DNA from: Bacteroidota bacterium
GTDB lineage: Bacteria; Bacteroidota; Bacteroidia; Bacteroidales; NBLH01
Assembly (NCBI GenBank): GCA_025361565.1
Contig: JANYKN010000007.1
Coordinates: 1-64,000, forward strand
Direction of reading: 5' to 3'
DNA length: 64,000 bases
The notes beneath the pieces are model-generated. The model searched no databases. It had not been told where the DNA came from and saw only the letters and a list, made by a program, of their open reading frames with translations. Positions 1 to 64,000 of this stretch are shown here, one piece after another. Each line of letters starts with the position of its first letter. Within the stretch, counting starts at the first letter, position 1. A program made the position numbers and the translations under genes.

Positions 1-299
1 TAAACTTATTGCAACTTTATGCCTATCATTAACCCTAAATTAACTCAAATGTACAAATCGTCTTATTTCCAATACTTGTATTCGTGTCATAATCAATTCA
101 TTGCGCTTTTTTTCTTTGTGCGTTTTGTTTTAGGGCTTATATTAATGCTGAATCATTTGTCGATATTTATTCTAAATTTACCATCACATAGTTTAGTCAG
201 AACTCTGAATTAAAAGAAAAAAGCACAGAACTATTTAAGCTATGCCTGACTCAGATTCATTTTATCAGGCTTGTAATCATTCAAACTAATTAACTTCTT
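1..299. other. Left-edge intergenic region
   Basis: No convincing gene. A 64-codon open frame at 19-213 has a low-complexity Phe/Leu-rich product with no family resemblance and is treated as chance. GCCTGA at 244-249 can pair with TCAGGC at 265-270 (15-nt loop) just before the MFS gene; it lacks a T-tract, so a terminator role is doubtful. Confidence 0.5.
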
Positions 300-1526
300 A
301 TGGAATCAACAAGTTTCAAAGTGTACAAATATCGTTGGATTGTACTGATAGTGTATATGCTGATTATAGCAGCGAACCAACTGTTATGGATCACTTTTGC
401 ACCTATAACAACTGATGCTGCAAGTTATTATCAGGTTTCAGACCTTCAGATCGGTATTCTTTCCATGAGTTTTATGCTTGTGTTCATCGTTGTTTCAATC
501 CCTGCATCATGGATTATCGACACATATGGAATAAGAGCTGGTGTTGGCATAGGCGCAATACTTACAGGATTTTTTGGTATGTCGCGTGGATTGGTAAACA
601 CAAATTATGACTTGCTACTTATGTCGCAAATTGGTATTGCAATCGGGCAGCCATTTCTTCTGAACGCTATTACAAAACTTGCTGCTCGTTGGTTTCCACT
701 AGAAGAAAGGGCAACTGCATCAGGATTGGGAAGCCTCGCCATGTATATTGGAATATTAATTGGAATGTTACTTACTCCATTTCTTATTAAAGGAAATGGA
801 ATAAATGGAATGCTCTATATTTACGGAGTAATTTCGGTTATCGCTGCACTTATTTTCCTTATTCTGGTAAGAGAACGTCCCATAACTGCCCCGTGCCGCC
901 CGGATCAGGAAGAACGCTCCCTAGCATTAGATGGTCTTAAAGATACATTAAGCAACAAAGGTTTTTATAGATTGATGCTTATCTTTTTCATTGGGTTAGG
1001 TGTTTTCAACTGCGTTACAACTTGGATCGAGGATATTCTAAGGCCTCGGGGATTTTCGGCAACACAAGCAGGTATTACAGGAGGCTTGATGATTTTGGGT
1101 GGAATTTTTGGTGCGCTTATCATGCCAATGCTTTCAGACCACTTCAAAAAACGAATACCATTTATCATTTTTTCCTTATTGGGAGCTACCATAGGACTTG
1201 CAGGAATAACTTTTGCTACGAGTTATTGGATTCTACTTTTCTCTGGAATATTACTGGGATTCTTTCTGCTAAGTGCTGGCCCAATTGGGTTTCAATACGG
1301 TGCAGAAATTACTTTACCTGCATCAGAAGGCACATCAAACGGTTTGCTTCTACTAATGGGACAAATTTCAGGAGTCGCATTTATATTTACATTGGATAGC
1401 TTTAAGGCGCCAGTAACAGGTTCTATGACCAATCCATTGATAGTACTTCTTGGTTTAATGTTATTTAGCTTTCTCCTCTCAACCAGGCTCAAGGAATCAG
1501 CATTAATGACAAATAAAGTAAATTGA
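300..1526 (+). CDS. MFS transporter, FLVCR-like
   Basis: A 408-residue integral membrane protein with about 12 hydrophobic segments, the normal size of a major facilitator transporter. The N-terminal segment (YRWIVLIVYML, then SMSFMLVFIVVSIPASWIIDTYGIRAG) has the loop and spacing seen in the FLVCR-type MFS branch, which in eukaryotes moves heme or choline. Residues about 120-160 carry the conserved end of the N-terminal half (QPFLLNAITKLAARWFPLEERATASG). A long cytoplasmic loop with RPDQEERS separates the two halves. The substrate cannot be read from sequence. It stands alone, with no obvious operon partner; the next gene starts 82 bases later and is unrelated. The MFS call is firm, the FLVCR-like subfamily is inference. 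Confidence 0.85.
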   Translation: MESTSFKVYKYRWIVLIVYMLIIAANQLLWITFAPITTDAASYYQVSDLQIGILSMSFMLVFIVVSIPASWIIDTYGIRAGVGIGAILTGFFGMSRGLVNTNYDLLLMSQIGIAIGQPFLLNAITKLAARWFPLEERATASGLGSLAMYIGILIGMLLTPFLIKGNGINGMLYIYGVISVIAALIFLILVRERPITAPCRPDQEERSLALDGLKDTLSNKGFYRLMLIFFIGLGVFNCVTTWIEDILRPRGFSATQAGITGGLMILGGIFGALIMPMLSDHFKKRIPFIIFSLLGATIGLAGITFATSYWILLFSGILLGFFLLSAGPIGFQYGAEITLPASEGTSNGLLLLMGQISGVAFIFTLDSFKAPVTGSMTNPLIVLLGLMLFSFLLSTRLKESALMTNKVN

Positions 1527-1608
1527 AAACTAAGTGGAGAAAGGAACAAACATTACTTCGAATATTAGAATTTGTTCGCACAACATAGATTAAAGAAAAT
1601 TCATTGAT

Positions 1609-2337
1609 ATGGCAAAAAAAAATAATAAGTTAAATGTAAAAACTATACTTTTAATATTCTTTATTTTAAATTCTGTAAATATCATAGCCCAGGATGAGAT
1701 TCCAGACTCCATCATCGATGAACGAATTCAATGTATACAGCAAATATTAAATCAAGGTAAAACAAATGCCAACAGGTGGTGGTATGGATGGTTGGTGGGA
1801 TATAGCGCCGCTACAGTTGGGCAAGGAGCAGCTTATTTTGCAAGTGATGACATGGGAACAAAACAGGATATGGCCTTGGGAGCAGCCACCTGTTTCTTAG
1901 GAGCAGTGGGTCAAGTAATCATGCCTCTCAATCCAGGTAAAAAAGCCAAAATCTTATCTCAAATTTCGGACTCCACACATGAAGAAAAGCTCAAAAAACT
2001 CTCAACTGCCGAAGAAATGCTAAAATCAATTGCTTTGGCAGAAAAAAAAGGTCGATCATGGCAAACCCATGCTCAATATACTGCAATTAATTTAGCCAGC
2101 GGATTGGTTACCTGGCTCGGATTTAAGCGCTCGGTTTGGGCGGGAATTGGAAATTTTGCAATGAATACAGCTATTACCGAAACCCAGATTTGGACACAAC
2201 CAACCAAAACTATGAAAGATTATCAACGTTATTGTCAAAAATATGATTCCGAAATAAGCGAGTATACTTCTAAATCAAAACCAACAATATATTTTAGCGC
2301 ATATACAAATGGATTTGTTTTAAGAATTGTGTTTTGA
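1609..2337 (+). CDS. Secreted or membrane-associated protein of unknown function
   Basis: A 242-residue protein with a lysine-rich N-terminus, a hydrophobic core (about residues 12-26) and a probable signal peptidase site after IIAQ. The mature part has two Gly/Ala-rich hydrophobic stretches (WLVGYSAATVGQGAAYFAS and LASGLVTWLGF) that could be short membrane segments or a glycine-rich barrel-like region, and a Lys/Glu-rich helix between them. I recognise no family. It lies between the MFS gene and a convergent aminotransferase with no clear operon link. Confidence 0.6.
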   Translation: MAKKNNKLNVKTILLIFFILNSVNIIAQDEIPDSIIDERIQCIQQILNQGKTNANRWWYGWLVGYSAATVGQGAAYFASDDMGTKQDMALGAATCFLGAVGQVIMPLNPGKKAKILSQISDSTHEEKLKKLSTAEEMLKSIALAEKKGRSWQTHAQYTAINLASGLVTWLGFKRSVWAGIGNFAMNTAITETQIWTQPTKTMKDYQRYCQKYDSEISEYTSKSKPTIYFSAYTNGFVLRIVF

Positions 2338-2410
2338 TGAATTATTTTCTATTCAAAACAAGAAATTTATTAGAATACTTCTTATTTTTGAATTGCTTTA
2401 TTAAACTTAT

Positions 2411-3916
2411 TCAAGATTCATATCTGTTGTAAGAATAATCAAATTCAAACCAAGGCTTAAAGTCCTTTTCTTCTTTACGTGGGAATTTTTTATGAAAATA
2501 CTCTCCCAATTTTTTATCAAAACAATAAGCTTCTTTCCATTCGTCGATATTTTCAACAAGCTTTTCAACTGCACTACATATGATTTCTACTTCTTCATCA
2601 GTCATGGTTGGATGTACTGAAAGCCTCACCCATCCTGGTTTAAGACTTAAATCACCCATATTGATCATTTTGGTAATCTTATGGGATGTGTTTATATCAA
2701 CATCCAAAAGAAAATGACCGTAAGTTCCTGCACAAGAACAACCACCCCGCATTTGTATACCAAACCTATCATTTAACAATTTAACAATCAGGTTGTGATG
2801 GACATTCTCAATATAAAATGATACAACACCTAGTCTGTGTTTTTGTTCCCCTGCAAAAATATGCAGACCTGGAATTTTTTCAAATCTCTCAAAGATAACT
2901 TTTAACATCTCCTCTTCTCGCTCACGAATATTAGCAGTACCCATATCCTCTTTTAATTTGAGCGTCAAAGCCGCTCTAAAAGTTTGAATAAAAGCAGGAG
3001 TTCCACCGTCTTCCCTGGCTTCGATATCACTTACATATTCAAATTCGCCCCATCGGTTTGTCCAGCTCACTGTTCCGCCACCTGGATTATCTGGAGAATA
3101 ATTATGATACAATTCTGAATTAAAAATTAATACTCCGGCACTTCCGGGTCCTCCCAATGCTTTGTGTGGGGAAAAAAAGATGGCATCGAGCCGTTCCATT
3201 GGATTTTCAGGATGCATATTGATATCAACATAAGGTGCAGAAGCAGCATAATCAGCAAAACAATATCCACCGTTCTCGTGCATGATCACCGCCAATTCAT
3301 GAATGGAAGGAATAACACCGGTAACATTTGAACAAGCTGAAAATGAACCTATTTTAAGCTTTCTGTCTTTATAATTTAAAATAGCTTTCCTTAAATTATC
3401 TGGATCTACCATAAGATCCTTACCTGGTTCTACAACAACCACATCAGCAATTGTTTCAAGCCAGGAAGTATGATTTGAATGGTGCTCAATATGCGTTATA
3501 AAAACAACAGGTTTGTTTTCTATTGGTATATCTTTGATTTTACAGATTGCTTTGGCTTGTTCTGGCACCTTCAATCCCAAAATTCTTTGAAATTTATTAA
3601 TAACGCCAGTCATTCCGGAAGAGGCAGTAATTATAATATCATCTTTGGTTGCATTTACATGATCTTTGATGATTTTATGGGCCAAATGATAAGCAAGTGT
3701 CATAGAAACACCTGTTTCACTAGCTTCGGAATGCGTATTGCCTACCAGTGGGCCAAACAAATTCCTAATTTTATCTTCAATTGGACCATATAATCTACCG
3801 CTAGCAATCCAGTCTGCATAAATAATTTTTTGAATACCATATGGCGATTTAAATGCAGCATCAATTCCAATTATATTTTTCCGGAACTTTCCAAAATACT
3901 TCTCAAGTGTCTCCAT
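2411..3916 (-). CDS. Class V aminotransferase / cysteine desulfurase-like PLP enzyme
   Basis: 501 residues with the fold-type I class V pattern. Visible features are THIEHHSNHTSW (about 141-152), the cofactor-stacking region ADYAASAPYV, and the PLP lysine in FFSPHKALGGPGSAG (K252). Near the C-terminus GGCSCAGTYGHFLL resembles the catalytic-cysteine loop of cysteine desulfurases. It is about 100 residues longer than IscS or SufS and has no isc/suf neighbour, so its role in Fe-S assembly is unproven; it may be one of the large selenocysteine-lyase/isopenicillin-epimerase-like members. It follows the Bax-inhibitor gene on the same strand, with a hairpin between them. Confidence 0.8.
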   Translation of the reverse strand: METLEKYFGKFRKNIIGIDAAFKSPYGIQKIIYADWIASGRLYGPIEDKIRNLFGPLVGNTHSEASETGVSMTLAYHLAHKIIKDHVNATKDDIIITASSGMTGVINKFQRILGLKVPEQAKAICKIKDIPIENKPVVFITHIEHHSNHTSWLETIADVVVVEPGKDLMVDPDNLRKAILNYKDRKLKIGSFSACSNVTGVIPSIHELAVIMHENGGYCFADYAASAPYVDINMHPENPMERLDAIFFSPHKALGGPGSAGVLIFNSELYHNYSPDNPGGGTVSWTNRWGEFEYVSDIEAREDGGTPAFIQTFRAALTLKLKEDMGTANIREREEEMLKVIFERFEKIPGLHIFAGEQKHRLGVVSFYIENVHHNLIVKLLNDRFGIQMRGGCSCAGTYGHFLLDVDINTSHKITKMINMGDLSLKPGWVRLSVHPTMTDEEVEIICSAVEKLVENIDEWKEAYCFDKKLGEYFHKKFPRKEEKDFKPWFEFDYSYNRYES

Positions 3917-3936
3917 TCTATATTTTTAAAAAACTG

Positions 3937-3962
3937 AAAGCCGGATAATTCTTTCCGGCTTT
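3937..3962 (-). terminator. Hairpin between Bax-inhibitor-like and aminotransferase genes
   Basis: AAAGCCGGA (3937-3945) pairs perfectly with TCCGGCTTT (3954-3962) across an 8-nt loop. On the minus strand the stem is followed after three bases by a run of six T. It sits just after the stop codon of the Bax-inhibitor-like gene and so probably ends or attenuates that transcript. Confidence 0.65.
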
Positions 3963-3969
3963 TCACTTT

Positions 3970-4710
3970 TTAATTTCTGTTTCCGGCAAGTATTGCCAAA
4001 AGTTTTAAAATTTCAAGATATAACCATACTAATGTTACCATTAGGCTAAATGCTCCGTACCATTCCATTATTTTGGGAGCACCCTGGGCTGCAGATTGTT
4101 CGATTAAATCAAAATCCAGGATTAAGTTTAAAGCTGCAACCACAACAATAACTAACTGAATTCCAATACCTAACATCCCCATAGAACCCAAATTGATGCC
4201 ACCACCAAAAAAGCTGCCAATGATGCTAACCAAATAGAAAATGGCTATTCCTCCGGTTGCAGCAACAACGCCTCTTTTGAATTTAGAAGTAGCTTTTATC
4301 AATCCGGAGCGATATGCAAAAAGCATCGCAAATGAAACCCCAAAAGTTAATCCTACTGCCTGAAAAACGATTCCAGGAATCATGGCATTGAAATAGGCAG
4401 AAATACCACCTAAAAATAAACCTTCTAGAAGTGCATAAATTGGAGTTGTAAAATAGGCCCATTCTGATTTAAAAATAGTAATCATGGCAAAAACAAATCC
4501 GCCTATGGCCCCTGCATACATTAAAGTTGGTGCTCCTCCTTTTGCTACAAAGTTCCAACTAAAATATGCTGCAAGCATTACCAATAACAAGGAAAGGATC
4601 ATTTTATTTACTGTACCATTTATGGTCATTTGCCCTTCATCGGCAACATTATATACCCTGGTCAATGCATTTTTAGTTAACGCAGGATTAGATGATTTTC
4701 CAATTCTCAT
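3970..4710 (-). CDS. Bax inhibitor-1/YccA-like integral membrane protein
   Basis: A 246-residue protein with about seven transmembrane segments after a soluble N-terminus. The opening NPALTKNALTRVYNVADEGQMTINGTVNKM and the segment YALLEGLFLGGISAYFNAMIPGIVFQAVGLTF are characteristic of the bacterial Bax-1-inhibitor-like family, whose characterised relatives (such as YetJ) are pH-sensitive calcium leak channels. The C-terminal helices (DFDLIEQSAAQGAPKIMEWYGAFSLMVTLVWLYLEIL) carry the conserved acidic residues of the family. Calcium leak activity is inferred from the family only. Confidence 0.85.
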   Translation of the reverse strand: MRIGKSSNPALTKNALTRVYNVADEGQMTINGTVNKMILSLLLVMLAAYFSWNFVAKGGAPTLMYAGAIGGFVFAMITIFKSEWAYFTTPIYALLEGLFLGGISAYFNAMIPGIVFQAVGLTFGVSFAMLFAYRSGLIKATSKFKRGVVAATGGIAIFYLVSIIGSFFGGGINLGSMGMLGIGIQLVIVVVAALNLILDFDLIEQSAAQGAPKIMEWYGAFSLMVTLVWLYLEILKLLAILAGNRN

Positions 4711-4721
4711 AATTTATCGTT

Positions 4722-5477
4722 TTAATGATTTAAATAATACTTAACCTCATGTTCCAACCAATTTTTATATCCATTATTTTCAATATATTGGGTATCTATG
4801 AACTTGATAACTTCTTCTTTCAATCTTATGTTTCTTTTACCAATTTGTAGAAAAGCTCTTGACAATCCTCGTTTTTGATGAACAGAATGATTCAATTTAA
4901 TGTTTTTCAACTGATTCAGGAAATTCAAAAAAAATACATTATCCAAATTTTTATCAGTCTGTGCAATTTTAGAAATTAATATTAAACCTGCTAATTTACA
5001 AAATTCATTTTCATTTTTTATCAGTTTATCTACAATTTCAGCATGATTTAGAAGTTTGATAAAAAAATGCTGTGTTGCTTGTTCGGCCAATTCGATATTT
5101 TCAATTCCATTTATCACCAATTCTGTTTGTGGCGTGCTACTTTTATTGACATCGAAAAGCCTTAATGCCAACAATTTAGACTCTCGCTCTTGCTTATTCC
5201 AAAGAAATGAAGCCAGCTCATTATCAGAATGATATGTTGAGGACATTTCATCAATAACCGGAATGGACAAGCCAAAGTTTACCTTGTAACGCAATCCAAG
5301 CCTATTCATTGACTCTGAAACATTTCCATTTTCAAATCTTGAAATTGAAAGTAACATTTCTTGATATTGATGCACAACATCTTTCATTAAAACAGCGTCT
5401 TTATAATTGCAAATGTATATGATTTCTTTAAACTGCGAAAATGTAGTTTTTTCAATAAATTTATATAGCTCCCTCAT
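4722..5477 (-). CDS. AlkD-like HEAT-repeat protein (DNA alkylation repair family)
   Basis: 251 residues, almost entirely helical. The segment YKVNFGLSIPVIDEMSSTYH followed by NELASFLWNKQERESKLLALRLFD resembles the AlkD/AlkC repair glycosylase pattern (recognition helix, then LA-x-LW-x5-E-x-LLAL). I chose the ATG at 5477; the frame stays open upstream, but that would run through the start of the divergent lipoprotein gene and add a Cys/Phe-rich stretch unlike the rest. The DNA glycosylase role is inferred, and the catalytic aspartate was not located. It ends 11 bases before the Bax-inhibitor-like gene and probably shares its transcript. Confidence 0.6.
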   Translation of the reverse strand: MRELYKFIEKTTFSQFKEIIYICNYKDAVLMKDVVHQYQEMLLSISRFENGNVSESMNRLGLRYKVNFGLSIPVIDEMSSTYHSDNELASFLWNKQERESKLLALRLFDVNKSSTPQTELVINGIENIELAEQATQHFFIKLLNHAEIVDKLIKNENEFCKLAGLILISKIAQTDKNLDNVFFLNFLNQLKNIKLNHSVHQKRGLSRAFLQIGKRNIRLKEEVIKFIDTQYIENNGYKNWLEHEVKYYLNH

Positions 5478-5520
5478 TAAAAAAGAAAACGTTAATATTA
5501 ACAAGCTTAAATTTAAAAAT

Positions 5521-6390
5521 ATGAAAAAGCAATTTTTAACATTTCTGACATTCTTTTTTATATGTGTGATATTTGTATCATGTAAAAAGGATAAATCCAC
5601 TGCGCCAAACCAACCTATCATCATTGACCATTCATGTACTAATTTGGCTAAAATCCCACTGGAATGGATTAACAAGGCAAAAACGGATTTACACATTGCC
5701 TATGGACACACTTCGCACGGAAGTCAATTGATTACTGGCATGGATGGACTCGAAGCATGGAAAGGAGATACATATCTGTGGAACAATGGTCCACTGGAAG
5801 GCTCCTTAGATATTAGGGACCAGATAATGGCAGGTGATTTAGGCACCAAAGGTGATACAATTTGGGAAGCATCTACCAGATCATTTCTAAATGATTGGAG
5901 AAATGCAGCTATTAATGTAATTATCTGGTCGTGGTGCGGAGGTGTATCAACCAATACCGCAGAAGGTATCAATATTTATCTGAATAGAATGAACCAGTTG
6001 GAGAAAGATTATCCAAATGTACATTTTGTTTATATGACAGGTCACTTGGACAGTACTGGTATAAATGGAACCCTTAACATTAATAATGAACTAATCAGAA
6101 AGTTTTGCAAAGAAAATAATAAAATCCTCTATGACTTTGCGGATATTGAATCATATGATCCTGATGGCATCTACTACTTAGACAAAGCTGCTGACGATGG
6201 CTGCAACTATGATAGTAATGGAGACGGCATAAAAGATAGCAACTGGGCTATCAATTGGCAAAACGCTCATACTGAAAATATAGATTGGTACAATTGCTGT
6301 TCTGCACATAGTCAACCTTTGAATGCAAACATGAAGGCTTATGCAGCCTGGTGGTTATGGTCAAGAATTGCAGGTTGGTCTGGCAAATAG
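5521..6390 (+). CDS. Lipoprotein of unknown function
   Basis: 289 residues from the ATG at 5521. The N-terminus is a classic lipoprotein signal (MKKQF, hydrophobic core, lipobox FVSC with C21) followed by KKDKS, so export and lipid anchoring are expected. The mature part opens with IPLEWINKAKTDLHIAYGHTSHGSQL and later has VIIWSWCGGVS, VHFVYMTGHLD and NCCSAHSQPLNANMKAYAAWWLWSRIAGW. The repeated Gly-His and Ser-His pairs hint at an SGNH-like hydrolase, but I cannot align catalytic blocks with certainty. The gene is divergent from the AlkD-like gene, and its last 52 bases overlap the convergent membrane-protein gene. Confidence 0.65.
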   Translation: MKKQFLTFLTFFFICVIFVSCKKDKSTAPNQPIIIDHSCTNLAKIPLEWINKAKTDLHIAYGHTSHGSQLITGMDGLEAWKGDTYLWNNGPLEGSLDIRDQIMAGDLGTKGDTIWEASTRSFLNDWRNAAINVIIWSWCGGVSTNTAEGINIYLNRMNQLEKDYPNVHFVYMTGHLDSTGINGTLNINNELIRKFCKENNKILYDFADIESYDPDGIYYLDKAADDGCNYDSNGDGIKDSNWAINWQNAHTENIDWYNCCSAHSQPLNANMKAYAAWWLWSRIAGWSGK

Positions 6391-7874
6391 ATCTTTTTCT
6401 TTTTGAAATACTCAGAGATAAGTTGAGCTAGACTTGATATTACTAATGAAAGACCTAAAATTAAAATCTTATTATCATAATTGAGAACTGCAAAAACAAG
6501 TAGCAATATTTGTATCAAAACAGAACCTAAAAGTGCATATTTAAAAAACGTATGCACTTTTTTCGAGAGCTTTATCAATTGAGGAATCATGAGTGCCTTG
6601 TCAGGTGGACAGACTATCTGGTTATCCAATTTTTCAACATCGATTTTAGATGTAATATAAAAATTCAGGGAATTTTTTGTGGAACCTGGATTTTTAGCAC
6701 TTACAAATGCTGTTGGGGCTTTGCGTTCAAGCTCATGTAATAATTCCATTTGCCTCTTTTCATTAATACCAGAATACACCTTATCAAAAACAATGAAATA
6801 ATCTCTTCCTAAGTCCTCTTTCATACCAGGATTAAAAAAAACAGTATTGCCAAAAAAGTCAAGTTGATTAATTAACTGCGCTCTTTCATCAACAATTTTT
6901 TCGTTAACTTTAAATTTTGCAATGGGCAATCCATTTTTAACCAAAAATAAATTGGCACTTTCGTCTCTTTTAATTTTATCTTTCATAAAAGAGTTATTTC
7001 CAAAATGGTACATTACAGCGTAATCATCAATAACAGTAATTCCATCTTCATTTTGTTCCACAATGTTATAAGTAATTTGACCTCTTTCGTAATCGTCTAA
7101 TACAAAGAGTTTTGCGTATTTTTTATTCCATTCATTTGCCAATTGATTTGACAATTGCATCGCTGACATTACTTTTATAGTGGAACGGTATTCAGAATCA
7201 ACCATTTGGTAAATTCCAGAACTAATAAACTTATCTTTTGCAAAGACAAAATTTTTGATTTTTGCTAATTTCCCTATTTGATTAAAGGAAATATTCCAGT
7301 CGAATTTACTTGTTATCAGACTAATTTTTTTAATAAATCCTTTGGTGAAATTCTTATTGAAATATGGAAATGGAAGAATTAAAATAGCAATTATATAGTT
7401 TAATATTTTTTCGGTATCATTTTTATGTATAAATAAAATAACCAATACTGACAAGATAATTAATAGTATAAAGAATGAACTTATATTGTAGTATACTCTA
7501 AATGATGTAGTTTTAATTTTTTTAAACCGAATATTTACTGGAAAAATAATTATAGATTTCATTAAAAAATAAAAAGCCAACATTGTCGAAATAGCTGTGA
7601 TAATCTCTTTTAGTTGATGGATATCTATATTAAAATAATTCCAGATCATTAATTGATAAGAATAAAAGCCCAAAACGAAAAACAACCCAATATATCGGGG
7701 AAAAGATATCATGTAGATTTCACTAATTACCGAAAACAATAAAAAGCCTATGCTATAAGCCGTTAAGGAATAAAAAAATATTTTTTTCAATTCCTCCGGC
7801 AATTCAGGATTAAATAGTAAAATACTGCCTAATACAGCAAAAACAGAATGAATAATAATAAGTGCCGCTCTCAT
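6339..7874 (-). CDS. Large membrane protein of unknown function
   Basis: 511 residues. The first roughly 175 form about five or six hydrophobic segments separated by short charged loops. A soluble domain of about 250 residues follows (starting near KKISLITSKFDWNISFNQIGKLAKIKNF). Two more hydrophobic segments lie near residues 435-490 (YALLGSVLIQILLLVFAVL and ILILGLSLVISSLAQLI), and the tail is short and charged. I recognise no family. The soluble part contains YDVMYHFGNNS-like and RDYFIVFDKVY stretches without a known motif. It is downstream of pyrE on the same strand, 147 bases away, and overlaps the lipoprotein gene tail to tail. Confidence 0.6.
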   Translation of the reverse strand: MRAALIIIHSVFAVLGSILLFNPELPEELKKIFFYSLTAYSIGFLLFSVISEIYMISFPRYIGLFFVLGFYSYQLMIWNYFNIDIHQLKEIITAISTMLAFYFLMKSIIIFPVNIRFKKIKTTSFRVYYNISSFFILLIILSVLVILFIHKNDTEKILNYIIAILILPFPYFNKNFTKGFIKKISLITSKFDWNISFNQIGKLAKIKNFVFAKDKFISSGIYQMVDSEYRSTIKVMSAMQLSNQLANEWNKKYAKLFVLDDYERGQITYNIVEQNEDGITVIDDYAVMYHFGNNSFMKDKIKRDESANLFLVKNGLPIAKFKVNEKIVDERAQLINQLDFFGNTVFFNPGMKEDLGRDYFIVFDKVYSGINEKRQMELLHELERKAPTAFVSAKNPGSTKNSLNFYITSKIDVEKLDNQIVCPPDKALMIPQLIKLSKKVHTFFKYALLGSVLIQILLLVFAVLNYDNKILILGLSLVISSLAQLISEYFKKKKIYLPDQPAILDHNHQAA

Positions 7875-8021
7875 AATTTAGGATTAAAACTGTCTTTTAA
7901 TCTTTTTGGGAAAAATATTTTACTATTAAATGGTTTCTAATCAATTGTATTGAAACCTAAATATAGCAATTATCTAATCTTTTCAATGTTTTTTAGTTAA
8001 AATATTAATGCTATTTTTCTT

Positions 8022-8654
8022 TTATTGCATCCAGGTTTCAGGATTTTTCCGCCAATCAGCAAGCATACCTAGCTGTTCATTTGTAATATAACCAGATTCT
8101 AAGGCTTTTTGGATTAAAGCAGTATAATTGGATAAAGTATGTAATTTGCAATTTGCCTTTTCAAAATTATTTTCAGCCTGGCTAAAACCATAAGTAAAAA
8201 TAGCCAGCATACCTAAAACATTGGCCTTTCTTTCACGAATGGCTTCTACTGCTTTAATGCTGCTTCCTCCTGTTGAAATCAAGTCTTCGATAACCACCAC
8301 ATTTTGACCAGCTTCCAGAACTCCTTCAATTAAATTTTCAAGTCCGTGGCTTTTTGATGCAGAACGAATATAGATAAATGGCAAATTAAGCAAATCGGCA
8401 ACCAAAGCTCCATGTGCAATTGCACCAGTAGCCACACCTGCAATTACATCAACATTTTTATAAACTTCTTTAAGTATATTAACAAATTCACTTTTCACCA
8501 TATTCCGCACTCCCGGAAAGGATAAAATTTTTCTGTTATCGCAATATATAGGTGATTTCCAGCCCGAAGCCCATGTATATGGATTTGTTGGATTAAGTTT
8601 AATTGCATTAATTTGCAGGAGTTTTTCTGCTATTACACTTTCAATTCTTTCCAT
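8022..8654 (-). CDS. pyrE: Orotate phosphoribosyltransferase
   Basis: 210 residues, the usual length. It joins orotate to PRPP to make OMP in pyrimidine synthesis. The N-terminal block LLQINAIKLNPTNPYTWASGWKSPIYCDNRK is diagnostic of bacterial PyrE, and the PRPP-binding motif VVIEDLISTGGSS lies at about residues 120-133. The start fits the family, since homologues begin only a few residues before LLQI. Its start codon lies four bases from that of the divergent Nudix gene, so the promoters of both must lie within each other's coding sequence or the mRNAs must be nearly leaderless. Confidence 0.97.
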   Translation of the reverse strand: MERIESVIAEKLLQINAIKLNPTNPYTWASGWKSPIYCDNRKILSFPGVRNMVKSEFVNILKEVYKNVDVIAGVATGAIAHGALVADLLNLPFIYIRSASKSHGLENLIEGVLEAGQNVVVIEDLISTGGSSIKAVEAIRERKANVLGMLAIFTYGFSQAENNFEKANCKLHTLSNYTALIQKALESGYITNEQLGMLADWRKNPETWMQ

Positions 8655-8658
8655 TGTT

Positions 8659-9291
8659 ATGATATATAATATTTATTTTAATCACCGTCAAATTTGCATC
8701 ACAGACCAGGATAAGGGCAATGATCAAAAATCTGAAGTTGAATTTATGATTTGCAAAAATACAAAGTCATTCGATAAAGTCTATAATGAATTTATTATTA
8801 ATCCGGAAATTGACATAATTAATATTTTATCGCCTAATCCAGACACGTTATTTAGTCATCTGAAAAAAAAATATAAAACAATAAAAGCTGCTGGAGGAAC
8901 AGTTATTAACAAAAAAGGGGAATTGCTTATAATAAAGCGAAATGGTATTTGGGATTTACCTAAAGGAAAGATTGAACCCGGTGAAACAAAAAAGCAAGCA
9001 GCTATTCGGGAGGTTCAGGAAGAATGCGGAATAGACGATTTGAAAATTATTTCAAAAATTGCAAAAACTTATCATACCTATCATTTTAAAGATCAAGATA
9101 TTCTTAAAACAACACATTGGTACAAGATGAGTTATATTGGAAACAAATTGCCAATTCCACAAACCGAAGAAGGTATATCAGAAATTAGATGGATAACAAA
9201 TAGAGAAATCGATCAAATTCTTGAAAATACTTATAATAATCTAATCAAAGTGTTTGAGATTATTCAAAATAACCGAGCGAAAGAAATTTAA
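8659..9291 (+). CDS. Nudix hydrolase
   Basis: 210 residues. A perfect Nudix box GX5EX7REUXEEXGU spans residues 103-125 (G103, E109, R117, E118, E121, E122, G124), which binds the divalent metal and cleaves nucleoside-diphosphate-linked substrates. An N-terminal extension of about 75 residues precedes the Nudix fold and has no known motif; an in-frame ATG at residue 30 could be an alternative start. The C-terminus (TEEGISEIRWITNREIDQIL) is typical of bacterial Nudix enzymes. The substrate is unknown. Placement beside pyrE suggests nucleotide housecleaning. Confidence 0.9.
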   Translation: MIYNIYFNHRQICITDQDKGNDQKSEVEFMICKNTKSFDKVYNEFIINPEIDIINILSPNPDTLFSHLKKKYKTIKAAGGTVINKKGELLIIKRNGIWDLPKGKIEPGETKKQAAIREVQEECGIDDLKIISKIAKTYHTYHFKDQDILKTTHWYKMSYIGNKLPIPQTEEGISEIRWITNREIDQILENTYNNLIKVFEIIQNNRAKEI

Positions 9292-9294
9292 TAA

Positions 9295-10743
9295 TTATTT
9301 ATTTGTTCCTTTTCCTTTTGTTTTCCGTTGTTCAATTTCAATTTTCCATGCTTTCAGGATATCAGAATACCGATCTTCAAAACTAGCTTCAGTTGGCGGA
9401 AATGCAGGAGACATAGCTAGTTTGCTTTCAGGATTTATCAAATAATAGGTTGGGAACACTCGCAGGTTATATGCTTTGAGTAAATCTTTGTTTTTTGAAA
9501 AATACAAAATAGGCCAATTATAGCCATTATCTTTTACCAGTTTTTGCATTTCTTCTATATTATCACATACACAAATGCTAACAATTTCGAGCATTTCAAG
9601 ATTCTTTGATGCCATTTTTTTTAAAACTTCAAGCTCTTGCAGGCAGGTGTAGCTTTTAGGGTTTATAAAACTTAAATAAACAAATTTATTCCGACTCTGT
9701 GAAAGCGAATGTATTTTATTTTCAAAATCAGGAAGCTGAAAATCAGGAGCTGTATAGCCTGGTAACAATGTAGTAATCCTTTTATAAATATTGTTTGCAA
9801 TTTTCTTATTCTCCTTACTGGCAACCAATTTAAGAGAATCAAGCATAAAAGTGATAGATTCCTGCGGAAAATCTTCTTTATAAAAATTATCAAATAATGA
9901 TTTACAAATAATTAAGTCTTGAAAAGTGTCGCATTGTAATGCAGGAGTTTCATTTAGGGCTGATTTTATCTTCTTTAAACTCTTATCTTTAATAAGGAAT
10001 AAAGGAATGTGTTTTCCTTGTTTTGATTTTGAATAATATGATAAATAATTGGAATATAGCTGGTTAAACAAATCCATATAAGCTGGATTCTGATATAAAA
10101 TTGGTTTATTAGAAAAATAATTTTCTGTTAGCTTTTCTTTATTTCTTTCGTAGGCCATTAATCGCAAAGAAGCATAGCTATATAATTTATACTCATTAAA
10201 ATAACTATTTTTCTTTTCAGGAATGGCCTTATCAATTGATTCAACAATACTGTCGGCGATTGACTTACTTAATTTCCCTCTGAATTGCTGAAAATATTTT
10301 GTCAAACAATTATCATATAAACGGTTAAAGCTTTTTATCAATTCGTTTAACTCGTTCTCATCTGCATTTAAAATACGAATATTAAATTCAGTCTCTTCAA
10401 AAAACGGATTAAGTTCATCCTCGGGTAATTTATTAACTTTTTGGGGTAGTACTATTTCATATTCTTTTCCTGGCTCCAGGTATAATAATCCTTTAAAAAC
10501 ATTAAGATGAATAAAACTTAAGATGGTTTCATTAAGATTAATTTTAAATACAAAATCTCCATTCTTATCTACAATGGCATTAGCAAGTTCTTTTTCTTCA
10601 AAAGTAATCTGGTCGTCATAGCAATTCCAAATAAGTTCATCACCGGCATATGATTTTGCATTTCCTTTAATTGTTACTTGCTGTGCCTCTAACAATACTG
10701 AAAACCAGAATAATACAAATATGAATAAAAGTTGTTTTTTCAT
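9295..10743 (-). CDS. Exported thioredoxin-fold protein lacking the CXXC motif
   Basis: 482 residues with a signal peptide (hydrophobic core, cleavage near LLEAQ). Residues about 25-105 look like the beta-rich DUF4369-type domain common before Bacteroidota TlpA proteins, followed by a helical middle. The C-terminal third is a redoxin: PDFQLPDFENKIHSL, then VYLSFINPKSYTCLQELEVLK, with the cis-proline in RVFPTYYLI (P431). The active-site position reads SYTC, so only C367 of the usual CXXC remains; a dithiol-exchange role is unlikely. It is the last gene of an apparent coaD / phosphatase / redoxin operon and ends three bases from the convergent Nudix gene. Confidence 0.75.
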   Translation of the reverse strand: MKKQLLFIFVLFWFSVLLEAQQVTIKGNAKSYAGDELIWNCYDDQITFEEKELANAIVDKNGDFVFKINLNETILSFIHLNVFKGLLYLEPGKEYEIVLPQKVNKLPEDELNPFFEETEFNIRILNADENELNELIKSFNRLYDNCLTKYFQQFRGKLSKSIADSIVESIDKAIPEKKNSYFNEYKLYSYASLRLMAYERNKEKLTENYFSNKPILYQNPAYMDLFNQLYSNYLSYYSKSKQGKHIPLFLIKDKSLKKIKSALNETPALQCDTFQDLIICKSLFDNFYKEDFPQESITFMLDSLKLVASKENKKIANNIYKRITTLLPGYTAPDFQLPDFENKIHSLSQSRNKFVYLSFINPKSYTCLQELEVLKKMASKNLEMLEIVSICVCDNIEEMQKLVKDNGYNWPILYFSKNKDLLKAYNLRVFPTYYLINPESKLAMSPAFPPTEASFEDRYSDILKAWKIEIEQRKTKGKGTNK

Positions 10744-10749
10744 CAGGAT

Positions 10750-12273
10750 CTAATTTACTTTTAATCCAATTACTAAAATATCATCAACCTGAATGTGATC
10801 ACCTTGCCAGTTTTTTATCGTGTTTAAAAGTATATTTTTCTGGCTCTCCATTGGATAACCTTCAATTTCGAGTAATAAATTTTTGAAATTCTTTGTCATG
10901 AATTTTCTGCCTTTTGAACCTCCAAATTGATCAGAATATCCATCGCTAAAAAAATATATAACGTCATTTTTTTCAAGATTTATACAATGGTTTGTAAAAT
11001 GATCCTTCATCTTTCCATAAATTCCAACTGGCATCCTGTCTCCCTTAATTTCAATGAGTGATCCGTTTCTAACACAAATCATAGGATTATAAGCGCCGGC
11101 AAACTGCAAGGTACGATCTTTTTTATCAATGATGCCCACTACCATATCCATTCCATCAGACGCACCACCATTGCCATAATCCTGATCAAGAGCCTGAATC
11201 ACATTATTTCGCATTAGATCTAATATTAAACCAGCATCTCTCACTTTTTTACCAAGAACAATTTCATTTAAAAAAGTGATGCCAATCATACTCATAAATG
11301 CTCCCGGAACTCCATGCCCCGTGCAATCAACAGCTGCTATTATTAAACTGTCTTCAGAGTTGTGATACCAATAAAAATCACCGCTAACGATATCTCTTGG
11401 AATAAATAATATAAAATGTTCTGCAATTGTCTCGCCATCAATTTCACCCTTGGGTAAGGTAGCAGTTTGAATGCGCTTTGCATATAATATACTGTCGTTC
11501 ACATCTTTATTTATTGCAGCAATATGGTCATGTTGAACTGTTATTGCATTTCTCTGCTTTTCAAGTTCATCATTTTGAGCTAAAATTTCAACTTGTTTCT
11601 CCTGAGTTTCATTCAATGATTCCTTTAATTGTTCATTTTGAATCTCAATTTTGTTTTCATAATTTACAACAATATGATTTGTGGAGAAAAAAACAATGAG
11701 ACCTGCCAGTGCAGTAACAATTAAACCGATATACAATAGTGGTCTTACATATTTTGCTGCCCTCGTGCTAATAATCGCAGTGTTTTGATGAACAAATAAA
11801 CGAAGGTTTTCATTTATTGGAATTGACGCCACAACATCTATTCTACCTTCTTTTTTAAAATTTGCAAATCCGGTAAAATTTTCTTCTTTACCCAGCTTTA
11901 ATGGCATTACTTCCAATGAATTATCAGACCTTTTTAAAACCGGATCAAATGGCATGGACATACCTGGTTTTAAGCCAGGTCCAGCTACCAAATTCCCTTG
12001 CAAATCAATAGCACATATAAATCCACCATTCGGCAATTTAATTTCATCGCAAATATGCTGAAGGATGCTGTCAGTTTGGGGATTATTCTCACCAAGTCCA
12101 GTTTTTTCGAACAAAGTAATTAGTTGAAGTCCAATTACTTTATTGTCATTTGCTGCCTGTTCAATTATTTCTTTATTGATGTATGATTTGGCTATAAAAG
12201 TAAAAGTCCAAATACCCACCTGAAAGATTGCAACCATACAAATTGTAAGGAGTATTTGAAATTTACGTCTCAT
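10750..12273 (-). CDS. Membrane-bound SpoIIE/PP2C-type serine phosphatase
   Basis: 507 residues. A transmembrane helix near residues 8-30 and another near 178-200 bracket a periplasmic sensor domain of about 145 residues. A long coiled coil follows (about 203-260, rich in Glu/Gln/Lys). The rest is a SpoIIE/RsbU-type PPM phosphatase, with VSGDFYWYH and DCTGHGVPGAFMSMIG carrying metal-binding aspartates and FFSDGYSDQFGG near the end. Such proteins dephosphorylate anti-sigma-antagonist-like partners in response to an external cue; the partner is not encoded here. It lies 63 bases after coaD and 6 bases before the redoxin gene. Confidence 0.88.
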   Translation of the reverse strand: MRRKFQILLTICMVAIFQVGIWTFTFIAKSYINKEIIEQAANDNKVIGLQLITLFEKTGLGENNPQTDSILQHICDEIKLPNGGFICAIDLQGNLVAGPGLKPGMSMPFDPVLKRSDNSLEVMPLKLGKEENFTGFANFKKEGRIDVVASIPINENLRLFVHQNTAIISTRAAKYVRPLLYIGLIVTALAGLIVFFSTNHIVVNYENKIEIQNEQLKESLNETQEKQVEILAQNDELEKQRNAITVQHDHIAAINKDVNDSILYAKRIQTATLPKGEIDGETIAEHFILFIPRDIVSGDFYWYHNSEDSLIIAAVDCTGHGVPGAFMSMIGITFLNEIVLGKKVRDAGLILDLMRNNVIQALDQDYGNGGASDGMDMVVGIIDKKDRTLQFAGAYNPMICVRNGSLIEIKGDRMPVGIYGKMKDHFTNHCINLEKNDVIYFFSDGYSDQFGGSKGRKFMTKNFKNLLLEIEGYPMESQKNILLNTIKNWQGDHIQVDDILVIGLKVN

Positions 12274-12336
12274 CTGATAAAATCAATTTTTTCTTCAATA
12301 TTATAAATTAAAATCATTTATTGGATTTCACTGAAT

Positions 12337-12801
12337 CTAAAGAGTCAAATCTATTTCTTTGGGTACAAACTTGCTGGCATCACCACCATACCTGATAACT
12401 TCCCGAACAATAGTTGAACTTATAAAAGAATGCTCAGGAGCAGTAAGGATGAAAACGGTTTCAAGTTCTGTTTCGATCATTTTATTCATTTGGGCAATGG
12501 CGCGTTCATATTCAAAATCAGCAGCAGTCCGCAATCCTCTTAACAGATATTTTGCATTTTTCAGTTTACAAAAATTCGTTGTTAAGCCTTCATATGTATC
12601 AACAACTATTGAAACATCATTTTTGAAAATATCAATAATCCAATTCTTCCTTTTCTCAAGTGGGAAATAACCACTTTTTGCAGAATTGTACCCAATGGCC
12701 ACAATAATTTGGTCAAACAACGGAATTGCCCGCCGTACAATGGATTCATGCCCAACTGTAAAAGGATCAAAAGATCCCGGAAATATTGCAATTTTTTCCA
12801 T
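12337..12801 (-). CDS. coaD: Phosphopantetheine adenylyltransferase
   Basis: 154 residues, the normal length. It catalyses the penultimate step of coenzyme A synthesis, ATP plus 4-phosphopantetheine to dephospho-CoA. The nucleotidyltransferase motif is in FPGSFDPFTVGHESIVRRA (TVGH replaces the canonical TNGH), and the ISSTIVRE block near residue 128 is the second ATP-binding signature. The start is fixed by MEKIAIFPGSFDP at the canonical distance. Confidence 0.96.
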   Translation of the reverse strand: MEKIAIFPGSFDPFTVGHESIVRRAIPLFDQIIVAIGYNSAKSGYFPLEKRKNWIIDIFKNDVSIVVDTYEGLTTNFCKLKNAKYLLRGLRTAADFEYERAIAQMNKMIETELETVFILTAPEHSFISSTIVREVIRYGGDASKFVPKEIDLTL

Positions 12802-12876
12802 ACTTATCTAAAACTTAAAGAATTGATGATAAAAGTAAACAAAACTATTAAAATGTACGAATTCTTGTTTTATTTT

Positions 12877-12931
12877 AATGAGTAATTGAGTGAATGAGTG
12901 AATGCATGAATGAGTGAATGAGTGAATAAAA
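12877..12931 (+). repeat. RAATGNNT octamer array, copy 1
   Basis: Seven consecutive units keep an 8-base period. Read from 12884 they are AATTGAGT, GAATGAGT, GAATGCAT, GAATGAGT, GAATGAGT and a decayed GAATAAAA, preceded by a partial AATGAGT. Positions 1-5 and 8 are nearly fixed while positions 6-7 vary. The same design recurs at 28767-28806 and, inverted, at 50854-50909. Confidence 0.8.
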
Positions 12932-13190
12932 GAAATAAATCAATAGATCATTTATATATTTTAGATTTCATTTATTTATACAGGAATGAATATAACACAA
13001 TAAACAAAGTTTTTGGAGCTTGTGAAATAATAATAATTCGTAAAGTATTGATTAATTGCATTATAAAAAATAAATAATTCGTGCATTCGTGGCTTGAGAC
13101 TTTTAGTTAGGAATCAGGAATCATCTCAATAAAAATAAAACAAGAAAAAAATACCAATCCAACGAAGACATTTCCTTTAACAAAAAAACT

Positions 13191-13198
13191 TATCTTTG
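13191..13198 (+). promoter_or_regulatory. -7 element for the molybdopterin oxidoreductase operon
   Basis: TATCTTTG matches the Bacteroidota -7 consensus TAnnTTTG exactly. Transcription would begin near 13205, about a dozen bases before the ATG at 13217. The upstream -33 region (around 13168-13174, ATTTCC) is a poor match to TTTG. Confidence 0.5.
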
Positions 13199-13216
13199 AT
13201 CCACTAAAATCCGATT

Positions 13217-15289
13217 ATGCAAGTATTTTCAACAGCCTGTCCCAGAAATTGTTACAGTACATGTAGTTTCAAAATACATGTCGAAAACAATAAGGTGATA
13301 AATATCGATCCACATCCTGAAAATTTGGCAACTCCTGAAGGGCCTTGTTTAAAAGGTCTTGCATATATCGAAAGGGCCAACTCACCCGATCGTATTTTGG
13401 ATCCACTAATTAAAAATAAAAATACAGGGAAATTCGAAAAATCGGATTGGAAAACTGTTTTTTCTATTCTTGCAGATAAGATTCAATACTTTAAAAATCA
13501 ATTTGGCAATCACAGCATATTATTTTATGCATCAAGCGGAATGTCTGGATTAACAAACAAATTCAGCTCAAACTTCTGGAAAATGATTGGTGGTGCAACA
13601 ACTATGTATGGCAATTTATGTTGGCCTGCAGGACTTGAGGCTACATACCTAACCATGGGCGACAATAAACACAATGCTCCCTGGGATTTGGAAAATGCCA
13701 AATTAATTGTGATGTGGGGAAAAAATGCAGCCGAAACAAATATCCATCAAATGATTCCCATTGATAAAGCCCTTGCAAAAGGAGCAACCATGGTAGTAAT
13801 TGATCCCCGCCGAACCCAAACCGCTGAAAAAGCCAGTTTGTTAATTCAGCCGCGACCTGGAACTGATGGTGCACTTGCGCTGGGTGTTGCTAAAATCCTA
13901 ATTGAGCAAAACCAAATTGATCACGATTTTATTGAAAAACATGTCCATGGATACGAGGAATTTGCAAAGTCCGTCCATCAATACAGAATAGCTGATATAG
14001 CTGAAATTACTAACGTTGGAGAACGATTTATTTATCAATTGGCCGATTTAATTGGAAGCATAAAACCCATGACTATTATTCCAGGTTTTGGAATGCAACG
14101 CTTCAGCAATGGCGGGCAAACAATCAGATGTTTATTGGCACTTTCGGTTATAACAGGTAACATTGGCAAAAAAGGCGCTTGCTGGCACTATGCAAATTTG
14201 CAATCCTATGTTTTTGATGAAGTTAAGGAGCCAATGAGCTATTATCCTCCCAAAGTTCCCGATGGTATTTTCAGGAGATCGATTTCTATGGCAAAATTGG
14301 CCGAAGATATGAATGCAACAAAAGATCCTGAACTAAAAATGATTTGGGTTGAAAGAGGAAATCCGGTATCGCAAAACCCAGATACCAATTTGCTTTTAAA
14401 AGCCATTCGAAAACTAGAGTTTAGAGTGGTAGTTGACCAATTTATGACAGATACTGCCCTTGAAGCAGATATTATTTTACCTGCCAAGAATATGTTTGAA
14501 CAATCTGATATTATTGGTTCATACTGGAATCCATATATACAGCTTAAACCAAAAGTTGTTGAGCCTGCAGGTGAAGTGAAACCCGAAACGGAAATATATT
14601 ATTGGCTTGCAAAAAAAATGGGTTATCCCGAAGAAGAAATCCTAAAATATTTACCAAAACCCGGCAATGATGCCATAGAAGATTTCTTAAAAGAAAAAGT
14701 AAAAGAGTTCCCCGAATTGGATTATGAGCAATTAAAAAAAGGCCCAATTCTTGCCAATTCACATGAAGAAATTGCATTTTCAGATTTGAAGTTCAATACA
14801 CCTTCGGGTAAAATTGAATTGTATTCGAAACAAGCAAAAGAGATTTGGAATGTAAGTCCTTTACCAACTTATGTTGAAACGCTTAAAAATAATGGTAATG
14901 GTACAAAATATCCATTGGACCTTTTGAGCCCCAATACTAAAAACCGTATTCATTCGCAATTTAATAATCTGAAAATCATTAAATTATTTAGTCCGGAACC
15001 TTTTGTTGAGATTCATGTTGAAGATGCAATTTCGAGAAACGTACGTGACAATGACTATGTAAAAGTATTTAATGACAATGGCTATTTTATTTTAAAGGCA
15101 AAATTAAATTATTGCATAAAAAGAAAGTGCGTTTCCATAAGCAATGGCTGGTGGATACAAGAGGGTGGCTCAACAAATTTTCTATCCAAAGGATTGGAAA
15201 CCGACATGGGCCATGGAACTGCTTTTCATGATACCATGGTTGAAATTGAAAAATATGACAAGCCTATAACTCAGAAAAAAAACAATTGA
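13217..15289 (+). CDS. Molybdopterin oxidoreductase catalytic subunit (DMSO reductase superfamily)
   Basis: 690 residues. The N-terminal Fe-S motif is C8-x3-C12-x3-C16-x27-C44. The Mo/W-bisPGD domain follows, with GNLCWPAGLEAT placing C135 as the likely molybdenum ligand, as in polysulfide and thiosulfate reductase-type enzymes; the C-terminal molybdopterin dinucleotide-binding domain covers about 565-680. There is no twin-arginine signal, and an in-frame TAA at 13205-13207 rules out an upstream extension, so the subunit should stay in the cytoplasm. The substrate is unknown. It is followed after one base by the Fe-S/membrane subunit gene. Confidence 0.9.
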   Translation: MQVFSTACPRNCYSTCSFKIHVENNKVINIDPHPENLATPEGPCLKGLAYIERANSPDRILDPLIKNKNTGKFEKSDWKTVFSILADKIQYFKNQFGNHSILFYASSGMSGLTNKFSSNFWKMIGGATTMYGNLCWPAGLEATYLTMGDNKHNAPWDLENAKLIVMWGKNAAETNIHQMIPIDKALAKGATMVVIDPRRTQTAEKASLLIQPRPGTDGALALGVAKILIEQNQIDHDFIEKHVHGYEEFAKSVHQYRIADIAEITNVGERFIYQLADLIGSIKPMTIIPGFGMQRFSNGGQTIRCLLALSVITGNIGKKGACWHYANLQSYVFDEVKEPMSYYPPKVPDGIFRRSISMAKLAEDMNATKDPELKMIWVERGNPVSQNPDTNLLLKAIRKLEFRVVVDQFMTDTALEADIILPAKNMFEQSDIIGSYWNPYIQLKPKVVEPAGEVKPETEIYYWLAKKMGYPEEEILKYLPKPGNDAIEDFLKEKVKEFPELDYEQLKKGPILANSHEEIAFSDLKFNTPSGKIELYSKQAKEIWNVSPLPTYVETLKNNGNGTKYPLDLLSPNTKNRIHSQFNNLKIIKLFSPEPFVEIHVEDAISRNVRDNDYVKVFNDNGYFILKAKLNYCIKRKCVSISNGWWIQEGGSTNFLSKGLETDMGHGTAFHDTMVEIEKYDKPITQKKNN

Positions 15290-15290
15290 A

Positions 15291-16658
15291 ATGGGAAATG
15301 AAGTAATTGAAAAGGTTAAAACAATAAAGCAAAAGAGCTTTCAATTCACCATCGATAAATGCGTGGGCTGTCAAGCTTGTGTGGTTGCATGCTCTATTGA
15401 AAATCAAGCCATTCAATCCATTCCATGGCGTGAAATTAACACTTTTAACTCCAACGGGTATCCCGATATTCCATTGTTTCATTTTTCTTTGGCTTGTAAT
15501 CATTGCGAAGATGCGCCATGCATGAAAAATTGTCCGGCACTTGCTTATTCAAGAGATTTTTCAACAGGAGCAATAGTTCATTCCGGTAATAAGTGTATTG
15601 GTTGCAAATACTGCACCTGGGCTTGCCCTTATGATGCTCCTAAATTTAATATCAAAACCCGGATTATTGAAAAATGCACTTTTTGCAACAACAGGATTAT
15701 TGATGATTTAAAACCTGCCTGTGCCAATTTATGTCCAACAGGTGCTCTTGATTTTATTGATAAACCGACTGATTTATTGCATCAAAATATTCCAGGATTT
15801 ACTGATATTGGAATAAAACCTAGTATTAAAATAATATCACCATCTAAAGAAAAGCCTAAATTGGTTGTTTCGGAATTTCCAACAGATATAAAACTTCCGA
15901 CGACTGCTAAAAAACATTCAAAAATTTCGGTTACCGAGGAATGGCCGCTGATTCTTTTTACTTTCTTAGCCATGATGTTGGTTTCTGTTTTTACCTCATC
16001 CGTTCTAGGTTATACAAAACCAAATCCTCAGGTCTTTGTTTTATCAGGTATTGCTGGTTCTGTATTAAGCCTTTTACATCTTGGAAAAAAATTAAGGGCA
16101 TGGCGTTCAATGCTTAATTTGAAAAACTCATGGTTAAGCCGCGAAATATTCTCTTTCAGTTTGTTTTTAGGATTAAGTATGATTTATTTTTTTATTAATA
16201 ATCATATTTTTATTGGATATTCTGTAATTCTTTTAGGTGTATTTTCTTTAATATCAATTGATAAGGTTTATAAACTTGCCCAGCAGGTTATTCTAATTGA
16301 AATACATAGTGCACACGTTTTGCTTAGCTTCTTTTTGTTTACAGCATTATTTTCAGAAGCTTATTCCGCATTTATATTTATTGCAATAATAAAGGTAATT
16401 CTATATACATACCGCAAAATTGAAATGCGGAATTTAAAAAAGAATCATCGCCTTTTACTTAGTGGCTTACGAATAGATATGCTTGTTTCGTTTCCTATAA
16501 TATTCTGGCTTTTTGGTATTTCAAATATCTTCTATTGGTTAACGTTAAGCATTCTAATAGGAGAAATTATTGATAGGATAGAATATTATGATGAACTGGA
16601 TATTATTACACCAGCTAAGCAGATGGAAATTGATTTGAAAATGATATCCAGAAAATAA
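15291..16658 (+). CDS. Fused four-cluster ferredoxin (DmsB-like) and membrane anchor (DmsC-like) subunit
   Basis: 455 residues. The first about 170 hold four cysteine clusters: CVGCQACVVAC, CNHCEDAPCMKNC, CIGCKYCTWAC and CTFC followed by a distal CANLC, i.e. 16 cysteines for four [4Fe-4S] centres as in DmsB. A linker of about 50 residues leads to about eight transmembrane helices (from near residue 222) resembling the DmsC quinol-oxidising anchor. B and C subunits are separate in most DMSO reductase-type enzymes; here they form one polypeptide. The gene starts one base after the catalytic subunit stop, so translation is probably coupled. Confidence 0.88.
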   Translation: MGNEVIEKVKTIKQKSFQFTIDKCVGCQACVVACSIENQAIQSIPWREINTFNSNGYPDIPLFHFSLACNHCEDAPCMKNCPALAYSRDFSTGAIVHSGNKCIGCKYCTWACPYDAPKFNIKTRIIEKCTFCNNRIIDDLKPACANLCPTGALDFIDKPTDLLHQNIPGFTDIGIKPSIKIISPSKEKPKLVVSEFPTDIKLPTTAKKHSKISVTEEWPLILFTFLAMMLVSVFTSSVLGYTKPNPQVFVLSGIAGSVLSLLHLGKKLRAWRSMLNLKNSWLSREIFSFSLFLGLSMIYFFINNHIFIGYSVILLGVFSLISIDKVYKLAQQVILIEIHSAHVLLSFFLFTALFSEAYSAFIFIAIIKVILYTYRKIEMRNLKKNHRLLLSGLRIDMLVSFPIIFWLFGISNIFYWLTLSILIGEIIDRIEYYDELDIITPAKQMEIDLKMISRK

Positions 16659-16674
16659 TGAATATAATTACCTA

Positions 16675-17397
16675 CTAACCAATAATTTCTATATCATCCA
16701 TTTCAATCAAATCCTCACCTCTATACCTTAAAAATAATTGCGCAACAGCCAGCACATCTTTTTGGCAGTATTCTACTATGCGTTTAATATTTTTTTCTTC
16801 CCAGTAAACGCGTCCAACTTCACTTCCATCTATATCATCTTTTGGCGATGGGATGTTGAATATTTCAGTAAGTAATGCAAGTGAAGTATAATGTTTATAA
16901 TCACCGAATTTCCATAGCTCCATAGTGTCAAGGTGTTTAATTTCCCAAGGCTTACTTCCAGCAATATCGAGTAATGCAGGTAATTTCAATCCATTTAATA
17001 ATGAACGCCGCGCAATATAAGGAAAATCGAATTCCTTGCCATTATGGCCACACAAATAATGATTATTTGAATTGAATGATTGCTTTAATAATCCATTAAA
17101 TTCAGAAATCAAGTCTTTTTCCTGATCATTATAAAAAGATTTAATCCTGAATTTTGTTTTTCCAGATTTTGAGTAAAAAAAACCAACCGAAATGCAAATT
17201 ATTTTTCCAAATTCGGCATAAATTCCAGCTCTGTTATAAATTTCTTCTGCATCAAGATTTTCCTTTTCTATGGAATAAGCCATTTTCTTTGCCCAAAGTT
17301 CTTTTAATTTATCAGGCATTGATGAATAGGCTTGATACGCAGGAACAGTCTCTATATCAAGAAATAATATATTAAATTTGTTTAGCTGATATATCAT
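16675..17397 (-). CDS. Predicted 3'-5' exonuclease of the DnaQ-like / PolB-exo fold
   Basis: 240 residues. The DEDD exonuclease motifs are visible: FLDIETVP (D14, E16), the second block YLCGHNGKEFDFPYIARR, and the C-terminal YCQKDVLAVAQLFLRY with the last Asp. This pattern matches the family of stand-alone proteins related to the exonuclease domain of family B DNA polymerases. It should cleave single-stranded nucleic acid 3' to 5' with two metals. It starts 6 bases after udk on the same strand, so the two are cotranscribed. Confidence 0.85.
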   Translation of the reverse strand: MIYQLNKFNILFLDIETVPAYQAYSSMPDKLKELWAKKMAYSIEKENLDAEEIYNRAGIYAEFGKIICISVGFFYSKSGKTKFRIKSFYNDQEKDLISEFNGLLKQSFNSNNHYLCGHNGKEFDFPYIARRSLLNGLKLPALLDIAGSKPWEIKHLDTMELWKFGDYKHYTSLALLTEIFNIPSPKDDIDGSEVGRVYWEEKNIKRIVEYCQKDVLAVAQLFLRYRGEDLIEMDDIEIIG

Positions 17398-17403
17398 ATA
17401 TTT

Positions 17404-18024
17404 TTATTTTAGACCTGTAAAAAAATTTTTTTCAATAATAGAACACAAAATATCAATTGCAACCAAATTGTGCCCTCCTTGTGGTATAATTAAATCTGCA
17501 TATCGCATGGAAGGTTCAATAAACTGAAGATGCATAGGTTTTACAGATCTTTGATATCTTTCCAAAACTTTGTCAACTGAACGACCTCTTTCAATAATAT
17601 CTCGTTTAATAACCCGTTCCAACCTGTCATCAGCATCGGCATGTACAAAAACTTTAATATCGAACAAATTACGCAAATCTTCGTTTGTAAAAATTAATAT
17701 CCCTTCAATAATGACTACATCACAGGGTTTCACCAAATTAGTTTCAGCATGTCGGGTACAAGTAAGATACGAATATATTGGTTCCTGAATACTTTTGCCC
17801 GCTTTAAGCATTTTTAAGTGTTTAATTAATAGTTCAAACTCCAATGAACTGGGATGATCAAAATTAATCTCTTGCCTCTCCTCAAGCGGTAAATGGCTAT
17901 TATCGCGATAATAGGAATCCTGTGAAATAACTGCTATTTGCTCTTTTGGAAGTCTTTCAATCACTTTTCTCACAACGGTAGTTTTTCCGGAGCCTGTTCC
18001 ACCTGCAATTCCTACAATTAACAT
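17404..18024 (-). CDS. udk: Uridine kinase
   Basis: 206 residues. The P-loop GGTGSGKTT begins at residue 8. QDSYYRD, the NFDHPSSLEF substrate loop and RDIIERGRS identify the uridine/cytidine kinase family rather than phosphoribulokinase. It phosphorylates uridine and cytidine in pyrimidine salvage. Length and start are as expected. It is the first gene of a two-gene operon with the exonuclease. Confidence 0.95.
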   Translation of the reverse strand: MLIVGIAGGTGSGKTTVVRKVIERLPKEQIAVISQDSYYRDNSHLPLEERQEINFDHPSSLEFELLIKHLKMLKAGKSIQEPIYSYLTCTRHAETNLVKPCDVVIIEGILIFTNEDLRNLFDIKVFVHADADDRLERVIKRDIIERGRSVDKVLERYQRSVKPMHLQFIEPSMRYADLIIPQGGHNLVAIDILCSIIEKNFFTGLK

Positions 18025-18165
18025 ATTTTATAGATTTAATTAAAAAAATTAGGTATAAATATAAATTATCATTTTGCAATTATTGATTCAAGAAGTATCT
18101 TGCATTCAAAAAAAAATTATTATTTTGGCTTAAAATTATTATTTAAAATAGAAACTAAAAAATAA

Positions 18166-18468
18166 ATGATACATCACATTGTAATGTTCAAATTGCAGGC
18201 ATTGCCAACAAAGCATGAAAAGCTTGATATCATTAACACCATCAAATCAGCTCTAGAAACCTTACCTTCTAAAATTGAACAAATTAAATCTTTTGAAGTA
18301 GGAATAAACATTAATGAATTAGAAAGAGCATTTGATTTTATTTTAGTTTCTCAATTTAAATCAATTGAAGATCTAAAAATATATGCAGATCATCCTGAAC
18401 ATCAAAAAGTGGTAACTTTAATCAGGAAATACTCTGAAAAAACATATTCTGTTGATTACGAAAAATAA
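18166..18468 (+). CDS. Dabb-family stress-responsive alpha/beta barrel protein
   Basis: 100 residues, the normal length for a single Dabb domain. The opening MIHHIVMFKL and the later DFILVSQFKSIEDLKIYADHPEHQKVV are the family signature (dimeric ferredoxin-like barrel). The family includes stress proteins and olivetolic-acid-cyclase-like enzymes, but most bacterial members have no known activity. Its stop codon lies in the same frame and 21 bases upstream of the next gene. Confidence 0.85.
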   Translation: MIHHIVMFKLQALPTKHEKLDIINTIKSALETLPSKIEQIKSFEVGININELERAFDFILVSQFKSIEDLKIYADHPEHQKVVTLIRKYSEKTYSVDYEK

Positions 18469-18489
18469 TATTTCAAAAATCTCTGCACG

Positions 18490-19245
18490 TTGAAATACTA
18501 TTACCAGAAGAAAAAAATAGATTTGCCTATAAATGGACGAAGGTTTGCCATGTCTGATATTCACGGTTGCTACCGGACTTTCAAGAATTTGATAGAGAAC
18601 CGATTAGAACTAACCCTTGACGATCAATTATTTTTATTGGGTGATTATATTGACAAAGGCCCCAAAAGCAAAAAAACTTTAAACTACATAATAAAACTAA
18701 TATCAAAAGGATATCGCATTTATCCTTTAAGAGGAAACCATGAACAGGACGTTCTTGATGTGGCTGAAAAAGATCCACAAATTTTAAAATGGCTTTTACG
18801 CAAAAGTCCTGATTTAATCAAAAACGGATTATTGAGAAGACAACATCATCTTTTTTTAGATAGTTTACCTTATTATTATGAGTTGCCAGATTTTTATCTC
18901 GTTCATGCGGGATTTAATTTTAAAGCAAAAAATCCACTGAAAGACAAGAAATCTATGTTATGGCGCAGAATGCCTGATAAAACAACGACTTTTGGCGATG
19001 AAAAAATTATATTACATGGTCATCAATCGTTTGAAATTGAGGAAATTAGAAAGAGGGTGACTCTACGAAATAAAATAATAGGATTGGATAATGGCGTAAA
19101 CTATATTAGGGCAAACAGACTTTATGATTTTGTTCAAATGGGCAATTTATGTGCACTGAATCTGGATACTTTTGAACTGATAATCCAAAAAAATATTGAA
19201 GCAATTGTCATTAAACAAATTAACAAACAGAAAAGAATTGCTTAA
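18490..19245 (+). CDS. Metallophosphoesterase of the PPP serine/threonine phosphatase type
   Basis: 251 residues. Metal-binding motifs are SDIHGCYRTF (D23, H25), LGDYIDKGPKSK (D52, D55) and LRGNHEQ (N83, H84), followed by LVHAGFNF and ILHGHQSFE. This is the bacterial PPP/ApaH-like group, acting on phosphoproteins or diadenosine polyphosphates. The start must be TTG at 18490: the frame is closed upstream by the stop of the Dabb gene at 18466-18468, and the first ATG would remove the strand before the first metal motif. Its stop overlaps the convergent membrane-protein gene by four bases. Confidence 0.85.
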   Translation: MKYYYQKKKIDLPINGRRFAMSDIHGCYRTFKNLIENRLELTLDDQLFLLGDYIDKGPKSKKTLNYIIKLISKGYRIYPLRGNHEQDVLDVAEKDPQILKWLLRKSPDLIKNGLLRRQHHLFLDSLPYYYELPDFYLVHAGFNFKAKNPLKDKKSMLWRRMPDKTTTFGDEKIILHGHQSFEIEEIRKRVTLRNKIIGLDNGVNYIRANRLYDFVQMGNLCALNLDTFELIIQKNIEAIVIKQINKQKRIA

Positions 19246-19931
19246 ATATTTAGTTTTACAGAAAATTGCTCATTCACATCAAATTGATTATTTGTAATTG
19301 CCGATTTTAACCCAAAATAAACAAGGAACAAACAGATAATCAGAAAGAAATGACTTAGATCATTCATATTGAAAATGCCTGCAAACTCAAACTTTGTTTT
19401 ATGTAAAAAAGCAGGGATTATGGCCAATAAGATCCCAAGCAAAACATATACATTGTTTTTCTTCTCGAACTTTATCATCCGAAACAATAAAATTGGAGAC
19501 ACCATACCTAACATTCCAATTGCCGTATTTATTTTTACTACTACAAAGTCCATAAAAATAGAAGTAATTATAAAAAATGCAAGCAATTTAATTTTAATAA
19601 ATAACTCAAAAAGACTTCTTTTTTTATCATTATTAATATACGAGGAAATACCAAGCTCTATAAAAAAACCTGAAATACCTGTTAATATCCAAGATACATA
19701 ATGAAGCGATTTTCCGGTATATAAAAAAAGGCTGTGGGCAAATGCTCCGGCAAAACTTGAAAAACCCATAAAAAGGAAAAAGTACGAAATCTGATTATGA
19801 TATTTGGTAATAGCAACTTTCTTTATTGATGTATAAAAATAATAACTAGCAAATGCCAATAAAAGATCACTTATAAAAGTACCAGGTTCAAGTAATTTTA
19901 AACTAAAAATTTCAATAAATTGTTTTTCCAT
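19242..19931 (-). CDS. Seven-helix membrane protein of unknown function
   Basis: 229 residues from the ATG at 19931; a TTG 27 bases upstream is possible but adds nothing recognisable. About seven hydrophobic helices are evenly spaced with short polar loops, and the third contains FSSFAGAFAHSLFLYTG. The pattern recalls small bacterial seven-transmembrane families such as DUF6962-like proteins, but I cannot place it. It shares its terminal TTAA with the stop of the convergent phosphatase gene. Confidence 0.65.
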   Translation of the reverse strand: MEKQFIEIFSLKLLEPGTFISDLLLAFASYYFYTSIKKVAITKYHNQISYFFLFMGFSSFAGAFAHSLFLYTGKSLHYVSWILTGISGFFIELGISSYINNDKKRSLFELFIKIKLLAFFIITSIFMDFVVVKINTAIGMLGMVSPILLFRMIKFEKKNNVYVLLGILLAIIPAFLHKTKFEFAGIFNMNDLSHFFLIICLFLVYFGLKSAITNNQFDVNEQFSVKLNI

Positions 19932-20323
19932 TGTGTAAACATTTGCTTTTAAAGCCAATCAGATTAATATACTTTTCAATTTGCAAACATACAAATTAAA
20001 AAAAGAATTAAGATAATCAATATTGAAACATAGCAAAACTTATTATCTATACTGTGTCCGATTGCAAAAACCAATTTCATCACTAGCATTTTTTATAGAA
20101 TCACTTGCAACACTTATCCAAATTTTTATCTTTGCGCAAAGTATTAAATTAAAAATATTCAAATTAGTTATCAAAATATATATAGACAATCTTTTCAATT
20201 CTTTGGAAATTTTACACTAATCTGGATAAAAAGCAACAAATAAACGTGCATTAAGATTAATTATTATCAAAGTTTTGAATCGAGAAGGTCGCTGTAACAA
20301 TTAACAATAAATAATATAAACAA
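19932..20323. other. Intergenic region upstream of fabD
   Basis: No gene supported. A 65-codon frame at 20023-20220 gives a low-complexity product and contains a promoter match, so it is read as noncoding. The only structured signal is the fabD promoter candidate at 20104-20134. Confidence 0.6.
20104..20134 (+). promoter_or_regulatory. Promoter candidate for fabD
   Basis: CTTG at 20104-20107 and TATCTTTG at 20127-20134 are separated by exactly 19 bases, the Bacteroidota RpoD arrangement. Transcription would start near 20141, giving a 5' leader of roughly 180 bases before fabD. No structured leader element was recognised in it. Confidence 0.6.
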
Positions 20324-21199
20324 ATGAAAGCGTACGTATTTCCGGGCCAGGGAGCCCAATTTGTAGGTATGGGAAAAGATTTGTACCAAAACTCAACCAT
20401 TGCCAAAGAATTATTCGAAAAAGCCAATGAAATATTAGGTTTTCGAATAACGGATCTTATGTTTGATGGTAGTGATGAAGATTTAAGACAAACCAAAGTA
20501 ACTCAACCGGCTATTTTTTTGCATTCAGTGATTCTTGCCAAAACACTTGGAGAAGATTTTAAGCCTGAAATGGTTGCAGGCCATTCATTAGGTGAATTTT
20601 CTGCGCTGGTAGCGAATGGTACTTTATCATTTGAAGATGGTTTGCGGTTGGTATCGAAAAGAGCTATGGCCATGCAAAAAGCCTGTGAAATTAATCCATC
20701 CACCATGGCTGCTATTTTAGGTATGGACGATGAAAAGGTAGAGATAATTTGCAAAGAGATTGATGAAATTGTTGTTCCTGCTAATTATAACAGCATTGGA
20801 CAAATTGTTATTTCTGGTTCAAATAAAGGAATTGATATTGCCATTGAAAAACTCACAGCTGCCGGTGCAAAAAGAGCCATCAAGCTTAATGTTGGTGGAG
20901 CTTTCCATTCTCCGTTAATGGAACCTGCAAGGATTGAGCTGGAAAAAGCAATAAATGAAACTACTTTTTCAAAACCGAGTTGCCCTGTTTACCAAAATGT
21001 TAATACTAAAGCAGTTAAAGAGCCTACCGAAATTAAAAATAACCTGATAGCTCAATTAACAGCTCCCGTCCGATGGACTGAAACTGTTAAAAACATGATC
21101 GCTGATGGAGCCAAGTCCTTTACTGAAGTTGGCCCAGGAACAGTTTTACAAGGTTTAATAAAAAAGGTGGATAGGACAATAGAAACTAAAAGTGCCTAA
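20324..21199 (+). CDS. fabD: Malonyl-CoA:ACP transacylase
   Basis: 291 residues. It transfers malonyl groups from CoA to acyl carrier protein for fatty acid synthesis. The sequence shows the oxyanion-hole motif FPGQGAQ at residues 6-12, the nucleophile S88 in AGHSLGEFSAL, and the catalytic histidine in GGAFHSPLM. Length and start are typical. It stands alone between a membrane protein and the convergent helicase gene; no other fab genes are adjacent. Confidence 0.96.
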   Translation: MKAYVFPGQGAQFVGMGKDLYQNSTIAKELFEKANEILGFRITDLMFDGSDEDLRQTKVTQPAIFLHSVILAKTLGEDFKPEMVAGHSLGEFSALVANGTLSFEDGLRLVSKRAMAMQKACEINPSTMAAILGMDDEKVEIICKEIDEIVVPANYNSIGQIVISGSNKGIDIAIEKLTAAGAKRAIKLNVGGAFHSPLMEPARIELEKAINETTFSKPSCPVYQNVNTKAVKEPTEIKNNLIAQLTAPVRWTETVKNMIADGAKSFTEVGPGTVLQGLIKKVDRTIETKSA

Positions 21200-21208
21200 T
21201 ATAGATTT

Positions 21209-21235
21209 GAAACCTGTTATTTTTTAACAGGTTTC
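21209..21235. terminator. Bidirectional terminator shared by fabD and the DEAD-box helicase gene
   Basis: GAAACCTGTTA (21209-21219) pairs without mismatch with TAACAGGTTTC (21225-21235) over a five-T loop. T-rich flanks lie on both sides. Part of the stem is the 3' end of the helicase coding sequence, whose stop is at 21217-21219, so the last codons (KKPVKK) double as terminator. Confidence 0.8.
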
Positions 21236-22425
21236 TTTCCTTTATGTTTAAACTTGCGTTTAAATGCTTTTTTTTCTTGTGGAGCATATACCGGACTATC
21301 ACCTATTTCTTTTGGCGTTGGCAATTTGACCAATCTAAAATCAATTAATTCTTCGATTTTCTTAAATTTCTCTTGATCTTGTTCATTTATAAATGTAATA
21401 GCTACACCAGATAACTGCGCTCTGGCTGTTCTCCCCACTCTATGCACATAATCTTCTGCATCCCCAGGAACATCAAAATTTATTACCAAATCAATTCCGG
21501 TAATATCAATTCCCCTCGAAACGATGTCGGTTGCAACCAATACTTGGCTTTTTCTATTTCGAAAGTCAAGTAAAACCTGTTCGCGTTCATTTTGCTCCAA
21601 ATCAGAATGAATTTCGGTTGCAATAAAACGAAGTTCTTTAAGTGCCGCGGTTATTTTTTTTACATTTTTTTTAGTTGCCGAAAAAATTAGAATACTGCTA
21701 AGATCTTTGCCTTCAACAAGTTTTTTAATTAAACTCACTTTATTATCGTCATAAACCAAATAGGCAATTTGCAAAATTCCTTCAGCAGGTTTTGAAATCC
21801 CAAGATTTATTTCAATTGGATTTTTAAGTACCTGCTTTGCCATTGTTCTAATTTTATCAGGCATAGTTGCAGAAAACATCAATGTTTGTCTCACAACCGG
21901 TAAATGCTTGATAATTCGCATAATATCATCAAAAAAGCCCATATCGAGCATTCTATCAGCCTCGTCTAAAACCAAATGGCGAAGATTATCGAAATTTAAA
22001 TAGCCAAAGTTTAAATGAGACAATAAACGCCCAGGTGTGGCTATTAAAATATTAGTTCCTTTAACAACTGCATTTTTTTGGTTTGTCCAAGTTTCGGAAT
22101 CACCACCTCCATATATTGCTACAGACGAAATTTCTAAAAAATAACTAAATCCCTCTAGTTGTTGATCAATTTGTAAAGCCAATTCACGCGTTGGAACCAG
22201 AATCAAAGTGTCAACATATTTACTAGGCTCTGTTGAAAGCTTATGAAGAATGGGAATTAAATATGCTGCGGTTTTGCCCGTTCCGGTTTGGGCACAAGCA
22301 ATAATATCATTATTTTGCATTATAGGTGGTATTGCTTGCTCTTGGATGGGTGTTGCTTCATCAAAGCCCATTGAAGTTATACCTTCAAATACGTCAGGGT
22401 GGAGTTGGAGTTCTTTAAATTTCAA
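21217..22425 (-). CDS. DEAD-box ATP-dependent RNA helicase
   Basis: 402 residues with all core motifs: Q motif TPIQEQAIPP, motif I AQTGTGKT, Ia PTRELA, II DEAD, III SAT, the DIVSRGID block, and VI HRVGRTAR. The C-terminal tail is short and Lys-rich (KKAFKRKFKHKGKKPVKK), as in RhlE-type enzymes acting in ribosome assembly or mRNA turnover. The start appears to be TTG at 22425 (KFKELQLHPDVFEGI is the canonical opening and no ATG lies upstream in frame). The gene follows rpoD on the same strand after a strong terminator. Confidence 0.95.
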   Translation of the reverse strand: MKFKELQLHPDVFEGITSMGFDEATPIQEQAIPPIMQNNDIIACAQTGTGKTAAYLIPILHKLSTEPSKYVDTLILVPTRELALQIDQQLEGFSYFLEISSVAIYGGGDSETWTNQKNAVVKGTNILIATPGRLLSHLNFGYLNFDNLRHLVLDEADRMLDMGFFDDIMRIIKHLPVVRQTLMFSATMPDKIRTMAKQVLKNPIEINLGISKPAEGILQIAYLVYDDNKVSLIKKLVEGKDLSSILIFSATKKNVKKITAALKELRFIATEIHSDLEQNEREQVLLDFRNRKSQVLVATDIVSRGIDITGIDLVINFDVPGDAEDYVHRVGRTARAQLSGVAITFINEQDQEKFKKIEELIDFRLVKLPTPKEIGDSPVYAPQEKKAFKRKFKHKGKKPVKK

Positions 22426-22448
22426 TTGGTTTAGTATTATGATTAAAA

Positions 22449-22477
22449 AGAGCAGGACTTTTATTTTGTCCTGCTCT
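22449..22477 (-). terminator. rpoD terminator
   Basis: AGAGCAGGAC (22449-22458) pairs perfectly with GTCCTGCTCT (22468-22477) across nine bases. On the minus strand the stem is followed by TTTTTAATC. It lies between the rpoD stop and the helicase start. Confidence 0.85.
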
Positions 22478-22492
22478 CATTTGATTTATTAT

Positions 22493-23353
22493 TTATCCAA
22501 GATAACTTTTAAGTAAGTTGCTTCTGGAGGTATTGCGAAGCCTACGAATTGCTTTTTCCCTTATTTGTCGTACACGCTCACGGGTTAACCCAAATTTTTC
22601 GCCAATTTCTTCAAGCGACATCTCGGGCATACCAATACCAAACGAGAGTTTCAAAATTAAGCGTTCACGCTCGGTAAGAGTTGAAAAAGCTCTTTCAATT
22701 TCTTTGCTTAATGATTCATTCATTAAACCTCTATCAGCTACTGGTGAATCGGAATTTTCCAAAACATCCAATAGACTATTATCTTCACCTTCAGCAAATG
22801 GTGCATCAACAGAAACATGTCTTCCTGAAACACGCATGGTATCCATTACTTTTTCCTTTGGAAGATCGAGTAATTTTGATAATTCGTCAGCCGTGGGGCG
22901 CCTTTGATTTTGTTGTTCAAATTCTGCTACTGCTTTGTTGTATTTGCTTAATGAACTTACCTGATTTAATGGTAACCTAACAATTCTAGATTGTTCATTA
23001 ATTGCTTGCATAATTGATTGACGTATCCACCAAACAGCATAAGATATAAATTTGAAACCTCTTGTTTCGTCAAACTTTTCAGCGGCTTTAATCAATCCCA
23101 GGTTTCCTTCATTAATTAAATCTGGAAGAGTTAATCCTTGATTTTGATATTGTTTTGCTACAGAAACTACGAATCTTAAGTTGGCTTGTGTTAGTTTTTC
23201 AATTGCTTCCTGATCTCCTTTTCTAATTCTTTGTGCTAATTCAACCTCTTCTTCAACTGAAATTAATTCATATCTTCCAATTTCTTGAAGATATTTATCA
23301 AGTGAAGCACTTTCTCTGTTTGTAATTGACTTTGTAATTTTTAACTGTCTCAT
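22493..23353 (-). CDS. rpoD: Primary sigma factor, RpoD/SigA type
   Basis: 286 residues, the short form typical of Bacteroidota, lacking the long region 1.1. Region 1.2 is [25 protein letters not shown]. Region 2 contains [37 protein letters not shown]. Region 3 begins [16 protein letters not shown], and region 4 ends with [27 protein letters not shown]. The group is known to read TAnnTTTG promoters, and such boxes occur before several genes in this window. A -7 match lies just upstream of its own start. Confidence 0.96.
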
Positions 23354-23860
23354 ATTCTCAGGATTATAATGTTTGCAAAGATATGCTAATTTCTATATTC
23401 AAGTCAATAGCACTTCTTTGGTGATGAATAAATTTAATAGTTATTAACAATTAGAAATAATTAATTTACTGATTTTCAAATATTTAAATTTAACCTCTGT
23501 TCATAAGATTCAAAAAAAACATTTGACGAAATCATAAATTAATGTCATTATTGTTGTTTTTTCGTTGGTGATTTCTACTTCCTTTCATGTATACGTAATT
23601 CACAACTTTTTGTTCCAAATTTTAAGCTTTTTTTTGATTTTTCTTTTGTTTTATTTCTAAAAACGATTATTTTACTTGTTCAACTCTTGATTAACAATCA
23701 TTCTGCGTCATATTACATTTCAATAATCAAGAGACTTTTTACGGAAAATATCAAAATGCATTTCAATAATAGAAATTTAAAATATACTAATCATTCATCT
23801 TAATTTCTCTTAGAATTAAGATATTATCACATTGGAAAAACATTGTTCAGAATTTATTGG
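23354..23860. other. AT-rich intergenic region with two hairpins
   Basis: No gene. Two inverted repeats stand out: CTCTTGATTA (23684-23693) with TAATCAAGAG (23724-23733), 30-base spacer, followed on the plus strand by ACTTTTTACGG; and ATCTTAATT (23797-23805) with AATTAAGAT (23814-23822). The second lies 39 bases past the stop of the leucine-rich-repeat gene and may be its weak terminator. The first has no assigned gene. Confidence 0.5.
23376..23383 (-). promoter_or_regulatory. -7 element of the rpoD promoter
   Basis: On the minus strand the box reads TATCTTTG, a perfect TAnnTTTG. The predicted transcript would have a leader of about 15 bases before the rpoD ATG. A TTG lies upstream, but its spacing (16 or 21 bases) is not ideal. 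Confidence 0.5.
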
Positions 23861-24646
23861 CTAAAAATCTATAGATTCAGAACTTATATTAGGAAGTTTA
23901 TCCTTTTCTTCCTGTGACAAAGGCACTTGTTCAAGGTTTAGATACTCAAGTTTTGTGAGGTTTTTAAATGAAAGCGGCAAAGTTGTTAATTCACTGTTTT
24001 TCCCTAAATCAAGTTCAACTAAATTTGTAAGTTCTCCAATTTCTTCGGGTAAAGCAATTAACGGATTAAAATTCAAATTTAAATACTGTAAATCAGACAA
24101 ATTCTTGATTTCAGGTTCAATTTTTTCAATCTGATTCCTTTTTAAATTTAGATTCCTAAGTTTCTTTAATTTATACACAGACTTTATAGAATTTGAGGAT
24201 AAATCGTTCCATGATAAATCTAGCCATTCTAATTTTGTTAATTTAGAAAATTCATCCGTAAGATAAGGAATTTTAGTCCTGGTAAGATTAAGTTTGACCA
24301 GATTAACTAAATTTCCTATTTCAGGTGGAATCCCAGTAAGTTTATTCTCTTCGAGATTAATTTCCTGAAGTTGTGTTAGTTTAAAAAGGCCTTCCGGCAA
24401 TTCCGAAATGAAATTATTTGCCAGATTTAATCTTTGAAGATTTTTTAGCTTCTGAATTTCATTTGGCAGGGTTTTGAGTTCAATTCCACTTAAATCTAAA
24501 ATATAAACTTTTTCAGGTGCAAGTATAGCTTCTTCCATACTTGAATAAACCTTGCAAGTATCCAACTGCAGCTTTGTTAACAATTTTTGTGCTTTTGAAT
24601 TATGCAAATAAAACAACAAGAAAATAATCAATAAATATTTATTCAT
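23861..24646 (-). CDS. Exported leucine-rich-repeat protein
   Basis: 261 residues from the ATG at 24646 (a TTG three codons earlier is less likely). A signal peptide (NKYLLIIFLLFYLHNSKAQ) precedes about eight leucine-rich repeats of 22-24 residues with consensus L-x2-L-x-x-L-x-L-x2-N-x-ϕ-x-x-ϕ-P. They start at LKNLQRLNLANNFISELP and run almost to the C-terminus. LRR solenoids bind proteins or carbohydrates; the ligand is unknown. It stands alone, flanked by two long AT-rich gaps. Confidence 0.85.
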   Translation of the reverse strand: MNKYLLIIFLLFYLHNSKAQKLLTKLQLDTCKVYSSMEEAILAPEKVYILDLSGIELKTLPNEIQKLKNLQRLNLANNFISELPEGLFKLTQLQEINLEENKLTGIPPEIGNLVNLVKLNLTRTKIPYLTDEFSKLTKLEWLDLSWNDLSSNSIKSVYKLKKLRNLNLKRNQIEKIEPEIKNLSDLQYLNLNFNPLIALPEEIGELTNLVELDLGKNSELTTLPLSFKNLTKLEYLNLEQVPLSQEEKDKLPNISSESIDF

Positions 24647-25010
24647 ATTGAGCAAAACCTTTTGGTGTAAATTACTTTTAACTAAGTGGTAAAGAACGAT
24701 TAAAAATATATTAAAGTATGATGAACTTTAATAATAAAGATAATTTAACACTTTCAAGTTCATCATCTCTTTAATGCTTCCATTTCAAAAATTAAACCTG
24801 AAATTACTTTTGCAAAAAAAAAATTAAATTATAATTAATATGAGGTGTAATCTCAATTTTAAGAGTAATTTGATAAGTAAAGGAAAAAATGTTGGAATAT
24901 TTCCTAAATTAAGCATTAAAAAAGCAGAAAGCAAAAAATGATTAGCTAAATAAGAAGTATTGGCTTTATTTGAGAAGAGTTATCAGAAATCAAGTTAATT
25001 AAAATAATTA
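24647..25010. other. AT-rich intergenic region
   Basis: Nothing recognisable. No open frame of useful length, no strong hairpin and no clear promoter match for the leucine-rich-repeat gene was found. Confidence 0.5.
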
Positions 25011-25325
25011 TTATTTTAAAGTGTCTTCAACAATAACAAAAATGTCTTCATTTTCTTTTTTCATTAAATAATTTTCCCTTGCAAATTTTTCAAGATTATC
25101 ATTATTTGTCTTCAACTCTTGTAAACTTGCAGAGTCATTTTTGATTTTTTCAATATAAAAAGCTTTTTCACTTTCAAGTTTCGCATGTTCCCTTTTTAAT
25201 CTGGTCCTATCATACCAACTACTTGAATCAAATAAAGCAATCCATACAAAGAAAATTGCACCCGTTATTAAAAACTTATTTTTTACAATAGCTTTAAATG
25301 ATTTGTTTACAATTTCCTTTTCCAT
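25011..25325 (-). CDS. FtsB/DivIC-type septum formation initiator
   Basis: 104 residues from the ATG at 25325. A cytoplasmic N-terminus is followed by one transmembrane helix (FLITGAIFFVWIALF), a coiled coil (about residues 42-78, RLKREHAKLESEKAFYIEKI), and the conserved ENYLMKKENEDIFVI end typical of the family. These proteins bridge FtsL and FtsQ in the division complex. A TATTTTTG box on the minus strand at 25342-25349 would give a nearly leaderless transcript. Confidence 0.88.
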   Translation of the reverse strand: MEKEIVNKSFKAIVKNKFLITGAIFFVWIALFDSSSWYDRTRLKREHAKLESEKAFYIEKIKNDSASLQELKTNNDNLEKFARENYLMKKENEDIFVIVEDTLK

Positions 25326-25433
25326 CAAAGTATTTTTTTTACAAAAATATCTTTATTCTATGAATTGAACAAGTTATTTTTAACCATTATCATACACTAC
25401 AATAAGTATAATTAACCTTATCAATTTTAATGA

Positions 25434-25637
25434 TTATCCCCCACTAATCATGTGTAATACAACTACTTCGTCTCCTTCTTTAATAAAAGTATCTTCCCGA
25501 TCTTCCTTCTTTACAAGTTTATCATTTATTTTGGTAACAAGCATCCTGAATGAATAATTTTTTATTCTTAACAATTCACCAACACTAATGTTGCTTTCAT
25601 TTAAATCAACCAATCTGTTGTTTAGAATTATTCTCAT
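25434..25637 (-). CDS. ThiS/MoaD-like sulfur carrier protein
   Basis: 67 residues from the ATG at 25637. It is a ubiquitin-like fold ending in the diglycine tail ISGG, which is adenylated and then thiocarboxylated to deliver sulfur. The pattern ILNNRLVDLNESNISVGELL and GDEVVVLHMISGG fits ThiS or a related carrier. No thi, moa or E1-like (ThiF) gene is near, so its pathway is unresolved. Confidence 0.8.
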   Translation of the reverse strand: MRIILNNRLVDLNESNISVGELLRIKNYSFRMLVTKINDKLVKKEDREDTFIKEGDEVVVLHMISGG

Positions 25638-25840
25638 AATCAATATGGGTTAATTAAAACATTTTTTAAAAATCACTAATTCAATTTCTAACTCAATTGT
25701 GTATTAAAAATAGCATTCTATCAAAAATACAAAATTACTAAAAAGAATTATTCTTTGTTATTTAAATTAATTCTAAATAAGAAAACTTTTATAAACAAAC
25801 GATTACATGATAAAGTTCATTTTTTTTAAACTAATTAGGA

Positions 25841-25870
25841 CTTGAATTCAAAATAGAATATCTAACTTTG
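25841..25870 (+). promoter_or_regulatory. Promoter of the korAB operon
   Basis: CTTG (25841-25844) and TAACTTTG (25863-25870) are 18 bases apart and match the Bacteroidota -33/-7 pattern. The -7 box covers the TTG at 25868 that would otherwise extend korA, which supports the ATG at 25904 as the real start. Confidence 0.7.
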
Positions 25871-25903
25871 CGTCAAAAAAAGAACAATAAAAGGAATATA
25901 CTT

Positions 25904-27742
25904 ATGAACGGAAAAATTATTGAAGAAGTAGATGAAGTTGTTATTCGCTTTTCTGGAGATTCAGGCGACGGAATGCAGTTGACAGGAATGCAGTTTTCTG
26001 ATACTTCAGCCATTTTAGGTAATGATATTGCCACATTTCCTGATTATCCTGCAGAAATTCGAGCCCCTCAGGGAACAGTAGGAGGCGTATCTGGTTATCA
26101 ATTACATTTTGGCCACAAGGAAGTGCATACACCTGGTGATTTTGCAGATGTTTTAGTAGCAATGAACCCTGCAGCCTTAAAAGCAAATTATGAATGGGTA
26201 AAACCCGGTGGAACCATTATAGTTGATATTGATAGTTTTACTGAAAAAAACCTTAAAAAAGCAGGCTATGATGAAAATCCGCTTGAAAAATACAAAGGTG
26301 GTGATTTTAATATTATCGAAGCACCAATTTCAAATCTCACTTTAGAAACTCTAAAAGATTCAGGATTAGACAGAAAGACCATGCTAAGAAGCAAAAATAT
26401 GTTTGCTCTGGGCATGGTATATGTTATCTTTAATCGCCCATTAAAATATACCGAAGAATTTTTTACTAAAAAATTCGCAAAGACCCCTGATGTTGCAGAA
26501 GCAAATAAAAATGTTTTGCGCGCTGGAGCCAATTTTGCCAATACAATTGAAGCCCTAAGATCATACAGGGTGAATCCAGCAAAAATACAGAAAGGAACAT
26601 ATAGAAACATAAGTGGAAATGTGGCCACAGCATGGGGTTTTATAGCTGCATCGGAAAAATCTAATTTACCACTTTTTATTGGTTCATACCCAATTACACC
26701 AGCAACAGAAATTCTTCAGGAATTAGCTGCACATAAAGATCTGGGAGTAAAAGCATTTCAAGCAGAAGATGAAATTGCAGGAATTTGCAGCGCAATTGGC
26801 GCCAGTTTTGCGGGAAACCTTGCTATTACAACCACATCGGGACCAGGTTTAGCACTCAAAGGTGAAGCAATTGGGCTTGCCGTTATTACAGAACTTCCTC
26901 TAGTAGTTGTAAACGTACAAAGGGGCGGCCCATCTACAGGGCTTCCAACTAAAACAGAACAATCGGACTTAATGCAAGCTCTTTATGGAAGAAATGGTGA
27001 AAGCCCCGTTGTAGTTATTGCCGCCAGCACTCCTTCAAATTGCTTCAATTATGCATTTGAATCAGCTAAAATTGCACTTGAGCATATGACTCCTGTAATA
27101 CTTTTAACAGATGGTTTTCTTGCAAATGGTTCGGAGCCTTGGAAAATTGCAGAAATGAAAGATTTGCCTCAAATTTTTCCTCCAATTGCAAAAGAAGGAA
27201 CTTTAGACTATCAACCGTATAGACGAAATGCAGAAAATCTGGTAAGACAGTGGGCTATTCCCGGAACTCCTGGATTGGAACACCGACTTGGTGGACTTGA
27301 AAAAATTGATGGAACTGGAAATGTTTCTTATCTTGCTGATAACCATGAATTAATGGTAAAGTACAGGGCAGAAAAAGTGCAAAGGGTAGCCAATTATATT
27401 CCAGATCAAACCATATTTGGCGATGAAGATGCTGAAATATGCATGGTTGGCTGGGGTGGAACTTATGGTCATTTAATAACTACGATGGAGGAACTTCGAG
27501 AAGAAGGTATGAAAATAGCAGTTGTACATTTTAACTACATTTTGCCATTACCAAAAAATACAAAAGAAGTACTGAGTAAATTTAAAAAACGTCTAGTATG
27601 TGAATTAAATGCAGGACAATTTGTCAATTATCTGAGAATGATGCATCCAGAATTACATTATTATCAACACAATAAAATACAAGGTTTACCTTTTACAACT
27701 GCAGAATTAAGAGCAGCTATAATTAAAACAATGGAGAGCTAA
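25904..27742 (+). CDS. korA: 2-oxoacid:ferredoxin oxidoreductase, alpha subunit (2-oxoglutarate type)
   Basis: 612 residues. The gamma domain is fused at the N-terminus (FSGDSGDGMQLTGMQFS, GVSGYQLHFG), and the alpha domain starts near residue 235 (GNVATAWGFIAASEKSNLPLFIGSYPITPATEILQELA). EDEIAGICSAIGASFAG and TTTSGPGLALKGEAIGLAV are conserved pyrimidine-binding and core blocks. With the beta subunit it makes succinyl-CoA from 2-oxoglutarate while reducing ferredoxin, or the reverse. The start follows the promoter and an AAAGGA-like purine run. Confidence 0.93.
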   Translation: MNGKIIEEVDEVVIRFSGDSGDGMQLTGMQFSDTSAILGNDIATFPDYPAEIRAPQGTVGGVSGYQLHFGHKEVHTPGDFADVLVAMNPAALKANYEWVKPGGTIIVDIDSFTEKNLKKAGYDENPLEKYKGGDFNIIEAPISNLTLETLKDSGLDRKTMLRSKNMFALGMVYVIFNRPLKYTEEFFTKKFAKTPDVAEANKNVLRAGANFANTIEALRSYRVNPAKIQKGTYRNISGNVATAWGFIAASEKSNLPLFIGSYPITPATEILQELAAHKDLGVKAFQAEDEIAGICSAIGASFAGNLAITTTSGPGLALKGEAIGLAVITELPLVVVNVQRGGPSTGLPTKTEQSDLMQALYGRNGESPVVVIAASTPSNCFNYAFESAKIALEHMTPVILLTDGFLANGSEPWKIAEMKDLPQIFPPIAKEGTLDYQPYRRNAENLVRQWAIPGTPGLEHRLGGLEKIDGTGNVSYLADNHELMVKYRAEKVQRVANYIPDQTIFGDEDAEICMVGWGGTYGHLITTMEELREEGMKIAVVHFNYILPLPKNTKEVLSKFKKRLVCELNAGQFVNYLRMMHPELHYYQHNKIQGLPFTTAELRAAIIKTMES

Positions 27743-27746
27743 AATA

Positions 27747-28766
27747 ATGATAGAAACAAAACCAATATATACCCCACAGGATTTTAAAAGCGATCAGGAA
27801 ATCAGATGGTGTCCGGGTTGTGGGGATGTCGCAATACTTAGTGCGGTTCAAAAAGCAATGGCTGAAATGGGCCATAAAAAAGAAGATTATGCTGTAGTCT
27901 CAGGAATAGGATGTTCTTCCAGATTCCCATATTATATGAATACTTATGGTTTTCACGGCATTCATGGCCGTGCAGGAGCAATTGCAACCGGAGTAAAAAC
28001 TGCCAATCCCAAATTAAGCGTATGGCAAATAACTGGTGATGGTGATGCTTTGGCTATTGGAGGAAACCATTTTATTCACGAAATCAGGAGAAATGTAAAT
28101 GTGAATATTATCTTGTTTAACAATGAGATATATGGCTTAACCAAAGGACAATTTTCACCGACTTCAAAATTTGGACAGGTCACTAAAACCTCACCTTTTG
28201 GAACGGTTGAAGCACCATTTCATCCTGGTGAATTGACCATTGGCGCTCAGGGCAAATTCTTTGCCAGAGGATTTGACAGCAATGTTAAATTGAACATCGA
28301 AATTTTTAAAGAAGCTGAATTACATCATGGAGCTTCCATGATTGAGATACTTCAAAACTGCGTTATTTTTAATGAAGGAGCTCATGATTACATAAACGAT
28401 AAAGAATTCAAAGCTGAACGTCAAATCATTGTAAAACACGGACAACCTTTATTATTTGGAACAGACAATAAAAAAGGTCTGGTTCTGGATGGATTAAAGC
28501 TTAAAGTAGTTACAATTGGTGAAAATGGCGTAAAGGAATCAGATATTCTTGTACATGATGCACATGATCTTGATCCAACCTTACATTTGGCACTTGTAAA
28601 TATGAGATCTCCAAATTTCCCTGTTGCCCTTGGGGTAATAAGATCTGTTGAAGCACCAACTTTTGATGAACGTGTAGAAAATCAGATTGAAGAGGTTCAG
28701 AAAAAATCAAAAATCAAATGCATGGATGATTTATTGAAGAGCGGAAATACATGGACTGTTGAGTAG
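27747..28766 (+). CDS. korB: 2-oxoacid:ferredoxin oxidoreductase, beta subunit
   Basis: 339 residues. It carries the thiamine diphosphate site: WCPGCGDVAIL at the N-terminus, GIGCSSRFPYYMNTYGFHGIHGRA, and the metal motif TGDGDALAIGGNHFIHEIRRNVN...LFNNEIYGLTKGQFSPTS. No additional ferredoxin domain is present, as usual for the two-subunit 2-oxoglutarate form. It begins four bases after the korA stop. An octamer array starts right after its stop codon and supplies the terminator. Confidence 0.94.
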   Translation: MIETKPIYTPQDFKSDQEIRWCPGCGDVAILSAVQKAMAEMGHKKEDYAVVSGIGCSSRFPYYMNTYGFHGIHGRAGAIATGVKTANPKLSVWQITGDGDALAIGGNHFIHEIRRNVNVNIILFNNEIYGLTKGQFSPTSKFGQVTKTSPFGTVEAPFHPGELTIGAQGKFFARGFDSNVKLNIEIFKEAELHHGASMIEILQNCVIFNEGAHDYINDKEFKAERQIIVKHGQPLLFGTDNKKGLVLDGLKLKVVTIGENGVKESDILVHDAHDLDPTLHLALVNMRSPNFPVALGVIRSVEAPTFDERVENQIEEVQKKSKIKCMDDLLKSGNTWTVE

Positions 28767-28806
28767 CAATGAGTGAATGCTTAAATGATAGAATGCATGA
28801 ATGTTT
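28767..28806 (+). repeat. RAATGNNT octamer array, copy 2
   Basis: Five units in exact 8-base register directly after the korB stop codon: CAATGAGT, GAATGCTT, AAATGATA, GAATGCAT, GAATGTTT. The last two form the left arm of the korB terminator. Confidence 0.75.
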
Positions 28807-28827
28807 ATCATTCATGCATTTTTTTTT
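28792..28827 (+). terminator. korAB terminator built from the octamer repeat
   Basis: AATGCATGAAT (28792-28802) pairs with ATTCATGCATT (28810-28820) over a seven-base loop and runs into nine T. The left arm is part of the RAATGNNT array, so the repeat and terminator are one structure. The T-tract touches the stop of the convergent aminotransferase gene. Confidence 0.85.
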
Positions 28828-29941
28828 ATTTGAGCATTTTGCTGAAAAACTGAACGAACTTTTCATGTGAGATAGAAACACAAATCCTGGAATATTTACT
28901 TGATTCTTGCACAGGTATTTGACAAAAATAATTCAAAGGAACGCTTCCAATTTGAAATTTTAATAGCTCATCATATGATTTATTGATAATTACAAAGATT
29001 CCCCAAGGCTTTGAGTCGCCATAAAACTCATTGGCAATCAAATTGTTCTGATATAAAAAATCAATATTCTTTTTGATTTCATTTACTGTATTTTTCCTGA
29101 ATTCGTTGGCCGATTTCTTGCCCGCATCGGTTGTTAAAATGGATTCGACCAATATTTGAGCAAAATTATTGATCCCATTTGTAGCAAAAAGTAGGTTTAT
29201 GGCCAATTCATTCATAAAATCCTTATTTGTACTATGCACAAAACCAATACGTTGCCCACTTAATCCAACCGATTTGCTGAAGCTATCACAAATGATTACA
29301 TTTTCAAATTCGAGCAGTTTTTTATAAAAATCGTCATGATCCCAATCCAAAAACAGCCTTCGATAAGGACTGTCTACAATTACAACTACTCCTTCCTCAT
29401 TTAAAATCCGAATGGTATTTAACAATTCAACATCATCTAATTTTGTTCCTGTTGGATTGTTTGGATCGCAAATAAGAATCGCAGAATCTTTGAATTCAGC
29501 TGCATGTTCATTCAGAAAATTCAAATCCTTATAAAAACCAATAGATATCTGATTGATTTTTAATATATTGAGATATGCCCCCCAATAAAACGAAGAAAGT
29601 AAAACTTTTTTGGTTTCGATGGTTTTAAAAACCAAATCCAAGGCATTTGTTCCACCGTTGGTAATAAAAATATTGTCGGCAGAAGCACTATCCATAAAGA
29701 AAGTTTGGTTAATTGCCTGCCGCAATTTCAACATTCCTTTTACAGGCGGATAAACCTGCATTTCGCTCGAATTGAAATCAATATTTGAAATCAGAGGCTG
29801 GATATTTATGTTTTCAACGGCGTTAATTCCCCTGTTTAACATTAAATACTCTGCATTCTGCTCCGCGCTTAACTTTCTTAGTGTTTCACCAATTCCTACA
29901 ATGGCCGAAAACTTGGCGCCCGACTTTTTTATGTTGAACAT
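28826..29941 (-). CDS. Pyridoxal-phosphate aminotransferase, class I/II
   Basis: 371 residues of fold type I. Features are NGGTNALDLVFKTI near the cofactor phosphate, the DPNNPTG motif (about 160), VDSPYRRLFLDWDHDD with the cofactor Asp, and the Schiff-base lysine in DSFSKSVGLSGQRIGFVHS. The region looks like that of aminotransferases acting on aromatic or small amino acids, but the substrate is undetermined. It lies 6 bases downstream of folE on the same strand, so they are cotranscribed. Confidence 0.88.
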   Translation of the reverse strand: MFNIKKSGAKFSAIVGIGETLRKLSAEQNAEYLMLNRGINAVENINIQPLISNIDFNSSEMQVYPPVKGMLKLRQAINQTFFMDSASADNIFITNGGTNALDLVFKTIETKKVLLSSFYWGAYLNILKINQISIGFYKDLNFLNEHAAEFKDSAILICDPNNPTGTKLDDVELLNTIRILNEEGVVVIVDSPYRRLFLDWDHDDFYKKLLEFENVIICDSFSKSVGLSGQRIGFVHSTNKDFMNELAINLLFATNGINNFAQILVESILTTDAGKKSANEFRKNTVNEIKKNIDFLYQNNLIANEFYGDSKPWGIFVIINKSYDELLKFQIGSVPLNYFCQIPVQESSKYSRICVSISHEKFVQFFSKMLK

Positions 29942-29947
29942 TACCTA

Positions 29948-30583
29948 TTAATGTAACTTATTACCAATAAGATGCGTAAATTCTTCACGCGTGGCCGTTC
30001 TTAAAAAAGCACCCGTAAAAGCCGAAGTGGTAGTAACGGAATTCTGTTTTTGAACGCCCCTCATTTGCATACACATGTGCGAAGCTTCAATAACAACAGC
30101 CACGCCCAATGGTTTTAATGTATCTTGGATGCAATCCCTTATTTGGGTGGTCAATCGCTCCTGCACTTGCAACCTGCGCGAAAAAGCCTCAACCACGCGG
30201 GCAATTTTGCTAAGGCCTGTAATATATCCATTTGGGATGTAGGCCACATGAGCTTTACCAAAAAATGGAAGCATATGGTGTTCGCACATGGAATACAACT
30301 CGATATCTTTTACCAATACCATTTGTCTGTATTCCTCTTTAAACATGGCACTTTTTAAAATTTCATCGGGTTGAACGTTGTAACCGTGGGTTAAAAATTG
30401 CATCGATTTGGCAACGCGCACCGGTGTATTTAAAAGTCCTTCACGCTCAGGATCTTCTCCCAAAAGAGCCAATGTTTCTTTATAATGAGCTGCTAATTTT
30501 TCAATTGCTTCCTGGTTGTATTCTTCGGTTTTTAGGTATCCCCCATTTCTTCGGACTGTCATACCGTTATTTATTTCCTTCAT
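29948..30583 (-). CDS. folE: GTP cyclohydrolase I
   Basis: 211 residues. It opens GTP to dihydroneopterin triphosphate, the first step of folate and pterin synthesis. The zinc and active-site blocks are visible: [44 protein letters not shown], and [20 protein letters not shown]. The N-terminal 20 residues are variable, as is common. It is the first gene of a two-gene unit with the aminotransferase, which may point to a pterin-linked role for that enzyme, though this is inference. Confidence 0.96.
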
Positions 30584-30714
30584 GAGCTCTCTTTTAATAT
30601 TTTTTACAAAGATTATTATTTATTCCGATATAAAATTTTCTACTTTTAAAAATTCAAGCATTTTTCAAACAAAATGATTGTTTTCTAATAAAACAGCACA
30701 TAAAATTGTTAAAA

Positions 30715-31431
30715 ATGAAAATATTACTGGTTGCGGCAACAGCACTCGAAATGGATTCAATTCTTAAACAACTTGTTGGTGAGAATTGTTCATCTAAAAC
30801 AACGAATAAAATCATTTACAAAAATTTGAACATTGATGTATTAATCACAGGCATTGGGTTGATTTTTACTTGTTATCATCTCACAAAGGCTTTGAATAAC
30901 AACACTTACGATTTGGTGATTAATATAGGAATTGCAGGAAGTTTCAATAAAAATTTTCAAATTGGTGAAGTAGTCAATGTGATGCAAGAAGAATTTAGCG
31001 ATTTAGGAATTGAAAGTCCAACTGGATTTCAAACAATTTTTGAATCTGGTTTTATGAATAAAAATAAACTGCCATTTGTTGAAGGAAAGTTAATGGTAAA
31101 TATGATTGATATAGAATCAATTAAAACATTAAACCAAGTCAGAAGCATTTCATCAAATACTGCACATGGAAATGAAACAACCATCCATGCCTTGATTGAA
31201 AAATATAATCCCGATATTGAATCCATGGAAGGTGCAGCCTTTTTTTATGTTTGCCAGATGGGAAGAGCTAATTTCCTGCAAATAAGGGCAATTTCGAATT
31301 ATGTAGAAGCCCGAAATGTTCAAAACTGGAATATTAAATTGGCACTTGAAAATTTATCGGTTTTTTTGGTTGGGGTTTTAGATGGATTGGATCTGCCATC
31401 AAATATCAAAAATATTAATTCTGAGTCATAA
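30715..31431 (+). CDS. mqnB: Futalosine hydrolase
   Basis: 238 residues from the ATG at 30715; a TTG three codons upstream is less likely. It is a nucleoside phosphorylase-fold hydrolase that removes hypoxanthine from futalosine in the alternative menaquinone pathway. Visible blocks are ILLVAATALEMDSI, DLVINIGIAGSFN, ESMEGAAFFYVCQM (catalytic glutamates and purine-loop) and IRAISNYVEARN. Assignment over MTA/SAH nucleosidase rests on the loop sequences and on mqnD lying next. Confidence 0.88.
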   Translation: MKILLVAATALEMDSILKQLVGENCSSKTTNKIIYKNLNIDVLITGIGLIFTCYHLTKALNNNTYDLVINIGIAGSFNKNFQIGEVVNVMQEEFSDLGIESPTGFQTIFESGFMNKNKLPFVEGKLMVNMIDIESIKTLNQVRSISSNTAHGNETTIHALIEKYNPDIESMEGAAFFYVCQMGRANFLQIRAISNYVEARNVQNWNIKLALENLSVFLVGVLDGLDLPSNIKNINSES

Positions 31432-31540
31432 TATTAAAATCTAAATATTTACGATTATCAAAAAAGAAATAAACCATCTATTAGTTTGATAAAAAAGAAA
31501 AAATAAAGCTTACTTTGCATTGTAAATGAAATTGTGAAAA

Positions 31541-32380
31541 ATGAAACTAAAACTCGGTTTTTCCACCTGCCCCAACGATACTTTTATATTCGATGCCATG
31601 GTTCATCATAAAATCGACACAGAAGGTTTGGAATTCGATGTATTGCTTGCCGATGTGGAGGAATTAAATAAAACCGCTTTTGAAAATACTATGGATATTA
31701 CCAAACTGAGCTATCATGCATATGCTTATGTTTCAGATAATTATTTATTGTTGGATTCAGGCAGTGCGTTGGGAAAAAACAATGGCCCGCTCCTAGTCAG
31801 CAAACATAAAATTTATCCAGACGAAATTGACGATTTGAACATTGCCATCCCAGGCAAATACACAACAGCAAATCTTTTATTGTCAATTGCTTATCCAAAA
31901 GCGCTTTACAAGAAAGAATATCTTTTTTCGGATATCGAAGAAGTTATTTTATCAAATGAGGTGGATGCAGGTTTAATCATCCATGAAAACCGCTTTACTT
32001 ATGAAAAAAAAGGTTTGCTAAAAATTGTTGATTTGGGAGAATTTTGGGAGAAAAAAACAAGAATGGCAATCCCTTTGGGAGGAATTGTGATAAACAAAAA
32101 CATAAATAAAGACATCCAACAAAAAGTAAACAGGGTGGTAAGGAAAAGTATCGAGTATGCTTATGCAAACCCTGATTCACCGCTCAGTTTTATTAAAAAA
32201 TATGCTCAGGAAATGAATGAATCCGTGATGAAAAAACACATTGAATTATACGTTAATAACTACACGCTTGACTTAGGTAAAGAAGGGAAAGAGGCCATTA
32301 AAGTTTTGTATAAAGAAGCAAAAGGAACTAATGGATTTCCTGAGTTAAGCAAACAAATATTCCTAGAAGACGAAAATTAG
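31541..32380 (+). CDS. mqnD: 1,4-dihydroxy-6-naphthoate synthase
   Basis: 279 residues. It is a periplasmic-binding-protein-like enzyme of the futalosine pathway, acting on cyclic dehypoxanthinyl futalosine. The signature STCPNDTFIFDAMVHHKID opens the protein, followed by DITKLSYHAYAYV, GSALGKNNGPLLVSK and IPGKYTTANLLLSIA. No signal peptide is present, so it is cytoplasmic as expected. A -7-like TTACTTTG at 31510-31517 with TTTG upstream may be its own promoter. With mqnB it shows that this organism makes menaquinone via futalosine. Confidence 0.95.
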   Translation: MKLKLGFSTCPNDTFIFDAMVHHKIDTEGLEFDVLLADVEELNKTAFENTMDITKLSYHAYAYVSDNYLLLDSGSALGKNNGPLLVSKHKIYPDEIDDLNIAIPGKYTTANLLLSIAYPKALYKKEYLFSDIEEVILSNEVDAGLIIHENRFTYEKKGLLKIVDLGEFWEKKTRMAIPLGGIVINKNINKDIQQKVNRVVRKSIEYAYANPDSPLSFIKKYAQEMNESVMKKHIELYVNNYTLDLGKEGKEAIKVLYKEAKGTNGFPELSKQIFLEDEN

Positions 32381-32396
32381 AAATTTGAATTTAGAA

Positions 32397-32426
32397 CTTA
32401 GAAATTTCCAGTGACTAATTTCTAAG
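32397..32426 (+). terminator. mqnD terminator candidate
   Basis: CTTAGAAATT (32397-32406) pairs perfectly with AATTTCTAAG (32417-32426) over a 10-base loop. A TTTTT run follows about ten bases later on the plus strand. It sits between the stops of mqnD and the convergent deaminase gene. Confidence 0.5.
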
Positions 32427-32432
32427 GTCCAA

Positions 32433-32876
32433 TTATCTTTTTGCCCTAAAAAAATCAATCAACAAATTGGAACATTCGTTTTCTAAAATACCAGATAATA
32501 CTTCGGTTTTCGGATGAAGAATAGAATTCTCAACGCTTTTATATCCCCTTTTTGCATCTGAAGCCCCAAAAACTATTCTGCCAATTTGGCTCCAGTAGGA
32601 TGCTCCTGCGCACATAACGCAAGGTTCTAAGGTTACATATAATGTGCAATCATTCAAATATTTACCTCCCAAATAATCAGTTGCTGCAGTAAAAGCTTGC
32701 ATTTCGGCGTGGGCGGTTGGATCATTTAAAGATTCGGTAAGGTTATGTCCCCTTGCAATTATTTTATTGTTTGAAACAATGATTGCACCGATTGGTACCT
32801 CATCGGCATCCAAAGCTCTGTGGGCTTCTTTGAGAGCCTCCTTCATAAAATATTCGTCAGTATAAAAGTCGTTCAT
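32433..32876 (-). CDS. tadA: tRNA-specific adenosine deaminase
   Basis: 147 residues from the ATG at 32876; an upstream in-frame extension to 32912 would add an unrelated 12-residue stretch. The zinc motifs are HAEMQAF and PCVMCAGASYWSQIG, with the deaminase Glu in the first. It converts A34 to inosine in arginine tRNA, though this family also includes guanine and cytosine deaminases. A minus-strand TATATTTG (32886-32893) just upstream is a good -7 box. Confidence 0.9.
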   Translation of the reverse strand: MNDFYTDEYFMKEALKEAHRALDADEVPIGAIIVSNNKIIARGHNLTESLNDPTAHAEMQAFTAATDYLGGKYLNDCTLYVTLEPCVMCAGASYWSQIGRIVFGASDAKRGYKSVENSILHPKTEVLSGILENECSNLLIDFFRAKR

Positions 32877-33057
32877 CTTAGATCTCAAATATATTGAAAC
32901 ACAAAAATACAATTTTTTAATTCACAATTTGAAAACAACTTAATTTCAGAATTTTTGACCGATTACAAAAAACAGTTTATTTTTTATATTTTCGCAGTCT
33001 AAAACAAAAATAAAAGTTAAAAGTGATAGTGTAAAAGGTATTAAATGCCTGAATCTT

Positions 33058-33085
33058 AAACTTTGGACTTTGAACTTTAAACTTC
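33058..33085 (+). repeat. NNACTTT heptamer repeat before aspS
   Basis: Four seven-base units, AAACTTT GGACTTT GAACTTT AAACTTC, end six bases before the aspS ATG. Similar but shorter tracts occur at 50704-50717 and near 53213-53230. Confidence 0.55.
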
Positions 33086-33091
33086 TTTAAA

Positions 33092-34846
33092 ATGTATAGG
33101 ACACATCATTGCGGCGCATTAAATCTTACCAATCAAGGACAAAAAGTTAAACTCAGTGGCTGGGTTAAAATTACAAGGGAACATGGTGGAATGATTTTTA
33201 TCGACCTAAGAGACCGCTACGGAATTACCCAATTGGTTTTTGACATGAACCGCAACAAGGATTTATGCGAAAAAGCAAAAAAATTGGCAAGGGAATTCGT
33301 TATTCAGATTGAAGGCGAAGTGATTGAACGAATCAATAAAAATCCAGAAATGGCAACTGGAGATATCGAAATTTTAGTTGATAAATTGGATATACTCAGT
33401 AAATCAGAAATTCCGCCATTTACCATTGAAGATAAATCGGATGGTGGCGAAGAATTGCGGATGAAATATCGCTATCTGGATATCAGAAGAAATCCAGTAA
33501 GAAAAGCACTTGAATTAAGACATCGTTTTACAAAAGAAGTCCGCAATTATTTGGATAGCAAGCAGTTCATAGAAGTTGAAACCCCTGTATTGATTAATTC
33601 CTCGCCCGAAGGCGCAAGAGATTTTTTGGTTCCATCCAGATTAAATCAAGGACAGTTTTATGCTCTTCCCCAATCACCACAATTATTTAAGCAATTATTG
33701 ATGGTTGCTGGGCTCGATAAGTATTTTCAGATTGTAAAATGCTTTAGGGATGAAGATTTTAGGGCTGATCGTCAACCAGAGTTTACACAAATTGACTGCG
33801 AAATGTCGTTTGTGGAACAAAATGATATTCTGGAAACTTTTGAAGGATTTGCAAAACATATATTCAAAAGCCTAAAAAACATGGAGTTTGAAGGTAGTTT
33901 TCCAAGGATAACATACGAAGATGCCATGAATCTTTATGGTTCAGATAAACCGGATATTCGGTTTGGCATGAAAATTCATGAACTGAACAATCTTGTAAAA
34001 GGAAAAGGATTTAAAGTATTTGATGATGCCGAATATGTGGGAGGCATTTGTGCCGAAAACTGCTCGGAATATACTAGAAAACAATTGGATGCACTTATTG
34101 ATTTTGTTAAAAAACCACAAATTGGAGCACAAGGATTGGTTTATGTAAAATACAATACAGATGGTTCTCTGAAATCTTCGGTAGACAAGTTTTACCCTGA
34201 GGAAGAACTTAAAAAATGGGCAGAGGCATTTAATGCCAAACCAGGTGATTTATTGCTTGTAATATCCGGCAAAAAAACACAAAGCCAAAAAGCATTGAAC
34301 GAACTAAGACTTGAAATGGGCAACCAGCTTGGTTTAAGAAATCATGAAGTATTTGCCCCATTGTGGGTTGTTGATTTTCCTTTGTTGGAATGGGACGAAG
34401 AAAACAAACGTTTTCATGCTATGCATCACCCATTTACATCGCCAAAATTAGAAGATATTGCATTAATCGATACCGATCCAGGAAAAGTGAGGGCAAATGC
34501 TTATGACTTTGTAATTAATGGAGTTGAAGTTGGGGGTGGCTCCATTCGGATTCACCAGGAAGAATTACAGCAAAAAATGTTCGGCCTATTAGGATTTACC
34601 CCGGAACAAGCGCAAGCCCAATTTGGTTATTTGCTTGATGCTTTTAAATTTGGCCCACCGCCACATGGTGGAGTAGCTTTTGGCCTTGATCGTTGGGTGG
34701 CCATGTTTTTTGGTTCAAGCTCAATCAGGGACGTGATTGCTTTCCCAAAAAACAATGCAGGCAGGGATATTATGATTGATGCACCATCGCAAATCAGCCA
34801 GGAACAATTGAACGATTTGGGAATTTCGATAAAACCTTTGAAATAG
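33092..34846 (+). CDS. aspS: Aspartyl-tRNA synthetase
   Basis: 584 residues of the bacterial type. An OB-fold anticodon-binding domain occupies about 1-105 ([30 protein letters not shown]), then the class II catalytic core with motif 2 [23 protein letters not shown]. The GAD insertion covers about 290-430, and motif 3 is [16 protein letters not shown] near the C-terminus. The [19 protein letters not shown]-type linker is conserved. A weak -7 (TATTTTCG) precedes it. The next gene follows after 30 bases. Confidence 0.97.
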
Positions 34847-34876
34847 TTAACCGGATTATAAACAAAGTATTGTAAA

Positions 34877-35209
34877 ATGGACAAGGCAGAACTACCTAAA
34901 ATAAAAATCCTACTGGAAGCGATCAATAAAATATTTGATTTCACCAAGGGAATGAAAAGTGTGGAAGATTTGACTTCCAATATCATGGCTTGGGATGCCG
35001 TTAAAATGAACCTTGTTGTTATTTACGAAACAGATTTAAAAATTGATCCTGACTTTAAAAAGAAATACAACAAGGTGGATTGGGACCAAATAAAAGACAA
35101 TAAACCGATTTTGGAAAGTACTTATTTGGGTTTTGATAGCGACGAAATTTGGAAAGCCATTCAAAATAAAATGCCACAGTTTAAAAAGCAAATTGAAGAA
35201 ATACTTTAG
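34877..35209 (+). CDS. HepT-like (DUF86) protein with degenerate RNase motif
   Basis: 110 residues, all-alpha. The arrangement MNLVVIYETDLKIDPDF, KKKYNKVDWDQIKDN, and STYLGFDSDEIWKAIQNKMPQFKKQIEEIL matches the HepT/DUF86 fold, the partner of MNT nucleotidyltransferases. In HepT toxins the motif RX4-6HXY lies in the block aligned with DNKPILEST here: the Arg is D74 and the His is L79 or E80. It therefore should not act as an RNase or AMPylation target in the classical way. No MNT gene lies nearby; it probably is cotranscribed with aspS. Confidence 0.65.
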   Translation: MDKAELPKIKILLEAINKIFDFTKGMKSVEDLTSNIMAWDAVKMNLVVIYETDLKIDPDFKKKYNKVDWDQIKDNKPILESTYLGFDSDEIWKAIQNKMPQFKKQIEEIL

Positions 35210-35272
35210 AAGAAGTCGAGTGAGAATATAAGATAATTTCAATTATCCGCAATTCTCAATTTTTATTATATT

Positions 35273-35309
35273 AATAGTCGAGAGTAAGAAACCTGTCGAC
35301 TATTTTTTT
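35273..35309 (+). terminator. Terminator of the aspS / HepT-like unit
   Basis: AATAGTCGA (35273-35281) pairs perfectly with TCGACTATT (35296-35304) with a 14-base loop and runs into TTTTT. Confidence 0.8.
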
Positions 35310-35576
35310 ATCTATTTAATTCACATTCCTTAAAAACCCTATTTTTTCTGAGTCCTTTACTGATATTAAAAAAATTCCTATTTGGTTTGCATTTTAGCCT
35401 GTTGATGAAATCAAAGTTGCATGCTTGTATAAGTATGAATTATACATGAATATCTTCGTAATTTTATAAAATTAATCCATAAAAGTTTAATTTTCAATAT
35501 ATTAATCTTCATTTTATCTTGCTTGACTAATCATTAATCTTGAAAATGAATCTAAATACCAAAAATTACTTTCTAT

Positions 35577-35629
35577 TTTGTTAAATAGTAATATATTTAT
35601 ATATTTGAATTCTATCAATCTGGTAGAAT
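35577..35629 (+). promoter_or_regulatory. Promoter and overlapping operator of the Rrf2-type regulator
   Basis: TTTG (35577-35580), exactly 19 bases, then TATATTTG (35600-35607) is a consensus promoter. Directly after it, ATTCTA (35609-35614) and TAGAAT (35624-35629) form an inverted repeat with a nine-base spacer that covers the expected start of transcription. This position is what one expects for autorepression by the Rrf2 protein encoded next. Confidence 0.65.
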
Positions 35630-35642
35630 AACTGGTAAAAGT

Positions 35643-36050
35643 ATGAAACTTAACACCAAAGTACGTTATGGTTTAAGGGCAGTTACCCAAATTGCCTCAT
35701 CTACCGAGGTATTGTTACAAAAAGAAATTGCTGAAAAGCAGAAAATACCACTGAAATATCTCGACACTATAATAACTGGCTTAAGAGCCAAAGGATTGAT
35801 TAAAAATTTTAAGGGAAAAAAAAGTGGCTATGTATTGGCCAAACCACCTTCTGAAATAACAATTTATGATGTATATCGCGCATTTGAACCTGAAATAGCG
35901 ATAGTTGATTGTTTGTGTGAGCCAAATACCTGCCAAATAACAGAAAATTGCGAAGTGAAAGATTTTTGGGCAAATATCAACTCACAGTTTCGTCAGGCTT
36001 TATCAAATAACACGATAAAAGATATTTTGGATAAAAATATTAACATATAA
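35643..36050 (+). CDS. Rrf2-family transcriptional regulator with cysteine cluster
   Basis: 135 residues, the normal size. A winged helix (LNTKVRYGLRAVTQIA to KSGYVLAKPPSEITIYDVYRAFE) precedes a Cys-rich loop with C90, C92, C97 and C103, like the IscR/NsrR/RsrR [Fe-S] ligand region. It likely senses iron-sulfur status, nitric oxide or redox state. No isc or suf genes are adjacent; the nearest sequence change is its own promoter with a palindrome. The target regulon is unknown. Confidence 0.88.
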   Translation: MKLNTKVRYGLRAVTQIASSTEVLLQKEIAEKQKIPLKYLDTIITGLRAKGLIKNFKGKKSGYVLAKPPSEITIYDVYRAFEPEIAIVDCLCEPNTCQITENCEVKDFWANINSQFRQALSNNTIKDILDKNINI

Positions 36051-36096
36051 AACATTCATTGTCAGATATTTAAAACTAATTTAAAATAAAAGACTG

Positions 36097-37167
36097 ATGA
36101 AAACAAAAGAAGATTTTGATTTGTATTACGAGAGAGAGCTGATGCCTGTAATTCAGTCACTTGAGGAACGAAGGCTTGCTATTCTGAAAAAATTTTCCTA
36201 TAAGCTTTACCGCAGAACACTTTTATCCTTATTGCTGGTAATTATAACTCTGGCAATCTGTAACGGTGTAATCCCTGACTTTCCGGAATCGGTTTTAGCA
36301 TTAACTGTTTTATCTACTGTATTGTTTGCTGTTTTTTATCCACTATACATTTTTATAAGGCGAAATTTATCTTCTGAGCCTATCAATGCTGATTATAAAA
36401 AGAATGTTATCACAAAAATTATTTTTTTCATTGATGAACAGTTGAATTATATTCCGGGTTCCGGAATTGATTTAAATGAATTCAGAAAAAACCTCATTCA
36501 TTCAGAAAAGATTTTTTTAAAAAGTTTTCAATCCGAAGATCTGGTTTCAGGCAAATTAAATGGGTATAATATAAAATTTTCGGATGTTAAAATTTCATAC
36601 AGGGTTGGACCGAGGATCAAAGGCAGAAATGATGGTTCACTTTTGGACTGTGTTTATGTTATTGTAAAATCGGACTATATTTATACCTCTCAAACCAATC
36701 TTTATCATGTTCATTTTCTATTGGCACCAATTAAAATGATTAGTGATGCAGTGGGAGCAGTTAAAAAGACTGTGCTTTCACCGGTGGTAGAATTATCGAA
36801 CAGTATAATTGGCGAGTCAATTACAAAAAATTTGTTTGGCCATTTTAATGATAATGCATACCTGACACAAAATACCGTTTTTGACAATACATTTGGTATT
36901 TGGTCTGATAAGCACGAAGAAACAAAAAAAATACTTTCGGATCATTTTCAAAACGAATTATTGAATTTAATTCGAAGTTCCAATATGCAAGTCAATATAG
37001 GCTTTTGCAACAACGAAATCCATCTGGCAGTTTTAAATTCCGATCTTTTTGAGACAGATGTTCATGTTTCATTGCTAAACTCATCTCATAGAATTTCAAC
37101 TGCCCGGTATTATGATATTATTGGCAACATTTATAAACTGTTGGAAATTATTAAAATTTCAAGATAA
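36097..37167 (+). CDS. DUF3137 family membrane protein
   Basis: 356 residues. Two transmembrane helices lie near residues 38-56 (TLLSLLLVIITLAICNGVI) and 63-85 (LALTVLSTVLFAVFYPLYIFI). The rest is a cytoplasmic domain. YERELMPVIQSLEERRLAILKK and the later FSEEDLVSG-like, GRNDG and KILSDHFQNELLNLI blocks match proteins annotated DUF3137. Function is unknown. Confidence 0.75.
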   Translation: MKTKEDFDLYYERELMPVIQSLEERRLAILKKFSYKLYRRTLLSLLLVIITLAICNGVIPDFPESVLALTVLSTVLFAVFYPLYIFIRRNLSSEPINADYKKNVITKIIFFIDEQLNYIPGSGIDLNEFRKNLIHSEKIFLKSFQSEDLVSGKLNGYNIKFSDVKISYRVGPRIKGRNDGSLLDCVYVIVKSDYIYTSQTNLYHVHFLLAPIKMISDAVGAVKKTVLSPVVELSNSIIGESITKNLFGHFNDNAYLTQNTVFDNTFGIWSDKHEETKKILSDHFQNELLNLIRSSNMQVNIGFCNNEIHLAVLNSDLFETDVHVSLLNSSHRISTARYYDIIGNIYKLLEIIKISR

Positions 37168-37255
37168 GACTGAGTAAAACAAAAACAAAATTATTGATGA
37201 TATAAAATATGATTTTTCGTTTGCCTAAATTATTAAAAACTTGATACCTTAACTT

Positions 37256-39178
37256 ATGAAAAAACTAGCTAGTTTATTTATTTTCTTGCTGTTAACAGCA
37301 AATTTATTTGCACAAACCAAGCCAGACAAAACCTTCGACCACGAAAAATTTGGAAAGAAAGTATATGGTAATTTCTCCGCTGGTATGGATCAAAGCATTT
37401 TCCTGCCCGATGACAATGCCTTGGAATACATTAGTTCTAAATCTGGAAGGTCAATAGACGATTTAAAAGCTGAAAGGGAATTGAACAAGCAATATCTTAG
37501 CGACGACAGGGGTGCGTTGCAGAAAGAAAACGCAGGTGGCCTGATGGTTTTGAAAGTTGAACTGGTAAAAGTAGATAACCCAAAACTCACAATGGGCAAT
37601 ATCATTATAACCGCCCAAAACAAAATAATTGAATTGAGAAATTGTATCCAAACCGATAGAACCTGGGTTCTTGGCGATTATATGGGTATACAGGGGCAGC
37701 AGCCAAATAGAGGAAAAACTGTTGCAAAAGAAGAGAATAACAATAATGGAAATACTGAAAATGTAAGCACAGAAAATATAATTTTAAGCAGTGCAAATGC
37801 GCCATATCATGGAAATTTAAATTTTAATAAAGAGCTGATTGGACAGGTGTTAAAGGGCTGCTATGTTACAACAGATGGAAGTATAATTAATGCAGCAATT
37901 TTGTACGATATTCCCGGTAATCTGCAAAACAATTCGGTTGAGCTCTCCATATTTAAAAAAGCAGTTGGTGAACAAGGCTTCACAAAAGAGAATAGTAATT
38001 TTGATAAGAAACTATCAAAAAATGGATTAAGGGCTTTTTTTGTGGCTGATCATTTGTATATAAAAGCAGGTGACTACTGGTATATGTTGATTGAAGAAGC
38101 CGCTATCAGTAGGTTATCACAAATTGGTACAACTACGCTTTCCAATATTCCTGCCAATGTTGAAAAAGCAGATTTAGTAGGCAAACCGGTCAGAGGTTAT
38201 TATATTGATAATGCAGGGAATAAGGTTGAAGCCGTAATTAAATATCAGAATGCTATACAGCTACAGGATATGGCTTCAACATTTTTGTTATACAATGTTG
38301 CCTACAATGAAAGTGGCTTTACTGCAGATGAAACCAATAATTTCAAAACTTTTTTAGCCAAAAGCCTGGTTAAAGAGTTTAATCTCGCAGGCAATACTTA
38401 TTATAAAGTGTTAAGTGCTACAAATAAGGGAGGAGCTGAATGGAAAGTAAAAGTTGATGAAGTAAGTTATTCAACTTTAAAATATATTTATAAAACAGGA
38501 GAAAATCCATTGGAAGAAAGTTCGCTTACACTGGGTTTTAAAAATACCATGAGTAAATTAACTGCTGATAATTTAGCACTTTCAACTAAAATTGCAAATA
38601 AGGAAAAGGGATACAATTATCTTAATCTTGAAAAAATCATTAAGGAATATAATCCCTGGTATGAGAAACAATATCCTGGCAAATTTAAGTATGTTTTGGC
38701 TGATACAAAGAATGTTACTGGAGGATCAAAAAATATAGAAACGGGTTCGACTGCAGAATTGGAAACTTTTGGAAGGGCTTTGTTGGAAGCCTTAAAATCA
38801 GATACACCTGATAAATTGTTGGCACTTAGCTATACAAGTAAGGAATTGATAAATACAGTTAATGCAAAAACGAAGGATGAAAAAATGAAAAATTCTTTTG
38901 TTAAAGATCTTCAGGTAAAAGACCCAAACAACGAAAAAATACAAAAGGAAATTATAGAACAATTTAAGAGAATTAAAGAATCTAAGCTGTATTGGAAAGG
39001 GGCTGAATATTTTAGTTTTAAATTTGAGAAACTAGGAATATCAGAAACCATAAATTTTGATTGGGGAACCGCTGTCTTACAATTTGAATCGGAAGAAAGG
39101 CATTATAAAATAAAAATAGGCGATTTTACACATTTACTTACTGGCTGGAAAGGAATCGGTTATAGATTCGAAGAATAG
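37256..39178 (+). CDS. Secreted protein of unknown function
   Basis: 640 residues. A clean signal peptide (KKLASLFIFLLLTANLFAQ) precedes a largely hydrophilic protein. Two similar segments exist: GNLNFNKELIGQVLKGCYVTTDGSIINAAILYD and KADLVGKPVRGYYIDNAGNKVEAVIKYQ, so an internal duplication of a beta-rich unit of roughly 120 residues is likely. The C-terminal 110 residues form a separate domain (TAELETFGRALLEALKSDTPDKLLALSYTSKELI). No family recognised. It and the next gene face the same way. Confidence 0.65.
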   Translation: MKKLASLFIFLLLTANLFAQTKPDKTFDHEKFGKKVYGNFSAGMDQSIFLPDDNALEYISSKSGRSIDDLKAERELNKQYLSDDRGALQKENAGGLMVLKVELVKVDNPKLTMGNIIITAQNKIIELRNCIQTDRTWVLGDYMGIQGQQPNRGKTVAKEENNNNGNTENVSTENIILSSANAPYHGNLNFNKELIGQVLKGCYVTTDGSIINAAILYDIPGNLQNNSVELSIFKKAVGEQGFTKENSNFDKKLSKNGLRAFFVADHLYIKAGDYWYMLIEEAAISRLSQIGTTTLSNIPANVEKADLVGKPVRGYYIDNAGNKVEAVIKYQNAIQLQDMASTFLLYNVAYNESGFTADETNNFKTFLAKSLVKEFNLAGNTYYKVLSATNKGGAEWKVKVDEVSYSTLKYIYKTGENPLEESSLTLGFKNTMSKLTADNLALSTKIANKEKGYNYLNLEKIIKEYNPWYEKQYPGKFKYVLADTKNVTGGSKNIETGSTAELETFGRALLEALKSDTPDKLLALSYTSKELINTVNAKTKDEKMKNSFVKDLQVKDPNNEKIQKEIIEQFKRIKESKLYWKGAEYFSFKFEKLGISETINFDWGTAVLQFESEERHYKIKIGDFTHLLTGWKGIGYRFEE

Positions 39179-39219
39179 ATAGACTGAACTATATACTCTT
39201 TAAATGAATATATTGGCAG

Positions 39220-39321
39220 ATGAAAAGTTAAATGCTCGAAAGATTCCGACATGAATGGTGGATCTATCGAATTTGAAGTGGATGGAACTGGCGTAATGGT
39301 AAAGGAATTTTATGGTGAATA
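39220..39321 (+). other. Short open frame, possible gene remnant
   Basis: A 33-codon frame in the gap between two secreted-protein genes encodes KVKCSKDSDMNGGSIEF and ends EFYGE. It has the composition of a folded Gly/Val/Glu-rich fragment rather than random AT-rich sequence, but it lacks an obvious initiation signal. It may be the remains of a third paralogous secreted gene or a small protein. Confidence 0.25.
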
Positions 39322-39411
39322 AAACATACGTAATTGAAGTTTAACACAAAGAAACCAAAATTGTTTGTGATTATGCAATTTGTAAAAGTGAAAAACAAAT
39401 AAACAAGACCT

Positions 39412-40824
39412 ATGAAAAAAACATTAATCACCTTTATTTTCAGTACAATAACATTTTTTGCTTATACCCAAACAGCTAAAGAAGTTGTAGAAAATTTTAT
39501 TACTTCCATAGGTAAAAAGGATTTTAAATCAGCCTATGCATTACAAAATATCCCAGCCTGGGGAAGCCTTGAAAAATTCAGCTCTGTAAAAGCCTTTGGC
39601 GCTATTTATAAAACAGAAATAATTTCCATTGAACAGAAACCTGATGATAAAGGAAATTCAGTCGTTTTTGCAGATGCTGTATATTACGACAGCATTAACG
39701 GCAGCAAACAATTTGAAGAAAACTTTTATTTGAGTAAATCTACTGGAAAATTGAAAATTGTAAAATTAAAGGTGTTGAAAACCCAGAACCCGATGTTGAA
39801 AAAAATAACGGATGAGGATTTTAAAGCTTATGTGGCAAGTTATAAGGAAACAAATTTTCCGGTAGATTTGGCTAAATCTATTAGAACGGAAGGGGCACCC
39901 GAAATACCGGAACAATACATCAAAAAATATATTGATAAGGATTATATTGCAAGCACTGGTGAAGTTCCTGGCCGAGGTAAGTATTTTTATTCCGGCGCTT
40001 TATTTACTAATCAATACATAGCTGTTCTATACTGGAACGCTTGCGAAATGTGCGATGGTACAAATAGTGAGTATCAAATTTTAAATCTGAATACTTACAC
40101 TTACTCTGGCATTCCAATATCAAAATTTGAAGTTGGCACAAATTCAAGTGCTGTTGGAGCACCCAATAAAGGCGGCACAATAAGAAATAATTATAAAATG
40201 AGTGGTAAAATTTATTCAAACAGTATCAGTAAAGTTTTACTTAAACATTATGAAGAAGAAATATTTAAGGAATCCTCCAAGGGTAAAACATTTCAAATTC
40301 AACCAAATGGTCAGGTTATAGAAAATCCAGATATTAAAATGACCAATTTCCCAATTGACTTTATCAAAAAAGCTTCTATCGACAGAAAACTGCATTATCA
40401 ATTCTCCACCATTGAATTAGGTAAGTTAAAATTTATCGATGCTGCTTTTTTTACAAAATGGTTACACAACATTCGGGCAAACACAAGCATAGGTGACGAA
40501 AGTCTTGAATGGAATGAAAGAGGATCTTATCAATTTTTCGACTTTAAGGAGCTCAACGACAAGATAATGTTTTCAATCATTTCAACAGATGAATCATCCT
40601 ATAATACCATAATTCATTACACATTCGATAAAGTGAATGGAAAGATTGTTCAGGTTTTTAAAAGTGGAATAACAGAAAATGATGCCCCCGGACACCATAC
40701 CTCATTAGATTACAACAAAGCAGGCGACATTTTAAAACAATCTGTCATTTCGAGTAAAAATGATACAATTGTTATAGAAAAATTTGAATTTAACATACAA
40801 ACCACTAAATATTCAAAAAATTGA
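39412..40824 (+). CDS. Secreted protein of unknown function with NTF2-like N-terminal half
   Basis: 470 residues with a signal peptide ending near FAYTQ. Residues 22-130 (TAKEVVENFITSIGKKDFKSAYALQ, later GKLKIVKLKVL) resemble SnoaL/DUF4878-type accessory domains that follow lipoprotein leaders. The remainder is beta-rich with repeated aromatic/asparagine pairs and no identified motif. A CxMC pair (CEMCDG) occurs near residue 206. It converges with the TonB receptor gene, only 11 bases away. Confidence 0.6.
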   Translation: MKKTLITFIFSTITFFAYTQTAKEVVENFITSIGKKDFKSAYALQNIPAWGSLEKFSSVKAFGAIYKTEIISIEQKPDDKGNSVVFADAVYYDSINGSKQFEENFYLSKSTGKLKIVKLKVLKTQNPMLKKITDEDFKAYVASYKETNFPVDLAKSIRTEGAPEIPEQYIKKYIDKDYIASTGEVPGRGKYFYSGALFTNQYIAVLYWNACEMCDGTNSEYQILNLNTYTYSGIPISKFEVGTNSSAVGAPNKGGTIRNNYKMSGKIYSNSISKVLLKHYEEEIFKESSKGKTFQIQPNGQVIENPDIKMTNFPIDFIKKASIDRKLHYQFSTIELGKLKFIDAAFFTKWLHNIRANTSIGDESLEWNERGSYQFFDFKELNDKIMFSIISTDESSYNTIIHYTFDKVNGKIVQVFKSGITENDAPGHHTSLDYNKAGDILKQSVISSKNDTIVIEKFEFNIQTTKYSKN

Positions 40825-40835
40825 TCCTTCAATTG

Positions 40836-43346
40836 TTATAAATTCAATTTCAAAAAAATAGTCGGTGTAAAAGGAATTGCCTCAAAATATATATTTACTG
40901 AACCGGTTTGAGATATCGGGATTTTTTCAAAATTTGAAATTTTTTGATTTCTTGTATTTAAAACATTGAGAATTGAGATGCCACATTCACCTATATTCCT
41001 TGTTTTAGAAAACTGATAAGTCGCTGAAACATCTAATCTGCTGTATGGTATCCTATTAGAATTATTCTTTTGTCGAAATGGCTTTTCCAGAAATCCTGAA
41101 CCAAACACATAATTTGCCGAAAGAAATATCGGTTTCAAATTAATGATGGAAGCTAATTTAATTTCGTGCCTTTGATCTTGTGGCGCATATAAATATTCCT
41201 CGTTTTTGAAGTATGAAAAATGCTCCAATGATTTGCTATAGGTGTACGAAAGCCAAATGGTGTGCTTACTGAGATTGTATTTTGCATAAAAATCGAATCC
41301 GTAGCTTTTGCCATTTCCTTTGTAAATATCTTCTTTGATCAAGAGAGGAATTTTAACATATCTGGTAAGTCCGTTTGTGTTTTTATAAAACGCATCTATA
41401 TTTATAGAAAGATCTTTATAGCTATATGAAAATCCAGCAACCAAATGGTTTGCTTGTAAAATTGGGATATTTTCATTGTTTGAAATGGTCCAAAAGTATC
41501 TATAGTTATCATATTCATCTAATATTGAACTTTTTACTAAAAATTGATTGTAAATTCCCCACGCCAAATTATATTTGAATTTGGTGTTAATCGATTGCGA
41601 ATATGAAATTCTCGGTTCAATAAAAACCTGATTCACATAAGGAAGATAACTCGCCCTGAATCCCAAATCCAAATTTTTGCCAGAAAAACTGATGATGTCC
41701 TTTAAACCAAAAGTATAATAAGAACTGCTGTTTTTTGATTCTGAAATAGTTATTTTGGAACTATCTTCTTTTGATTTTGAAGTATTGTTCAAAGCTTGCA
41801 AGGTAAATTCAAAAGTTTGATTTTTATTGGTTCTATAAACGGTCTGGAACTTAGCTTTTGTTTCGAAAATTTCATTATTTGTGAACGATTTTTTTTGATT
41901 TACCAGTTTTTTTGTAAGTGAGCTAAAAATGTCGTAATTATCAGTTAAATCTGTTGATAATTCTGAATATGAAATTGTTAAGCTGGAGCTTATTTTATTG
42001 TTCATTTTTTTCTCAAAAAATACAGAAGCGCCCGTTTGATGGTTTTCTTCATTTGTAGTTTTTATAATTTCCCTATATTGTAAGGTTTTGTTAAACGAAT
42101 ATTCAAATTTATCGTTACTGTTAAGAACACTCACATAGAATAAGTTATCGTTGGTTTTTAAGGTATATTTGATATTGAAATCACGGAAAGTATAATCCGG
42201 GTAAACATAAATATCTGAAAGATTAGAATTTCTGGCCGAATCAGCTTTTGGAAACAACTTAAAACCATCATTGTAAAGATTGTAGTATGTTTGCCTATAA
42301 GCAATCTGCAAAGATGATTTTTTCAAAATTGGAATTTCCAGTAAGCTGTTGAGCGTAAAATTGTTAATTCCAATACTGAAATGAGTTTTTTGCGTGTTTC
42401 CATCTTTTCCCGAAATATCTACAATTCCACCCACACAATCGCCATACGAGGCATCATAGCCCGCTTTTTTGAGTTGAATGTTTTTTGTAATCAATGGATT
42501 GATGGCACTAATATTATCGTTGAAATTTTTAAGGCCAAAAACAGTAAAACCATCGAAAAGTATCCGGCTTTGACCAGCATAGCTGCCCCAGATAATGATA
42601 TCATTGGCTTGCTCGCCCGAAGCTAGCACTCCAGGCTGAAGCCGAAGTAAATTGAATACCGAATTGTCGCTACTTCCAGGCAGGTATTTGGTAACTTTAT
42701 GATTAAGCTTAATAGTTGCTGGTTCGTTTCCTGTATTTGAGAAATTTTCAATCAGATTTTCGCTGACTTTGACCTCCGTAATAATCTGATCAGAAGGAGT
42801 TAAATAAATATTAATGTTTTGATTGCCAGCATAAACTATGGTATCTTCAATCAAATAACCCATATTTGAAATTTTGATATTGAAAATACTGTCTTTGGTT
42901 GAGCTGTAGAGGAAATTTCCATTTTGGTCGCTCATCATGCCAAATGAATTAACTGCGATAAAAGAATAAGGAAGGACTTCATTTGTTTTAAACTCCATTA
43001 TTCTGCCTGAAATGGAATAAACTTTGGGTTTTTCTTTTTCAATTACAATTTCACTTTTTTGGGGATAAATAATATAAACTCCCGAAATTTTTTCGTATCC
43101 AAAGGGCAGATCTTTAATCAAATAATCCAATGCTTTTTCAATATTTTTGAATGATTTTGAGACCGTAATCTTGTATTTCGAAAGTTCGGTATCATCAAAT
43201 GAAAATTCCACATCGTATTTATCTCTAATTTCTATTAATACCTGGCTTAGAGCTTTATTGGATGTATTAATTTTAATTTCCTGAGCATTTGTGCTTAATT
43301 CGAAAATTATTCCGATTAAGATGATTAACAGGTATTTAATTTTCAA
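40836..43346 (-). CDS. TonB-dependent receptor with STN signalling domain
   Basis: 836 residues if translation begins at TTG 43346, seven bases after the FecR stop. That start gives a normal signal peptide (KIKYLLIILIGIIFELSTNA), whereas the longer frame to 43421 overlaps the anti-sigma gene. Order: signal peptide, STN domain (about 25-95, IKINTSNKALSQVLIEIRDKY), a carboxypeptidase regulatory-like domain (about 110-195), plug (TGNEPATIKLNHKVT onwards) and a 22-strand barrel ending SVNIYFEAIPFTPTIFLKLNL. The STN domain should contact the FecR-type anti-sigma across the periplasm. No SusD follows. Confidence 0.88.
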   Translation of the reverse strand: MKIKYLLIILIGIIFELSTNAQEIKINTSNKALSQVLIEIRDKYDVEFSFDDTELSKYKITVSKSFKNIEKALDYLIKDLPFGYEKISGVYIIYPQKSEIVIEKEKPKVYSISGRIMEFKTNEVLPYSFIAVNSFGMMSDQNGNFLYSSTKDSIFNIKISNMGYLIEDTIVYAGNQNINIYLTPSDQIITEVKVSENLIENFSNTGNEPATIKLNHKVTKYLPGSSDNSVFNLLRLQPGVLASGEQANDIIIWGSYAGQSRILFDGFTVFGLKNFNDNISAINPLITKNIQLKKAGYDASYGDCVGGIVDISGKDGNTQKTHFSIGINNFTLNSLLEIPILKKSSLQIAYRQTYYNLYNDGFKLFPKADSARNSNLSDIYVYPDYTFRDFNIKYTLKTNDNLFYVSVLNSNDKFEYSFNKTLQYREIIKTTNEENHQTGASVFFEKKMNNKISSSLTISYSELSTDLTDNYDIFSSLTKKLVNQKKSFTNNEIFETKAKFQTVYRTNKNQTFEFTLQALNNTSKSKEDSSKITISESKNSSSYYTFGLKDIISFSGKNLDLGFRASYLPYVNQVFIEPRISYSQSINTKFKYNLAWGIYNQFLVKSSILDEYDNYRYFWTISNNENIPILQANHLVAGFSYSYKDLSINIDAFYKNTNGLTRYVKIPLLIKEDIYKGNGKSYGFDFYAKYNLSKHTIWLSYTYSKSLEHFSYFKNEEYLYAPQDQRHEIKLASIINLKPIFLSANYVFGSGFLEKPFRQKNNSNRIPYSRLDVSATYQFSKTRNIGECGISILNVLNTRNQKISNFEKIPISQTGSVNIYFEAIPFTPTIFLKLNL

Positions 43347-43353
43347 TTTGAGT

Positions 43354-44208
43354 TCACTTTTGTTCCACAATAAAATTTTTGTCCGAAACTTTGACACATT
43401 TAACACCGAAAGGTTTACCAATAATATTTATAATTTCTTCGGGCGAACTTCCTCTTTTAATATTACATGTAGAATTTCCTTTTAGATTTTCTTTGCCTGA
43501 AATCACTATATCAAACTGTCTTTCAATCTCTTCATAAACCACCTTTAATGGTAAAGCTGTAAAAATAAACTCATTGTTTATCCAGGCAATCGCATTTTGG
43601 TTGATGGTTTCATCCTGCAACTTTACAAGTCTATTTTCTTGATTAACAACAGTATAGTCGTTTTTCATGAGGATTGTAGATTTATTCATTTTTGTTTCAA
43701 CCTTTACTTTTCCCGATAGACAATATACTCTGTATTCATCATTCCTGGAGTAAATATTAAATTTTGTTCCCAATACTGTTGTAGATGCTTTTTCGGAAAT
43801 TACTTCAAACTTTTTCCCTTTTTGGACTTCAAAAAATGCTTCGCCGCTAAAATCCAATTTTCGGCTAAATTGCCACCAATAAGGATTGTAAGAAAGGTTT
43901 GAGTTTGCATTTAAAGTAACTTTTGAACCGTCGGGCAAAGCAACAATACTGTGCTGACCATTTGGGCAGTATATATCAATTGAATAATATCTTAAAAATG
44001 ACAACAATCCCAAACCTACAATTAAAACAGCAGCTACGCCATATTTAAGAAATTGAATAAAATTAACTTTTAATACGTTATCTTTATGGTTCTCAGTCAG
44101 TTTCGATTCCATCTCCAACCATACTTCTTCTTTACTCTTAGAGTATTGAATTTTCGCTTTTTTGAAGAATTCCTTTTCAAAATCCATATGGTCATTGTCT
44201 TGATTCAT
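43354..44208 (-). CDS. FecR-type anti-sigma factor
   Basis: 284 residues. A cytoplasmic N-terminal sigma-binding domain (1-48) is followed by a transmembrane helix (GVAAVLIVGLGLLSFL, about 53-70). The periplasmic FecR domain runs about 92-190 (VALPDGSKVTLNANSNLSY, FSGEAFFEVQKG). The C-terminal DUF4974-like domain covers about 215-284 (FTALPLKVVYEEIERQFDI). It would hold the ECF sigma factor inactive until the receptor signals. It lies 32 bases after the sigma gene. Confidence 0.92.
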   Translation of the reverse strand: MNQDNDHMDFEKEFFKKAKIQYSKSKEEVWLEMESKLTENHKDNVLKVNFIQFLKYGVAAVLIVGLGLLSFLRYYSIDIYCPNGQHSIVALPDGSKVTLNANSNLSYNPYWWQFSRKLDFSGEAFFEVQKGKKFEVISEKASTTVLGTKFNIYSRNDEYRVYCLSGKVKVETKMNKSTILMKNDYTVVNQENRLVKLQDETINQNAIAWINNEFIFTALPLKVVYEEIERQFDIVISGKENLKGNSTCNIKRGSSPEEIINIIGKPFGVKCVKVSDKNFIVEQK

Positions 44209-44240
44209 TCTCTATTTACAGTAATAGTAATGTGAAAATA

Positions 44241-44765
44241 TTAATTTAAAAAGAGCAGTATAATAATCATTTTCACTATAAACTCTATCATTTCCTCTTT
44301 AAAAAAAGCAATTGCCAAACTCATTCTTTTTTCAACGGCTTTGATGCTTAGATTTAAACGCTCTGCAATTTCGCTGTATTTAAGTTCATCATTTCTGCTC
44401 ATTAAAAATACAATCCTTTGTTTTTCAGGTAATTCCGAAATTGCTTTTTCGTATTTCTTTTGCATTTCAATGAACTGAAATTCATCTTCGGGCGAATAAT
44501 CAAGTTGATTTGAGCTCAACGATTTTTGGAACTTAATTTCAATTTGTTGTCTTCGATACTTGGTTATCAGAATATTCCCTGAAATTTTATATAACAAACC
44601 AATAGCATTGTCATGAGATTTTAATAATTGTTTTTCCCAAATGAGCATAAAAGCCTCTTGTGCAATGTCGGTAGCCAATTCTTCGTTTCCAATTCTATAG
44701 TAAACATAGTTACGAATGGTATCGAAGTGCTGTTCAAACAGGATTTTGAAGCTTTCTTTTGTCAA
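44241..44765 (-). CDS. ECF sigma factor
   Basis: 174 residues. Sigma region 2 is FDTIRNYVYYRIGNEELATDIAQEAFMLIWEKQ; region 4 is AISELPEKQRIVFLMSRNDELKYSEIAERLNLSIKAVEKRMSLAI. This is the FecI-like group of Bacteroidota. The start must be TTG at 44765, since no ATG lies in frame upstream and the next M is too far in. The C-terminus (FIVKMIIILLFLN) is unusually hydrophobic for a sigma factor. It heads a sigma / anti-sigma / receptor operon. Confidence 0.93.
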   Translation of the reverse strand: MTKESFKILFEQHFDTIRNYVYYRIGNEELATDIAQEAFMLIWEKQLLKSHDNAIGLLYKISGNILITKYRRQQIEIKFQKSLSSNQLDYSPEDEFQFIEMQKKYEKAISELPEKQRIVFLMSRNDELKYSEIAERLNLSIKAVEKRMSLAIAFFKEEMIEFIVKMIIILLFLN

Positions 44766-44814
44766 TTTTAAAACTATTTTAAACCGTATAAAAATACTAA
44801 AGTTTTGTTTTAAC

Positions 44815-44851
44815 TTTTCACCCTTCCAGAAAAAACATGGAAGAGTGAAAA
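44815..44851 (-). terminator. Strand-selective hairpin between lipoprotein and sigma genes
   Basis: A 14-base stem joins TTTTCACCCTTCCA (44815-44828) to TGGAAGAGTGAAAA (44838-44851). On the plus strand it contains one C.A mismatch, but on the minus strand the same position is a G.U wobble, so the minus transcript folds better. It lies after the lipoprotein gene and before the sigma gene. Confidence 0.65.
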
Positions 44852-44871
44852 ATAATCTAATTGATATTTAA

Positions 44872-45753
44872 TTAATTGTTCAATATTCTGTGTCTTCGGC
44901 CTAAAGTAATTTGTCTCTCTATGCCATTTTTTGTAATCGTTGCAATATCATCGCAAGTTCCATCGCCATAGTTCAATTCTGCAAAATCTGCCCCATTTTT
45001 CGACATGGTTACAATTCCCTGTACAATAAACCTGCAATCACCTTTTCTGATAAGTGGTTCCTGAATTAAATTTGAAAAAGTATAACCTTCGGAACTTACA
45101 GAATTTGTAAATCCTGTTATGCTGAAAATATCGTCCGAATAATCACCAGGAGTGTCCAGACCGGCAACAATCTCCCTTATTTTTTCAGTTTCTCTTGTAA
45201 TATATGTTCCATCGGGGAAAGTAATTACGATAGAACCTACAACTTTATTAACTATATTGCCCACTTCGTTCAAACTGAAAGTCATTGTTCTTGTACCTGC
45301 AATATTAACTGAATCAATATAGAAATCATTAAAAGTTACTGTACGAACTGCTCCATCTGTACGCGGCTGAGCTGAAACAGTAATAAAGATTGATCCACTA
45401 ATAGTTGTACCATTCGATAGTTCGATACCCTTACCATAGTTAAGTGTAATCGTTTTAGGAAATCCACCATCAGTTGTAGTGATAATTACTTCCGGAGGAA
45501 TACCGAACCGATATCTGCCTCCAAAAAGTACTTCACTGCTGCTTTTTTGAACACTACTTGCTAAATTGATACTTTCATTGCTTCCGGTGAATAATTCAAC
45601 TTCATAGTCTGTTGATTCTGTAGCCACTTCGGCTGCAGCATCATTTGAAATAATTGCTTCATCTTCGTTACTGACCATTCCTGCTTGTTCTTTGTTGCAT
45701 GAGAACAAAAAAATTGTGGCTAATACTACCAAACTTAAAAATAGATTTTTCAT
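44872..45753 (-). CDS. Lipoprotein of unknown function upstream of the sigma cassette
   Basis: 293 residues. Lipobox LFSC with C19 after KNLFLSLVVLATIF. The mature part is acidic at first, then beta-rich with many Thr/Gly/Val residues and a repeated pattern of the type TITLNYGKG, GSIVITFPDG and AELNYGDG, suggesting a beta-sandwich in which related strands are reused. No catalytic motif is seen. It precedes the sigma/FecR/receptor genes in the same direction, but a hairpin separates it. Confidence 0.65.
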   Translation of the reverse strand: MKNLFLSLVVLATIFLFSCNKEQAGMVSNEDEAIISNDAAAEVATESTDYEVELFTGSNESINLASSVQKSSSEVLFGGRYRFGIPPEVIITTTDGGFPKTITLNYGKGIELSNGTTISGSIFITVSAQPRTDGAVRTVTFNDFYIDSVNIAGTRTMTFSLNEVGNIVNKVVGSIVITFPDGTYITRETEKIREIVAGLDTPGDYSDDIFSITGFTNSVSSEGYTFSNLIQEPLIRKGDCRFIVQGIVTMSKNGADFAELNYGDGTCDDIATITKNGIERQITLGRRHRILNN

Positions 45754-46076
45754 GATTTTAGAATTTAAATGTTTATAAATATTTGCTTTTACATACTAAC
45801 CGAATAAACATTAATCTACCCTACTTTTTTTTGAAAAAAAATTGATTTTCCTTGCTCTTGTTAAAATAATGGTTGATAATGAAAAGAAAATATAATTTTT
45901 CACCCAATTTTTATGATCTTGAATTCAATATTTTCTATTTTCGTCTATTGGAAATAATTCAAGTTTGGGTTAATTCAAAGCTTCTAGTAAATTTTCGTTT
46001 AAAAGCATATAATGAATTGCTTTATTCATCAGACTTAATTAAACAATAAGTAAAAGGTATAACAACATTTAAAAAC
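45754..46076. other. Divergent intergenic region
   Basis: No gene. It separates the lipoprotein and the ion channel-like gene and must hold both promoters. TATTTTCG, a near match to TAnnTTTG, is visible on the plus strand near 45948; no reliable -33 partner was found. Very AT-rich, no strong hairpin. Confidence 0.4.
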
Positions 46077-47177
46077 ATGGTAACTAAAAATATGCGCCCT
46101 CATAAGAATACTTGTATTTTTTCTATTTTAACAAAACAATTCTTCCAAGTAAAAATAAAAACATTTATTCTCATAATATCCTTAATTTCATTGCATTATA
46201 ATGCAAATGCGTATTCTCCAAAATCGCCTATATTGGTGAAGTATGGTATTTATGTTAAAAAAATTACAGTCGATTTCCAGAACGCAAAGTTTCACGCAGA
46301 ATTTTATTGGTGGGCGCTGTTTAATAATGACTCCACCATTACTGATTATAGCAATGATGATATTTTAAACTTTGAATATGCAAATGGGATAAATTGTGAA
46401 ATTGGTGGCGTGAAGCATGAAATTCAGCTGGTTAAAGATTTAGGAAATAATAATTTCTATTATACAGGTTTACATCAGGGAGATTTTTACTTTTCCCCTA
46501 ATTTTAAGATGTACCCATTTGATAAACAAAAATTAGATATTATTATTGAAAACTCTTTAATTCCAGAAGAAGAATTGGTTTTTATTATAGATTCCACATC
46601 CTACATAAAATCAAATCAGGATAAAAACTTTTGGGGTTTATCAAATGATGTGCTGTCCAACAATACTCAAGAGAGTTATAAGATATTTAAAACGGGAATA
46701 ATTGTCGGAAATAGTATATATAACAGCAATTTTGGTGATATTAGCCTACCTTACAAATCATTTTATGGACGAATAACTACTTCTATTTTTATAGATCGGT
46801 CATTTTTACCTTATATTGGCAAACTTCTAATACCACTTATCATTATTCTTTTTCTGGTTTATTTTGTTTTTTACCTCCCTACTCATAAAATTGAAATGTC
46901 GGCAAGCCTCACAGTTTCCGCACTTTTTTGTGCTACGGCATTTCAGCTGGCAATCAGCCATTCTTTACCCGATATAGGTTATATCATCTATGTGGATAAA
47001 ATTTTCTACAGCTGTTACGCACTTATTGCTCTGTCGCTTACCCAATCACTTATCACCTACTATCTTGATTCATCCGGAGATGAGGATAAGAAAAGAAAGG
47101 CACATAAGCTTGATGTTATATTCAGGTATATTTTCCCCTTTCTGTTTATTGCTGCGGTAATTCTATTTGCACTTTAA
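46077..47177 (+). CDS. Pentameric ligand-gated ion channel homologue
   Basis: 366 residues. A basic N-terminus and hydrophobic signal-like segment (about 28-45, end NANA) lead to an extracellular beta-domain of about 195 residues. Residues 146-153, YPFDKQKL, match the family signature (F/Y)PFDxQxL where animal receptors have the Cys loop. Four transmembrane helices follow: TM1 about 243-267 with conserved P253, TM2 about 273-292, TM3 about 306-330, TM4 about 347-366. The TM2-TM3 loop SLPDIGYIIYVDKIF keeps the LP-x-Y-x-x-D pattern. There is no cysteine pair, as in bacterial GLIC and ELIC. The ligand and ion selectivity are not readable. Confidence 0.8.
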   Translation: MVTKNMRPHKNTCIFSILTKQFFQVKIKTFILIISLISLHYNANAYSPKSPILVKYGIYVKKITVDFQNAKFHAEFYWWALFNNDSTITDYSNDDILNFEYANGINCEIGGVKHEIQLVKDLGNNNFYYTGLHQGDFYFSPNFKMYPFDKQKLDIIIENSLIPEEELVFIIDSTSYIKSNQDKNFWGLSNDVLSNNTQESYKIFKTGIIVGNSIYNSNFGDISLPYKSFYGRITTSIFIDRSFLPYIGKLLIPLIIILFLVYFVFYLPTHKIEMSASLTVSALFCATAFQLAISHSLPDIGYIIYVDKIFYSCYALIALSLTQSLITYYLDSSGDEDKKRKAHKLDVIFRYIFPFLFIAAVILFAL

Positions 47178-47200
47178 AAAAAGTTTGTGAATTGAATAAA

Positions 47201-48166
47201 TTAAAAATAATTCTTATCCGATAAATAATTCTTAACATAATCTTTAACACCTGCTTCAAGTGAGTGAAATTCTTTGGTATATCCGATTTTTCTTAGCTTT
47301 TCCATTTTTGCTTCAGTAAAGTATTGATATTTGTCTCTAATATCGGCTGGAGTATCAATAAAACTTATGTTTTCGCTAATGTTCATGGCTTTAAAAGTGC
47401 TTTTTACCAAATCCAAAAATGTACGGGCTTTTCCTGTTCCCAAATTGTAAATCCCTGAATCTTTGCGGTGATGCATCAGAAAGTATAAAACTTCAATCAC
47501 ATCTTTTACGTATACAAAATCGCGGATTTGCTCACCATCCTTATATTCAGGATTATGCGATTTAAAAAGCTTCATTGCACCTGTTGATTTAATTTGATTA
47601 AAAGCATGGAAAATAACTGAAGCCATTCGTGCTTTGTGGAATTCATTTGGCCCATAAACATTGAAAAACTTGAGGCCTGCCCAAAAATATGGTTTTTCCA
47701 CTTGCTTCAAAGCCCATTTGTCGAAATCATTTTTTGAGTCCCCATAAGGATTTAATGGTTTTAGCTTTTCTATCACTTCGTGGTTATCATCATAACCAAA
47801 TTCGCCCAAACCGTAAGTTGCAGCCGATGATGCATAAACCAAAGGAAGTCCATATTTAAAGCATGCTTTCCACATTTGCTTGGTATAACCGATGTTTAGT
47901 TTGTCAAAAATAGAAACATCAAATTCAGTGGTATCGGTTCGAGCACCGATATGAAAAATGAACTGGACCAATTTGTTGTTTTCGTCCAGCCAAGGGAAAA
48001 ATTCGTTCCTATCAACTTTGGCAGTGATTTTTTTACCAACCAGGTTTTTATTCTTTTCAGGATTTGAAAAATCATCAACAACTACAATATCTTCAAAACC
48101 TTCTTTGTTTAGTTTGCTTACCAAACAACTACCTATAAAGCCAGCGGCACCGGTTACTATTATCAT
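47201..48166 (-). CDS. hldD: ADP-glyceromanno-heptose 6-epimerase
   Basis: 321 residues, short-chain dehydrogenase fold. The NADP-binding motif is GAAGFIGSCL at the N-terminus; the catalytic tyrosine and lysine lie in PLNPYGDSKNDFDKWAL. KFFNVYGPNEFHKARMASV and GEQIRDFVYVKDV are typical of HldD. It converts ADP-D-glycero- to ADP-L-glycero-mannoheptose for the LPS core. A perfect -7 box (TATCTTTG on minus, 48191-48198) lies upstream. Confidence 0.93.
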   Translation of the reverse strand: MIIVTGAAGFIGSCLVSKLNKEGFEDIVVVDDFSNPEKNKNLVGKKITAKVDRNEFFPWLDENNKLVQFIFHIGARTDTTEFDVSIFDKLNIGYTKQMWKACFKYGLPLVYASSAATYGLGEFGYDDNHEVIEKLKPLNPYGDSKNDFDKWALKQVEKPYFWAGLKFFNVYGPNEFHKARMASVIFHAFNQIKSTGAMKLFKSHNPEYKDGEQIRDFVYVKDVIEVLYFLMHHRKDSGIYNLGTGKARTFLDLVKSTFKAMNISENISFIDTPADIRDKYQYFTEAKMEKLRKIGYTKEFHSLEAGVKDYVKNYLSDKNYF

Positions 48167-48298
48167 TTTTTTGGTTTTAATTCTATATTACAAAGATATA
48201 AATTGAAGATTATTGAATTGCTTTATTTGATAAATCTACTTAAAAATACTTTTGAAAATGGTAAATTTCTCCAGAAATTAAAAGACTATTAAATGGAT

Positions 48299-49363
48299 CT
48301 AAATTCCCAAATAATAATCAAAAGCATCAAAAATTTCCTTCTTAACTGCGGTTTGATCAAAAACCGGTTTTCCAAAATCCTTAATTAAGGTGAAATTAAT
48401 ATTGGCATCTTCATTCTTTTTATCATGAGTCATTAATCTATAGAGCCTTTCATAATCATCAGGAGCGAAATTCAGTTTTCCAAAAATAGTATCAATATTA
48501 TAAATATTTTCAAGCAATTTCTTCTGCGGAAAACCAACTTTTATATATGATAAATAAAGCTCTACTGCCATTCCATAAGCAACTGCTTTACCGTGAATCA
48601 GTTCTCTTTCGGTTCCCATATAATAACTTTCAAAAGCATGGCCAATGGTGTGTCCAAAATTTAAAATTTTTCGCAAGCCATTTTCCATCGGATCAGCTAA
48701 AACTACTTCTTCTTTAATCTTTACTGATTTTTTTATCATTGACAGAATTTCATCATAGTTCAGCATTGCTTTATTCAAGTTTAGCTTTTTTAATTCACCA
48801 AGGTATTTTTCATCATGAATAAAAGCATGTTTGAGCATTTCACCATATCCGGATAAGATATTTTCCTGATCAAGCGTTTTTATAAAGCCTGAATAAATAA
48901 TTACTTTTTTTGGGAAGGAAAAACAACCTACTTCGTTCTTATAACTATGTAAATTTACACCCGTTTTACCTCCTACCGAAGCGTCAACCTGAGATAATAG
49001 TGTGGTTGGTATATGAATAAAATCGATTCCACGTTTAAAAGTTGAGGCTGCAAATCCACCTAAATCGCATAAAACGCCGCCACCCAAATTTATCAAAACC
49101 GATTTACGGTCAGCGCCTTTACTATTTAAGAAATCCCAAACCTTAGCTACACTTTCAATGTGTTTGTGCTCTTCGCCAGCTGGCAAAATATAAATTTCAG
49201 TACTTTGTGGAATAATATTGCTGATAATTGGAAAACAATACTTTTGGGTATTATTATCCATTAATATAAATATTTTACCTTTTTGACTTTTAACTAATTC
49301 ATTAATATCACTTTCAATTGAATTTGTAAAAATAATTTCTGACTCTGATTGTGAATAAATCAT
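48299..49363 (-). CDS. aroB: 3-dehydroquinate synthase
   Basis: 354 residues, the normal length. NAD-binding and zinc-site motifs are clear: LPAGEEHKHIE, INLGGGVLCDLGGFAASTFKRG, PTTLLSQVDASVGGKTGVNL, YGEMLKHAFI, and LNFGHTIGHAFES. It makes dehydroquinate in the shikimate pathway. It is upstream of hldD on the same strand, but a 132-base gap with its own -7 box suggests separate transcripts. Its promoter (TATTTTTG on minus, 49398-49405) overlaps the region of the divergent proline dehydrogenase promoter. Confidence 0.96.
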   Translation of the reverse strand: MIYSQSESEIIFTNSIESDINELVKSQKGKIFILMDNNTQKYCFPIISNIIPQSTEIYILPAGEEHKHIESVAKVWDFLNSKGADRKSVLINLGGGVLCDLGGFAASTFKRGIDFIHIPTTLLSQVDASVGGKTGVNLHSYKNEVGCFSFPKKVIIYSGFIKTLDQENILSGYGEMLKHAFIHDEKYLGELKKLNLNKAMLNYDEILSMIKKSVKIKEEVVLADPMENGLRKILNFGHTIGHAFESYYMGTERELIHGKAVAYGMAVELYLSYIKVGFPQKKLLENIYNIDTIFGKLNFAPDDYERLYRLMTHDKKNEDANINFTLIKDFGKPVFDQTAVKKEIFDAFDYYLGI

Positions 49364-49451
49364 TTTTTGATAGCTTTTTGATTACTAATTTCGCCCCCAA
49401 AAATATAGAATCTTTATCCATTAAAATAGTAATAAAATAAAAATTTGATCA

Positions 49452-50621
49452 ATGATAACATTTGATAACACAGAAATTGCATTTCAGAGTAAAAGTAATT
49501 CAGGTTTAAAAAAACAGTATTATCTTTTTAAAATAATGGGTAATACCAATTTGGTGAAATTTTCCAACACGTTGGCCCGATTTGCCATAAAAATTGGATT
49601 TCCGGTAGGCTGGCTGGCAAAACCAACATTATATAAACATTTTATTGGAGGCGAAACCATTGAAATGTGCAAAAAAATAGTTGAAGAGTTGAGTAAATTC
49701 AATGTTAAAGCTATTTTGGATTATTCGGTTGAAGGCAAAGAAAATGACGAGGACATTGAAAAAGCGCTTCAAGAAACGTTGAATTCGATTAAAAATGCAG
49801 GTTCTAATCCAAACATTCCATTCTCTGTATTTAAGCCAACAGCATTTGGAAAATGTGTTGTACTCGAAAAAGCAAGTGCTGGATCAGAATTGAACGATAA
49901 AGAAAAAGAAGAGCTGGAAAAATTCAGGTCGAGAATTAAACAATTGTGCCAAACAGCTTTTGAAGCCGGTGTTCCAATTTTAATTGATGCCGAAGATTCA
50001 TGGTATCAACCGGTTATTGATCAAGTTACCGAACAAATGATGGAAAAATACAACCAAAAATCAGCCATCGTTTTCAATACATACCAAATGTATCGTGTTG
50101 ATAGACTTGATTATCTAAAAGCAGCTCATCAAAAAGCCGTGCAAGGAAATTATTTTCTTGGGGCAAAATTTGTAAGGGGCGCCTACATGGAAAAAGAACG
50201 TGCAAGGGCTGCCGAAAAAGGCTACCCAAGCCCTATCCAACCAGATAAAGACAGCACCGACAGGGATTATAACCTGGCATTAAAATTTTGTGTTGAGAAT
50301 ATCGACAAGATTTCCATTTTTAATGGAACCCACAATGATTATAGCTCAGCCTACCTTCCGCAATTGATGGAAGAACACGGACTTGCAAAAAACGACAAAA
50401 GAATTTGGTTTTCGCAATTGCTTGGAATGAGCGATAACATTAGTTTTAACCTTTCCTATGCAGGATATAATGTTGCAAAATATTTGCCTTATGGCCCGGT
50501 GAACCATGTGCTTCCTTATTTATTGCGCCGTGCCGAAGAAAACACTTCAGTTAAAGGCCAATCAGGAAGGGAATTGCTTTTGATTACCAAAGAATTAAAA
50601 AGAAGAAAAGCATTAAAATAA
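49452..50621 (+). CDS. Proline dehydrogenase
   Basis: 389 residues of the monofunctional PRODH type. The FAD barrel blocks visible are VKAILDYSVEGKEND, FKPTAFGK, ILIDAEDSWYQPVID, FNTYQMYR, and KFVRGAYMEKERARA, with NLSYAGYNVAKYLPYGPVNHVLPYLLRRAEEN at the end. It oxidises proline to pyrroline-5-carboxylate and passes electrons to quinone. No P5C dehydrogenase is fused or adjacent. The gene is monocistronic, ended by a clear terminator. Confidence 0.93.
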   Translation: MITFDNTEIAFQSKSNSGLKKQYYLFKIMGNTNLVKFSNTLARFAIKIGFPVGWLAKPTLYKHFIGGETIEMCKKIVEELSKFNVKAILDYSVEGKENDEDIEKALQETLNSIKNAGSNPNIPFSVFKPTAFGKCVVLEKASAGSELNDKEKEELEKFRSRIKQLCQTAFEAGVPILIDAEDSWYQPVIDQVTEQMMEKYNQKSAIVFNTYQMYRVDRLDYLKAAHQKAVQGNYFLGAKFVRGAYMEKERARAAEKGYPSPIQPDKDSTDRDYNLALKFCVENIDKISIFNGTHNDYSSAYLPQLMEEHGLAKNDKRIWFSQLLGMSDNISFNLSYAGYNVAKYLPYGPVNHVLPYLLRRAEENTSVKGQSGRELLLITKELKRRKALK

Positions 50622-50736
50622 CATTCATTGGGTCTGATTATTTAATGAGTGTTTATGTGAAATAGATACTTCTAAATAGCTCATTATATGAATATTAGTC
50701 ATTAGAACTTAGAACTTAACATTAAGTTCAGATCCG

Positions 50737-50778
50737 AATCCCGTTTAGCGATTGCGAAATCCTTGACGGGATTTTTTT
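50737..50778 (+). terminator. Proline dehydrogenase terminator
   Basis: AATCCCGT (50737-50744) pairs with ACGGGATT (50766-50773), then a run of T to 50778. The loop is 21 bases. Confidence 0.75.
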
Positions 50779-50853
50779 ATGGGTGATAAGATTCTTAGAA
50801 GCGAAACAATTCGTTTTTTTAGTCTGATATTGAAATATTATCCAAATATCATA

Positions 50854-50909
50854 ATTCATTCAAGCATTTACTCATTTACACATTCACTCATTCAAGCATT
50901 CATACATTC
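50854..50909 (-). repeat. RAATGNNT octamer array, copy 3 (inverted)
   Basis: Seven units in exact 8-base phase; read on the plus strand they follow ANNCATTY (ATTCATTC, AAGCATTT, ACTCATTT, ACACATTC, ACTCATTC, AAGCATTC, ATACATTC). This is the reverse complement of the consensus at copies 1 and 2. It is the longest regular copy and the one with the greatest variety in the NN pair. Confidence 0.8.
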
Positions 50910-50975
50910 CCAACCGAAAAGGCCATCCCAAGCGATATGCACATATTTTCATATTGATATAAATCATGTAAAACC

Positions 50976-51008
50976 ATTGCTTTAATGGGCTGTAAATTCG
51001 TAATTTTG
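50976..51008 (+). promoter_or_regulatory. Promoter candidate of the aldehyde ferredoxin oxidoreductase gene
   Basis: TAATTTTG (51001-51008) fits TAnnTTTG. The nearest upstream partner is ATTG (50976-50979), with 21 bases between, slightly long. Transcription would begin about 25 bases before the ATG. Confidence 0.5.
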
Positions 51009-51041
51009 TAACTTGTTAATACATCAATAAATAGAAAGAAA

Positions 51042-53201
51042 ATGGATATAAACGAGTTTAAAAGTAAGCTAAAACCCATCAAAGAGTGGAACTATGATGT
51101 TACACCGCTTTACAGGGGATATACCGATAAAACGCTATATATAAATGTAGGTGAAAAGAGCATGTTGGAAAAAGCCGTCCCACCGCAGATGAAAGAAAAA
51201 TTTATTGGTGGAAAAGGATATGGACTTAGGCTGCTTTGGGATGCCACAAAACCAGATACCAAATGGAATGATCCTGAGAATGAAATCATTATTTCAACTG
51301 GGCCAATTGCTGGCATCACCCAATATTCGGGAACTGGTAAATCTTTGGTTGTAACCATTTCACCACAAACTGATTCAGTAATGGACAGCAACGTAGGTGG
51401 ATATTTTGGGCCTTTCCTTAATTTTTCGGGATTCGATTCACTTGAAATTCAAGGTAAATCAGAACAGGATCTTATTATTTTTATAGATGGTGAAAACGGT
51501 AAAATTACCCTTTTCGAAGCTCCCGAAGGTGTAACTGATTCGCATATACTTGCAACCTATTTAACCAAGGCTCTTGCAAATAGTGATGCAGGTAAAGACC
51601 TGGTTAAAGTATCGGTTGTTTCATCGGGAACAGCAGCAGAAACCTCATTGATTGGAATGCTGAATTTCTCATTTTACGATACCCGTAGAAAAGAAGTTCG
51701 CTTAAAACAAGCCGGTCGTGGTGGAATTGGAACAGTTCTTCGCGATAAAAAAATTAAGGCTATTGTGGCCAAAGTGGCCAAAGTGGGTGGCGATATGAAC
51801 AATGTGGTGGATATGCCAGCCATCGTTGAAAGAGGCAAACGTTTCAACCTTGAAATGAAAAATCTGGATGAGTCGCAAGCACAAATGCGCTCAAAAGGCA
51901 CAGCACATCTAACCAATGTGATGAACGATTATAATTTATTACCGGTAAATAACTTCAAATTTGGATGTCACCAAGAAGCTTATAAAATCCATGGTGATGT
52001 TTGGAAATCGTATTTTACCCAAGGTGTTCCTGATGGTTGCTGGATTGGCTGCAACATGTCGTGCGCAAAAGGCGTTGATAATTACGAACTTCGTTCGGGA
52101 CCATACAAAGGCAGCAAAGTCTTGGTTGAAGGCCCCGAATATGAAACTACCTCATCTTTGGGTTCAATCATGGGCATCTTTAATCCCGATTTTACCATTG
52201 AATCGAATTTCTATTGCGATACTTATGGTATTTGTACCATTTCATGGGGTACCATCATGGGATTTATCATGGAATGTTTCGAAAATGGCATTCTTAACGA
52301 AGAACGCACCGGAGGATTAAAACTTAACTTTGGCAATGCCGATGCAGCCATGGAATTGTTACATCAATTGGCAAGAGGCGAAGGATTTGGAAAAACTGCG
52401 GGTTTGGGCGTCCGAAAATTAAAAGAACTGTTTGCAAAAAATGGCTGGGGCGATGCTGAATTTATGCAAGAAATTGGCATGGAAAACAAAGGCCTTGAAT
52501 ATTCCCAATATGTTTCTAAGGAATCATTGGCACAACAAGGTGGTTATGCAATGACCAACAAAGGCCCACAACACGATGAGGCTTGGCTCATTTTTATGGA
52601 CATGGTAAATAACCAAATACCAACGTTTGAGAAAAAAGCAGAAGCTTTGCATTATTTCCCGATGTTCCGTACCTGGTTTGGATTGATGGGTTTATGTAAA
52701 TTACCATGGAACGATGTGGAACCTGAAAACAACGGAGAATCAGATGAACCAGCAAAAGTACCGGAGCACGTTGATAATTATGTAACAATATATAAGGCTG
52801 TTACTGGAAAACCATTCGACAAAAAAGAATTAATTAGAATGTCGGAAAGGGTTTATAACTTCCAACGTATTTTCAACCTGCGCCGCGGTTATGGAAAACG
52901 GATACATGATGCACAGCCATATAGAGCAGCAGGCCCGGTTACAAAAGAAGAATATCTTTCATTGGAAGAACAATATGATAACCAAATGAGAGAAATTATT
53001 GGGATTGATCCAACCGGAAAAACCGTGGAGGAAAAAATGGCTATCACTAAAAAGCATAGGCTAGATCAGTACGAAAAATTGCTTGATGCCGTATATGCCC
53101 GTCGTGGATGGAACAAAAATGGTATTCCAACCATTGAGCATTTGAAAGATTTGGGCATGGATTTACCAGAACTTATTGAAACAGTAACGCCTCATTTATA
53201 G
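51042..53201 (+). CDS. Aldehyde ferredoxin oxidoreductase (tungsten-type)
   Basis: 719 residues. The N-terminal domain binds the tungstopterin (FIGGKGYGLRLLWDAT, STGPIAGITQYSGTGKSLVVTISPQT, GYFGPFLNFSGFDSLEIQGKSE). Central and C-terminal domains carry the Fe-S ligands C333, C337, C341 (CWIGCNMSC) and C552 (MGLCKLPW). The first two cysteines are separated by three residues instead of the two in Pyrococcus AOR. It oxidises aldehydes to acids with ferredoxin, or reduces acids. It has its own promoter and terminator. Confidence 0.92.
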   Translation: MDINEFKSKLKPIKEWNYDVTPLYRGYTDKTLYINVGEKSMLEKAVPPQMKEKFIGGKGYGLRLLWDATKPDTKWNDPENEIIISTGPIAGITQYSGTGKSLVVTISPQTDSVMDSNVGGYFGPFLNFSGFDSLEIQGKSEQDLIIFIDGENGKITLFEAPEGVTDSHILATYLTKALANSDAGKDLVKVSVVSSGTAAETSLIGMLNFSFYDTRRKEVRLKQAGRGGIGTVLRDKKIKAIVAKVAKVGGDMNNVVDMPAIVERGKRFNLEMKNLDESQAQMRSKGTAHLTNVMNDYNLLPVNNFKFGCHQEAYKIHGDVWKSYFTQGVPDGCWIGCNMSCAKGVDNYELRSGPYKGSKVLVEGPEYETTSSLGSIMGIFNPDFTIESNFYCDTYGICTISWGTIMGFIMECFENGILNEERTGGLKLNFGNADAAMELLHQLARGEGFGKTAGLGVRKLKELFAKNGWGDAEFMQEIGMENKGLEYSQYVSKESLAQQGGYAMTNKGPQHDEAWLIFMDMVNNQIPTFEKKAEALHYFPMFRTWFGLMGLCKLPWNDVEPENNGESDEPAKVPEHVDNYVTIYKAVTGKPFDKKELIRMSERVYNFQRIFNLRRGYGKRIHDAQPYRAAGPVTKEEYLSLEEQYDNQMREIIGIDPTGKTVEEKMAITKKHRLDQYEKLLDAVYARRGWNKNGIPTIEHLKDLGMDLPELIETVTPHL

Positions 53202-53230
53202 TCAAGTCATAATGTGACTTTCAACTTTCA

Positions 53231-53258
53231 AGAGCAGCAATTTGGGCTGCTCTTTTTA
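53231..53258 (+). terminator. Aldehyde ferredoxin oxidoreductase terminator
   Basis: AGAGCAGC (53231-53238) pairs perfectly with GCTGCTCT (53246-53253) over a seven-base loop, followed by five T. It lies between the oxidoreductase stop and ppnP; the upstream TTG start of the longer ppnP frame falls inside this hairpin. Confidence 0.85.
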
Positions 53259-53295
53259 TTCAAAAAAAATTATAAACCATTTAAATTTAATTACA

Positions 53296-53577
53296 ATGTT
53301 TAATGTAAACGAATACTTTGATGGCAAAGTAAAATCAATTGGCTTTGATAACATAATGGGCAAACAAACAGTTGGAGTAATGGCAGTTGGTGAGTATGAA
53401 TTTGGAACTTCTACAGTTGAAATTATGACTATTGTTTCGGGCAAACTGACCATCCAGCAACCAAACAGCGATCAATGGAAAACATATTCCAAAGGTGAAT
53501 CATTTGAAATAGCAAAAGATGTAAAGTTTAAAGTGAAGATTGAAGAGCCAAGTTCATATTTGTGTCATTATTTGTAA
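53296..53577 (+). CDS. ppnP: Pyrimidine/purine nucleoside phosphorylase
   Basis: 93 residues, a single small cupin typical of PpnP (formerly DUF1255). FNVNEYFDGKVKSIGFDN, GVMAVGEYEFGTSTVEIMTIVSGKLTI and YLCHYL are diagnostic. It phosphorolyses several purine and pyrimidine nucleosides to free base and ribose-1-phosphate. The ATG at 53296 is chosen because the longer open frame starts inside the preceding terminator. Confidence 0.92.
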   Translation: MFNVNEYFDGKVKSIGFDNIMGKQTVGVMAVGEYEFGTSTVEIMTIVSGKLTIQQPNSDQWKTYSKGESFEIAKDVKFKVKIEEPSSYLCHYL

Positions 53578-53593
53578 CAAAATCAATAATTAT

Positions 53594-53623
53594 AATGTCT
53601 CGGAAATCGGGACATTTTTTTTT
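53594..53623 (+). terminator. ppnP terminator
   Basis: AATGTCTCG (53594-53602) pairs with CGGGACATT (53608-53616), one G.U wobble, five-base loop, then a run of T to 53623. Confidence 0.8.
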
Positions 53624-53919
53624 CTTCCTTTTTTGATGGATTCCAATTCATATTTAACAATTCCGATTTTCCCTGTTTAAATTCAAGTATCTAACATTCT
53701 ATATATTCAAAATGTGTAAATTAAACACTTACCATAATATTTGATGGTTTCGGCGCAGCTAATTTAATTACATAGTATAGAATACTTTTAAAAATATTAA
53801 TATTATTTATAGTAAATTCATTTATAAGTAATATAATATCAAATATTTAAATTATTTCTTTAAATTAAAATCAGTTTAATAATCTGTGCTATTTTACCTA
53901 AAAATAAGTCATTTAATAT

Positions 53920-53950
53920 TTTGAAGACACAACGGATATTTATAAGTTTG
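53920..53950 (+). promoter_or_regulatory. Consensus promoter of the HTCS gene
   Basis: TTTG (53920-53923), exactly 19 bases, TAAGTTTG (53943-53950): a perfect match to the Bacteroidota RpoD promoter. Transcription would begin near 53957, giving a leader of about 255 bases before the HTCS start at 54214. Confidence 0.7.
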
Positions 53951-54213
53951 CATAAATTAATCCAATACGTGTCATTATAACACTAATATGACTGCACAAT
54001 TATTGAAAAAACAAATCCACATATTTCCAAAGATTGTGTCAAATTTGATTTTGATAAGCTAAATGGAGAAACCAGCTCAACTATTTATGATTAGCTGTGA
54101 AATCTCTAATGTAACTATAAAAGAAATTATTAATTTTTCGTTTAGATGCAATTATAACTATTGATAATCAACATATTATATTGAAGATTTTATTTTGACT
54201 TTTTAACTACGTA

Positions 54214-57200
54214 ATGCTGAATAGCTTAAAAATATTTCTTTTAGCTGTATTTTTTGCATTTAGGTTCAACTCCTACTCGCAATTAAAAGAAATTTCTTTT
54301 GAACTTTATACCCATCTAAATGGATTATCAAATAGCCATGTAAATTGTATTTGTCAGGATGCCAAAGGGTTTATGTGGTTTGGAACAGATTATGGTGTCA
54401 ATAAATTTGACGGTTTTAAATTTGTAAACTACACCAATAATCCAAACGACAAATATAGTTTACCTAGCGATGAAGTTTCAGCTCTTTACCTTGATAACAA
54501 AGGTTATTTATGGGTTGGCAGCTATAATGGACTAGCTAAATTTGACCATCTGACAGAGAAATTCCAAAACTACTTTGTAAACAAAGATTCAAATCAATAT
54601 TATAAACCTGTTAGGGCAATAGTTGGCGACTCGTCATCTAATATATGGATTGGAACCTCCGGAAAAGGGGTAATGGTGATTGATGCCAACACAGGTTTTG
54701 AATTAAAGTCACAAAATGATTTATTGACTCAATTGATTGGGGATGAGTTTGTATATTCCCTTCTTATTGATCATAATAAAAACCTTTGGATTGGTACTGA
54801 AGGAAATGGAATAAAAGTATACAATCCTAATACTAATACAGTTAAGCATTATACTGCAAATAACTCAGTACTAAAAAGTAATTGGATTTTAACCTTATTC
54901 GAAGATAAAAATGGTAATATTTGGATTGGAACACGAGGCGGTGGTTTGTCTATCTTTAATACAAAAAAACAGGAATTTATAAATAGTTTGCAAATAGAAG
55001 GAATTCAGGATGAGATTTATTCCTTTACATACAGCAAAGACAGTTCCATATGGATTGGAACAAACGATGGCGGTTTAATTATTTATAATGACAGAACCAA
55101 TCATTTTATTAAGCATAAAGCCTATGCCGAAGATGAACGGTTTAAGTCAAAAAGAATCCGGGCTATGTTTACCGATAAATATGGTAATATTTGGCTTGGT
55201 ATTCACCAATTGGGTATTAGTTTAATGAAAAACTATGATCATCCATTTCGAAATTCGAATATCAAACTCCCTGCAATGGCGCAGTTAGCAAATTACTCAA
55301 TTTTAGGGATTTTGCTAGACAGTAAAAGTAATTTATGGCTGGGCACAGATGGAAACGGTTTAATCAAATACAATTTAAAAACTAAAAATTATTGTCATTA
55401 TCTCACAGATAAATCGAAACCAAATTCACTTCCCGATAATGTGGTAAGGACCATTTATGAAGACAAATTTAAAAATATATGGATTGGGACCTATAAAGGA
55501 GGACTTTCTAAATTTAGCGAAGCTTTCAACAATTTTAAAAATTTTTCACATAAACCAACCGATCCGCTTTCATTAAGTTACAACGATGTGGTTGCCATGG
55601 TCGAAGATGATAAAGATCGGTTATGGATTGCTACAAACGGTGGTGGACTTAATTTATTAAACCCTGACAATCAAAGCTTTACACACTTTTCATCTAAGGA
55701 TTATATAAATAAAACAACAATTTGCAGCGAATGGCTAACCTGTCTTTACTGCGACTCCAGAGGTTATTTATGGATGGGTTCCTATTGGGGCCTTAGCAGA
55801 TTTGATCCGAAAAATTTATTTTTTGAAAATTATTATAATGAATCAAATAATCCGGGTTCACTCTCCAATAATATCGTTTTTTGTATAAATGAGGATCATT
55901 TGGGAAATATTTGGATCGGTACAAAAAGCGGACTCAATAAATTGGATATCAAATCAAACAAATTTACACATCTCGGAATTAAAGAAGGGCTGCCCAATGA
56001 AGTAATTAATTCAATTTTAGCTGACAAACAAAATAACTTCTGGCTTGCAAGCAATAATGGTTTGTCAAGATATAACTATTCAACTGGCGAAATTAAAAGT
56101 TTCTATTATCAGGATGGGCTTATAAGTAATGAATTTATACATAATTCAAATTACATTGCTCCTAATGGTCAATTTTTCCTGGGTAGTGTATTTGGTTTTG
56201 ATTCCTTTTTCCCTGATAGTATACAAGTCAATGATTATTTTCCCAAAGTGCTCATTACTGAATTTAAAATATTTAATAAATCAGTTCCAATTGGAAAAAT
56301 GGATGACGGCAGAATAATTATTAAACAATCTATTACAGAAGCTCCAGAAATAAAACTGGACTATTATGACAACAGCTTTTCATTCGATTTTGTAGCCTTG
56401 GATTATGTCCTTCCAGAACGAGTAATGTATGCTTGCAAAATGGAAGGTTTTGAAACAAACTGGAACTATTTGGATTTTAAAAGGAGGTTTATTACTTATA
56501 CAAATCTTGATCCGGGTACTTATACTTTTATGGTCAAAGCTTCGAGCAGAAAAGACGAATGGGGAGAAGAAGTTACCAAAGTTACTATTAACATTCGGCC
56601 TCCCATTTGGCAAACAGCTTGGGCTTATTTTATTTACGCAGTTTTATTCTCGGCTATAGGTCTTTTTGTTTGGAAATTGAATTACGATCGAATTGCTGAA
56701 AAAAGCCAATTGCGTTTTGAACGAATAAAACAAGCTCAAATTGAGAAACTAAACCAAACAAAACTTGAATTTTTTACCAATATTTCCCACGAATTCAGAA
56801 CTCCATTGACCTTAATTATTGGGCCAATCGAAAACTTGCTCGAAAATGAAAAATTAAGTCATCATTATAAAAAAACATTAAACTTGATGTCGAGAAATGC
56901 ACATCGCCTTTTGCGCCTTGTAAATCAATTACTTGACTTAAGAAAGATTGAGAAAGGAAACCTCAATTTACAAGCCAGGGAATCAGATTTAGTGCATTTT
57001 GTTGGTGAAATATTCCAGGCATTTGAAGAACTTGCTAAAAGAAAAAATATCAGCTATGAATTTGTAAAAAATGTTGACGAATTAATAATGTATTTCGATC
57101 ACGATAAATTGGATAAAATCCTGTTTAACTTACTCTCAAATGCATTTAAATTTACCATGTCCAACGGGCAAATATGTTTAATCATTAAAAGTATTTCCAA

Positions 57201-58353
57201 TGGCAGTGGGGATTATCCAAATGGAAATGTCCAAATTATTGTTGAAGACAATGGAAAAGGAATGTCCCCACATGTTTTAGATCAAATTTTTGAACGCTTT
57301 TATCAAGAGCCTGAAGCCGTTGGTTCTATTCAAAAAGGTACAGGAATTGGACTATCACTGACCAAAAGTTTGGTTGAAATTCACCATGGAAAAATTCAAG
57401 TAGAAAGTAAAAAAGGAGAAGGAAGCGTATTTACGGTTACACTTCCATTGGGAAAATCACATTTATCGGAAGATGAAATTGCCATAACAGAAAACACAAA
57501 AACAATTGTAGATGAACATCAGCCTTTGGTATATGAAGAATATGAAGAAACTTCATTTTTAAATACTGGCGATAAAGAAGCAGATGAAAACGCCCCACTC
57601 ATTTTACTTGTTGAAGATAATGATGATGTGCGTTCCTATATAAAATCAGGGCTTAAAGATAAATATCGCATTGCAGAAGCTGAAAATGGAAAGGAAGGGC
57701 TTGAGAAAACACACAACCTAATGCCCGATTTAATTATTAGTGATGTTATGATGCCCGAAATGGACGGTATAACCTTTTGTAAAAAAATAAAAACAGAACT
57801 GGTCAGCTGCCACATCCCTGTGATATTGCTCACCGCAAAAACATCTATTGAGCATAGAATTGAAGGTTTAGAAACCGGCGCCGATTCTTATATACCAAAG
57901 CCATTTAATCCCAGGCACCTGCTTGTAAGAGTTCAAAAATTGATCGAATTGAGGCTCATTCTTAAAGATAAATTTAAAAATGACATGAATTTTGAGCCCA
58001 TAGATATGGCTATCACTTCTGTAGACAAAAAATTTCTAAATAAAGCCGTTGAATTAATTAAACAAAAAATATCAGATACTGACCTTGGGGTTGAAACTCT
58101 TGGAAATGAGATTGGCATGAGCCGAGGTCACTTGTACAGAAAACTTAAAGGACTGGTTGGCCAAACGCCTAGTGAATTTATCCGAACTATTCGATTAAAA
58201 CAAGCAGCACATTTGTTAACTAATGAAGATATCCCGGTTTCTGAAGTAGGCTACCTGGTCGGTTTTACTTCTCCATCCTATTTTTCAAGTTGTTTTAACA
58301 AACAATATGGCCTCACACCTACCCAATATAGAGAATTACCACAAAGTGACTAA
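54214..58353 (+). CDS. Hybrid two-component system regulator (HTCS) of the mannan locus
   Basis: 1379 residues. A signal peptide (about 1-22) is followed by two seven-bladed propellers of Reg_prop repeats (many IWIGT and LWIGT strands, about 30-680), a Y_Y_Y domain (about 700-790), and one membrane helix (about 799-822, WAYFIYAVLFSAIGLFVW). Next are HisKA with the phospho-acceptor in FTNISHEFRTPLT (near residue 858), HATPase_c (VEDNGKGM, GTGIGLSLTKSLVE), REC (from about 1129, phospho-Asp in SDVMMPEMDG near 1175) and an AraC-type HTH (about 1269-1375). It should sense a mannan oligosaccharide in the periplasm and activate the genes that follow. Confidence 0.95.
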   Translation: MLNSLKIFLLAVFFAFRFNSYSQLKEISFELYTHLNGLSNSHVNCICQDAKGFMWFGTDYGVNKFDGFKFVNYTNNPNDKYSLPSDEVSALYLDNKGYLWVGSYNGLAKFDHLTEKFQNYFVNKDSNQYYKPVRAIVGDSSSNIWIGTSGKGVMVIDANTGFELKSQNDLLTQLIGDEFVYSLLIDHNKNLWIGTEGNGIKVYNPNTNTVKHYTANNSVLKSNWILTLFEDKNGNIWIGTRGGGLSIFNTKKQEFINSLQIEGIQDEIYSFTYSKDSSIWIGTNDGGLIIYNDRTNHFIKHKAYAEDERFKSKRIRAMFTDKYGNIWLGIHQLGISLMKNYDHPFRNSNIKLPAMAQLANYSILGILLDSKSNLWLGTDGNGLIKYNLKTKNYCHYLTDKSKPNSLPDNVVRTIYEDKFKNIWIGTYKGGLSKFSEAFNNFKNFSHKPTDPLSLSYNDVVAMVEDDKDRLWIATNGGGLNLLNPDNQSFTHFSSKDYINKTTICSEWLTCLYCDSRGYLWMGSYWGLSRFDPKNLFFENYYNESNNPGSLSNNIVFCINEDHLGNIWIGTKSGLNKLDIKSNKFTHLGIKEGLPNEVINSILADKQNNFWLASNNGLSRYNYSTGEIKSFYYQDGLISNEFIHNSNYIAPNGQFFLGSVFGFDSFFPDSIQVNDYFPKVLITEFKIFNKSVPIGKMDDGRIIIKQSITEAPEIKLDYYDNSFSFDFVALDYVLPERVMYACKMEGFETNWNYLDFKRRFITYTNLDPGTYTFMVKASSRKDEWGEEVTKVTINIRPPIWQTAWAYFIYAVLFSAIGLFVWKLNYDRIAEKSQLRFERIKQAQIEKLNQTKLEFFTNISHEFRTPLTLIIGPIENLLENEKLSHHYKKTLNLMSRNAHRLLRLVNQLLDLRKIEKGNLNLQARESDLVHFVGEIFQAFEELAKRKNISYEFVKNVDELIMYFDHDKLDKILFNLLSNAFKFTMSNGQICLIIKSISNGSGDYPNGNVQIIVEDNGKGMSPHVLDQIFERFYQEPEAVGSIQKGTGIGLSLTKSLVEIHHGKIQVESKKGEGSVFTVTLPLGKSHLSEDEIAITENTKTIVDEHQPLVYEEYEETSFLNTGDKEADENAPLILLVEDNDDVRSYIKSGLKDKYRIAEAENGKEGLEKTHNLMPDLIISDVMMPEMDGITFCKKIKTELVSCHIPVILLTAKTSIEHRIEGLETGADSYIPKPFNPRHLLVRVQKLIELRLILKDKFKNDMNFEPIDMAITSVDKKFLNKAVELIKQKISDTDLGVETLGNEIGMSRGHLYRKLKGLVGQTPSEFIRTIRLKQAAHLLTNEDIPVSEVGYLVGFTSPSYFSSCFNKQYGLTPTQYRELPQSD

Positions 58354-58454
58354 CAGTCAATAAATTAATCCTCTTTCATTTATTTTCATCCATTAAAAAG
58401 TTACATAATTTATAGCTTTTAATACATAATTATTAGTCATGTGACATGCACAAC

Positions 58455-58505
58455 ATCATATGATACATATATTATAAAGGTTCTGTTGAAAGAGCAATAC
58501 CTTTG
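58455..58505 (+). promoter_or_regulatory. Promoter and palindrome upstream of the mannanase gene
   Basis: TACCTTTG (58498-58505) fits TAnnTTTG, but no TTTG stands 19 bases upstream, as expected for an activator-dependent promoter. ATCATATGAT (58455-58464) is a perfect palindrome about 34 bases upstream of the -7 box. It is a candidate HTCS site, though AraC-type HTCS proteins often use direct repeats. Confidence 0.4.
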
Positions 58506-58540
58506 ATAGAATAAACATTCTTTCCATTAAAGGTTTTATA

Positions 58541-59662
58541 ATGAAATTTACTATACTTATTATTTTAGCATTAGCATTTAATGCTTGCACAAATTTGGAG
58601 AATCCGAAATCGGAAAGGATTGAAAATACTGATTCTGGCCTTATTGATAGAAATGCCACCCTTGAAACAAAGGCTTTATATAATAACCTCAAAAAATTAT
58701 CAAAAACAAATATTTTATATGGTCATCAGGACGACATGGCCTATGGTGTAGGTTGGTGGAATGTTGAAGACAGATCAGATGTTAAAGAAGTTTGTGGAAG
58801 TTATCCTGCAGTTTTTGGATGGGAACTTGGTGATCTTGGCCAAGAAAGGAGCCTGGACTCAGTGCTTTTTACAGACATTCAAAATTGGATTGTAAAAGCA
58901 TACAAGCTAGGAGCTGTAAATACTGTAAGTTGGCATATGGATAATCCAATTAACAGCAAAGATAGCTGGAATTGTACAAAAGCGGTTTATAGTATCCTCC
59001 CTGGTGGTGTAAAGCATAACTATTATAAAAATCTCCTTAAAACATTTGCGGGTTTTGATGCCAAATTGGTTGATGATAATGGAACTGCTATTCCTATTAT
59101 TTTCAGGCCTTTTCATGAACAAAATGGAAGTTGGTTTTGGTGGGGAAAAAATAACTGCACAAAGGAAGAATATAAATCCCTTTGGCAATTTACTGTTCAT
59201 TATTTGCGAGATTCACTGAACATCCATAACTTAATATATGTCTATTCACCTGATGGACAGTTCGATGACTATATGGATCGCTATCCAGGCAACGATTATG
59301 TTGATGTGATGGGCCTTGATTATTACTTCAGGGGCAAGATTGACAGCAAGCATATTGAACACTTTACAAAAACGCTTATCGAATTAACAAAATCAGCTAA
59401 ATCAAATAATAAATATGCCACTCTAAGTGAAACAGGTTATCAATCATTACCTGATTCATTATGGCACACAAAAGCTATTTTAAATCCAATAAAAAATAAC
59501 AAAGGCAAAATAGAACTGGCTTATATGCTGTGTTGGAGAAACGCTAATAGGATACATCATTTTACACCCTATCCGGGACATCCATCGGCCAAAGACTTTA
59601 AAGTTTTTTATTCCGATCCGTTTACGCTTTTTGCAAATGATATTAAAGATCTCTACAAATAA
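58541..59662 (+). CDS. GH26 endo-beta-1,4-mannanase, lipoprotein
   Basis: 373 residues. The signal ends at a lipobox (FNAC, C16), so the enzyme is membrane-anchored. The GH26 barrel shows ILYGHQDDMAYGVGW, the acid/base glutamate E193 in FRPFHEQNGSWFWWG, and the nucleophile E297 in TLSETGYQ. It cuts beta-mannan internally; members next to a GH130 and a symporter typically release mannobiose. It is the first structural gene after the regulator. Confidence 0.93.
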   Translation: MKFTILIILALAFNACTNLENPKSERIENTDSGLIDRNATLETKALYNNLKKLSKTNILYGHQDDMAYGVGWWNVEDRSDVKEVCGSYPAVFGWELGDLGQERSLDSVLFTDIQNWIVKAYKLGAVNTVSWHMDNPINSKDSWNCTKAVYSILPGGVKHNYYKNLLKTFAGFDAKLVDDNGTAIPIIFRPFHEQNGSWFWWGKNNCTKEEYKSLWQFTVHYLRDSLNIHNLIYVYSPDGQFDDYMDRYPGNDYVDVMGLDYYFRGKIDSKHIEHFTKTLIELTKSAKSNNKYATLSETGYQSLPDSLWHTKAILNPIKNNKGKIELAYMLCWRNANRIHHFTPYPGHPSAKDFKVFYSDPFTLFANDIKDLYK

Positions 59663-59718
59663 TAAATATGGAATTTTTGAAAAATATAGTATCCATGGTT
59701 ACAAGCAGCTAATTAAAT

Positions 59719-61617
59719 ATGAAATTAAGTATGTTAGACATATTAATTGTACTGCTCTATCTCTCATCTTTAGTGGTAATTAGTCTCATCCTGAAAAAAA
59801 AGGCTTCTAAAAATATAGATGCCTATCTGTTGGGTAGCAATAAATTGCCATGGTATATGCTTGGTTTATCAAACGCAACAGGCATGTTTGATTTTTCCAC
59901 CATGATCTGGCTAGTTACTCTGGTCTTTGTTTACGGTTTAAAAAGTATATGGATTCTTTGGCTATTGCCTGCATTTAACCAAATTTTTTTAATGGTTTAT
60001 CTCTCTGCATGGATTAGGCGTTCAAATGTTAAAACCGGAGCCGAGTGGATTGATACAAGGTTTGGCAAAAGTAGGCAAAGTAATATGGCAAGATTGATTG
60101 TTGTTGTTTTTGCACTGTTTTGCTGTTTGGGATTTATGGCTTATGGCTACATAGGCATTGGAAAATTTATTGATATTTTTCTATCATGGCAATATATTTC
60201 AACATATCTGCCATTTAGTTTACCAAAAGAATTTGTACCTCACCTCTATGGTATATTAATAATGATGTTTGCAGTATTTTATGCCATACTTGGTGGAATG
60301 ACAGGTATTGTTTGGGCAGATATATTGCAATACCTTATCATTACTATCTCTGCCATTGTTATTGGACTACTGGCAATGGATGCAATGGCTTCGTATCCTC
60401 TAAACGTACCTAACGAATGGCATAGTCCGCTTTTTGGCTGGAAACTAAATATGGACTGGACAGGGATAATCGATGAAGTTAACTACAAAATAAACAACGA
60501 CGGTTATTCCTTATTTTCAATCTTTTTTATGATGATGTTATTTAAAGGCGTCCTTGTGAGCTTTGCCGGTCCGATGCCAAATAACGAGATGCAAAAAATC
60601 CTATCGGCCAAGTCACCAAAAGAAGCAGCCAAAATGAGTGGGTTTGCATCTGTGGCGTTAATGCCAGTAAGGTATTTGATGATTGCAGGTTTTGCCATTC
60701 TTGGAATTATTTATTATAACCAGCTAAACCTCACAGTTTCAGGTAAAATAGATTACGCTCAGATAATTCCATCTACAGTAAACAAATTTGTACCAATTAG
60801 CTTATTGGGCATAATGCTAGCCGGTTTAATAGCAGGATTTATCTCAACTTTTGCAGCCACTCTAAATACAGTACAAGCTTATATTGTGAACGATATTTAT
60901 TTAAAGTACATAAACCCTGATGCATCTGACAAAAAAATTGGTTCAATGAACTATTATACCGGTATACTAGCTGTAATTGCTTGTATTCTTGCCGGGATTC
61001 TTAGCAAAAATGCAAACAGTTCTATGGTGTGGATTGTATCAGGATTAAGCACTAGTTATGTTGTCTCCAATATACTAAAATGGCATTGGTGGAGATTCAA
61101 TGGCAATGGATATTTCTGGGGAATGATTGCCGGATTATTATCAACATTGATTTTCTCTGTCATTTTGCCGGATTCAATGGCTTTATATTATTTTCCATTC
61201 CTGCTAATAATTTCTGTAATCGGATGTTTTGCAGGCACTTATTTTGGATCACCAACAAACAACGAAACATTGATAACTTTTTACTGCTCTGTTCATCCAT
61301 GGGGATTCTGGAATCCTGTATATGAAATGGCAAAAGCTATGAATCCAGGATTCGAAAAAAACAAATCATTTGGTACAGATATGCTGAATGTCGTTTTGGG
61401 GATTATTGCCCAAACTTCATTGGTGCTTATTCCTATTTATTTGGTGTTGATGGATTCTCAACCTTTGTTTATATCCATAATAATTTTTCTGTTTTGCGCC
61501 ATTATTTTAAAAAAAACATGGTGGGACAAACTCGAAAATGAAGAAAATGAATACCCAAAAAGGTTTGGAGCAAATAAATCAATATATCATAATTATATAG
61601 TTCAAAAAAAAATTTAG
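59719..61617 (+). CDS. Sodium:sugar symporter (SSS family) of the mannan locus
   Basis: 632 residues with about 14 transmembrane helices. The N-terminus (MLDILIVLLYLSSLVVISLIL, DAYLLGSNKLPWYMLGLSNATGMFDFSTMIWLV) and GGMTGIVWADILQYLIIT, plus GIMLAGLIAGFISTFAATLNTVQAYIVNDIY (sodium-site region), are typical of the solute:sodium symporter family. A C-terminal extension of about 100 residues holds extra helices. The likely substrate is beta-1,4-mannobiose, inferred from the flanking GH26 and GH130 genes; the direct sequence evidence is only for the SSS family. Confidence 0.9.
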   Translation: MKLSMLDILIVLLYLSSLVVISLILKKKASKNIDAYLLGSNKLPWYMLGLSNATGMFDFSTMIWLVTLVFVYGLKSIWILWLLPAFNQIFLMVYLSAWIRRSNVKTGAEWIDTRFGKSRQSNMARLIVVVFALFCCLGFMAYGYIGIGKFIDIFLSWQYISTYLPFSLPKEFVPHLYGILIMMFAVFYAILGGMTGIVWADILQYLIITISAIVIGLLAMDAMASYPLNVPNEWHSPLFGWKLNMDWTGIIDEVNYKINNDGYSLFSIFFMMMLFKGVLVSFAGPMPNNEMQKILSAKSPKEAAKMSGFASVALMPVRYLMIAGFAILGIIYYNQLNLTVSGKIDYAQIIPSTVNKFVPISLLGIMLAGLIAGFISTFAATLNTVQAYIVNDIYLKYINPDASDKKIGSMNYYTGILAVIACILAGILSKNANSSMVWIVSGLSTSYVVSNILKWHWWRFNGNGYFWGMIAGLLSTLIFSVILPDSMALYYFPFLLIISVIGCFAGTYFGSPTNNETLITFYCSVHPWGFWNPVYEMAKAMNPGFEKNKSFGTDMLNVVLGIIAQTSLVLIPIYLVLMDSQPLFISIIIFLFCAIILKKTWWDKLENEENEYPKRFGANKSIYHNYIVQKKI

Positions 61618-61648
61618 GTTAATCATTTTAAAAAAGTTGATTTTGAAA

Positions 61649-61733
61649 GCTATGATCAAAACCGGGAATAGACAAAGTAAAATTTATTAAAAAAGGTATC
61701 GATTCAAATAAGTTTTCTGTTCCCGGTCATAGC
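61649..61733 (+). repeat. Bulged hairpin between symporter and GH130 genes
   Basis: Left arm GCTATGA (61649-61655) plus ACCGGGAA (61661-61668); right arm TTCCCGGTCATAGC (61720-61733). The right arm is the exact complement of both left blocks once the insert TCAAA and one redundant A are bulged out. The loop is about 51 bases and AT-rich. No T-tract follows, so it is not a simple terminator; RNA processing or attenuation of the downstream gene is possible. Confidence 0.5.
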
Positions 61734-61841
61734 CTAAGAGACAAAAGGAGATATCGAATTTTGTAACAAATTTAAGAATAAGAAGGCCTTATTGGTCTTT
61801 ATAATGAAACCAAAATATTATCATTCAATAAAAAACAACAA

Positions 61842-63011
61842 ATGCAATATTTTAATAATCGACTTGAAAAGTTAAATAAAGAATACAATTCCATTATTCA
61901 ACGCAAAAATGAGATAGTTGAACTTGGAAATGGAATTTTTGACCGATACAAATTCCCTGTTCTTACGGCTTCTCATGCACCTTTATTCTGGCGCTATGAT
62001 TTAAATCCCCAAACCAATCCTTATCTGCTTGAGCGGTTTGGCATTAATGCAGTTTTTAATGCTGGGGCAATAAAATTCAATGGAAAGTATGTTGTTGTTG
62101 CAAGGGTTGAAGGAAACGACCGGAAATCTTTTTTTGCAATTGCAGAAAGCGAAAACGGAATAGATAACTTCCGATTTTGGGATAAGCCTGTTATCATGCC
62201 CGAAACAGAAAATCCGGATACCAATGTATACGATATGCGATTAACACAGCACCAAGATGGTTGGATTTATGGAATTTTTTGTACCGAACGAAAAGACACT
62301 TCAAAGCCAGATGACACAACAGCGGCAGTTGCAGCGGCTGGAATTGCCCGTACAAAAGATTTAATAAAATGGGAGCGGCTAAATGATTTGATTTCCTATT
62401 CAGGACAGCAGCGCAATGTTGTTTTGCATCCCGAATTTGTTAATGGCAAATACGCATTTTATACCCGTCCACAAGATGGTTTTATTGATACAGGTTCTGG
62501 AGGAGGCATTGCATTCGGTTTATCAGATTCGATGGAAAAAGCCGAAGTAAAAGAAGAAAAAATCCTTGACCCTAAAATTTATCATACCATAACCGAAGTT
62601 AAAAACGGACAAGGCCCTGCTCCTATAAAAACGAGCAAAGGATGGCTACATCTAGCGCATGGTGTACGAAATACAGCAGCCGGTTTGCGCTATGTTCTTT
62701 ATATGTTTATGACTGATTTAAAAGATCTTACAAAGGTAACTTATCATCCGGCAGGTTATTTTATTGCGCCAATTTGCGAAGAACGTGTTGGTGATGTTTC
62801 AAATGTTGTTTTTTCAAATGGTTGGATTGCCGATGAGGAAGGAAAAGTATTTATTTATTATGCCTCTTCCGATACCAGATTACATGTTGCCACATCAACC
62901 ATCGATAAATTGCTTGACTATGCTATGAATACTGCTTCCGATAGACTTAGCTCGAATAAATCGGTTGAACAGATAATTTCAATAATTGACAAAAATTTTA
63001 ATTTCAAATGA
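61842..63011 (+). CDS. GH130 4-O-beta-mannosyl-glucose phosphorylase
   Basis: 389 residues with a five-bladed propeller fold and no signal peptide. The N-terminal [36 protein letters not shown] and [25 protein letters not shown] match Bacteroides mannosylglucose phosphorylase. The catalytic aspartate is D131 in [11 protein letters not shown]; phosphate-binding basic residues are visible in [17 protein letters not shown]. It splits mannosyl-glucose into mannose-1-phosphate and glucose. In the known pathway a mannobiose 2-epimerase must make its substrate; none is present in the window. Confidence 0.93.
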
Positions 63012-63260
63012 AAAGGAGAACACGTCTCTCCTAGACAATAATTTAAAAAAAATGAAATAAGACGTGTATATTTTATTAATAGTAACTAAAAACCTACAAC
63101 CTAAAATGAAAAGAAAGGAGAAATTATTTGAATTGAAAATGCAAACCTAAACATTAAAAAAGGGTAATTGATTAGATGACTGTGCTTTTGTTCATCAAGT
63201 TATTTACCAGGTAATTATTATTTTTTTATTTATTAACCTATCAAATTTTACGGAGGTTTT
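63012..63260. other. Leader between GH130 and SusC genes with competing hairpins
   Basis: No gene of useful size. GGAGA (63015-63019) can pair with TCTCC (63027-63031), or ACACGTCT (63020-63027) can pair with AGACGTGT (63060-63067), followed by ATATTTTATT. The two stems share bases, so they exclude each other. A 14-codon frame (63106-63150, KRKEKLFELKMQT) could be a leader peptide. A strong Shine-Dalgarno-like CGGAGG lies at 63251-63256. Confidence 0.45.
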
Positions 63261-64000
63261 ATGAAAAAACTTATTTTGTATTTATTAACAATTTGTATTG
63301 GTTATGTATACACAGCCAATGCACAAACCATTACCGGTGTTATCACAAACACTGATGATGGACAACCACTTCCAAGAGTAAATATCCAGGAAAAAGGGAC
63401 AACCCAGGGAACAATTACAGACTTGAGCGGTGCTTATACCATCAATGTTTCAGGCCAAAATTCCGTTTTGGTAGTTTCGTTTGTTGGCTTCAAACCCCAA
63501 GAAATAACAGTTGGAAGTCAAAACGTAATTAATATTGCCCTTGAAGTAGAGGCAACAGGAATAGACGAAGTTGTAGTAGTTGGTTACGGTACAATGAAGA
63601 AGAAAGACTTGACCGGTTCAGTAGCTTCTGTTTCAGAGAATGATTTAAAGTCCAGCATCTCTACTAATATTGACCAGGCAATTCAAGGTCGTATATCAGG
63701 AGTTCAGGTAACGCAAAACTCAGGACAACCGGGAGGTGCAACTTCCATTCGGATTCGGGGAGCAAGTTCTGTTTCAGGTAGTAACGAACCCCTATATGTT
63801 GTTGATGGAGTTCCATTTTTAGGAAATGGACAAAGCATTGGAGGTTTTGATTGGGCAGGAGGAACCAACGGTCAAAACAAAGTTAACCCACTTTCAACAA
63901 TTAATCCTGCGGATATAGTTAATATTGAAGTTCTTAAAGATGCTTCCGCTTCTGCAATTTATGGTGCACAGGCAGCAAATGGTGTAGTTCTCATAACAAC
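63261..64000 (+). CDS. SusC-type TonB-dependent receptor, 5' part (cut by window edge)
   Basis: The first 246 codons are intact and open to the window end. A signal peptide ends near TANAQ. A carboxypeptidase regulatory-like domain (about 22-105, ITGVITNTDDGQPLPRVN to GFKPQE) precedes the SusC plug start VVVVGYGTMKKKDLTGSVASV, then GRISGVQVTQNSGQPGG, IRIRGASSVSGSNEPLYVVDGVPF and VEVLKDASASAIYGAQAANGVV. The receptor should import mannan oligosaccharides with a SusD partner expected downstream. Incomplete at the 3' end. Confidence 0.95.
   Translation, partial: MKKLILYLLTICIGYVYTANAQTITGVITNTDDGQPLPRVNIQEKGTTQGTITDLSGAYTINVSGQNSVLVVSFVGFKPQEITVGSQNVINIALEVEATGIDEVVVVGYGTMKKKDLTGSVASVSENDLKSSISTNIDQAIQGRISGVQVTQNSGQPGGATSIRIRGASSVSGSNEPLYVVDGVPFLGNGQSIGGFDWAGGTNGQNKVNPLSTINPADIVNIEVLKDASASAIYGAQAANGVVLIT

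Follow-up and report, generated by a model that had tools for sequence, protein, structure and literature searches.

The window analyzed here, the whole stretch of 64,000 nucleotides from a Bacteroidota genome, contains at 46077..47177 on the + strand a complete open reading frame (ATG to TAA, with the start as called by the ORF tool) that encodes a 366-amino-acid subunit of a pentameric ligand-gated ion channel (pLGIC), as identified by profile, PDB and fold matches. On the opposite strand of this interval, the one frame translated contains stops throughout, and no reverse open reading frame of at least 90 amino acids is present. On the 5' side lies a divergent gene (44872..45753, - strand, an ORF call), the product of which is lipoprotein-like by eye and matched no Pfam or NCBIfam model. 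Beyond it, as seen from the channel, an ECF sigma factor, a FecR-like protein and a TonB-dependent receptor with a FecR_C-like N-terminus were located at 40836-44765 by profile matches. The 3' neighbour is the convergent gene hldD, encoding ADP-glyceromanno-heptose 6-epimerase (47201..48166, - strand; TIGR02197, 381.2 bits against a cut-off of 274.6), and between the 44872-45753 gene and hldD the channel is the only gene on the + strand. An earlier note on this DNA had named an envelope-signalling cassette and LPS synthesis as the only neighbours; both are present, on the 5' and 3' sides respectively, but they are not the sole neighbours, because the family-less 44872-45753 gene lies between the cassette and the channel. 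ECF sigma/FecR/TonB-receptor cassettes are common in Bacteroidota, and the one at 40836-44765 is an ordinary nutrient-signalling cassette of this phylum.

A fixed link of the channel to the sigma/FecR/TonB cassette or to hldD was considered and did not gain support: similar genes were found in few of 79 relative loci (a set in which two contigs are counted twice, as L038/L045 and L002/L003) and in none of the close subfamily described below. These gene families are common, and a tie of the channel to outer-membrane nutrient signalling or to LPS genes is possible. Individual loci do contain such genes: a whole sigma/FecR/TonB set lies about 1 kb from its channel in L058:2520-6964, TonB-type receptors lie 97 and 296 bases from a channel match in L060:8986-11841 and L072:9110-11827, respectively, a relative of the 44872-45753 product lies about 4 kb from the channel in L053 and in L038, and L037 has a single weak epimerase match at a distance of 6.7 kb from its channel. 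None of the four congener hldD loci examined has the channel beside hldD. In the congener G297 (L122), hldD adjoins a homologue of window 34877-35209, which means that window 35210-47200 (about 12 kb, with the cassette and the channel) is absent from that place. The base composition of the channel gene is close to that of its neighbours (GC content 31%, against 33% for the window) and thus gives no signal of recent foreign acquisition. Carriage by phages was also rejected (47 pattern stretches in IMG/VR, none confirmed, and nothing matched among 50,697 phage records), as was carriage by plasmids, for which five records were matched, all from Azospirillum and at about 24-25% identity.

The identity of the product as a bacterial pLGIC homologue, proposed in the earlier note, is borne out by both profile and fold: the Pfam model Neur_chan_memb exceeds its gathering score, and the predicted structure is a beta-sandwich plus four helices, which is the pLGIC fold. 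Of the two channel domains that the note had suggested for the profile search, Neur_chan_memb was matched at 28.9 bits against a cut-off of 28.1 (E = 1.7e-6), a margin of 0.8 bits, whereas Neur_chan_LBD gave no match to the window protein at E <= 10. Neur_chan_memb is below its cut-off in two close relatives (22.2 bits in L094 and 19.6 bits in L095), and in alignment A5, which has 29 members, Neur_chan_LBD is matched by 16, all of them relatives, at a loose E <= 1 (best 5.5e-5). The NCBIfam models LGIC_1 (E = 2.8e-13) and TIGR00860 (E = 3.1e-11) were also matched, both far under their strict cut-offs. Among PDB sequences, the best matches were a Cys-loop/proton-gated chimaera, GluCl and GLIC, with E values of 7e-10 to 5e-9 (best 7.2e-10), and the best match improved to 1.6e-15 when the subfamily profile was used.

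An AlphaFold2 single-chain model calculated from 29 aligned sequences had a pLDDT of 86.9 and a pTM of 0.75. Foldseek returned 883 PDB matches at E <= 1e-3, the best 50 of which are all pLGICs or pLGIC chimaeras, GLIC included. In VIA-align, the model matched GluCl, GABA-A receptors and ELIC3 at Z scores of 21-23, with a Z of 22.9 to GluCl (3rhw; 288 residues, 3.4 A) and of 21.4 to ELIC3 (8d67). The structural match to solved pLGICs spans residues 47-366. Among the matches listed, identity to solved structures is 14-19%; this low value and the silence of the LBD model are what would be expected if the product were a four-helix membrane protein of another family with a chance likeness to pLGICs. 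That explanation is refuted by fold and profile, since independent sequence and structural evidence agree, and its probability is negligible. On these computations, the gene product has the pLGIC fold and is a member of the pLGIC superfamily with near certainty.

The organization of the protein follows the model and the alignments. An N-terminal helix in the model (residues 15-44; 46119..46208, + strand, as for all features below) is a probable signal peptide. It is followed by a putative periplasmic ligand-binding beta-sandwich (residues 52-241; 46230..46799), the strands of which run from 52-66 to 228-241 and which is supported by fold matches. The YPFDKQKL signature reported earlier is present as the Pro-loop at residues 146-153 (46512..46535), a Cys-loop without cysteines in which P147 and D149 are invariant in 29 aligned rows. 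A longer loop before beta9, which by position is the loop F region (residues 173-200; 46593..46676), carries the sequence GLSND and was delimited from the subfamily alignment. The conserved motif YNSNFGD at residues 215-221 (46719..46739) corresponds to loop C, with a putative role in the binding site; all 16 rows compared here conform to the pattern Y-x-[ST]-x-[FY]-G. The C-terminal four-helix region, likewise anticipated in the earlier note together with its TM1 proline, consists of M1 (residues 244-265, with P253; 46806..46871) and the pore helix M2 (269-294, with E273 and F284; 46881..46958), both defined from the model and alignment, and of M3 (300-332; 46974..47072) and M4 (336-365; 47082..47171), defined from the model. 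The M2-M3 loop LPDIGYIIYVD (297-307; 46965..46997), with P298, G301, Y302 and D307 invariant, contains the LP, Y and D that had been noted, but at a spacing of LP-xxx-Y-xxxx-D and not LP-x-Y-x-x-D.

In addition to these positions, W79, N103, F137, E158, Y215, G220, R241, K249, P253 and L283 are invariant in the 29 rows (the window protein included), and F219 is nearly so. The hallmarks of pLGICs are therefore kept, namely the Pro and Asp of the Pro-loop (P147 and D149), the pre-M1 arginine R241, the M1 proline P253 and the M2-M3 proline P298. E273 aligns with a GLIC glutamate near the start of M2, and Asp or Glu occupies this position in all seven full-length subfamily members. We take the GLIC residue to be the -2' selectivity residue, in which case F284 is at 9'; the 9' residue is Phe in the window protein and Leu in the other six full-length members. 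In cation-selective pLGICs, the cytoplasmic end of M2 bears a ring of acidic residues (-2'/-1'), and E273 thus suggests that the window channel would be selective for cations.

The channel is the sole match in its own genome assembly (6.76 Mb, 199 contigs, 97.99% complete). At E <= 1e-5, and with the window's genome counted each time, the order yielded relatives in four genomes out of 295 and the phylum in 23 out of 395. None was found in six congeners (completeness 59-99%), and among seven genomes of the genus or family, only the window's own has the channel. The earlier description of such receptors as sparse in bacteria agrees with these counts. The window protein belongs to a close subfamily of nine loci (the window, L005, L029, L030, L031, L032, L033, L094 and L095, with L033, which is also L006, counted once), the members of which are 44-59% identical to it. 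In this subfamily, the loop before beta9 is 12-14 residues longer than in all nine rows from other branches, and it contains G-[LIF]-S-x-D in six of the seven full-length rows, with L095 deviating; a shorter insertion is also present after beta2. With subfamily profiles at E <= 1e-30 or 1e-40, one of four genomes was matched in the order of G298 (G298 itself), one of 396 in the order of G689 (again itself) and three of 395 in the class of the window (its own genome and two more). When a GTDB-based genome collection was scanned with a single peptide pattern, 48 loci were matched, five of which are close (L029-L033). The window channel is therefore a member of a rare and divergent pLGIC subfamily with an extra loop before beta9. 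Two of the nine loci contain broken channel genes: that in L031 (L031:1202-3455) is split across two frames, with an integrase-core (rve) transposase gene directly upstream, and approximately the C-terminal half is left in L033 (L033:7938-8492).

Five of the nine subfamily loci (L029, L030, L032, L033 and L094) have a membrane acyltransferase (AT) gene that is on the strand of the channel gene and overlaps it. The overlap is a 4-base ATGA in L030 and L094 and one base in L032, and the gene order is reversed in L029. In a sixth subfamily genome, that of L031, the AT is located elsewhere, adjoining a CorA gene. The AT at L116:3833-5866 (G690), which does not adjoin a channel, lies 33 bases downstream of a CorA metal-ion transporter gene on the same strand. 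The AT profile matched six of the nine subfamily genomes and found no AT in those of the window, G298 and G1195, which are listed as 98-99% complete. An AT beside the window channel was searched for and not found; the sole HGSNAT_cat gene found in the window's genome sits on another contig and is NagX-like (NF046061, E = 8.5e-61, below the cut-off). The window channel is an orphan copy without an AT partner and, as its own genome yielded no AT, the linkage gives no direct information on it.

The search was also made in the other direction, starting from the AT profile at E <= 1e-30. Of 395 genomes from the class, seven contain the AT, and a pLGIC gene adjoins it in four of these (G1397, G1209, G1119 and G1200). 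The profile, A4, has five of its seven rows from channel loci, and its row from G1397 is also one of the seven matched genomes; when G1397 is left out, the adjacency is found in three of six genomes and two of four genera, G1209 and G1119 being from one genus. In the other three genomes (G1248, G1261 and G1168), the 11-12 kb examined around the AT yielded no pLGIC. The pLGICs of G1209, G1119 and G1200 are 26-28% identical to that of the window over 207-299 residues, give weak to moderate Pfam matches (L113 is over the LBD cut-off, and L110 and L112 are below theirs) and form a separate branch of the channel tree with a support of 100/100. In a control, the AT profile at E <= 0.1 matched nothing in the flanks of 43 other pLGIC loci (L034-L076), which extend to 8 kb or less at contig ends; the flanks of most other relative loci were 1.5 kb. 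All eight adjacent channel-AT pairs are on one strand, with the channel first in six and the AT first in two; by mechanical ORF calls, six overlap by 1-76 bases and two have gaps of 3 and 56 bases.

The linkage could be passive, the two genes for membrane proteins having merely stayed together in a few lineages with no functional coupling. Such an origin would fit the patchy distribution, in which the AT was not found in three of the nine subfamily genomes and three of the seven ATs from the reverse search are apart from any pLGIC. The AT label is also scattered on the channel tree (which, like the other channel trees, excludes the broken L031 and L033): it requires six changes, a number reached or undercut in 175 of 500 shuffles. 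As it is not clustered beyond the shuffles, the linkage was either gained and lost repeatedly or is old and was often lost. However, the pairs are on the same strand and mostly overlapping, they occur in both gene orders and they are found in two distant pLGIC branches. Furthermore, for a single AT gene the chance of adjacency is estimated at about 4e-5 to 1.3e-4, with assumed values of 0.06-0.2 pLGICs per genome and 3000 genes, and that of two adjacent genera out of four at about 1e-8 to 1e-7, with G1397 left out and the genera taken as independent. Passive linkage is thus unlikely. CASTOR/POLLUX-type channel genes were also observed near a channel-AT pair, in L094:970-2886 (G1397) and L032:11793-13742 (Castor_Poll_mid, E = 5e-28 and 1e-20, respectively); in L094, five bases separate this gene from the pLGIC gene.

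By its sequence profile, the partner belongs to the HGSNAT/AT3 (TmAT) superfamily of membrane acyltransferases: HGSNAT_cat is over its Pfam cut-off in all 13 ATs and Acyl_transf_3 in 10 of the 13. The TmAT motif DxxRx10[N/H], described in the part of PMC12423673 drawn on here as part of the conserved acyl-CoA site of the superfamily, is kept as DxxRx10N in all 12 ATs that hold this region. The catalytic pair of HGSNAT and NagX is a His-Asp dyad, according to the section of PMC11199644 used here. In the ATs, the Asp column of this dyad is Ser in 13 of 13, and seven of the 13 have a histidine one alignment column away from the NagX His while the other six have none, for which reason an assignment to HGSNAT or NagX proper was rejected; for the two ATs compared with NCBIfam, no match was found at E <= 0.01. 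GWT1, an acylating TmAT protein, likewise does not have that His, by the same portion of PMC12423673. Catalysis by the ATs is plausible from the sequence, and it is unproven because Ser replaces the dyad Asp and the His is off-column or missing. A model of the AT from four aligned rows, made to look for the 10-helix TmAT fold, was of low confidence (pLDDT 61.6); its best nine Foldseek rows are HGSNAT, of which the three best alone are at E below 1e-3, and one of the nine, 8jkv, is identified as HGSNAT in the text consulted from PMC12423673.

The reading that we favour, at a probability of roughly 60%, is that the window protein is a ligand-gated cation channel, which a small molecule in the periplasm would open. 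The pentameric state, the location, the ligand site and the cation selectivity are all inferred. The gene product would form one subunit of a homopentameric pLGIC in the inner membrane, with the N-terminus directing export of the beta-sandwich into the periplasm. A small ligand would bind between subunits near loop C (Y215 and F219) and the conserved W79, N103 and E158. The contact of the Pro-loop with the pre-M1 segment (D149 and R241), together with the M2-M3 loop, may then relay the movement to the M2 helices, opening to cations a pore whose positions would be occupied by the acidic ring (-2'), Ser (2' and 6'), Phe (9'), Ala (13') and Leu (16').

Two other accounts of the window gene were weighed against this reading. 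In the first, the channel is gated by protons or modulated by ions, as GLIC and DeCLIC are, with no organic ligand, and the AT of the relatives only remodels envelope glycans or lipids, whose state would affect the channel at most indirectly. The proton-gated GLIC is among the closest solved sequences, and TmAT proteins move acyl groups to extracytosolic acceptors, often glycans, as stated in the passages of PMC12423673 drawn on here. Against this, loop C (16 of 16 rows) and W79, N103 and E158 (29 rows) are conserved as a small-molecule site would be, a pattern still compatible with protons or calcium, and we consider gating of this kind doubtful while taking it seriously. In the second, the window gene is an orphan that has lost its partner and is decaying or no longer functional, as might be suspected from the missing AT, from the absence of the channel in all six congeners and from the broken genes of L031 and L033. 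However, its reading frame is intact, it retains the gating residues that the aligned relatives have in common, the predicted fold is good and the composition is near that of the neighbours, making decay improbable.

Within the favoured reading, the AT of the relatives may acylate a small molecule in the periplasm, or a sugar of the envelope, and thereby make, alter or remove the ligand of the channel. This proposal, drawn from gene linkage, is doubtful at present. The organism of the window would have lost its AT partner or never had one, and its channel, having no partner, may respond to a ligand from the environment. Primary amines open ELIC, according to the part of PMC3119659 cited here, and by analogy acylation of such amines would be expected to change their activity on a channel. 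In its fullest form, which we hold to be rather unlikely, the proposal is that of a receptor and enzyme module in Bacteroidota: a nicotinic-type channel would be co-encoded with a transmembrane AT that passes an acyl group from cytosolic CoA to a periplasmic amine or amino-sugar ligand, making or silencing an agonist, and the window channel, having lost the enzyme, would sense ligand made by others. If true, the module would formally resemble a neurotransmitter receptor together with the enzyme that sets the transmitter level. The ligands of bacterial pLGICs can then be sought with a concrete hypothesis, since a recurrent partner of partly known chemistry points to small molecules open to acylation on the periplasmic side, and the AT pairing in related bacteria is a hint at the role of these channels. 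The receptor-enzyme idea is within reach of two genes and standard electrophysiology.

The window protein shares with GLIC and ELIC/ELIC3 the fold, the topology, the Cys-less Pro-loop and the M1 and M2-M3 prolines, and with GLIC also the aligned Glu at the cytoplasmic end of M2. The GLIC chains are 18-19% identical to it among the Foldseek matches listed. It differs from GLIC in two extra residues just before the M2 Glu, and from both GLIC and ELIC in the longer subfamily loop before beta9 and the Phe at 9'. DeCLIC is a prokaryotic pLGIC with an additional N-terminal domain, as described in the parts of PMC12664993 and PMC9897478 used here, whereas the window protein consists of the core module only. 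GluCl, GABA-A and glycine receptors provide the top Foldseek and VIA rows for the model, and M1-M2 of GluCl aligns with the window protein without gaps, with a Glu in the latter where GluCl has a Pro before M2; unlike these receptors, the window protein has no Cys-loop cysteines, has a short M3-M4 link and is encoded by a single bacterial gene. The ATs of the relatives resemble HGSNAT, NagX and AT3 proteins in their HGSNAT_cat and Acyl_transf_3 domains, the DxxRx10N motif and the HGSNAT rows found with the low-confidence model, and differ from NagX proper in the Ser at the dyad Asp and, in six of 13, the missing His.

The presence of pLGICs in this phylum has been in print since 2004 (PMC549065, in the portion cited here). 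Tasneem et al. 2004 describe there Bacteroidota pLGICs with PBP, Cache or MCP-N fusions or operons, and the three pLGICs of Cytophaga hutchinsonii are by that description of the same phylum and superfamily as that of the window. The word 'acyltransferase' does not occur in the text of PMC549065. Among the matches listed in a literature search, from which most subscription journals were outside the scope, no paper was found that brings the terms pLGIC and Bacteroidota together nor, as far as can be inferred, one that combines pLGICs with acyltransferase and operon. As far as was searched, the divergent subfamily with its longer loop and the recurrent TmAT partner are new, and the new part lies in the relatives and not in the window gene alone. 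Two further gene arrangements were observed. In L095:6191-9462 (G1195), the pLGIC gene lies between two BBP2 outer-membrane porin genes, five bases after the first, and the porin is possibly a different partner where the acyltransferase is absent. In L004:61-1962 (G275, from the same order as the window), a pLGIC is fused behind a domain that by eye resembles a Cache-type sensor, in a 748-amino-acid open frame; as a new architecture this fusion was set aside, Cache-fused pLGICs being among those already described in the cited portion of PMC549065.
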